Part shown: positions 1 through 32,435 of the stretch, piece after piece
Numbering within the stretch: position 1 is the first letter of the stretch
How the letters are laid out: the number at the start of each line of letters is the position of its first letter
NCBI GenBank assembly: GCA_003021975.1
Contig: PXRR01000035.1
Location: forward strand, 1 to 32,435
Reading direction: 5' to 3'
Length of the DNA stretch: 32,435 nt
Origin: Halobacteriales archaeon QS_5_70_17
Lineage (GTDB): Archaea > Halobacteriota > Halobacteria > Halobacteriales > Haloarculaceae
Notes under the pieces: generated by a model
What the model saw: only the letters and a program-made list of their open reading frames with translations
Database searches by the model: none
Told to the model about the DNA's origin: nothing
Program-made: the position numbers and the translations under genes

Positions 1-415
1 GGCCGCTCGAGGGCGAACGCGACGTAGACCCCGACGGCGACCCCCAGGGCGGCCGCGGACAGCGAGACCCGCGCGGACAGCGAGTACGACGGCGCGCCGT
101 CCTCGCTCCGGGCCCCGGTCGCGCCGGGCGCGTCGTGCGCCCGATCGCCGGCCTCGGCTCCGGGTGCGCGCTCCGATCGGGCCTCGGGTTCTCTGCCCCC
201 ATCGAAGGCGGAGCGCCGCTCGGCGAGGTACGTCGCTACCATCACGGCGAGAGTGACGGCCACGACCGCCCTCCGGAGTCCGTCGGGAACACCCGCTCCC
301 AGCCCCGTTCGAGGGCCGTCGGGAGCGCGATGACCAGCAGTCCGACGGCGTAGACGAGGACGCTGTAGGCTGCCAGCGCGCGCGCAAGCCAGACCAGCAG
401 CGACCGCTTCGCCAT
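1..415 (-). pseudogene. Membrane protein of unknown function, frameshifted and cut by the window edge
   Basis: The reading frame starts at the ATG at 413-415. It opens with a hydrophobic segment (SLLVWLARALAAYSVLVYAV) and a second run around VGLLVIALPTALERG, then meets a TGA near 242. A different frame continues without stop to the window edge. It encodes a second membrane segment (VVAVTLAVMVATYL), an acidic Gly/Ala-rich linker and a third hydrophobic segment. Adding one base in the run of four C at 303-306 on the plus strand joins the two frames into a natural sequence (ERGLGAGVPDG at the join). This is therefore one gene with a one-base loss in a G/C run, either a sequencing error or a real mutation. 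I do not recognise the family. It is probably a small integral membrane protein, and the C-terminus lies outside the window. Confidence 0.55.
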
Positions 416-619
416 AGCTGTGTCAAGTGGAACGCCGGGGTAAAGATTCGCGGTGGCGCTTGACGTCGTCGACGGGCGCTGTCGATGCCGCCTCGGTCTT
501 GCGGTACCGTCCGCTGGCTGTCGCTATCGTCATCGAATTTCGGATTTGCACGCGATTCGGTCTTTCCTCCGGGGAGCCTAGTGCCAACACTTACCAAGGT
601 GAGAGGTCAAGTGAGGCGT

Positions 620-841
620 ATGTCCCTCAACCGATTGGGCGGCAGAACGAAGTTCGAACGGGTCCGGGCCCGCTACGAGGAGACGGAGAAGAAGTGCACG
701 GACTGCGGGTACGTCGACCAGGAGGGCAACTGGGTCTCCGAGACGGACGGGAGCCGGATCGTGTACCGCCACACGTGTCCGAGCTGCGACGCCGTCCGCG
801 AGCATACGTTCGAACTGGGCGAGGAGCCGCCGTCCCGCTGA
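620..841 (+). CDS. Small zinc-finger protein, HVO_0649-like
   Basis: A 73-residue protein with two CxxC pairs: Cys26/Cys29 in CTDCGY and Cys53/Cys56 in CPSCD. They are separated by a 23-residue segment, as in the single zinc ribbons of the many small haloarchaeal zinc-finger proteins. The central segment (ETDGSRIVYRHTCPSC) resembles what I remember of the HVO_0649 family. The ATG at 620 was chosen because the in-frame extension upstream (from 485) has untypical composition and would add an unrelated tail. Members of this class are thought to be regulators or adaptor proteins, but no function can be read from this sequence. The gene stands alone, diverging from the frameshifted membrane gene to its left and converging with the SRAP gene to its right. 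Confidence 0.75.
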   Translation: MSLNRLGGRTKFERVRARYEETEKKCTDCGYVDQEGNWVSETDGSRIVYRHTCPSCDAVREHTFELGEEPPSR

Positions 842-1057
842 ATTTGAGGCTCCGCGACCGTGTCGGTCCGCGGAGGCGCCGCCGCGATAAGTCGGGGCTC
901 GACGGGTCCGTGGCAGTCGGACGCGTGTGGGGTATCTCGGTCGAGGGCGCCCTTCGCGAGCGGGATTCCCATTCCCCGGACCGCCGATCTCCGGCGACCC
1001 CCGGCGCTCCGACCGTGCAGCCACGAGCGGTCACTCGTCGCCCTCGGTGGGGACGGA

Positions 1058-1747
1058 TCACCCGGGGGAGAACTCGCCGAGCCCCGACTGCTCGTGTTCC
1101 AGCGGGTCGATCACGCCGGGATCGTCGTTGCCGGGGTCGTTGACGGCCGTCGAGACCTCGTAGGCGGTCAGGTCGTCCCGGGGGTATGGCCGACAGAGTT
1201 CCTCCCGGACCGCCGGACCGGCGGTCAGCCACTCCGATTCGGCGTCCTTCGGTAGGACGACCGGCATGCGGTCGTGGATCGGTTCCATCAGTTCGTTCGG
1301 CTCGGTGGTCAGGATCGTCACGCAGGGGACCGGACCGTCTTCGCCCTCCCAGACGTCCCAGAGGCCGGCCATCGCAAACGTCGGTCCGTCCTCGCGGTAC
1401 ACGCGGTAGGGTCGTTTCGGGCCGCCGGCCCGCGCCTGCCACTCGTAGAACCCCGAGGAGAGGACGAGACAGGGCCGCGAGTCCCAGGCGTCCTCGAAGG
1501 GACGCTTCTGGTCGACCGTCTCCGACCGGGCGTTGACGATTCCCTCCCCCCGCTCGTCCGCCCACAGCGGGAGTAGCCCCCAGTGGTAGCGGCCGATCGC
1601 GCCGGGCGCGTCGTTCGTGACGACCTCCAGGTCGGCGCCGGGCGCGATGTTGTATCGAGGTTCGTACCCGCCGTCCGCGACGACTTCAGCATCGAACCGC
1701 GACTCGAGGTCGCTACTGGGTACGAACAGGGAGTTGCGTCCGCACAT
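1058..1747 (-). CDS. SOS response-associated peptidase (SRAP, YedK/HMCES family)
   Basis: A 229-residue protein beginning MCGRN. In this family Met1 is removed and Cys2 forms a thiazolidine cross-link with abasic sites in single-stranded DNA, protecting them during replication. The other family residues are present: Asn72 in NARSE, Glu102 in GFYEW and His158 in PIHDRMPVVL. The motifs RYNIAP and GLLPLWA near residues 31-62 are also typical. Length and order match intact members (about 220 residues), so it should be functional in DNA-damage tolerance in the cytosol. The C-terminal 15 residues are a loose acidic tail. It converges with the zinc-finger gene and diverges from the histidine kinase. 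I see no SOS-type operator, and none is expected in archaea. Confidence 0.93.
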   Translation of the reverse strand: MCGRNSLFVPSSDLESRFDAEVVADGGYEPRYNIAPGADLEVVTNDAPGAIGRYHWGLLPLWADERGEGIVNARSETVDQKRPFEDAWDSRPCLVLSSGFYEWQARAGGPKRPYRVYREDGPTFAMAGLWDVWEGEDGPVPCVTILTTEPNELMEPIHDRMPVVLPKDAESEWLTAGPAVREELCRPYPRDDLTAYEVSTAVNDPGNDDPGVIDPLEHEQSGLGEFSPG

Positions 1748-1950
1748 AGATACAGCGTCGGGGGGAAGACCTTCAACGTGTTCCTCGCGCGCTCAGGTGA
1801 GGCGGGGGCGATCCGGCCGGAGCGCGGAGGACCGCGCGATCGGATCCGGCCGCTGCCGACTGGCACCGAGTCGGGACGGCGCGGTAGCCGGACGGTTCGG
1901 GCGGCGAACTCCCGACGCGACGAACCCGCGGGTCAGGATCGGGGAACGCC

Positions 1951-1960
1951 CCAAAATTAT
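1951..1960 (+). promoter_or_regulatory. TATA-like promoter element of the histidine kinase
   Basis: The A/T-rich stretch CCAAAATTAT lies 18-27 bases before the ATG at 1978 in otherwise G/C-rich DNA. This is about where an archaeal TATA box sits for a leaderless transcript, and it supports starting the kinase at 1978 rather than at the methionine encoded at 1999. Confidence 0.4.
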
Positions 1961-1977
1961 GTCAGTACGGAAGAGTG

Positions 1978-3972
1978 ATGACGGCCAGAGTAAGTCACAT
2001 GGTATCGTCCACGTCCCGTCGCTCCTCTCAGCGCTCCCGGTCCGACCGGATCACGGTCCTCCACGTCGACGACGACCCGGAGTTCGCCGACCTGACCGCG
2101 GCGTTCCTCGAACGGGAGAACGACCGACTCAGCGTCGAGAGCGCACCGAGCGTGGACGACGGACTGCGACGACTCGACGACGACGTCGACTGCGTCGTCT
2201 CGGACTACGACATGCCGGAGAGGGACGGTCTCGAGTTCTTCGAGGCCGTCCGCGGGGAGTATCCCGACCTCCCGTTCGTTCTCTTTACGGGAAAGGGCAG
2301 CGAGGAAGTCGCCAGCGAGGCGCTCTCGGCCGGAGTCACCGACTACCTCCAGAAGGGCGGCGGGACCGAGCAGTACGAACTACTGGCGGCGCGGGCGGTG
2401 AACGCCGTCGAGAAGTCGCGGGCGGAGGCTGCGCGGCGACGCCACCTCTCGGCGATCGAGACCGTCCGCGAGGGCATCGGGATCCTGAGCGAGGAGATGG
2501 AGTTCGTCTACGTCAACAACGCCTACGCCGACCTCTTCGGCTACGATCCCGAGGAGATGATCGGCGAGCCTTGGCACCTCGTCTACCTCGACGAACAGAT
2601 CAGGGAAGTCCGCGAGAGCGTGGCGCCGACCCTCCAGGAGGAGGGGTACTGGTACGAGGAACGGACGTTCGAGCGGGCCGACGGGGAGACGTTCCTGGGC
2701 GATCACGTCATCGCCCTCTCGAAGACCGGCGACGGGGTGTGCATCGTCCGCGACATCACTGAACGGAGGGATTACGAGCGCGACCTCGCGTTCGAACGCG
2801 ACCGGTTCCAGGGGCTCTTCGCGGCGATTCCGGAACCGGTCGTCGAGGTCGATGTCGCAGACGACGGAGCGTCCCTGCGCGACGTCAACGCCGCCTTCGA
2901 GGACACCTTTGGGTACGAGGCCTCGGAGGTAGTCGGCGGGGATCTCAACGAGGTCATCGTGCCCGACGACGAGTGCCTACGGACCGAGGCCGAGGCGATC
3001 GACGAGCGGGCCGCGGCCGGCGAGCAACTCACCTGGGAGGTCCGCCGCGAAACGACTGACGGCGTGCGTGACTTCCTCTTCAGGTCGGCGCCCATCGAAC
3101 ACGACGGCGAAGTCGCCGAGCAGTTCGGGCTCTACGTCGACATCACCGAACGAAAGCGATACGAGCGAACGCTGGAGCAACAGAACGAGCGCCTCGAGGA
3201 GTTCACCAGCGCCGTCTCCCACGACCTCCGGGGCCCTCTCTCCACCGCGGAGGGCCGCCTCGAACTCGCCCGAGCGGACTGCGACAGCCCCCACCTCGAC
3301 GCCGTCTCCGACGCGATGGAGCGGATGGAGACGCTGATCGACGACCTCCTCGCGCTCGCGCGCGAGGGGGAACGCGTCCGAGAGGTGGAACCGGTCGACC
3401 TCGCCGCCGTCGTCGAGGAGTGCTTCCGCTGTGTCGACGCGGGCGACGCTGCGCTCGTTGTGGACGTCGACAGCACCGTCCACGCCGATCGGTCCCGGCT
3501 CCGGCAGTTGCTGGAGAACCTGCTGGGAAACAGCGTAGAACACGGGTCCACGGGCTCCCGCTCGCAGGCTCGTGGTAACAGCGTCGAACACGGGTCCGCG
3601 GACAGCCGGACGGAGTCCGACGACACCATCGAGCGCGGCTTCACGGGCGAGGAGTCTGCCGACGGCGCCGGACGCGGCTCCCTCGACGGCGGGGCCGAGT
3701 CGACCGATCCCACTGATCAGGAGGTTACGATCACGGTCGGCGAACTGGCGGACGGCGATGGCTTCTACGTCGCGGACGACGGACCCGGGATCCCGCCGAA
3801 GCGACGCGAGCAGGTGTTCGAGCGAGGGTACTCGACCGCGGCGGCGGGTACGGGATTCGGGCTCGCGATTGTCGGTGAAATCGCGGACGCCCACGGCTGG
3901 GAAGTCGAAGTGCTCGAGAGCGAGGACGGCGGCGCGCGCTTCGAAGTCTCCGGTGTCGACCGCGCCGAATGA
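1978..3972 (+). CDS. Receiver-PAS-PAS sensor histidine kinase with a 16-residue repeat expansion
   Basis: A 664-residue cytosolic signalling protein with no membrane segment. In order it has: a response-regulator receiver domain (about 25-145) with acidic residues in HVDDDPEF, phospho-acceptor Asp76 in VVSDYDMP and Lys in YLQKGG; a PAS domain (about 155-265); a second PAS domain (about 277-395) ending DITERKRYER; a HisKA domain with phospho-acceptor His415 in SHDLRGPL; and an ATPase domain with an N box (ENLLGNSVEHG), a G1 box (DDGPGIP) and a G2 box (GTGFGLAI). Between the N box and the next strand, residues 518-581 form four units of exactly 16 residues; the first two both begin NSVEHGS. All catalytic boxes are present, so activity is plausible. 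The input is unknown, and no separate output regulator lies nearby. GTG at 1975 and ATG at 1999 are alternative starts. Confidence 0.93.
   Translation: MTARVSHMVSSTSRRSSQRSRSDRITVLHVDDDPEFADLTAAFLERENDRLSVESAPSVDDGLRRLDDDVDCVVSDYDMPERDGLEFFEAVRGEYPDLPFVLFTGKGSEEVASEALSAGVTDYLQKGGGTEQYELLAARAVNAVEKSRAEAARRRHLSAIETVREGIGILSEEMEFVYVNNAYADLFGYDPEEMIGEPWHLVYLDEQIREVRESVAPTLQEEGYWYEERTFERADGETFLGDHVIALSKTGDGVCIVRDITERRDYERDLAFERDRFQGLFAAIPEPVVEVDVADDGASLRDVNAAFEDTFGYEASEVVGGDLNEVIVPDDECLRTEAEAIDERAAAGEQLTWEVRRETTDGVRDFLFRSAPIEHDGEVAEQFGLYVDITERKRYERTLEQQNERLEEFTSAVSHDLRGPLSTAEGRLELARADCDSPHLDAVSDAMERMETLIDDLLALAREGERVREVEPVDLAAVVEECFRCVDAGDAALVVDVDSTVHADRSRLRQLLENLLGNSVEHGSTGSRSQARGNSVEHGSADSRTESDDTIERGFTGEESADGAGRGSLDGGAESTDPTDQEVTITVGELADGDGFYVADDGPGIPPKRREQVFERGYSTAAAGTGFGLAIVGEIADAHGWEVEVLESEDGGARFEVSGVDRAE
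3529..3720 (+). repeat. Four in-frame 48-base units inside the kinase ATPase domain
   Basis: The 21 bases at 3529-3549 and 3577-3597 are identical except for one position, and they are offset by 48 bases (16 codons). The same register continues through two more degenerate units: ACC ATC GAG at 3625, corresponding to TIERGFTGEE, then RGSLDGGAES at 3673. Unit one contains the catalytic N box, so the expansion copied the N-box segment and inserted it before the following strand. The later units have drifted into a Gly/Ser/Asp/Glu-rich linker. I recall similar VEHGS-type repeats in other haloarchaeal kinases, but have not checked. Confidence 0.85.
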
Positions 3973-4179
3973 TCGGGGACGCGAGCGACTGTACGCCCTA
4001 TCCGAGGGGAGCGTCACCGTCGACGCGACGAACAGGACTCGTCGCTCGAGCGGTCGCGGCGCTCGAGTCGACTCGTGTGCGGAGCGACGGACTCTCCGAC
4101 TCGGCAGTGTCGACCGCATTTTTCGTCACGTAACAATTAGAACAACTCATCATTTCTCGGGTTATAGCGCCTGTAGTGG

Positions 4180-4505
4180 GGGTATCGTCACATCACGCTG
4201 AAATACCGGCTGACGCGGGTGCACGAGGAATTCGGTGTTCGGTCGACGCTCCAGGACACCCGCAGGCGGAACTTCCGGCGGTGTCTCGAATCCACCTCCG
4301 GCGTCAGGCTCGTCCGACGAGAGAACGGCCGGTTCGTCTACGTCACCGCCGAGACGACCGCCGACGACGAACTACTCGGAGCGATTCCGCGGAAACACGT
4401 CCTCATCGGGACGATCACTACGGAGGACCGGGGCGTCGAGACCGGGTTCTGCGTGGCGTGGCGACGACCGGCCACCGGGAACGAAGTCCGGTCGTCCGAC
4501 CTCGC
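4180..4505 (+). pseudogene. Unrecognised coding fragment without a start codon
   Basis: After the TAG at 4174 an open frame with typical haloarchaeal composition runs through HITLKYRLTRVHEEFGVRST, then LQDTRRRNFRRCLES and ENGRFVYVTAET. It has no ATG; the only candidate starts are a GTG at 4219 and other non-ATG codons. Past about 4505 the same frame runs antisense through the amphi-Trp remnant and loses coding character. The Arg-rich helix followed by a beta-hairpin (VRLVRRENGRFVYV) resembles a winged-helix DNA-binding unit, but I cannot name a family. It is best read as the remains of a gene that lost both ends, next to another chain of broken genes. From 3973 to about 4180 I see no gene, only an A/T-rich patch at 4125-4165. 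Confidence 0.3.
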
Positions 4506-4997
4506 CTACGACTCGTCGTCGACGTCCGCGCCGGGAGCGTTCGCCACCACGCTCCTGATTCCCTTCTCGGCGTTCCGGCGCGTGGTGTACCCCTCGCCGC
4601 TTGTCGCGATGATGTTTCCGTTGCAGTGGACGAGCCGCCAGCGCCACTCGCCGGCCCGGTCGCGGAACACCTCGAACCGCGCCATCGACCCCGGACCGCC
4701 GCTGGCCGCGATCCCGGCGCCGGCCGACGACTCGTCTCTCCGGCCGGGATCGGTCTCCCCGGAGCGGTCCGAGGGTCGGTTCCGGTCGTCCGACTCCCCT
4801 TCCGGTGTCGCCGTCCAGTCGTCGGTCGCTCCCTCCCAGGAGAGCTCCAGTTCGAGTTCGAAGTCCTGCCCGTTCCCGCCGTCCTCGCCCTCCAGTTCGA
4901 TCTCGACGGCGAGATCCGAGGGCGTGGCGATCCGCCCGACCCCATCGTCGCCCCGGAGTTCGATCGACGTCCCCGCGTCGAGAGCGTCGGCCAGTTC
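4506..4997 (-). pseudogene. Amphi-Trp plus DUF1508 (HVO_2922-type) protein, N-terminus lost
   Basis: The 163 readable residues contain the second half of an amphi-Trp domain (ELADALDAGTSIEL, then alternating acidic strands and the closing LELSWEGA). A Ser/Arg/Asp-rich linker follows, then a DUF1508/YegP domain (ARFEVFRDRAGEWRWRLVH, then IIATSGEGYTTRRNAEKGI) and a TAG stop. An in-frame TGA at 4998-5000 directly precedes the first readable codon, and there is no start codon. The beginning of the amphi-Trp domain (usually about 25-30 residues) is missing, replaced by a transporter fragment in another frame. The function of the family is unknown; DUF1508 domains are often described as stress-related. 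This copy is probably not made unless translation begins internally. Confidence 0.7.
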
Positions 4998-5001
4998 TCA
5001 C

Positions 5002-5430
5002 AGCGGATGTCTCGTCGATCGCGCCGACCAGCACCAAGTTCGGCGGCGTGCCGACGGTGGTCGCGACGCCGCCGACCGACGCCGAGTAGGCGATACAGAG
5101 CATCAGCCCCGTTCCGAAGCGGAACTCGCCTTGCGCCGTCGGTACGTCCGCGTCAATGCGGTCGACGAGGTCGCTCGTCTGGGGGATCACCGCGAGGCCG
5201 ATGGGCGTCATCATCATCGTCGTCGCGGTGTTCGAGACCCACATCGAGAGGAACGCCGTCGCGACCATGAACCCGAGGATGATCCGGCTCGGACCGGTGC
5301 CGATCGCGCGGATCGTCCGCAGCGCGATGCGCCAGTGGAGGTCCCAGCACTGCGTCGCCATCGCGATGAAGAACCCGCCCATGAACAGAAAGATCAACGG
5401 GTCCGCGTACGAGGAGGTGGTGGTGTCGGG
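5002..5430 (-). pseudogene. Internal fragment of an SLC13 (DASS) family transporter
   Basis: About 143 residues match the middle of a sodium-coupled dicarboxylate or sulfate transporter. It starts at the re-entrant region (YADPLIFLFMGGFFIAMA) and continues through the ALRTIRAIGT loop and a helix with the family's first SNT motif (SMWVSNTATTMMMTPIGLAV). It ends in the segment GVATTVGTPPNLVLVGAI. The N-terminal helices (roughly 80-90 residues) and the whole second half, including the second SNT motif that completes the substrate site, are absent. It cannot transport as it stands. It is fused in frame behind the thioesterase at its start and joined out of frame to the amphi-Trp remnant at its end; the fused frame runs on without homology to 4372. 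Confidence 0.75.
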
Positions 5431-5856
5431 GTCGAGGGCCGCCGCTCGTAACTCCTCGCAGCGCTCGGTTTCGACGGGGAGGCGGGGAACCGGAGTCGGA
5501 GTGCCGTCCTCGTCGACGGCGACGAAGCCGAAGTAGGAGTCGGTCGTCTGCTCCTGATCCCCGGTCCGGGGAGCCTCGTGGAACGCCTGCAGCCGGACCA
5601 GGATGCTGGTTCGTTTGGTCGCGTACGCGTAAGCGGTGACGACACAGGTGTCCCCCTGGGGAATCGGGCGCTTGAAATCGAGGTCGCTAACGTGGGCCGT
5701 CACGCACGTCTCGCCGGCGTGGCGCATCGCGGCCAGCGCGCCGATCTCGTCCATCCACCGCATGATGTTCCCCCCGTGAGCGCTGCCGTAGTTGTTGGTG
5801 TCGTTGGGCTGGATCCGCTCTCCGTTCTCGAGGTGAGTGGCGCTGATACTGGACAC
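5431..5856 (-). CDS. Acyl-CoA thioesterase (hotdog fold), C-terminus fused into a transporter fragment
   Basis: About 142 residues form a complete-looking hotdog domain of the acyl-CoA thioesterase family, which hydrolyses acyl-CoA to free fatty acid and CoA in the cytosol. Typical motifs are QPNDTNNYGSAHGGNIMRWM, with the conserved Asn and His/Gly-Gly, then MRHAGETCVTAHVSDLDFKR, GDTCVVTAYAY and ESYF-like DSYFGFVAVDEDG. The GTG at 5856 (VSSISATHLENGE) is chosen as start because it matches where the family begins; the in-frame sequence upstream to 6045 looks non-coding. The usual stop after about 150 residues is missing. Translation would continue into transporter helices and random sequence to 4372, giving a 494-residue chimera. 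The enzyme domain could still fold, but a membrane-buried tail would be expected to disturb it. Confidence 0.8.
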
Positions 5857-6069
5857 GTCCCTCACTGGACGCCTCTCGGCAGAAACCGGGGTGCCTGCGG
5901 AGACCGCACCGACCCGACGCCACGCCCCGATGGTCGCCCGTGAGTCCTGCTCGGAGGCGACGGATCGAGCCCGGTGGTGAATTACCGGAACGGGGAGCGA
6001 CCGTCGACCGGGTTCCCGGCAGGGCGGTCGCGGTGAGTATACCACGCTCCCGGACCTACGGAACAGTAG

Positions 6070-6615
6070 ATGACGGGGCTCTCGCGCAACAAGTGGTTGT
6101 GGCTCTTCGGGACAGGCCTGCTGCTCTCCGGCGCGGTGGGGATCATCATCGCCGGCTACGTCGGCCTGCTCGCGGATTCGGCGGTCGCGAGCGGCGCACC
6201 GGTCTTCCCCGTCTTGCTCGATATCGCCCTCCCCGTGCTCGGGAGCCTCGCCGTGGTGGTCGCGCTACTGGCGCTGTCCGGCGTCGGCCTGCTCTGGGTA
6301 ATCGTTCGGAGCGCGTCGCTCCCGCGAAGCGACCGGATCGGGGCCCTCGCGAAGCGAGCCGAGCGGGAGTATCCGCCCCTCCGAGCCCTCGGGCTGGCGG
6401 ACCTCTTCACGCCGCCGGAGCCGTCGGCCGACGAGCAGGCCGAGCAGGCACTCGCTGAACTGAAACGACAGTACGTCGACGGAGAGATCACCGAAGCGGA
6501 GTTCGAACGGAAGGTCGGTCGCCTCGTCGCGAACGACTCGATTGACGAAGTCCATGCCGCCCGAGAGCGAAACCGCCTCCGCGATGACGGTCTCGGACGC
6601 GACCGCGGCCGATGA
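6070..6615 (+). CDS. Two-helix membrane protein with C-terminal SHOCT domain
   Basis: A 181-residue protein. Residues 8-33 and about 47-79 are strongly hydrophobic and form two (possibly three) membrane segments. A charged linker with a Pro/Glu-rich stretch follows. Residues 124-152 (QALAELKRQYVDGEITEAEF) form a SHOCT motif, the short C-terminal module found on many prokaryotic membrane proteins and thought to mediate oligomerisation. The last 25 residues are charged and probably disordered. The arrangement is common in haloarchaea, but no specific function is known. The ATG at 6070 directly precedes the first helix. The gene diverges from the thioesterase chimera. Confidence 0.8.
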   Translation: MTGLSRNKWLWLFGTGLLLSGAVGIIIAGYVGLLADSAVASGAPVFPVLLDIALPVLGSLAVVVALLALSGVGLLWVIVRSASLPRSDRIGALAKRAEREYPPLRALGLADLFTPPEPSADEQAEQALAELKRQYVDGEITEAEFERKVGRLVANDSIDEVHAARERNRLRDDGLGRDRGR

Positions 6616-7143
6616 GAGTACCTCCGCGCGGAGGCCACCGAGCGACAGAGCGCGTCTCCCTCCGCTCTTCGAGGGTTCAGCGGACCGAGAACGAGACGCG
6701 TACTGCCTTCCGGGTCGGTCGGTGCAGCACGGTCCTCTCCGGACTTTGGTGCCGGTGAGTGATCGTGAGCATCGTCCGGGCGGTCTCTGTGCCGGCCTCA
6801 GGACCCACCAGACGTTCACCGCCGTGTAAGCGACGACTATCGAACGCGAGCGGATTGTGACACGCGAAAGTAGCCCTCACTCGCTGTTCCGAATGCAGAG
6901 TGGTCTACGTCGAAGAAAACGGGTGATGGGCCTCCAGATCGTAGAGGAGTGGTATCGATGCGGGAGACCGCCTTCGGGCGGATCTGATCGGTCATAAGTC
7001 GATCCTCTCTGGGCGAGGCGCTCGTCGCTCTCTGACCTGGACCGCTGAGCGGACTCGGAGATCGACGCTTCTGGAGCTTACTGCCGGAGTGAAGCGATAC
7101 AGGGCCGTGACGTCGCCCGGGGCCTTGGACCCGGGAGAGTGTT
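6616..7143 (+). other. Intergenic stretch, no gene recognised
   Basis: About 530 bases without a convincing gene on either strand: open frames here have mixed third positions and no recognisable motif. The only structure I note is a short hairpin near 6968-6981 (CCGCC TTCG GGCGG), which is not followed by a T run. Confidence 0.5.
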
Positions 7144-7167
7144 ATGCCGTCGCGGCGTAGCTACCCC

Positions 7168-7772
7168 ATGGTGGATCTGACGGCGCTGACGCTCCATCTC
7201 CTGCGACTCTACGGTCCCCTCGTGTTGTGTCTGTTCACCTTTCTCGAGACGTCGATGCTGTTCCCGTTTCTCCCGAGCGAAGTCGTCGTTCTGGCGGCGG
7301 CCGCGTTGCTCGTCACGGACCCCGTCTCGCTGGTCGTGTTCGTACTGGCGGCCGGTATGGGGGGACGGCCGGTGCGTTCGTTCCGTTCTACGCGGCTCGC
7401 GACACCCGGTTCGGGAACGTCGATCGGATCACCGACCGAATTCTCGTCTCGGAGGATCGGATCGACCGGGGGAGGGAGTGGTTCCGCCGATGGGGGCGGT
7501 CGTCAGTGCTCTGGGGACGGTTTCTCCCCGCGTTCCGCTCTGTCGTCTCGATCCCCGCCGGCCTCGCGAAGATGAACCCGCGGCGGTTCGGGACCTTCAC
7601 GGCGGTCGGAACGGTCGGATTTTACGCCGCCACTGGCGGCCTCGTCTACTACGGCCGCCAGCGGTCGCTCTTCGAGTCGGCAGTCGCCGTTGCCGCCGGC
7701 AGCCCGGGGATCACCGCGGTCGCGGTGCTCGTACTCGTCGGCGGTGCGGTCCTCGTGCGAAGCCGGAACTAG
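7168..7772 (+). pseudogene. DedA-family membrane protein, one-base frameshift
   Basis: Two overlapping frames together encode a DedA/SNARE-associated (VTT domain) protein. The first, from the ATG at 7168 (MVDLTALTLHLLRLYGPLVL), carries the family's FLETSMLFPFLPSEVV segment. The second carries GTAGAFVPFYAARDT, then the conserved GRFLPAFRSVVSIPAGLAKM block and two C-terminal membrane helices. They meet at a run of six G (7359-7364). One extra G restores AAGMGGTAGAFVPF and a single 201-residue product of normal length. DedA proteins are inner-membrane transporters or scramblases involved in lipid-carrier recycling and proton homeostasis. ATG 7144 is an alternative start. The loss in a G run suggests a sequencing error; if real, the gene is dead. 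Confidence 0.8.
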
Positions 7773-8238
7773 CCACAGCTCGATCCGCACTCCCGAGGCG
7801 TCGTCGCCAGCGAACGACGCGCGACAGGACGCTATCCCCGGCCGGAAAGGGAGTGAGAGCGACCATTACCCTCGCCGTCGCGGAGGACCGACGCGGTACA
7901 CGCTTCGAGCGACTGGGAAGGCGCGTGAACTACCGCCGGGAGCACTGAACGGTCGGCCTGTGTCGAACGCTGCGAAGGCGTTTCAGAACCGTCGAGAAGG
8001 CGCTCTGGTGCCTCTCCCGGAGGCCCACAGTGCCAGCGAGAGCAGGAGGTAGTGAGCCGCCCGGTCTCGCTCTGTCTTCTCGAGTAGCGTGGAAGGAATT
8101 TACACTGCCCGCGTCCGCCTCGACTGCGATGGAAAACGCTGAGAGAGCCCAAAAGGACTGCTCTTCCGCTCCGTCGAAGGTCCGTTCGAGACCTGGTTTC
8201 GACGGCTACGTGTGCAGCGAGCCTCCGCCGTCGAAGAG
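7773..8238 (+). other. Intergenic stretch, no gene recognised
   Basis: About 465 bases. A 37-codon frame at 8129-8242 with an A/T-rich patch (GAATTTACA) 25-30 bases before its ATG is the only candidate, but its codon use and composition are not like the surrounding genes. Nothing else is supported. Confidence 0.45.
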
Positions 8239-8262
8239 TTAATAAGAGACAACTACTTGTCT
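8239..8262 (+). promoter_or_regulatory. TATA-like box and small inverted repeat before the Bat-type regulator
   Basis: TTAATAAG at 8239-8246 lies 28-35 bases before the ATG at 8274, the usual archaeal TATA distance for a leaderless mRNA. Immediately downstream is a 6-base perfect inverted repeat with a 4-base spacer (AGACAA at 8247-8252 and TTGTCT at 8257-8262). It covers the expected initiation region, where a repressor or autoregulator could act. The promoter is reasonably supported, the operator role is inference. Confidence 0.45.
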
Positions 8263-8273
8263 TGACCAAAGAT

Positions 8274-9734
8274 ATGGGGAAACTGACACCCGTGCTCGCG
8301 GAGACGCTCAGCGTCTTCGAAGCCGCCGCTCCAGGGACGCCGCTGACGACGAGCGAGGTCGCCGATCGGTTGGACCTCGGCCGCCGGAGTACCTATGAGC
8401 GCCTCGAACGCCTCGTCGACGAGGGGCTACTCGAGACCAAGAAGGTCGGTGCGAACGGCCGGGTCTGGTGGCGAGATCCGACCGATCCCGCCGTCACTCT
8501 CGCGACGGATCCCGAATCCAGACAGGCCGAGGACACCTTCGGGGCGCTCGATAGCCTCAACGACGTCGTCCGGGAGATCACCGGCGCGGCGATCGAGGAG
8601 TCGACTCGGGACGAGATCGAACAGGTCGTCTGCGAGCGCCTCGCGGCCGCTGACCCCTACGGATTCGCCTGGATCGGCGAGCCCGACATTCACTCCGAAA
8701 CAGTAACCCCCCGCGTGGAAGCCGGGATCGAGGGCTACCTCGACGACATGACGGTGTCGATCGATCCCGATGACCCTCGGGGGCAGGGACCGGGAGGGCG
8801 GGCGATCCGGACCGGGGAGGTCCAGGTCGTCGATGACGTCGGCGCGGATTCCAGCCTAGAGCCATGGCGGGACCACCTCTCCGACTATGAGTACCGCTCA
8901 CTCGCTGCCGTCCCCATCACTCACGAGGAGACGCTGTACGGCCTGCTGGCCGTCTACGCCGACCGGTCGGAGGCGCTCACCGGGGACGAGCGGCGGATGC
9001 TCGGTCAGTTGGGCGAGATCGTCGGCCACGCGATCGCGGCCGCCGAGCGCAAGCAGGCGCTCCTGGGTGACGAGGTCGTCGAGGTCGAGTTCCGCCTCTC
9101 TGACGCCTTCGAGGCGCTCGGCGCCGCCGGAGCGCACGATGGCCGGATTACGCTTGATCAACCGGTGTTGATCGAGGAAGGGGAGTATCTCGTGTACGGG
9201 ACCGCAACGGCCGACGCGGTCGACAGCGTGCACGCCCTCGTCGACGCCGTCCCCTACTGGACGGCCGTCTCGTTCACCGACGACGAGGACGCGGGGAGCC
9301 CCAGGCGGTTCGAACTCCGACTCTCGAATCCGCCGATACTCACGGAGATCGGCGAGCGAGGCGGGATCGTCAAGGAGGCGGTGATCGAGAACGGCGACTA
9401 CCAGATGCGGATCCATCTCCCGCCCAGCGTCCCCGTTCGAGAGGTAATCGACAGGATCGAGGAGGCGTACCCGGAGATGACCATGGTCGCTCGCCGACAG
9501 ATCACGATCGAGGATCCGGCCGAAGAGCGGGCCCGTCTCGTGGACGCCTTGAGCGATCGGCAGCTGGCCGCCCTGAAGACCGCCTACTACTCGGGGTACT
9601 TCAACTGGCCGCGGGACAGCACCGCCGAGGAGATCGCGGAGTCGCTGGACGTCTCCTCGCCGACGGTCCACAAGCACCTCCGGCGGGCTCAACGAAAGGT
9701 CCTCGAGGGAGCCCTGACTGAATCGACCAGCTAG
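8274..9734 (+). CDS. Bat-type transcriptional regulator (winged helix, GAF, bacterio-opsin activator and HTH_10 domains)
   Basis: A 486-residue cytosolic regulator. Residues 1-70 form a winged helix (TTSEVADRLDLGRRSTYERL followed by a wing ending GRVWW). Residues about 110-258 are a GAF sensor domain. About 264-415 is the bacterio-opsin activator domain (VVEVEFRLSD, and RIHLPPSVPVREVIDRI). About 425-478 is the C-terminal HTH_10 DNA-binding domain, with the typical LSDRQLAALKTAYYSGYFNW and LDVSSPTVHKHLRRA. The family includes Bat of Halobacterium, which activates bacterio-opsin under low oxygen and light, but most members have unknown targets. Two DNA-binding domains at opposite ends suggest bridging or alternative binding. 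ATG 8274 is preferred over the TTG at 8262 because of the TATA-like box spacing. The halocyanin gene downstream converges with it. Confidence 0.9.
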   Translation: MGKLTPVLAETLSVFEAAAPGTPLTTSEVADRLDLGRRSTYERLERLVDEGLLETKKVGANGRVWWRDPTDPAVTLATDPESRQAEDTFGALDSLNDVVREITGAAIEESTRDEIEQVVCERLAAADPYGFAWIGEPDIHSETVTPRVEAGIEGYLDDMTVSIDPDDPRGQGPGGRAIRTGEVQVVDDVGADSSLEPWRDHLSDYEYRSLAAVPITHEETLYGLLAVYADRSEALTGDERRMLGQLGEIVGHAIAAAERKQALLGDEVVEVEFRLSDAFEALGAAGAHDGRITLDQPVLIEEGEYLVYGTATADAVDSVHALVDAVPYWTAVSFTDDEDAGSPRRFELRLSNPPILTEIGERGGIVKEAVIENGDYQMRIHLPPSVPVREVIDRIEEAYPEMTMVARRQITIEDPAEERARLVDALSDRQLAALKTAYYSGYFNWPRDSTAEEIAESLDVSSPTVHKHLRRAQRKVLEGALTESTS

Positions 9735-10127
9735 TCCCCGGCACTGCTCTCCCCAAACCTGCAGCGAGCGGGGATTCCCCCTCGTGCACCCAGATCGGAG
9801 CCGCTGGCACTGTTCCCCCTCGTAGCGGTCGCACCGACCGGTCGTGACGGTCCCATCCCACTGGAGAAGGCCAAGCTCGATGATTCCTGCTCCTCCTGTG
9901 TGAACTGATCAGCAGTCAGCTCAACGTTGACCTCTCTTTCGGCGAGGTACTCGGTTGAGGCCATTCTCGTGTTCCATCGACTACTCGTCTCTTTTGTGCG
10001 CCCAGCGAGAAGGACAACGACGCTGATCCCACCCTGGAGATCGGATACGAGTAGTCCGACTACTTCGAGGGGTGACTGTCGGAGCCGCGTCGTATATGTC
10101 GCAAACCGTCTTCTGGCAGCTGGTGGT
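9735..10127 (-). other. Intergenic stretch with weak coding-like remnant
   Basis: No recognised gene. On the minus strand a frame from the ATG at 9964 (MASTEYLAEREVNVELTADQ) is acidic for about 30 residues and then loses coding character. A hydrophobic patch in the same frame (VVGLLVSDLQGGISVVVLLA) lies upstream, around 10020-10080. This may be the eroded rest of a small gene; the evidence is thin. Confidence 0.25.
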
Positions 10128-10556
10128 TCAGTAGTAGCCTCCTCCGTTGGCGTCTCCGCTCCCCCCGAGCGGACTTTCGATAGCGGCGTCGCCGACACCG
10201 ACTTTCATGCTCATCCCCGAGAGGTCCGCCGAGCCGTGGATTGTACAGTACACGTCGTACACGCCACTTTCTTCGAACGTGTGTTCCACCGTCTCGCCGC
10301 CCGGTACGCGCTCATCGACGCGCCAGTTATCCGAGGTACTCGTGACAGTGTGTTCACCACTGTCCTCGTTCGTCCACATGACCGTGGTGCCGGCGTCGAC
10401 GTGGACGTTGCGGGGCTGGAATTGAGACTCCGTCATCGTCACCTCCGAGGTTTCTTCGACGCTGGCACTCCCCCTACCGGTACTCCCCGTGCACCCGGGG
10501 ACAGCCGTCACTGTGGTCGCTGCGAAGACTGTCAGGAACCGCCGTCGGTGCGTCAT
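10128..10556 (-). CDS. Halocyanin-like blue copper protein, Tat lipoprotein
   Basis: A 142-residue secreted electron carrier. The start ATG at 10556 is followed by a twin-arginine signal (RRRFLTVFAATT) and a lipobox (TAVPGC) with acyl-acceptor Cys22, so export folded by Tat and lipid anchoring outside the membrane are predicted. After a Ser/Glu-rich linker comes a plastocyanin-like domain. Type-1 copper ligands are His69 (in GEHTVTS), Cys104 and His107 (VYCTIHGSADLSGM), and Met115. The protein ends in a Gly-rich tail. Halocyanins shuttle electrons to or from terminal oxidases. Readable sequence upstream of 10556 in the same frame is not coding-like. It is a single gene, with no oxidase or other respiratory gene beside it; a PQQ dehydrogenase lies 5.6 kb away. 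Confidence 0.92.
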   Translation of the reverse strand: MTHRRRFLTVFAATTVTAVPGCTGSTGRGSASVEETSEVTMTESQFQPRNVHVDAGTTVMWTNEDSGEHTVTSTSDNWRVDERVPGGETVEHTFEESGVYDVYCTIHGSADLSGMSMKVGVGDAAIESPLGGSGDANGGGYY

Positions 10557-11329
10557 GGTATTAGCTAGCAGTCTACGCGGAAAGAATTCTTGTAGCTTGT
10601 GCCACCAATCAACGAGCTGTACTCTCGTTCGTTTGACGGTGTTGCAGACGAAGGGACCCGACGACCACCGGCTCGAGGGCGAGAGTGAGGGTGACGCTAT
10701 CGACGCGTCGGTCATCGAACCGTTGACGATCTGCTCGAACAGAGAGAGATCGCAAATCACGTTCGAAAACCGCCCGGATCAGCCGGCCACGATGCGTCAG
10801 ACCGGTCTCCCGCACGGCTCCAAGGACTCCGCCGGAATGAGCGTCGGCGGGAACCGAGCACGATCGCACGGCCGGACGAGACTGTCTCCTCCCGGTGGCA
10901 CGCCGCCCACCGGGAGGGGCACGTCTTCTTCGACGGCGCCCACCGAGGTTAGGACAGTCCCGACGCCGTAGAGCGATCGGGACGACTCCGCCGTCTTCTC
11001 CGTGGGGTCCGATAGACGACGGATGCGCGACGAGACGACCGACGAGTCCTGTCTCCGCTGGGTCCCTCGCAACACACGGCTGCCGCCTCGACGAACACGC
11101 ATACGCCCGGCGGGTACTCTCGGGGGTCGCGCGATGGGGCCTGACGGGCCGGAAGAGCGGGCGTTCCGGTGAGCGAACGTTTGTCCCGATCAGGCCGGAG
11201 AAGACGCCGGTGGGCGCGAGGACGAACAAGGGGGGCGGCCGGTGGCCTCGCTGTCCCGTCTTCCGGGAATCACCCGTCCCGCGTCAGTGGGATGTTCCGC
11301 TAGTCCGTCCAGTCTCCTCCGGCTACTGT
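10557..11329 (+). other. Long intergenic stretch, no gene recognised
   Basis: About 770 bases. Frames on both strands are Arg/Pro-rich or have mixed third positions, with no recognisable domain. The halocyanin promoter should lie at its left end: an A/T-rich AAAGAATTCT lies about 25-35 bases before the start at 10556. The only other structure is the hairpin at 10888-10917. The stretch may be decayed sequence. Confidence 0.45.
10888..10917. repeat. Perfect 11-base inverted repeat (hairpin)
   Basis: CCTCCCGGTGG at 10888-10898 and CCACCGGGAGG at 10907-10917 are exact reverse complements separated by 8 bases. It lies in gene-free DNA and has no adjacent T run, so it is not a typical terminator. 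Role unknown. Confidence 0.6.
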
Positions 11330-11363
11330 CCGAGAGAAACACAACCCCTATTGTCCCTCTCGG
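11330..11363 (+). promoter_or_regulatory. Promoter with flanking inverted repeat, sugar-oxidation operon
   Basis: CCGAGAG (11330-11336) and CTCTCGG (11357-11363) are perfect inverted arms. Between them is CTATT at 11348-11352, 25-29 bases before the ATG at 11377, where the TATA box of a leaderless archaeal transcript should be. Arms that straddle the TATA position are a plausible operator for a repressor controlling the oxidoreductase genes. The repeat is seen; the role is inferred. Confidence 0.4.
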
Positions 11364-11376
11364 GATTGTCCTCTGC

Positions 11377-12471
11377 ATGAGTGATTCTGGGAGGAGTGAC
11401 ACGCCGGAGCCAGGGTCCGTCAGGTCCGACCGCCTTCGAATCGGCGTCGTCGGTGGCGGTTACATCGGGACGACCGTCGGCGAAACGTTCGTCGAACACG
11501 CCGACGCGCAGGTCGCCGCGCTCACCGACATCGACGAGGAGACCCTCGAAACCGCCGGGGTCGAGTTGGGCGTCGACCCCGACAGCCGGTACACCGAGTA
11601 CGAGTCGATGCTCGATTCGGAAGCGCTCGACGCAGTGCTCGTCGGAACGCCACACACGCTTCACTACGACCAGATCCTCGCGGCGTTCGAACGCGACCTG
11701 CACGTGCTCTGTGACAAGCCGCTGACGACGGATCTAGACGAGGCGCGCGAACTCGTGAGCCTCGACCGCGAACGCGACGAAGTACTGATGATCGGCTACC
11801 AGCGGCACCTCTACCAGGCGTTCGTCAGAGCGCGCGAGGTGTGGGCAGAGGACGACCGCGAACCGCGCTGGATCACGGCCGAAGTCTGCCAGGACTGGGT
11901 CGACCGCTTCGAGGACACGTGGCGACAGGACCCCGACCTCTCCGGCGGTGGATACCTCTACGACACGGGAAGCCACCTCCTCGACTGCGTCCTCTGGAGT
12001 ACCGGCCTCACCCCCGAAGCCGTCTCGGCGGACATGACGTTTCTCGACGATCGGGAGCGCGTCGACGGCCGTGCGAACGTCACTGTCCGGTTCACGAACG
12101 GCGCGACGGCCTCGTTCTCGCTGTCGGGCGAGACACCGTGCATGCGCGAACACGTGCGGATGTGGGACGAACGAGGCGCGGTCGTACTCGACAGCCAGGA
12201 CTGGGAGCCGAGTGAGTACGCCGAGATCGACGACGAGAGCGGTGAGCACCGACCGCACCTCCCCCAGCGCGGTCGGCAGTCGAAGGCCGAGGCGTTCGTC
12301 GAGGCGATCCGAACGGGGGAACGGCCCACCGCGACGGCGCTCGACGGACTCCGGGTGACCGCTGTGACCGAGGCGGCCTACCAGTCAGCCCGCGGCGACG
12401 GGTCGTTCGTCACCGTCGACCCAGCGGACGTGGCACTGGAGAGCGAGGCTCCGATCCGCCAGCGCGAGTGA
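11377..12471 (+). CDS. Gfo/Idh/MocA family NAD(P)-dependent oxidoreductase (first copy)
   Basis: A 364-residue cytosolic dehydrogenase. After a short polar tail it has a Rossmann motif (RIGVVGGGYIGTTVGE, residues 21-36) and the family's (E/D)KP motif as CDKPL at 112-116. The catalytic-domain pair Asp196/His200 sits in YDTGSHLLD. Length and order are normal. Members oxidise or reduce sugars, polyols or sugar nucleotides using NAD(P); the substrate cannot be read here. The ATG at 11377 is chosen by the TATA-like spacing and because sequence upstream is not coding-like. It lies 194 bases before the isomerase gene and almost certainly belongs to the same catabolic unit, although that gene also seems to have its own promoter. 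It is only distantly similar to the second Gfo/Idh/MocA protein, so the pair probably acts on successive intermediates rather than being a recent duplication. Confidence 0.9.
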   Translation: MSDSGRSDTPEPGSVRSDRLRIGVVGGGYIGTTVGETFVEHADAQVAALTDIDEETLETAGVELGVDPDSRYTEYESMLDSEALDAVLVGTPHTLHYDQILAAFERDLHVLCDKPLTTDLDEARELVSLDRERDEVLMIGYQRHLYQAFVRAREVWAEDDREPRWITAEVCQDWVDRFEDTWRQDPDLSGGGYLYDTGSHLLDCVLWSTGLTPEAVSADMTFLDDRERVDGRANVTVRFTNGATASFSLSGETPCMREHVRMWDERGAVVLDSQDWEPSEYAEIDDESGEHRPHLPQRGRQSKAEAFVEAIRTGERPTATALDGLRVTAVTEAAYQSARGDGSFVTVDPADVALESEAPIRQRE

Positions 12472-12633
12472 CACCGCGATACGACCACCGCCCGGTATGT
12501 GGTCCGTGAATCCGACCGGCAAGGGGTCAAAAAACCTCGGTCGGTGAATCGGTCGCGAGCCATCAGTCGGCGAGGGCGACAGAGACAGACGTCACTCCGA
12601 TCTAGGAGAGCGATCCGGCGAAGAGACGGGCGG

Positions 12634-12659
12634 GTTTTATGTCGGAGCTATCGCTCCGA
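12634..12659 (+). promoter_or_regulatory. TATA-like box and hairpin before the isomerase gene
   Basis: GTTTTAT at 12634-12640 lies 26-32 bases before the ATG at 12666. It is followed by a perfect 7-base inverted repeat with a 4-base loop (TCGGAGC at 12642-12648, GCTCCGA at 12653-12659). The upstream ATG at 12639 falls inside the TATA-like box, which is the main reason for starting the isomerase at 12666. Confidence 0.45.
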
Positions 12660-12665
12660 GGAAAC

Positions 12666-13634
12666 ATGGACGTCGGAGTTCTAACCGTCCCGCTGGGGGA
12701 CCGACCCGTCGACGACGTGTTCGAGTATCTCTCGGGGCTCGGCGTGAGCGCGGTCGAGATCGGCTGCGGCGGGTATCCGGGGGAGGATCCCCTCCCTCGA
12801 CGGCGGTACCTCGACGACGAGGACGCACAGTCCGAGCTGCAGCAGTTGCTCAAGGAGCACGACCTCGAGATATCAGCGCTCGCCACCCACAACAATCCGC
12901 TTCACCCGGACGAGGAGCGAGCGGACGAGGCCGACAGGGAGCTGCGCGAGGCGATTCGACTCTCTTCTCAGCTCGGTGTCGACGTCGTGACCGCGTTCTC
13001 GGGCCTCCCGGGCGGCGCCCCGGACGACGAGGTGCCGAACTGGATCACGGCCCCCTGGCCGACGGAGCACGCGGAGGCGCTGGAGTACCAGTGGGAGGTC
13101 GCGACGGCGTACTGGTCAGAGCTCGCCGACCACGCGTCCGATCACGGCGTCGAGATCGGGATCGAGATGCACCCGAACATGCTCGTCTACGAACCGACCG
13201 GGATGGCCCGGCTGCGCGAGGCGACCAACGAGTTCGTCGGCGCCAACTTCGATCCGTCGCATCTCTACTGGCAGGGGATCGATCCGACCGAGGCCATCCG
13301 CTATCTCGGAGAACGGGACGCTATCCACCACGTCCACGCGAAGGACACTCGGGTCTACGATCACAACGCTCGCCGGAAAGGCGTACTCGACACGACGCCC
13401 TACACCGACGAGGCGGACCGGTCCTGGCTGTTCCGGTCCGTCGGCTACGGCCACGGGGAGGACCACTGGAAGGACATCGTATCGACCCTACGGATGGTCG
13501 GGTACGATGGTGCGCTCTCGATCGAACACGAGGACGGGCTCACCTCCGCCCGCGAGGGACTGGAGAAGGCGGTCGACGTGCTGCAGCGGGCCGTCTTCGA
13601 GACGACTCCCGGTGACGCATACTGGGCCGAATAA
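12666..13634 (+). CDS. Sugar phosphate isomerase/epimerase (xylose isomerase-like TIM barrel)
   Basis: A 322-residue TIM-barrel protein of the AP-endonuclease-2/xylose-isomerase superfamily. It starts on a barrel strand (MDVGVLTVPLGDRPVDDVFE). The divalent-metal ligands expected for the family are visible: Glu167 in IGIEMHP, Asp196 and His199 in NFDPSHLYW, a His cluster in HHVHAKDT (221-228), and Glu287 in LSIEHED. Such enzymes isomerise or epimerise keto-sugars or inositol derivatives, often on the product of a Gfo/Idh/MocA dehydrogenase. The next gene starts within its stop codon (13634, one-base overlap), so the two are translationally coupled. The exact substrate is unknown; inositol-type and 3-keto-sugar pathways are both compatible. 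Confidence 0.88.
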   Translation: MDVGVLTVPLGDRPVDDVFEYLSGLGVSAVEIGCGGYPGEDPLPRRRYLDDEDAQSELQQLLKEHDLEISALATHNNPLHPDEERADEADRELREAIRLSSQLGVDVVTAFSGLPGGAPDDEVPNWITAPWPTEHAEALEYQWEVATAYWSELADHASDHGVEIGIEMHPNMLVYEPTGMARLREATNEFVGANFDPSHLYWQGIDPTEAIRYLGERDAIHHVHAKDTRVYDHNARRKGVLDTTPYTDEADRSWLFRSVGYGHGEDHWKDIVSTLRMVGYDGALSIEHEDGLTSAREGLEKAVDVLQRAVFETTPGDAYWAE

Positions 13635-14764
13635 TGGCGTCGAGCCCCACAGAGCCGTTCGACGTCGGTGTGCTCGGCTATCGGTTCATAGGAGCTGCGC
13701 ACGCGAACGCGCTCGCTCGGCTCCCGATGTTCTTCGAGGACGCGCCGGCGGTGAACCGGCACACGCTCGTGGGTCGCGATGAGGAGGCGCTCGCCGACGC
13801 CGCCGATCGACTCGGCTTCGACAACATCGCGACCGACTGGGCGGACGCAGTCGACGAGGTGGACGCGTTCTACAACCTCGGTCCGAACCACGTCCACGAG
13901 GAGCCCTCGGTCGCCGCCCTGGAGTCCGACACTCCCGTCCTCTGCGAGAAACCGCTCGCGCCGACGCTGGAGGCCGCCGAGCGGATGCGCGACGCGGCCG
14001 CGACGAGCGACGCGCTCGCCGCCTGCGCGTTCAACTACCGGTTCGTCCCCGCCATCCAGTACGCGAACCGCCTGATCGACGCGGGCGAGCTCGGCGAGAT
14101 CCGTCACGTCCGCGGGCGATACCTCCAGGACTGGCTCGTCGATCCCGAGGCGCCCTGGGAGTGGCGCCTCTCTGCGGACCTCGCCGGCGCCGGTGCGCTC
14201 GGCGACCTCGGCGCCCACACGATCGATCTCGCGCGTTTCCTCGTCGGCGACCGAGTCGGGGAGATCGACCGCCTCTCGGGGCACCTGCGGACGTTCGTCG
14301 ACGAGCGCCCCGTGGAGGGAACTGACGACACCCGCGAGGTGACCGTCGACGACGCGTACACGGCGCAGGTAGAGTACGACTCGGGCGCCGTCGGGAACTT
14401 CGAGGCCTCGCGGTACGCGACCGGCCACAAGAACGACCATACGATCGAGATTCACGGCTCCGATGGGAGCCTGAAGTTCTCGCTGGAACGGCTGAACGAA
14501 CTGGAGGTACTGACTGGCGACTCGAGGGGATACGAGACGGTGCTCGTCACCGACGCCGATGACCCCTACGGCGAGCACTGGTGGCCGCCGGGCCACGTGC
14601 TCGGCTGGGAGCACACGTTCGTCCACGAGAACTACGAATTCCTGTGTAGCGTCCGCGACGGCGACCCCTTCCGTCCCTCCTTCGGCGACGCCTACGAGGT
14701 CCAGCGCGTGCTCGACGCGATTCAGCGCAGCGACGAGCGAGGGGAGTGGGTCAGACTGGACTGA
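13634..14764 (+). CDS. Gfo/Idh/MocA family oxidoreductase (second copy)
   Basis: A 376-residue NAD(P)-dependent dehydrogenase. The Rossmann motif (VGVLGYRFIGAAHANAL, 11-27) is followed by the CEKPLAP motif (Glu105-Lys106-Pro107) and the catalytic pair Asp190/His194 in LGDLGAHTID. The C-terminal half has a loop GEHWWPPGHVLGWEHTF, as in sugar-dehydrogenase members that use a large substrate. The ATG overlaps the TAA of the isomerase gene by one base. The third residue of the glycine motif is unusual: GYRFIG replaces the more common GxGxxG/A form, a variation seen in part of the family. It probably acts together with the isomerase and the first oxidoreductase on one carbohydrate. Confidence 0.9.
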   Translation: MASSPTEPFDVGVLGYRFIGAAHANALARLPMFFEDAPAVNRHTLVGRDEEALADAADRLGFDNIATDWADAVDEVDAFYNLGPNHVHEEPSVAALESDTPVLCEKPLAPTLEAAERMRDAAATSDALAACAFNYRFVPAIQYANRLIDAGELGEIRHVRGRYLQDWLVDPEAPWEWRLSADLAGAGALGDLGAHTIDLARFLVGDRVGEIDRLSGHLRTFVDERPVEGTDDTREVTVDDAYTAQVEYDSGAVGNFEASRYATGHKNDHTIEIHGSDGSLKFSLERLNELEVLTGDSRGYETVLVTDADDPYGEHWWPPGHVLGWEHTFVHENYEFLCSVRDGDPFRPSFGDAYEVQRVLDAIQRSDERGEWVRLD

Positions 14765-14936
14765 ACCGGTCCGGCCTGCGAGTTCCTCCCGGGGAAGAGT
14801 GGGTCGATTACCTGGGATCAGCAACAACGAGGACACGTCGATAGAGGGCGCTTGCACCCGCCGCAGTGCGGTTTCAGGTAGCCGTTAGTCTGCTCGTCAC
14901 GGAAGACGCATCACCCCGTGAGTGGAGAGCGGTGCA

Positions 14937-15210
14937 CTACCGGACAGCGTCCCCACTACGGGCGATAGCGGACGCGCCAATCCATCGGGCAGATGTCAGT
15001 GATAGCGTCGTCGTTCGGACCTCGCGACGGAACCGGTCGGCGAGGGACTCGAGATGCCACTCTCGATAGAAAGCGAGGTGTCCCGGATGACGGATCGTTG
15101 ATCGCTGGTTCCTCGGCCACCGGGATAGTTGCGGTGCACCGCCCGCCGGAGCGGAGGACGGGAGCGGCGTCCCGGAGAGCGTGATCGATCTCGGAGCCGG
15201 TAATGAGCCC
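14937..15210 (-). pseudogene. Remnant of a class I SAM-dependent methyltransferase
   Basis: Read on the minus strand, about 38 residues in one frame (EIDHALRDAAPVLRSGGRCT, then ATIPVAEEPAINDP) match the region following the SAM pocket in class I methyltransferases, where a late strand is preceded by the LRxGG turn. Around 15085-15095 the sense continues in another frame as HPGHLAFYREWHLESLADRF, the usual next segment. The frames do not connect, the SAM-binding N-terminal half is absent, and there is no start codon. It is a dead fragment. Confidence 0.45.
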
Positions 15211-15413
15211 GAGACGGTCGACCGCTCACTCCTGGCCCCGACGATTCCGCCTGACTGGGTGAGCACGTGGTCCGGTACGACGAGCAGGGATCAACCGACG
15301 CGGACGGTCGGTGGACTGCTGACGGGACGGGGAGGAGCAACCGTCGGCGATAGCTGTGTATCCACCCTCGACTTGGGGTAGTGAGGAGCGACCGTGGATT
15401 CCTCCGGTGCTAC

Positions 15414-15602
15414 TCACGCGGTACGGGGAATCTGCGTTCGGGTCCCTTCCTGCACCGTCGGGACGTAGTGGGAGTCGTCAGGGAGCACCACGTCCATTTC
15501 GACGGTCTCCTCCGTGTTCGAACCGCACTCGATCGACTCTGAACGCGTCGTTTCGAGCTCTTCGAAGCCCGCGTCGTAGAACGTGACGAGTACGTCGACG
15601 GT
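15414..15602 (-). pseudogene. C-terminal remnant of an unknown, probably secreted protein
   Basis: Directly after a TAG (15603-15605), a 62-residue frame reads TVDVLVTFYDAGFEELETTR, then SIECGSNTEETVEMDVVLPD, and ends in TGA at 15414. The alternation and the GSNTEETVEMDVVLPDD turn look like an immunoglobulin-like beta-sandwich of the kind found at the ends of haloarchaeal surface proteins (FxLYD-type). There is no start codon. The frame upstream of the TAG (ELPELARQFRRRIF) is not clearly part of the same protein. Confidence 0.35.
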
Positions 15603-16135
15603 CTAGATGAGTGAGCCGGGTTTCTCGCAGTCGACGGAAGACGACGGCGAGAAAATCCGCCTCCGGAACTGCCGCGCCAGTTCCGGGAGTTCACACGCGA
15701 GTGCACCGTCTATACCCCCGCGCAGGCGGCGGGTTGGGCTCGCCGCCTTGCTCCCCTTCTCCGGTCGCATCCGGGAGAGGCATCGTCGTCATCGAGACGA
15801 CCCTTAGATACGATAGTTCTGACACTTCTGCAAACGGTGGTAGAGGCGGCTAATACGTCTCCTGCGTCCGAAAATTCGTCTCTAACACCGTGACGCTGTA
15901 GGCTGTCGACCCACTCCGACGTTGTCTTGCGTTCAACGAGGCAACATCAAACGGGCCGTCAAGCGGTGAATTCCATCACTTTATGTCGATTCAACACGGC
16001 CCCGTGCATAGATACGACTCGCACTCATGGTCCAGTTGCAGTCGTCGGAGGATCGTTGGACCACGGGTCGACGACTGGACCCGAGGCGAGGGGTAGTGAC
16101 TCGTCTCGTGGCTGAAGTGGGGCCCGGCCTGATAG

Positions 16136-17797
16136 TCAGGACTCGACGGAGAATACCAGTAGGTGCCCCGGCCGGGACGGATACTTGTACCGCGCGACGT
16201 CGCCGCCACCGCCTGCGGCGACCGCGAGGTACTGTTTCTCCGTGGCGGGATCGTACCAACTCGTCGGCGCAGAACACACCGGCGCGTCCGGTTCCCGCTC
16301 CCGTCGCAGGAGTTCACCGTTCGTGGCGTCGATAAACCGAATCTCGCTGGTCGGTAAGCCGACGACGAGGACGTCGCCGCCGGTGACGAGAGATCCGGAC
16401 ATCATCATCGCCGGAGTTTCGTGGGTCCAGTCCCGGGCGCCGGTGTCGGGATCGTAGGCGACGATTTCGCCACCCTCGTTGGTGGGCAGCACGTCGTTTT
16501 TCAATCCGCCGCCGACGAATCCGTCGAGGTAGCCGTAACTCCCCTTGGCCCGCTCATCGTAGTCCGGATGGGCGGCCACGAGGTCGTTTTTGGTGAAGTT
16601 GCCGATCGCGTAGAACCGATCGGTCTTCGGGCTCCAACTGGGTGGCGACCACTCGCTGCCGCCCCACAGGGAGGGGCCCTGGTCCTCAACGGCCTCGTCG
16701 TTGGTGAACCCGGGTCGCTCAAACTCGTTGTCGGTATGGTAGCCGTACGGTTCGCTCCGTTCGGTCACCTTCCCGCTTTCCGCGTCGAACATGTACACCC
16801 AGCCGTGCTTGCCCTGCTGGAAGACCCGCTTCTGGCCGTCACTGGGGGTCGCCACGAGCGCTGGGCTCGCGATGTCGCGGTCCCACCAGTCGTGGGGTAG
16901 GATCTGGTAGAACCACTTCAACTCCCCAGTCCGGGCGTCCGTCGCGACCGTCGAACACGTCATCGGGTTCGGCCCGGGCCGGACGTTCGCGTTGAAATCG
17001 GGGCCGGGGTTCCCCGTCGACCAGTAGACGGTATCGGTGTCGGGATCGATAACCGGCGTCATCCAGGCCGTTCCGGCGCCGTATCGCCAGCTCTCCTCGG
17101 GCCACTTGTCCTTGGGGATGAAGCTTCTCTGGTATTCTAGCTCGCCGGTTTCGGCGTCGACTGCCGTATACTTGCCCTGGATGCCGCGTTCTCCGCCCGA
17201 ATGGCCGAGAATGAGCATCCCGTCGTAGACTATCGGCTTCTGGGTCTGAAAGTATCCGTCCGTGGGATCATGGAGGCGAGTCGACCAGACCTCTTCGCCA
17301 GTGTACCGGTCGAGTGCGTAGATCGTCGTGTCTGTCGCGTTCAAATAGACTTTGTCCCCGTAGACCGCGACACCGCGGCTGTACGGCCGCGCCATGCTGA
17401 CGTCGGTGTGGTGTCTGAATCGCGGCTGGAACTCCCAGAAGACCTCTCCGTTCCGTGCGTTAACCGCGGCCATCCTGTCGTACCCGCCGATCGTATACAA
17501 GACCGGCGGATCGCCAGGGACCACCGTCGGCGAGTCCTCGTACCCACCGCCAGTGTCGATGTGGTAGATGTACTCCAATTCCAGGTCTTCGACGCTTCCC
17601 GTATCGAGGACGCTACAGGGTGTGTACCCGTGTCCCCGGTATCCCCCCCGGTAGTGGAGCCACGACTCCTCGTTTTGCCCGTCCTCCAGCAGCATTTCGT
17701 CGGTGACCGATACTTCCGGAATCTCGTCCGTCGCGTAGGTCTCGTAGATCGGCCCGTAACTCACCTGCCCCGAATCCGTCACGTCTGGTGATACCAT
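16136..17797 (-). CDS. PQQ-dependent alcohol dehydrogenase-like eight-bladed propeller
   Basis: A 553-residue quinoprotein of the methanol/ethanol dehydrogenase family. Family elements (numbered from the ATG at 17797) are the opening VTDEMLLEDG and WLHYRGGYRGHGYTP; the metal-ligand Glu in GHSGGERGIQG (about 203); the Trp under PQQ in GTAWMTP (245); the metal-ligand Asn in STGNPGPDFN (263); and the catalytic Asp306 in PHDWWDRD. Asp308 two residues later is the extra acidic ligand typical of lanthanide-dependent enzymes. The adjacent-cysteine pair of bacterial methanol dehydrogenases is absent. There is no Sec or Tat signal, which is odd for an enzyme normally outside the membrane; the GTG at 17812 does not add one. 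It oxidises an alcohol or sugar, passing electrons to a carrier. No PQQ-synthesis gene is present here. Confidence 0.88.
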   Translation of the reverse strand: MVSPDVTDSGQVSYGPIYETYATDEIPEVSVTDEMLLEDGQNEESWLHYRGGYRGHGYTPCSVLDTGSVEDLELEYIYHIDTGGGYEDSPTVVPGDPPVLYTIGGYDRMAAVNARNGEVFWEFQPRFRHHTDVSMARPYSRGVAVYGDKVYLNATDTTIYALDRYTGEEVWSTRLHDPTDGYFQTQKPIVYDGMLILGHSGGERGIQGKYTAVDAETGELEYQRSFIPKDKWPEESWRYGAGTAWMTPVIDPDTDTVYWSTGNPGPDFNANVRPGPNPMTCSTVATDARTGELKWFYQILPHDWWDRDIASPALVATPSDGQKRVFQQGKHGWVYMFDAESGKVTERSEPYGYHTDNEFERPGFTNDEAVEDQGPSLWGGSEWSPPSWSPKTDRFYAIGNFTKNDLVAAHPDYDERAKGSYGYLDGFVGGGLKNDVLPTNEGGEIVAYDPDTGARDWTHETPAMMMSGSLVTGGDVLVVGLPTSEIRFIDATNGELLRREREPDAPVCSAPTSWYDPATEKQYLAVAAGGGGDVARYKYPSRPGHLLVFSVES

Positions 17798-18120
17798 GTG
17801 TGTCGGTAACACGCATGGGCCAACGTAACTAATGTCTTACGGGGCATTTCTACACTGTCTTCTCATATGGATATAACAATGTGAATTTACCACTTGCTTT
17901 GGAAGTTATATCTCCGGTTGCTGGCGACTAAATAAGACACGTAGTCGGCGTACTGACGCCCCGAACGACGGACTTCGAGGCCCGAAGAGTGGAGTAGGGG
18001 CCATTCGGTACCGGGCCCCGATTCGTAGGACGCTCCGGAGACGAGTGGGTGCCGCGTGTGCCGGACGCTGCATCCGGCGGTTATCACAACCTTTATTTCG
18101 TAACATTGCTATCACGCCCC
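17798..18120. other. A/T-rich divergent intergenic region with inverted TATA-like arms
   Basis: This region separates the PQQ dehydrogenase from the divergent gene at 18121. It is clearly more A/T-rich than its surroundings. GATATAAC (17870-17877) and GTTATATC (17905-17912) are perfect inverted arms 27 bases apart, each TATA-like. CTTTATTT at 18091-18098 lies 23-30 bases before the ATG at 18121 and is its likely TATA box. No gene is visible. Confidence 0.45.
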
Positions 18121-18903
18121 ATGGTAGGATCTGTCAATGACCCGTTGTCAGAGGACGCGAAGGGGCGCCTCACCGACGCCGGCGACGAACTGGCGGACGA
18201 GATACGTACCGAGGTCGACGGGGCAGCGCTCTCCGACGCCGCCGGCGACATGGCGCAAGCACTGGCGAACGTCTCTTCGCTGACCCACGAGGACCTCTCC
18301 CCGACCCTGGAGACGGAATACGAGACTGTAGCGGCCCGAGCCAATGACCTCGTCTCCAACCTCATTCTGGCGGACTTCTTCGAAACTGCGGACGAGGTTC
18401 TCCCGCCGTTCGACCCCGACTTCTTGGAGGACTGTCTCGCACACGCTGTCGGAACCGCCGAAATGGAGCCATTCGAGACAGCCGGCGTGGGATCCGAGCT
18501 TCCGGAGTTCGTCGATGAGGCGCTCTCTCACACTGAAGCCATCGAACAGAACGTGCGCTGGGAGCCAGAGAAGCCCAACAAGGTCTCACCGATGACGACC
18601 CGCGGTGCGACTGAGGGCGTCGTCGACTGGCTCGACGACCTCGGCAGGCACCTCTGGATGTCCGAGGTACTCCTGTCGGAGCAGATGCTTGAGGACGCGG
18701 AGACGCACACGCGAGCGATGGGCAGCGCACTGCTCCTGCTCGCCCAGGGCGTGGCCGGACTTGATCACGACGAGAGTAATCCCGAGGACGACGTCGCCCG
18801 GATCGTCGGCGGGATCGCCCTCCACACGCACCACCAGCGCAGGCTCCCGGAGGACCTCTCTTGGATCACCGATGAGATGCGAGCCCCCGGCGGCTGGGCC
18901 TGA
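18121..18903 (+). CDS. Acidic, helical protein of unknown function
   Basis: A 260-residue soluble, acidic protein that I do not recognise. There is no signal peptide or membrane helix, and it is predicted mostly helical: AGDELADEIRTEVDGAALSD near the start, then VSNLILADFFETADEV and a long Leu/Ala helix MGSALLLLAQGVAGLD. His residues cluster in LHTHHQRRLPEDL near the end. No cysteine pair or nucleotide-binding motif suggests an enzyme class. The ATG at 18121 fits the TATA-like spacing, so it is probably a real expressed gene. It lies divergent to the PQQ dehydrogenase and is followed by a remnant of another propeller protein; a helper or regulator of that system is possible but unsupported. 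Confidence 0.75.
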   Translation: MVGSVNDPLSEDAKGRLTDAGDELADEIRTEVDGAALSDAAGDMAQALANVSSLTHEDLSPTLETEYETVAARANDLVSNLILADFFETADEVLPPFDPDFLEDCLAHAVGTAEMEPFETAGVGSELPEFVDEALSHTEAIEQNVRWEPEKPNKVSPMTTRGATEGVVDWLDDLGRHLWMSEVLLSEQMLEDAETHTRAMGSALLLLAQGVAGLDHDESNPEDDVARIVGGIALHTHHQRRLPEDLSWITDEMRAPGGWA

Positions 18904-19214
18904 GGGTCGACACCGTAACGAAATACCGAAACGGATCGAGGTGCCGCGTTGAATAGCGATCGCTGAGCGGAGGAGCGATCACGTGGGTTCTGCAGGAAAT
19001 AAAAAATGGCCCGAGAATAGTGAGACACACGATATTAGGTGTTTCGGTGTTTCACGAACCGGTCTAGATGGGGCTCAAAATTTGAATAGTTCGCGACAGA
19101 ACGAACCACGGAACTCGAGCCAATCGACTCCGGAACGGCGTCGGAATTGTACATCGCGGAGAAAGAAACGGAGTTATCCAGATCGACAATTCGGTCGCAC
19201 CGCTCGCGGCTCGG
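18904..19214. other. Intergenic stretch, no gene recognised
   Basis: About 310 bases, more A/T-rich than average around 19000-19180. No frame has coding character. It could be the scar of a lost mobile element, but I see no transposase or terminal repeats. Confidence 0.4.
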
Positions 19215-19622
19215 TCACTTCACCCGGTGGTGCGACGCGCGCGACATCGCTAATCCGAACAAGCGGCTCATCGAATCAGTAGACTGCGCCGGTGTAGGTT
19301 GGTAGATCGAAGGGAGTGAATCGGGTGAGTGGTAGCTTGCCGTGTTTCGCCAGTAGACGCTCCCGTCGCGAGCGTCGAACGCGGTGATCCCTTCGCCGAC
19401 CGGAGCGAAGACGACTCGACCGCGGACGGCGGGGGTGAACGTTCCCCCGCCGTCGCCGGCGTCCGCCGGCCAGGCAACCGGATCGACGGTGCCGTCGTCA
19501 CTCAGGTCGAGCGCGATCAGGCCCGTGAACTCCGACTCGTCCCGGCCGCGGTCGCCTCGGCGGCGGTCGACACCGAGGTAGGCGCGGCCGTCCGCGGTCC
19601 GACTCGCGGCTGTCGCATGCGA
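19215..19622 (-). pseudogene. C-terminal remnant of a PQQ-like beta-propeller protein
   Basis: About 135 residues show the repeat pattern of PQQ-binding-like (BamB-type) propellers: GLIALDLSDDGTVDPVAWPA, then GTFTPAVRGRVVFAPVGEGI and TAFDARDGSVYWRNTASYHS. One to two blades are present. The frame further upstream (19623-19850) is Arg-rich and non-coding, so the N-terminal blades and start are lost. The tail after IYQPTPAQS also loses the pattern. It is a dead fragment of a different protein from the intact quinoprotein at 16136-17797, 1.4 kb away. Confidence 0.6.
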
Positions 19623-19904
19623 CGACGTGCAAGCGACCGGACATAAATCCGCGCGCCCCCTGGGAACGCGGGGCAGTACCGCGCGACGGACCGCCCCGAG
19701 TGTTCGACGCGCCCTCTCGGTTCGACGGTTCGGCAGCCTCGGCACAGGCGACGCGGACCGGACCCCGGCGCCCGTCGACTCGACGCCGCTCAGATCGCCC
19801 GCTCGAGCGCCTTTGGCTCCAGCGGACGCCCGTGCCGATCCCCGTCGCACTCGCGTCCGTGAATCGCCGGACTGTATTTCTCCCCGGCGACCGACACGCC
19901 GGCC

Positions 19905-20474
19905 ATGGAACGGATCGCCCTCGGGGACGCGCCGTCGACCGGTGTCGGAGCGAGCAGCGACCGCCGCGACCTCTCGGAGCCGCTGGGGGCGACCGGGGTC
20001 GCGATCAACCGCTATCGGCTCGCACCCGGTGACGGGTTCCCGGGCGGATTACACGCTCACGCGGACCAGGAGGAGGTGTTCGTCGTCCGTGAGGGGGAAG
20101 CGACATTCGAGACGCTCGACGGCGAGGTCACGGTCGGTGCGGGCGAGGCGGTCAGGTTCGCTCCCGGCGAGTTCCACTCCGGGCGGAACGCGTCAGGCGA
20201 ACCGCTGGTCGCGCTGGCGATCGGCGCTCCCCGCGAGACGGCGGACGTGCGGCTCCCCGTCGCGTGCTCCGCGTGCGACCACTCCGACCTGCGCCTCGCC
20301 GGGGACGCGCACTCGACGTTGGTCTGCCCCGCCTGCGGCGGCGAGTACCGCCCGGCGCCGTGCCCGTCATGTGGCTGCGACGACCTCCGGATGACGCGTA
20401 GCGGGGGATCGACGGTAGCAGTCTGCGCAGACTGCGGCGCCGAGTTCGACCGGCCGCCGCTCCGCGGAGAGTGA
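19905..20474 (+). CDS. Cupin protein with C-terminal double zinc ribbon
   Basis: A 189-residue fusion. Residues about 30-110 form a cupin barrel with metal ligands His50 and His52 (GGLHAHADQEEVFVV), Glu56 or Glu57, and His91 in FAPGEFHSG. Residues 120-180 hold four CxxC pairs (121/124, 141/144, 153/156, 174/177), enough for two zinc ribbons. The barrel may bind a small metabolite or metal, and the ribbons suggest a protein or nucleic-acid contact. That would fit a sensor or regulator, but this is inference; a simple isomerase or dioxygenase role is also possible. The ATG at 19905 begins MERIALGDAP, directly before the barrel. The nearest same-strand gene is the half-length DUF63 gene, 449 bases downstream. 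Confidence 0.85.
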   Translation: MERIALGDAPSTGVGASSDRRDLSEPLGATGVAINRYRLAPGDGFPGGLHAHADQEEVFVVREGEATFETLDGEVTVGAGEAVRFAPGEFHSGRNASGEPLVALAIGAPRETADVRLPVACSACDHSDLRLAGDAHSTLVCPACGGEYRPAPCPSCGCDDLRMTRSGGSTVAVCADCGAEFDRPPLRGE

Positions 20475-20891
20475 TGGCGGCCGAGTGCTCCGGCACGCCA
20501 CCGCGGCGCCGCACTGGTCCGCTCGTCGAGCCGTCGGTCCTCGGTAGCGACGCCGGCAACCGATCCTCGGGGGTACCGCTCCGTCGATAAACGGGAAGTC
20601 CCCGGGTGGCAGCCGGGGAGGAAGGGCACACGAACTGGGACGAGAGCGCCGGTGACATACGAACTGTGCGCCGCCCCGTCAACCGACTCCATGGACCGGT
20701 TTAGTAAAGTAGGTGAGGATCGTTTCGATATTTCCGGGAGTTCAACAGTGAAACGATCGCAACAGTGACCGGTCCTGCCGGCGACCCGGGGCGGGGCACA
20801 GCCGTCTACCGCGCCGGGGCTGTCGAGTAGCTGCTAGAGGGAGAGTTATAGGAGCGAGTCGGAGTTCGCGTCCGGCACCCGCCCGCGGGTG
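20475..20891. other. Intergenic stretch with an inverted repeat
   Basis: About 415 bases without a gene. It holds the inverted repeat at 20718-20758. An A/T-rich patch (GATTTATTG) near 20891 belongs to the next gene's promoter. Confidence 0.45.
20718..20758. repeat. 9-base perfect inverted repeat
   Basis: GATCGTTTC (20718-20726) and GAAACGATC (20750-20758) are exact inverted arms with a 23-base spacer, in locally A/T-rich DNA. It could be an operator or the end of a lost element. No flanking direct repeat is obvious. Confidence 0.5.
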
Positions 20892-20898
20892 ATTTATT
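20892..20898 (+). promoter_or_regulatory. TATA-like box of the DUF63 gene
   Basis: ATTTATT lies 26-32 bases before the ATG at 20924, the standard spacing for a leaderless haloarchaeal mRNA. It supports this start for the short DUF63 protein. Confidence 0.4.
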
Positions 20899-20923
20899 GC
20901 TCCGGCGCTGCCAGCTGAGAGCG

Positions 20924-21397
20924 ATGCCGTCACTCGCGTCGGCCGCGCTCGCCGATCCGACCGTCCTCCCGTCCGCGCTTATCTTAGCTGTCGCCGCCGT
21001 GGCCGGCGCGCTGGCCGCGAGCGGGGCGGTGTGGGGCCTGCTCCGCGCGTACCGACCGGCGCTGACAGCGACTGGCCGATCGGGACTGTTCGCCGTTTTC
21101 GGGCAGGCGCTCGACGCCGTCTCGACGCTCGTGGGCGTCGACGTCCTCGCGTTCACCGAGCGGGTGACGGCCTCGCGGGCGGTTCTCGAGGCCGCAGGCG
21201 CTCTCCCGACGGCCCCGGCACTGGGAACGGGCTGGCTGTTCGTGCTCGTCAAACTGGGGCTCGCGGTCGCCGTCCTCGCGCTGGTCCGCCCGGAACTCGA
21301 CGCGACGCCGGCTCGCGCCAAGACGCTGTTGCTGATGGCGGGAACGGTGGGACTCGTCCCGGGAGTGAGCAACCTCCTCCGGTTTCCCGTCGCGTGA
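20924..21397 (+). CDS. DUF63 family membrane protein, half length
   Basis: A 157-residue protein of about three to four membrane helices. It matches the C-terminal half of DUF63, a euryarchaeal integral membrane family of unknown function. The conserved blocks are present: FGQALDAVSTLVGVDVLAFT, GALPTAPALGTGWLFVLVKL and a closing GLVPGVSNLLRF. Full-length members have roughly 270-290 residues, so the N-terminal four or so helices are missing. The TATA-like box and ATG immediately before the first helix suggest that the short form could be expressed as it is, either a natural short paralogue or a gene truncated by deletion. It precedes the dehydratase by 46 bases on the same strand and may be cotranscribed with it. 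Confidence 0.8.
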   Translation: MPSLASAALADPTVLPSALILAVAAVAGALAASGAVWGLLRAYRPALTATGRSGLFAVFGQALDAVSTLVGVDVLAFTERVTASRAVLEAAGALPTAPALGTGWLFVLVKLGLAVAVLALVRPELDATPARAKTLLLMAGTVGLVPGVSNLLRFPVA

Positions 21398-21443
21398 CGA
21401 ACCGTCCCCCAATCGCTTAGTCGGCTCCCGCGCAGGGCCACGC

Positions 21444-22487
21444 ATGGGCCGCGCGTACGAACCGGTCGACTCGCCCGACGAGACGACGGTCTTCCCGTAC
21501 CACGACCTCTCGCCACCGACGACGGCGGACGTCTACGCTGCCCGGCGGATCGTCGACCGACACCTCCCGCGGACGCCGCTGGTGCGAAGCGAGTCGCTCT
21601 CGGCAGAGTTCGACGCCGACGTCTACCTGAAGCGCGAGGATACGCTGCCGACGGGCGCGTTCAAGATCCGGGGCGGCGTGACGCTGGTCGCCGGGCTGGC
21701 CGACGAGTTCCGCGATCCCGGGGTGATCGCCGCCAGTACGGGCAACCACGGCCAGTCGGTCGCCTACGCCGGCCGGGCGCTCGACGTGCCGGCGACGGTC
21801 GTCGTCCCCGAGGACGCCAACCCGTCGAAGGTGACCGCGATGGAGCGACTGGGCGCGACAGTCCGCTTTCACGGCACGGACTTCGACGACGCCCGCGAGC
21901 GCGCCGAGGCGCTGGCCGCCGAGGAGGGGTACCGGTACGTCCACTCGGCGAACGAGCCGGCGCTGGTCGCGGGCGTCGGCACCGCCGGACTCGAAGTCGT
22001 CGAGGAGCGGCCGGACGTCGACTACCTGTTCTGTCCGGTCGGTGGCGGATCGAGCGCCGCCGGCTACTGCCTCACGACCGGCGCGCTCGCGGACGCGACG
22101 GTGATCGGCGCGCAGTCCGAGGCCGCGCCCGCGATGTACCGCGCCTGGTCGGAGGGCCACCTCGACCCTTGCGACCGGATGGAGACGTTCGCCGAGGGCG
22201 TGGCGACCCGCGTCCCGTTCGCGATGACGACGCGGGTCCTCCGGGAGCGCCTCGACGACTTCCGCCTCGTGAGCGACGCGGCCATCGAGCGCGGGCTGCG
22301 CGACCTCCTCGCCGACGAACGAATCGTCGCTGAGGGGGCGTCGGCGGCCGGCCTCGCGGCGATGCGGGAGTTGCGGGGGGACCTCCGAGGGGAGACAGTC
22401 GTTCTGCCAATATCGGGGCGAAACGTCGCCAGTGAGACGCTCCGGCGATGTATCGAGAGATCGAGAGCGGAGAAGACCGGCCTGTAG
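21444..22487 (+). CDS. Threonine/serine dehydratase (PLP-dependent, tryptophan synthase beta fold)
   Basis: A 347-residue cytosolic enzyme that deaminates threonine to 2-oxobutyrate (or serine to pyruvate). PLP-binding Lys74 lies in LPTGAFKIRGG. The substrate loop is ASTGNHGQS (98-105) and the phosphate-binding glycine loop is GGGSSAAGY (199-207). A serine in the closing PISGRNV is near the pyridine nitrogen. It lacks the C-terminal ACT-type regulatory domain of biosynthetic IlvA, so it is more like the catabolic or short threonine ammonia-lyases and probably is not isoleucine-inhibited. Racemase activity on serine is also known in relatives, so substrate is not certain. It follows the short DUF63 gene closely; the downstream BNR gene is convergent. 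Confidence 0.9.
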   Translation: MGRAYEPVDSPDETTVFPYHDLSPPTTADVYAARRIVDRHLPRTPLVRSESLSAEFDADVYLKREDTLPTGAFKIRGGVTLVAGLADEFRDPGVIAASTGNHGQSVAYAGRALDVPATVVVPEDANPSKVTAMERLGATVRFHGTDFDDARERAEALAAEEGYRYVHSANEPALVAGVGTAGLEVVEERPDVDYLFCPVGGGSSAAGYCLTTGALADATVIGAQSEAAPAMYRAWSEGHLDPCDRMETFAEGVATRVPFAMTTRVLRERLDDFRLVSDAAIERGLRDLLADERIVAEGASAAGLAAMRELRGDLRGETVVLPISGRNVASETLRRCIERSRAEKTGL

Positions 22488-22643
22488 CGGGGGTCGCGGG
22501 AACGGCCCCGCCGGCCGTCATCGACACTACCAGGGAATTCGGCTAGACACTAGTCACGCGGGACGGCGACTTCGCCGGGGTCGACGGCCTCGAGTGCGAT
22601 CTGTACGCCGGGGACTGCCGCCCGGCGCGGCCCCGACCGTCCG

Positions 22644-23579
22644 TCAGCAGGTCGCCAGCGACCGAACGCTCTCGGGGACGCGTCCAAGGCTCGTCCAGCC
22701 CTCGGGAGTCCGCGCGATCACTCGCCCGCCGTTCGTTCCGGCGACGACGCGGTCCGCGAGGACGGTCCACGCGAGGACGACCTCCTCGGGGCCGCCGGGG
22801 TACGTGACCGCCTCGAAGCTCTCGCCGCCGTCGGCCGACTCGAAGAGCGCTGCGTCCGCGCCGTCGTCGCCGTGCCAGGACCCCGGCGGGCCGCGTGCGG
22901 CGGCGGCGTACAGGCGACTGCCGTGCGCCATCGCCTCCCGGAAGTAAGTGTGGTCGAGGTCGCGGTCGAGCTGGGACCACGATCGGCCGGCGTCGTCCGT
23001 TCGGTAGAGCCCGCCGCCACAGGAGGCGACGTACGACTCGGGCCTCAGGACGAGCACGTGGTGGACGTCGTTCTGGAGGCCGTCGCGGCGCTCGGTCCAC
23101 GTCTCGCCGCGGTCGTCGCTGACGTGGACCCCGCCGACCTCGACGCCCGCGATCACCCGGTCGGGGGCGTCGGCGTGGACGTCGAGGCTCCGGACGTGGG
23201 CCTCGTTGCGGTGCCGGGGCGTGTGCCACGACTCCCGGGAGGGGAGGTCCTGGAACCCCTCGAGTTCGCGCCACGACTCGCCTCCGTTCGTCGAGACGTA
23301 GAGGTGCGCGGGATGGGTGCCGGCGTAGAGGCGCTCGCGGTCGGGGCTCTCGACCGCGGCGAACACCTCCTCGCGGGGGACCCCGAGGTCGGTCCAGGCG
23401 TCGCCGCCGTCAGTCGACCGGTAGAGACCGGTTCGCGTCGCCGCGACGATGCCGTGGCCGGGGAACCGGCGCACGCGGAGCGCGTCACCGGCGTCGAGGA
23501 CGCGCTCGGCGCTCTCGAAGTTCGTTGCCGCGTCCGGGACCCGGAAGACCCCGTCTCGAGTGCCGACGAGGAGTGGCAT
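22644..23579 (-). CDS. BNR/Asp-box repeat beta-propeller protein
   Basis: A 311-residue protein starting MPLLVGTRDGVFRV. It carries five Asp-box motifs (S-x-D-x-G-x-x-W): STDGGDAW at 55, STNGGESW at 96, SDDRGETW at 154, TDDAGRSW at 194 and SADGGESF at 248. These are spaced as in six- to seven-bladed propellers of the sialidase or VPS10/WD40-YVTN-BNR type. Sialidase catalytic residues are not evident and there is no signal peptide, so it is a cytosolic propeller of unknown role; archaeal relatives are usually annotated only as exo-alpha-sialidase-like or glycosyl hydrolase. The ATG at 23579 fits the first blade, and sequence beyond it is an SDR remnant in other frames. It is convergent with the dehydratase. 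Confidence 0.85.
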   Translation of the reverse strand: MPLLVGTRDGVFRVPDAATNFESAERVLDAGDALRVRRFPGHGIVAATRTGLYRSTDGGDAWTDLGVPREEVFAAVESPDRERLYAGTHPAHLYVSTNGGESWRELEGFQDLPSRESWHTPRHRNEAHVRSLDVHADAPDRVIAGVEVGGVHVSDDRGETWTERRDGLQNDVHHVLVLRPESYVASCGGGLYRTDDAGRSWSQLDRDLDHTYFREAMAHGSRLYAAAARGPPGSWHGDDGADAALFESADGGESFEAVTYPGGPEEVVLAWTVLADRVVAGTNGGRVIARTPEGWTSLGRVPESVRSLATC

Positions 23580-23736
23580 GGCCGACCGTACGGCACCGAG
23601 GCGTGAAAACGCCTCGGGCACTGCTCGCGGGAGTGAGGCGGTCGCGCCCGGTGAGGGCCCTCCGAGGAACGGTGACCGCCGTCGCCACCCGTTCCCCGCC
23701 CGCTCGAACGGCGGGGTCGAGCGGCGCTCGGACTGG

Positions 23737-24027
23737 TCACTGCTCGAACACTCCCATCTCGTCGAGGACGTCCCAGTAGCTGTGGGCCCGCGGATGTACT
23801 GGCCGCCGTCGACGCGGATCGTCTCCCCGGGGCACCCACTGTGCGTAGTCGGAGGCGAGGAAGACGACCACGCGGGCGACGTCTTCGGGTTCACCGGAGC
23901 GCCGCTCCGGCGCCGTCCGATCGAGGAACTCCTCGCCGGTTCCGCCCTCGAGCGACCCGTTCTCCTCGATCAGCGGGGCGCGCGTCGACCCCGGGGCCGC
24001 GGCGTTGACGCGAATTCAGTGGCGGCC
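23737..24027 (-). pseudogene. Short-chain dehydrogenase/reductase remnant with stop and frameshifts
   Basis: On the minus strand the C-terminal third of an SDR is readable: IRVNAAAPGSTRAPLIEENG, GEEFLDRTAPERRSGEPEDV, ARVVVFLASDYAQWV and the end YWDVLDEMGVFEQ with TGA at 23737. The expected GRHGIRVN is GRH-stop-IRVN, where GGA has become TGA (24016-24018). Between Trp-Val and YWDV the signature ETIRVDGGQYIRGP is in another frame, as if one base was gained in the C/G run near 23825-23835 and one lost near 23795. The Rossmann fold and Tyr-x-x-x-Lys site are absent. This is a decayed gene; it was probably an NAD(P)-dependent oxidoreductase. Confidence 0.65.
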
Positions 24028-24138
24028 CGTCTCCCCGGGGACGACACTCGTCGACGGCCCGACGGGACGCGGGGACAGTCCGGTGACGGCGACGACCGCG
24101 GGACACCGTTTTGCCTCCCCTCCGCGTACGTCCGAGGG

Positions 24139-24894
24139 ATGATCGACCAGCGACTCCGGGAGGTCGCCCGCGCGATCCGGGCGGCAGACGACGTCCTCCT
24201 GCACGTCGGACGGGGCGTGCTCGGCGGGACCGACCTCCCGGTCGACGCCCTCACGGCGGCGGTCTGGGGAGCGCCCGACGGCCGGTTCGCGGTCGACCGG
24301 TTCGAGTCGGACCCCGACCGACTCTGGGCCGACTGGCTGGAGTTCTGGGACGACGCGGACGTGGATCCGGCGAGCGTCGAACCCCGACCGGTCCACGAGC
24401 GGATCGCCGAACTCGTCGCCGGGGACCACGTCTCGACGGTCCTCACCGAGAACGTCTTCGGCCTGTTGCGGGCCGCGGGGGTTCCGGCCGCCGACTGCGT
24501 CGAGTTCCACGGCCGGGCCGACCGCGCGCGGTGTCAGTACTGCAGCCGGACGTTCGACGCGACGCCGGGGGCGACGACTACCAACCGTCGGTGTCCGACC
24601 TGCGGGGGCACGCTCGGTCCGGGGATCGTGCTGGCCGGCGAACCGCCCGCCCGGCGCGACCGCCTGCTCGCCTACGCCCGGGCCGAGCACTGCGACTGCT
24701 ACGTCGCCGCCGGAACGCGACTGGCCGTCGATCCGACCGCCGAGAACGCCCGCCACGCCGTCGAGACCGGGGCCGACCTCCTCGTGATCGGCGAGCGGAC
24801 CACACCGCTGGACCGCGAGGCCGACCGGCGCCTCCGCGACGACCCCGCGAGCGCGCTCGCGCGCCTCCGGGACGCGCTGGCGATCATGGGCTGA
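24139..24894 (+). CDS. Sirtuin-fold protein with degenerate NAD-binding site
   Basis: A 251-residue protein. The sirtuin layout is clear from the second half: TENVFGLLRAAG (family TQNVDGLH), then EFHGRA with catalytic-type His124, and a zinc ribbon with Cys132/Cys135 and Cys152/Cys155 (RCQYCS and RCPTCGG). GPGIVLAGEPP stands for the usual RPxVVxFGE, and a C-terminal AAGTRLAVDPTAE strand stands for GTSLxVxPA. But the NAD-binding GAGxS and SGIPDFR motifs are replaced by HVGRGVLGGTDLP, and the aspartate of QNxD is Phe107. Deacetylation as in normal sirtuins is doubtful. It may bind another nucleotide, act as a scaffold, or have changed chemistry. It is preceded by the SDR remnant, and the downstream hydantoinase cluster is convergent. 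Confidence 0.82.
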   Translation: MIDQRLREVARAIRAADDVLLHVGRGVLGGTDLPVDALTAAVWGAPDGRFAVDRFESDPDRLWADWLEFWDDADVDPASVEPRPVHERIAELVAGDHVSTVLTENVFGLLRAAGVPAADCVEFHGRADRARCQYCSRTFDATPGATTTNRRCPTCGGTLGPGIVLAGEPPARRDRLLAYARAEHCDCYVAAGTRLAVDPTAENARHAVETGADLLVIGERTTPLDREADRRLRDDPASALARLRDALAIMG

Positions 24895-24945
24895 GACGGG
24901 GGCGGGACACCGCCGTCCGGTACCGAGCGCGGCCGATCGGGAGCG

Positions 24946-26580
24946 TCACTCCTCGGCTTTCCCGTCTCTCCGGTCGCGCTTCCTCGCCTCGGGGTCGCGG
25001 TCGGCGGGGTCACCGTGGCCGCCGCCGCCGGGAGTCCGCACGGTGACGGTCGCCCCCGACTCGACGTCGACGGTCGCCTTCGCGGACACCGTTTTGCCGT
25101 CGACGAGGTTCTGGCCGGTCGCGCCGTCCTCGCCGCCGGCGACGCCCCGCGGCCGGGTGCGGCGGCGCTCGGTCAGCAGCGACACCGTCGCCGGACGCAG
25201 AACTGTCAGCGCCCGCTCGAGGCCGAGGCCGCCGCGGTACTCGCCGTCGCCGCCCGTCCCCGGGCGGAGCGCGTAGCGGTCGACCCGGAGGGGGTACTCG
25301 GCCTCGAGCACCTCGACGGGCGTGTTCAGCGTATTGGTCATCCCGACCTGGACGCCGTCCATGCCGTCGGCGGTGCCGGTCGCACCGCTGCCCCCGCCGA
25401 TCGTCTCGTAGTAGGCGAACTCGCCCGTCCGGGAGCCGACGACGAGGTTGTTCATCGTCCCCTGGCCGCCGGCGGGGACGCGGTCGGGGACGGCCTCCGC
25501 GAGCGCCGCGAAGGTGACGTCCGTGACCCGCTGGCTGGTCTCGACGTTCCCGCCGACGACCGCCGCCGGTGGATCGGGGTCGAGCAGCGACCCCTCTGGA
25601 GCGATGACCGTCACCGGATCGTAACACCCCTGGTTGGGCGGGATCTCCGGATCGGTCACCGACCGGACGACGAAGTAGACGGCGCTCTTCGCGACCGCGG
25701 GCGGCGCGTTCAGGTTCCCGGCGACCTGGTCGGCCGTCCCCGCGAAGTCGACCGTCAGCGTCGGTCCGTCGACGGCGACCGACACTTCGATCGGGATGTC
25801 TTTGTCGGTCACGCCGTCCCCTTCCAGGACGCCCCCGGCCTCGTATGTGCCGTCGGGGATGGCTGCGAGTTCGCTCTCCATGCGCTCTCGCGAGTAGTCG
25901 ATGACGGCGTCGAAGGCATCGAGGACCGCCTCCCCGTGCTCGGCCAGCAGGTCGGTGAGGCGCGCCTCGGCGCGGTCGTGGGCCGCCAGTTGCGCCCGGA
26001 GGTCCGCGCGGCGCTCGTCGGGCGTGCGGACGTTCGCGAGGAAGAAGTCGAGCACGTCGTCGGCGATCTCGCCGTCACGCACGAGCCGGACGCCGGGGAT
26101 GCGGGTCCCCTCCTCGTGGATCTCGCGGGCGCCGGCTGGCATGCTCCCCGGCGTCGATCCGCCGACGTCGGCGTGGTGGGCCCGCGAGACGGCGTAGCCG
26201 ACGGTGCCGTCGGCCCCCGCCGGCGAGAGCGGCGAGACAAGGGTGACGTCCGGGAGGTGCGTGCCGCCCGCGAAGGGGTCGTTGAGCGCCCACACCTCGC
26301 CGGGGACGGGATCGCGCGCCCGGACCGCGGCGACGGCTTCGGGCATCGCACCCAGGTGGACTGGGATGTGCTCGGCCTGCGCGACCATCCGTCCGTCGGC
26401 ATCGAACAGCGCCGTCGAGCAGTCCCGGCGCTCCTTGATATTCGGGGAGTACGCCCCCCGAACGAGGACCTGCCCCATCTCCTCGGCGACGCCCTCCAGT
26501 TGGTTGCGCAGGACCTCGAGGGCGACCGGGTCGAGGTCGGGGTCGGAGCGGCGCTCGTTCCCGTTCTCGGTCCCGCTCAC
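24946..26580 (-). CDS. hyuB: Hydantoinase B/oxoprolinase family protein
   Basis: A 544-residue subunit of the ATP-dependent hydantoinase/5-oxoprolinase type. Typical segments are VRGAYSPNIKERRDCSTALF (40-59), HIPVHLGAMPEAV (71-83) and WALNDPFAGGTHLPDVTLV (97-115). An internal YYETIGGGSGA block and the terminal PGGGGHGDP complete it. With HyuA it would open a cyclic amide (hydantoin, 5-oxoproline or a related ring) at the cost of ATP; acetone-carboxylase-type relatives are also in this superfamily. The GTG start at 26580 overlaps the TGA of hyuA by four bases (GTGA), so the genes are translationally coupled. The protein itself looks complete, but its partner is frameshifted. Confidence 0.92.
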   Translation of the reverse strand: MSGTENGNERRSDPDLDPVALEVLRNQLEGVAEEMGQVLVRGAYSPNIKERRDCSTALFDADGRMVAQAEHIPVHLGAMPEAVAAVRARDPVPGEVWALNDPFAGGTHLPDVTLVSPLSPAGADGTVGYAVSRAHHADVGGSTPGSMPAGAREIHEEGTRIPGVRLVRDGEIADDVLDFFLANVRTPDERRADLRAQLAAHDRAEARLTDLLAEHGEAVLDAFDAVIDYSRERMESELAAIPDGTYEAGGVLEGDGVTDKDIPIEVSVAVDGPTLTVDFAGTADQVAGNLNAPPAVAKSAVYFVVRSVTDPEIPPNQGCYDPVTVIAPEGSLLDPDPPAAVVGGNVETSQRVTDVTFAALAEAVPDRVPAGGQGTMNNLVVGSRTGEFAYYETIGGGSGATGTADGMDGVQVGMTNTLNTPVEVLEAEYPLRVDRYALRPGTGGDGEYRGGLGLERALTVLRPATVSLLTERRRTRPRGVAGGEDGATGQNLVDGKTVSAKATVDVESGATVTVRTPGGGGHGDPADRDPEARKRDRRDGKAEE

Positions 26581-28579
26581 TCCGAATCACCCCCGGACGA
26601 GAGGACGAGCGTGCCGTCCTCCCCGACCGCGGCGGTCCACGACGGCGGGACGACGACCGTGCTCTCGGCCTGCTCGACGACGGCGGGACCGTCGAAGGTT
26701 CGGCCGGCGGACAGTCCCGACCACGCGTAGACGAGCGTCTCGTGGACCGCGTCAGCGTCGCTCTCCGCGCCGGTCCCGAAGCGGGCCTCCCGGCGGTCGG
26801 TCAGCGCGTCGCCCGCTGCCTCGTGGTCCGGCGCGGGCGCCGACCGACCGGCGGTCGCCGTCACCCGGAGGTTCACGACGTCGACCAGTTCGTCCATCCG
26901 GTAGCCGTAGGTCGCTTCGTGGGCCGCGTGGAAGCGCTCGGCGACGACTTCGGGATCGAACGGCTCGCCCGCGTCGACCGTGAGTTCGAAGCTCTGGCCG
27001 GTGTACCGGAGGTCGGCTCGCCGGTCGACCGCCGCGGTCTCAGGGTCGCGGGCGTCGGCCAGCGCCTCGCGTTCGAGGGCCGCGTAGCGCTCGTCGACGG
27101 CGTCGGGGTCGGCCTCGGCGACCGGGACCCGGTGAGTTCGGACGGCGTCGTGTCTCTCGTCGGCGGCCAGCAGGCCGTACGCCGAGAGGACGCCGCAGGC
27201 CGGCGGGATGACCACGGTCCCGATGCCGAGGTCCGCGGCGAGCGCGGCCGCGTGCATCGGGCCGGCGCCGCCGAACGCGACCAGGCCGAACCCGCGGGGG
27301 TCGTGGCCCCGCTCGACGGTCGCGGAGCGGATCGCCCGCGCCATGATGGCGTTCGCGACGCGGTAGACGCCGCGGGCGGCCGCGACACGGTCCGGGAGAC
27401 CGGCCGCGTCGGCCAGGTCGGCCAGCGCGTCGCCCGCCGCCTCGGCGTCGAGGGAGAGTTCGCCCCCTAGCTCGGTGCTCTCGCCGATGTACCCCAGAAC
27501 GAGGTTCGCGTCAGTGACCGTCGGCTCGGTCCCGCCGCGGCCGTAGCAGGCGGGACCGGGGTCGGCCCCCGCGCGATCGACCCGCCCCCCGCCCCGACGG
27601 TCGTCACGTCGACCATCGGCGTCCGGACGGGCCGACCGCCGATCTCCGCGTCGGTCGTGCGCTCGGCCTCGCCGTCCCGGACGAGGCTCACGTCGCTGGA
27701 CGTCCCGCCCATGTCGAAGGTGACCAGCCCCCGGAGGTCGCGAGTCTCGGCGACCGATCGCGCGGCGGCGTTCGCGCCGACGACGCCCGCCGCGGGACCG
27801 GACATCGTCGTCGTGACCGCGTGCTCCCGGACCGCGCTCGCGGCGGCGACGCCGCCGTTGGCCTGCATGACGAGCGGTTCGGGCAGGCCCGCCGCGGTCG
27901 CCTCCTCGATGAGGCCGCCGAGGTAGCGGTCGATGGCGGGAGTCACGTAGGCGTCGACGACGGTCGTCGAGGTCCGCTCGTACTCGCGGAACTCCGCCAG
28001 TACCTCGTGGGACGCCGAGACGGGGATCGACAACTCGTCCTCGAGGACGTCGACGACTCGGCGCTCGTGGCCGGGGTCGGCGTAAGCGTGGAGCAGGCAG
28101 ACCGCGACGCTCTCGGCGTCGCAGTCCCGGACTCGGTCGGCGACCTCCCGGACGGTCGACTCGTCGAGGGGCCGTTCGACGTCGCCGCCGGGGGCGACCC
28201 GTTCGGGGAGTTCGAAGCGCCGCCGACGGGGCACCAGTGGGGCGGGTTTGCGCGCCGAGAGGTCGTACAGCTCCGGGCGGTCCTGCCGGCCGATCTCGAG
28301 GACGTCCCGGAACCCCTCGGTGGTCACGAGCGCCGTCCGGGCGCCCGCCTCCTCGAGCAGGGCGTTGACCGAGACGGTCATCGCGTGGGTGAACTCTCCG
28401 ACGTCGGCGGGATCGATCCCGGCGGCGTCGCAGGCCTTCTCGATCCCCCGGAGGACCCCGACGCTCTGGTCGTCGGTGGTCGGCACCTTCGCGGTCGCGA
28501 GGCCGCCGTCGGCGGTGGCCAGCACCACGTCGGTGAACGTCCCGCCGACGTCGGCGCCGAGTCTGGTCTCGTCGGTCAT
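26577..28579 (-). pseudogene. hyuA: Hydantoinase A/oxoprolinase family protein, interrupted by an out-of-frame deletion
   Basis: The first 337 residues from the ATG at 28579 form the N-terminal and first ATPase-like parts: LGADVGGTFTDVVL (7-20), HAMTVSVNALLE, the TMSGPAAGVVGAN block (258-270), VTFDMGGTSSDVSL and VGAGGGSIAR. Near 27566-27571 the meaning jumps to another frame that continues GADPGPACYGRGGTEPTVTD and runs to the TGA at 26577, including the FGGAGPMHAAALA block. In the family GGGSIA is followed by about 12-15 residues (VD.GG.L.VGP.SA) before GADPGPACYG. Those are missing here, so a deletion that is not a multiple of three is likely. As read, the product ends soon after the junction and the hydantoinase would be inactive. 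An assembly error is possible. Confidence 0.85.
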
Positions 28580-29328
28580 ACCGGGGTCACGCCCGCGATG
28601 GACAGGAGCGTTCGGACGCCGAGCCAGGCCACGACCGAGAGGACGGTGTCGATCCGGGACTCCGGCAGGTCGGCCGCTCCAGCCCAGCGGTCGGTGACGC
28701 TCGAGGCGTGGAGAAAGAGGTTGTACCCGACGACGGTCATCCCGATCAGCCCGGTCACCAGGTACAGCGCCCCGTCGGGGATGCCCGGGACGAACCCCAG
28801 CGCGAGCGCTTCCCAGCCCGGGCCGACGATGATAGCGTCGGCGACGAACGCGACGGCCATCACGCCCACGAGACCGACCAGCGCCCGCTCGATGTACTCG
28901 TAGTTCCCGGTCCACAGCAGCGCGCCGGCGACCAGCCCCATCACCGGCCCCCAAACGTTGGCGCTGATCCCGGTGACGACCTCGAGGCCGGCGGCGCCGC
29001 CGAGGATGTTGCCGGCCTCGTAGGCGGCGGTCCCAACGCCGATCGCCGAGACGACGAGCGCGACGCTGATCCACCGGGGGATCGCGGCGGCGAATCGCTC
29101 GCGGAGCGCCTCGCCCAGCCCTGACCCGGTGACGAAACCGAGGCGCGCGCTCATCTCCCGGAGGACGATCGTCGCGACGGCCGAGAACACGATCGTCCAG
29201 ACCAGCGCGTAGCCGAAAGAAGCTCCAGTAACGCTGGCGGTCGTCACGGTCCCCGGACCGATGAACGCCGCGGCGACCATCGCGCCGGGACCGATCGATC
29301 GCAGCCGTTCGACGATCGAACCTCCCAT
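28576..29328 (-). CDS. Nramp-like (YcsG-type) transporter with large internal deletion
   Basis: A 250-residue membrane protein. From the ATG at 29328 it has Nramp helices 1 to 6: a first helix with FIGPGTVTTASVTGASFGY, then ATIVLREMSARLG and helix 6 with VVGYNLFLHASSV. After DTVLSVV (about residue 232) the sequence jumps to AWLGVRTLLSIAGV, the usual last helix of the family. Members have about 400 residues, so roughly 150 residues (helices 7 to 10) are missing in frame. The canonical metal-site DPGN of helix 1 is GPGT, and the helix-6 Met is absent, so metal transport is doubtful. Its stop overlaps the hyuA start. In Bacillus, the Nramp-like ycsG lies beside oxoprolinase genes, so uptake of the ring substrate is a possible role for the intact ancestor. 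Confidence 0.8.
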   Translation of the reverse strand: MGGSIVERLRSIGPGAMVAAAFIGPGTVTTASVTGASFGYALVWTIVFSAVATIVLREMSARLGFVTGSGLGEALRERFAAAIPRWISVALVVSAIGVGTAAYEAGNILGGAAGLEVVTGISANVWGPVMGLVAGALLWTGNYEYIERALVGLVGVMAVAFVADAIIVGPGWEALALGFVPGIPDGALYLVTGLIGMTVVGYNLFLHASSVTDRWAGAADLPESRIDTVLSVVAWLGVRTLLSIAGVTPV

Positions 29329-29707
29329 GATAGGACCTACCGGGGGCCACCGATCCCCGCGGAAAAAAGGTTGGTGAGACGGCCGCGGACCGTGTGATAC
29401 GGTTTCACGTGACGTCACACCGGGCTCACCATTCTCCCACGAACACCGTCGCGGCACTCTCTCCGAGTTCGATCAGGAGTTCGGCCCCGCTCTTCCGGAC
29501 GACCCGCGTCGTGAACCGACGCGTCGCGATCGAGGGGACGGCGACGTGGTAAAGTCCTCGCCGGCGTTTATCGAGCCGGCGACGGGTTCTCGCGGCGTGT
29601 TCGCGACGCCGAGAGCCGACCTGGAACTCACCCTGTTCGGGTCGACGGAAGTCGCTGGGCTCGCGGCGCTCGGGACGACGAACGGTCGTTCGGCGCGGGA
29701 TCCGGAT
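29329..29707 (-). other. Intergenic stretch with a possible C-terminal remnant
   Basis: No intact gene. On the minus strand, a frame ending at the TGA 29426-29428 has a coding-like last 45 residues (YHVAVPSIATRRFTTRVV, then SGAELLIELGESAATVFVGE). It has no start codon, and its upstream part is Arg-rich. It may be the end of a lost gene. The Nramp promoter should lie at the left end (an A-run, AAAAAA, is seen near 29363 on the plus strand). Confidence 0.3.
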
Positions 29708-30403
29708 TCAGGCCCCGAAAAGAGCCGCGAACACCTTCTTCTCGGCGGCTCGGAGGTGCTGGGTGAACGTCGGCTGGGAGACGCCGAGGACCTCCGCGCA
29801 GTCGGCGGCGCTGCTCTCCCGGGGCCAGTCGAAGTACCCGCTCGCCACGGCCACATCGACCGCCTCGCGCTGGCGGTCGGTCAGCCGCGCCGCGAGCGTC
29901 TCCTCGAATGCCCGGCCCGAGAACGTCGGCGCGGGCCGGTCGTGCTCCCGGCGCGCGAGCAGTTCCGTCTCCGGCGCGGCCTCGCAGACCGTCTCGACGA
30001 CGGTCCGGACGTCGGTGGTCGCCAGCGTCTCGGCGACGAGTCTGCCGACGCCGTCCTCCCCGCTGAGTTCCCGCGTCACCGCGCCAGCCTCGGCGACCTC
30101 CGAGACGATACACCGCCCGGAGAGTTGGAGCGCCAGCAGCCCTCCGGTCTCTCCCGTGCGGACGACGTGGCCGTCACTGATCGTCGGCCACTGCTCGGCT
30201 AGCTCGAAGACGCGTTTCGGGGAGGCCCCTTCGACGGTGAAGAACTCGAGGAGGTCGCCGTCGGCCCGGTGGATCACCTCTTCGAGTTCGATCCGGCACC
30301 CCGCTCGGTCGGAGGCAACGACGAAGAACCAGTCGCGGTCGAGGACCCGAAACTCCAACTGGGCCGTCCGGTCCTCCGAAGCACCCCGGGCGTCGCGTTG
30401 CAT
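29708..30403 (-). CDS. Bat-type HTH regulator, short form
   Basis: A 231-residue cytosolic protein. The C-terminal 55 residues (about 174-226) are the HTH_10 domain of bacterio-opsin activator proteins: LTDRQREAVDVAVASGYFDW, then AEVLGVSQPTFTQHLRAAEK. The N-terminal 170 residues form a sensor-like region of the Bat type (VLDRDWFFVVASDRAGC, LLEFFTVEGAS, DGHVVRTGETGG), without the GAF or winged-helix domains of the larger homologue at 8274. The ATG at 30403 is chosen because further upstream the frame loses coding character. It transcribes towards the Nramp-hydantoinase cluster on the same strand, with a 379-base gap, so it may control that cluster, but the sequence gives no direct evidence. 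Confidence 0.88.
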   Translation of the reverse strand: MQRDARGASEDRTAQLEFRVLDRDWFFVVASDRAGCRIELEEVIHRADGDLLEFFTVEGASPKRVFELAEQWPTISDGHVVRTGETGGLLALQLSGRCIVSEVAEAGAVTRELSGEDGVGRLVAETLATTDVRTVVETVCEAAPETELLARREHDRPAPTFSGRAFEETLAARLTDRQREAVDVAVASGYFDWPRESSAADCAEVLGVSQPTFTQHLRAAEKKVFAALFGA

Positions 30404-30691
30404 AGCACCTGATAGCCGTCTGATGAGAAAAACGTTCCGTCGGCCCCGTCGACGGTCCGGCCTATCTCGTAAGGACGGGCGAGCAGTCCGATGTGAGCAG
30501 CGGAGTGAAGGGTCATTTCTTCCGCTGGCAGTTCCTAGCACGTAGTTATAGATCCTCGATTGACATATTTCGAGACGGTACCGATCCGATGTGAGATTAC
30601 ACCGTAACGTCACCCGTCGAGTACGTAAACGCGGTCTGCTCCGGCCGCTCGCATAGCCAGTGAAACTGTCGGTCGACGGACGCCGCCCCAG

Positions 30692-32023
30692 TTACTCCTC
30701 TCGCTGCAGGACCTGCGTCAGATTCAGTTCGTCGGCGAGGTCATGGGCCTCGTCGCTGATCATGCGGGCCTCCGCGGACCGCTGGTGGGCGTGGGTCCCC
30801 TCAAGTTCGCAGATCCGCGCGGCCCACGGCGCGATGGAGTCGGCGCCCTCGGCGGTCAGTTCCTGCTGGGTGAGCACCTTGAGGTAGGTGGTGACGTTGA
30901 TACCGCCGCTGTAGGCGGCCACCCCCAGGGTCGGCAGCGTGTGATTGGTTCCGACGGCCTTATCGCCGAAGACGACCGGCGAGTAGTGACCCAAAAACAG
31001 CGACCCGTAGCTGTGGAGGTCGGCGGCGATCCGGCGAGGATCGTCGATCATCACCTGCAGGTGCTCGATCGCGTAGTCGTTGGCCACGGTCGCGGCGGCC
31101 GACAGGTCCTCGACGACGACGACCTCGCCGTTGGTCTCCCAGCACTCCCGGGCGGTCTCCTCGGTCCGGAGTTCCAGGAGCTGGGCTTCGAGTTCGTCGA
31201 CCACGGCCTCCGCGACCGACCGGTCGGTGGCGACGAGGATCGGCCGCGAGCGGGGGTCGTGTTCGGCCTGGGCGAGCAGGTCGGTCGCCACCAGCGCCGG
31301 ATCGGAGGTCTCGTCGGCGATCGCGAGCACCTCCGAGGGGCCGGCGAGGAAGTCGATGCCGACGCGGCCGAACACCTGTCGCTTGGCCTCGGTGACGTAG
31401 ACGTTGCCCGGGCCGGTGATCTTGTTCACTGCAGGGATCGTCTCGGTCCCGTGTGCCATCGCCGCGATGGCCTGTGCGCCGCCGGCGACGTAGATCTCGT
31501 CGGCGCCGGCCCGATCCATTGCGTACAGCTGAGCGGGCTGGACGCCGCCGTCGGCCTGGGGCGGCGCGCAGGCGACGATCCGGTCGACGCCGACGACCCG
31601 CGCCGGAACGATAGTCATCGCCGGGGCGGCGACCAGCGGATGCCGGCCGCCGGGGACGTAGACCCCGGCGGACTGGACGGGAACGAGCCGCGTCCCGAGC
31701 GTGATCCCGGGCTCGAACTCCCGCTCGAACCCCTCCAGGTGAGAGAACTGCTCCTCGTGGAACTCCCGGACGTTCTCGACGGTGTTGTCGATCGCCCGCC
31801 GCTCGGCGTCGGTCAGTTCCTCGCTCGCGGCCTCGATCTCGGCGTCGCTCACGCGGAGGTTCTCGCGCTCGACGTCGTCGAACTTCCGGGTGAGTTCGCG
31901 AACGCCCTCGTCGCCCCGGTCGCGGACCGTCTCGACGATGTCGAGCACCGAGTCGGTTACGTCCCTCGGAATCTCAAGCGAGGCGTCCTCGGCTTCCTTC
32001 AGGTAGTGGGGATCCGCGTCCAT
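30692..32023 (-). CDS. HisD-family NAD-dependent dehydrogenase (histidinol dehydrogenase or HpsN-like)
   Basis: A 443-residue enzyme with the histidinol dehydrogenase fold. The catalytic pair Glu320/His321 lies in AIEHLQV. Zinc ligands are Gln252 and His255 (AQAEHDP), Asp354 (GDKAVGTNHTLPT) and a His in the GTHAHQRS tail (His413 or 411). The core DFLAGPSEVLAIAD and NKITGPGNVYV blocks are intact. The C-terminal segment AYSGGINVTTYLKVLTQQEL, however, resembles polyol/sulfopropanediol dehydrogenases (HpsN-type) more than histidine-pathway HisD, where FSSGLSVDDFLK is usual. So it may oxidise a diol or sulfonate rather than histidinol; no other his gene is nearby. GTATATAC 24-31 bases before the ATG supports the start and a leaderless mRNA. 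Confidence 0.85.
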   Translation of the reverse strand: MDADPHYLKEAEDASLEIPRDVTDSVLDIVETVRDRGDEGVRELTRKFDDVERENLRVSDAEIEAASEELTDAERRAIDNTVENVREFHEEQFSHLEGFEREFEPGITLGTRLVPVQSAGVYVPGGRHPLVAAPAMTIVPARVVGVDRIVACAPPQADGGVQPAQLYAMDRAGADEIYVAGGAQAIAAMAHGTETIPAVNKITGPGNVYVTEAKRQVFGRVGIDFLAGPSEVLAIADETSDPALVATDLLAQAEHDPRSRPILVATDRSVAEAVVDELEAQLLELRTEETARECWETNGEVVVVEDLSAAATVANDYAIEHLQVMIDDPRRIAADLHSYGSLFLGHYSPVVFGDKAVGTNHTLPTLGVAAYSGGINVTTYLKVLTQQELTAEGADSIAPWAARICELEGTHAHQRSAEARMISDEAHDLADELNLTQVLQREE

Positions 32024-32046
32024 ACGCGACAGTGTGACGCGATCCG

Positions 32047-32054
32047 GTATATAC
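32047..32054 (-). promoter_or_regulatory. TATA box of the HisD-family gene
   Basis: GTATATAC, a perfect palindrome, lies 24-31 bases upstream of the ATG at 32023 on the minus strand. This is the clearest TATA-like element in the window and implies a leaderless transcript. Confidence 0.6.
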
Positions 32055-32111
32055 TCCGGCGCTTTCGATCCCCGGCGGTTCCGGGGCGGCGGTCGAGAGA
32101 GGTCCCTCGGC

Positions 32112-32435
32112 TCAGTAGGTGATGATCTCGTAGTCGTCGTCGACGAGCGACCGGATACTCGGGTGGCCGTCGAACTCGGCTAGCTGCTCGAGGCCGGCGT
32201 CGTCGACGGCCTCCTGGACGTCGAAGGCGGTGGCGCAGTAGTCACAGACCGAGACGTCGCTCCGGACGGACTGGTAGAGTCCGTGGTAGTCGCTGTCCTC
32301 GTCTTCGAGTTCCGGGATCCACTGGGTCCCGGCGCCGTCGAAGATGACCTCGACTTCGTCGCCGTCGGCCTCGGCGAACTCCTTGGCGGCCTCGAGGCCG
32401 TTAGCGAGGCGACCGTAGTCGGAGTGCGATTCGTT
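32112..32435 (-). CDS. DsrE-family protein, N-terminus outside the window
   Basis: The last 107 residues of a small soluble protein of the DsrE/DsrF-like (sulfur-relay fold) family. They include NGLEAAKEFAEADGDEVEVI, then FDGAGTQWIPELEDEDSDYH, a cysteine pair in SVCDYCATAF and the closing HPSIRSLVDDDYEIITY. Haloarchaeal members have about 120 residues, so roughly 10-20 residues are missing at the right edge. The CxxC pair could be a redox or sulfur-carrying site. The general role of the fold is sulfur transfer, but members are often of unknown function. It lies 88 bases upstream of the HisD-family gene on the same strand, but that gene has its own TATA box. Confidence 0.8.
   Translation of the reverse strand, partial: NESHSDYGRLANGLEAAKEFAEADGDEVEVIFDGAGTQWIPELEDEDSDYHGLYQSVRSDVSVCDYCATAFDVQEAVDDAGLEQLAEFDGHPSIRSLVDDDYEIITY

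Follow-up and report, generated by a model that had tools for sequence, protein, structure and literature searches.

The described systems closest to the protein considered here are the lanthanide enzymes PedH and XoxF (PDB 6zcv and 6dam), which share with it the propeller fold (TM 0.81-0.83), the D-x-D motif, the metal-binding Glu and Asn and the stacking Trp. In contrast to these enzymes, to which it is 22-27% identical, it belongs to a separate monophyletic haloarchaeal clade whose members have no signal peptide, have Lys throughout in place of Arg331 and are accompanied by a dedicated helical partner, while PQQ genes are absent. A D-x-D motif is also present in the glucose dehydrogenase of the E. 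coli type, mGDH (PMC11996626). Among archaea, D-x-D quinoproteins, some of them without signal peptides, have been published from heterotrophic marine Thaumarchaea (PMC7300363), and the existence of such a protein in an archaeon is therefore no novelty. Compared by description, the thaumarchaeal set resembles the present family in being archaeal and in having D-x-D in part of its members; those members lack the Cys-Cys pair, as does the copy studied here, and blue copper proteins or quinones have been proposed as acceptors. The thaumarchaeal set differs in that signal peptides occur in 15 of its 21 families and TM segments in 19, and in that its genomes encode a PQQ synthase.

Two further systems are relevant. 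The precedent for hitchhiker export is the γ subunit of the FAD glucose dehydrogenase BcGDH of Burkholderia cepacia (PMC6719666), a small all-helical partner with a Tat signal, on which the secretion of the catalytic subunit depends. Its cargo is a flavoprotein rather than a quinoprotein, and similarity in sequence or fold to the haloarchaeal partner is not detectable beyond a weak match of one partner to PF12318 (E=0.08). The Acido-empty-quinoprotein group A, described by the NCBI model TIGR04528, has a related propeller, and its Acidobacterial relatives keep D-x-D in genomes that lack PqqC. However, the haloarchaeal protein scores 223.7 bits against the 650-bit cut-off of this model and is placed elsewhere on the tree, and the partner gene is absent from the Acidobacterial loci. 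A search of the freely accessible literature found no publication on the haloarchaeal quinoprotein family or its partner.

The window, which is the whole stretch of DNA analysed (32,435 nucleotides), corresponds to the complete contig C35 of a source genome of 2.6 Mb that is 73% complete. The quinoprotein gene and its main residues, whose roles were assigned by alignment with solved quinoproteins, are located as follows.

16136..17797, minus strand: quinoprotein-type dehydrogenase homologue of 553 amino acids, signal peptide absent (ORF, profile and structure matches)
17390..17395, minus strand: M135-A136, replacing the vicinal Cys-Cys pair (alignment; Cys-Cys in 26 of 44 haloarchaeal rows)
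17189..17191, minus strand: E203, metal ligand Glu (alignment; Glu in 40 of 44 rows, Asp in 3, Tyr in 1)
17063..17065, minus strand: W245, PQQ-stacking Trp (alignment; 44 of 44)
17009..17011, minus strand: N263, metal ligand Asn (alignment; 44 of 44)
16874..16882, minus strand: D306-R307-D308, the D-x-D motif, catalytic Asp and extra Asp (alignment; both Asp in 44 of 44 haloarchaeal rows)

The frame is intact, with an ATG start and a stop codon at 16136-16138. The protein matches PF01011 of Pfam (E=1.7e-46), and its closest NCBIfam model is TIGR03075, with 316.7 bits against a cut-off of 480 bits that the profile search finds exceeded nowhere in the source genome. The AlphaFold model, built with a 47-row alignment, has a pLDDT of 85.1; its best Foldseek matches are all quinoprotein ADH/MDH structures, including PedH and XoxF, and the top PDB match is PedH 6zcv (E=7.5e-44, TM 0.81). 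The predicted fold is a quinoprotein propeller. The preliminary description of this DNA, which had recognised an archaeal quinoprotein with the metal Glu, the metal Asn, the stacking Trp and D-x-D in place, is borne out in both respects, the residues aligning as E203, N263, W245 and D306/D308. Its statement that a signal peptide is missing also stands: a missed upstream signal frame is excluded because the frame opens merely 13 codons before the ATG, and polar residues precede the domain. In relatives, the quinoprotein starts about 20 bp or less from the stop codon of the upstream gene at nearly all loci, which leaves no space for a missed N-terminal signal. None of the haloarchaeal quinoproteins examined has a signal peptide of its own, and most bacterial homologues on the tree start with one. 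As far as these sequences tell, the missing signal is a trait of the family, not a peculiarity of the window copy.

Six positions do not vary in the 44 haloarchaeal rows: both Asp residues of D-x-D, the metal Asn, the stacking Trp, Arg109 and Lys331. In the window, D306 is encoded at 16880-16882 and D308 at 16874-16876. The middle residue of the motif is Tyr in 39 of the 44 rows, and Arg occurs only in the window copy and in its ortholog at locus L088. On this alignment, D-x-D is a character of the whole haloarchaeal family. Since it is family-wide, and is found also in Acidobacterial homologues from PqqC-less genomes and in mGDH, it is no proof of lanthanide dependence; it fits lanthanide use without demonstrating it. 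The motif had been taken as the mark of a lanthanide-dependent enzyme, a claim that its distribution does not sustain, and lanthanide dependence should not be called from D-x-D alone.

The window copy has its own distinctive changes. In addition to Met-Ala at the vicinal Cys-Cys, it has M466 at the position of W476 (the Trp above PQQ), D533 at that of W540 and Glu at that of N394, in MxaF numbering. The source genome contains another quinoprotein-partner pair, in canonical tandem arrangement (G000:C40:68547-70142; L052 10542-13188), and this paralog keeps Cys-Cys, both Trp residues and DYD. In the tree, the haloarchaeal quinoproteins form a monophyletic clade with a support of 100, outside all bacterial references. 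The window protein lies within this clade and not inside the XoxF/PedH clades, and a placement among calcium-type enzymes, which a tree had been suggested to check, is excluded. Together with L088 it sits on a branch of length 1.16, joined to the other haloarchaeal rows with a support of 90, in a tree computed in quick mode where long-branch effects are possible; by this measure the window copy branches deeply and is divergent. The L088 ortholog comes from the MAG QS_8_65_32 (87%), which belongs to a family other than that of the window. Between the two quinoproteins, dN is 0.076 and dS is 1.1, the latter near saturation, giving a dN/dS of about 0.07, while for the partners dN is 0.25 against a dS of 1.2. 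Comparison of the window with the 18-kb L055 locus shows conserved DNA in the quinoprotein and its divergent partner only. By these substitution rates, the window quinoprotein is under strong purifying selection.

The partner gene lies on the other side of the quinoprotein start and had been overlooked in the preliminary description.

17798..18120, no strand: divergent intergenic region between quinoprotein and partner (same layout in L055/L088)
18121..18903, plus strand: partner gene, all-helical protein of 260 amino acids, in which the N-terminal Tat-like segment of many relatives is absent

The partner adjoins the quinoprotein in 65 of 66 haloarchaeal loci, the exception being one MAG locus, L098. 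In 63 of these 65 it is directly upstream on the same strand, and at 61 of the 63 tandem loci the quinoprotein starts between -10 and +20 bp relative to the partner stop codon; the two divergent layouts are those of the window and of L088/L055. Among 293 genomes of the order, all 52 that are positive for the quinoprotein have the partner, and 55 genomes are partner-positive; a phylum sample of 295 genomes contains five partner-positive ones, all in the same order. These genome counts are lower bounds, few candidates having been scored per genome. Distances between partners and between quinoproteins co-vary (r=0.85), with none of 1000 permutations as high. From this linkage and co-occurrence, we infer that the two proteins form a physical complex. 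The model of the window partner is all-helical with a pLDDT of 87.3, and it has no fold match in the PDB at E<=0.001. Neither a Pfam family nor a sequence match was found for the partner, and the sequence and structure searches link it to no known family or fold. The module occurs in culturable haloarchaea, among them Natrinema, Natrialba, Halorussus and Halomarina.

The quinoproteins have no signal, but many of their partners have a putative one. An N-terminal RRxFLK-type motif is found at residue 13-31 in 29 of 67 partners and is followed by 12-18 uncharged residues, which is short for a Tat signal; the RR is often preceded by acidic residues. Among 43 members, the Tat models TIGR01409 and PF10518 match 18 and 13 partners, respectively, at E<=0.1, with a best E of about 1e-4. 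The window partner and the L088 partner lack the Tat segment. When the Tat-type label is mapped on the quinoprotein tree, it is clustered and needs four changes, a pattern that would fit a Tat-type partner in the ancestor, lost several times since, once in the window lineage. The quinoproteins of L126, L130 and L132, whose partners are of the Tat type, have a membrane anchor at the C-terminus. Such an anchor is typical of exported haloarchaeal proteins.

A blue copper domain is adjacent or fused at 34 of about 69 haloarchaeal loci. Two to three fusions are to the quinoprotein itself, the fused domain being N-terminal at L129, L133 and L080, and nearly all the adjacent blue copper proteins inspected have ordinary Tat signals. 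Fourteen loci whose partner has no Tat motif keep the adjacent blue copper gene, which a simple cytosolic switch does not explain. In the Natrialbaceae loci L089-L096, L100, L101, L128, L136 and L155, the Tat-like segment of the partner is lost and the blue copper gene is directly downstream; its product is of the Tat type where read. The window also contains a blue copper gene, which is not adjacent to the quinoprotein.

10128..10556, minus strand: Tat/lipobox-type blue copper protein of 142 amino acids, candidate electron carrier (PF13473, PF00127; start MTHRRRFLTVFAATTVTAVPGC)

With Tat-like signals on many partners and blue copper proteins adjacent or fused, members of the family need not be cytosolic. 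The enzyme had been expected to be cytosolic; this part of the earlier account is not supported for the family, where 29 of 67 partners have a Tat-like N-terminus and half the loci have blue copper, but for the window copy itself, whose partner lacks the Tat segment, a cytosolic location is possible. By analogy, these features suggest that the enzyme was originally exported through Tat as a hitchhiker and passed its electrons to copper proteins.

The explanation preferred here is that the quinoprotein is the catalytic half of a haloarchaeal two-gene module with a dedicated helical partner that served as its Tat escort; taken as a whole, module and escort together, it has a probability of about 0.55. 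The catalytic half would be a quinoprotein resembling type I alcohol dehydrogenases; it has the full D-x-D metal site, lacks a signal peptide and would be bound by the helical partner. The twin-arginine signal of the ancestral partner would escort the folded, cofactor-loaded enzyme through Tat, and the exported enzyme would oxidise alcohols or aldehydes, with blue copper proteins as electron acceptors. The module of the window lineage would be a derived form, since its genes are divergent, its partner has lost the Tat segment and its pocket differs at several residues; this copy probably still binds a metal and its partner, and its present site of action may be the cytosol. What the sequences show is the fold, the residues, the gene linkage and co-occurrence, the distribution of the Tat motif, the adjacent or fused blue copper domains, the purifying selection and the absence of PqqC. 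The physical complex, the hitchhiker export, the acceptor, the substrate, the binding of PQQ and the choice of metal are the parts of the scheme that we infer. Against a Tat escort stand the absence of the Tat segment in more than half of the partners and the L098 quinoprotein, which has no partner gene. A more specific form of the scheme is tentative, with clearly less than an even chance: a haloarchaeal system with an obligate Tat escort or subunit of unmatched fold, blue copper acceptors and either scavenged PQQ or a non-PQQ cofactor, some lineages of which, that of the window included, are back in the cytosol. If the preferred explanation holds, the module would be a case of quinoprotein export without a signal on the enzyme itself, of which we know no other, and a likely function can be assigned to a protein family that has neither a name nor a fold match in the PDB.

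The supply of cofactor is a separate question. PqqC is over its cut-off in none of the 293 genomes of the order, nor in the L088 genome, and PqqE in none of 11 haloarchaeal genomes that contain the quinoprotein, where the PqqE matches are generic radical-SAM proteins far below the cut-off. The positive controls, a megaplasmid of Sinorhizobium and a genome of the Pirellulales, were clearly positive, which shows that the searches are able to detect these genes. No PQQ gene was recognised in the window contig, in agreement with the earlier remark that no PQQ synthesis gene is nearby, and the searches detected no canonical route of PQQ synthesis in the source genome or elsewhere in the order. Judged from these gene contents, the cofactor must be imported PQQ, another cofactor or none, and loading before export would need one of the first two. 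This raises the question of how a conserved pocket for PQQ and metal is maintained where PQQ is not synthesised. ABC importers with NMT1/THI5-type binding proteins are found near the module at L045, L052, L061, L066, L070, L080 and others; an ABC importer cluster is present in 17 loci and is, by adjacency only, a candidate importer of PQQ or another cofactor, or of substrate.

Other readings of the same data can be weighed against the escort. The cytosolic, lanthanide-dependent PQQ dehydrogenase of the preliminary description would account for the complete D-x-D site, for the lanthanide enzymes PedH and XoxF as the best structural matches and for the absence of a signal on both the quinoprotein and the window partner, and it would suit the aldehyde:ferredoxin oxidoreductase gene, a cytosolic enzyme type, directly downstream of the L088 ortholog. 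It is nevertheless quite improbable, since D-x-D is shared by the whole family and by mGDH and is not diagnostic, the equivalents of Cys-Cys, W476 and W540 are lost in the window copy, and PQQ synthesis is absent from the order; moreover, we know of no route by which PQQ or a lanthanide enters the haloarchaeal cytosol. The same losses and the missing PqqC and PqqE, together with the Acidobacterial relatives of the TIGR04528 group, which share the residue set and lack PqqC, suggest an 'empty quinoprotein' that has kept fold and metal site but has no PQQ, and acts in a non-redox role or with a different cofactor. This is a doubtful reading, albeit a better one than the lanthanide reading, because the metal and stacking residues are nearly invariant family-wide and the blue copper fusions suit a redox enzyme. 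Some organisms, E. coli being an example, also use PQQ although they have no genes for its synthesis (PMC12124388).

The remaining alternatives concern the partner and the integrity of the gene. The partner may be a maturation chaperone or regulatory subunit that stays in the cell, with RRxFLK as part of an amphipathic helix; the shortness of the uncharged stretch after RR, the lack of any homologue or fold match and the absence of the motif in more than half of the partners, that of the window included, all agree with such a role. It is nonetheless unlikely, falling between the two preceding readings, because the Tat models match 18 and 13 of 43 partners, the motif sits at the N-terminus and its carriers group on the tree with few changes, and the associated quinoproteins bear C-terminal anchors or blue copper domains. 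That the window copy is a decaying pseudogene, as the loss of several pocket residues and the long branch might indicate, is very improbable: the frame is intact, the gene pair is conserved as a unit, and the dN/dS of about 0.07 against L088 contradicts decay.

Several other genes recur in the neighbourhood of the module or lie elsewhere in the window. The aldehyde:ferredoxin oxidoreductase gene of L088 is at 5973-7907, and such genes are also near L046, L047 and L072. Downstream of copies of the C40 type (L045-L049, L052 and others), genes for a 2Fe-2S ferredoxin and for a small coiled-coil protein are found repeatedly, and Na/Ca exchanger genes recur as well. Ferredoxin was not adopted as the acceptor because PQQ couples are far more positive than ferredoxin. 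At L062 and L068 the module adjoins genes that, judged by eye, resemble those of ribosomal proteins S12 and S7. In the window, the hydantoinase A gene is broken into two frames (26577-27344 and 27470-28579) beside a shortened Nramp-type transporter, both within 26577-29280 on the minus strand. The frame at 4372-6045, also on the minus strand, combines a thioesterase domain with citrate-transporter fragments and decays into low-complexity sequence, which suggests that it contains frameshifts. A sugar or inositol catabolism cluster at 11242-14764 on the plus strand, with two GFO/IDH/MocA proteins and a xylose-isomerase-like protein, faces the quinoprotein.
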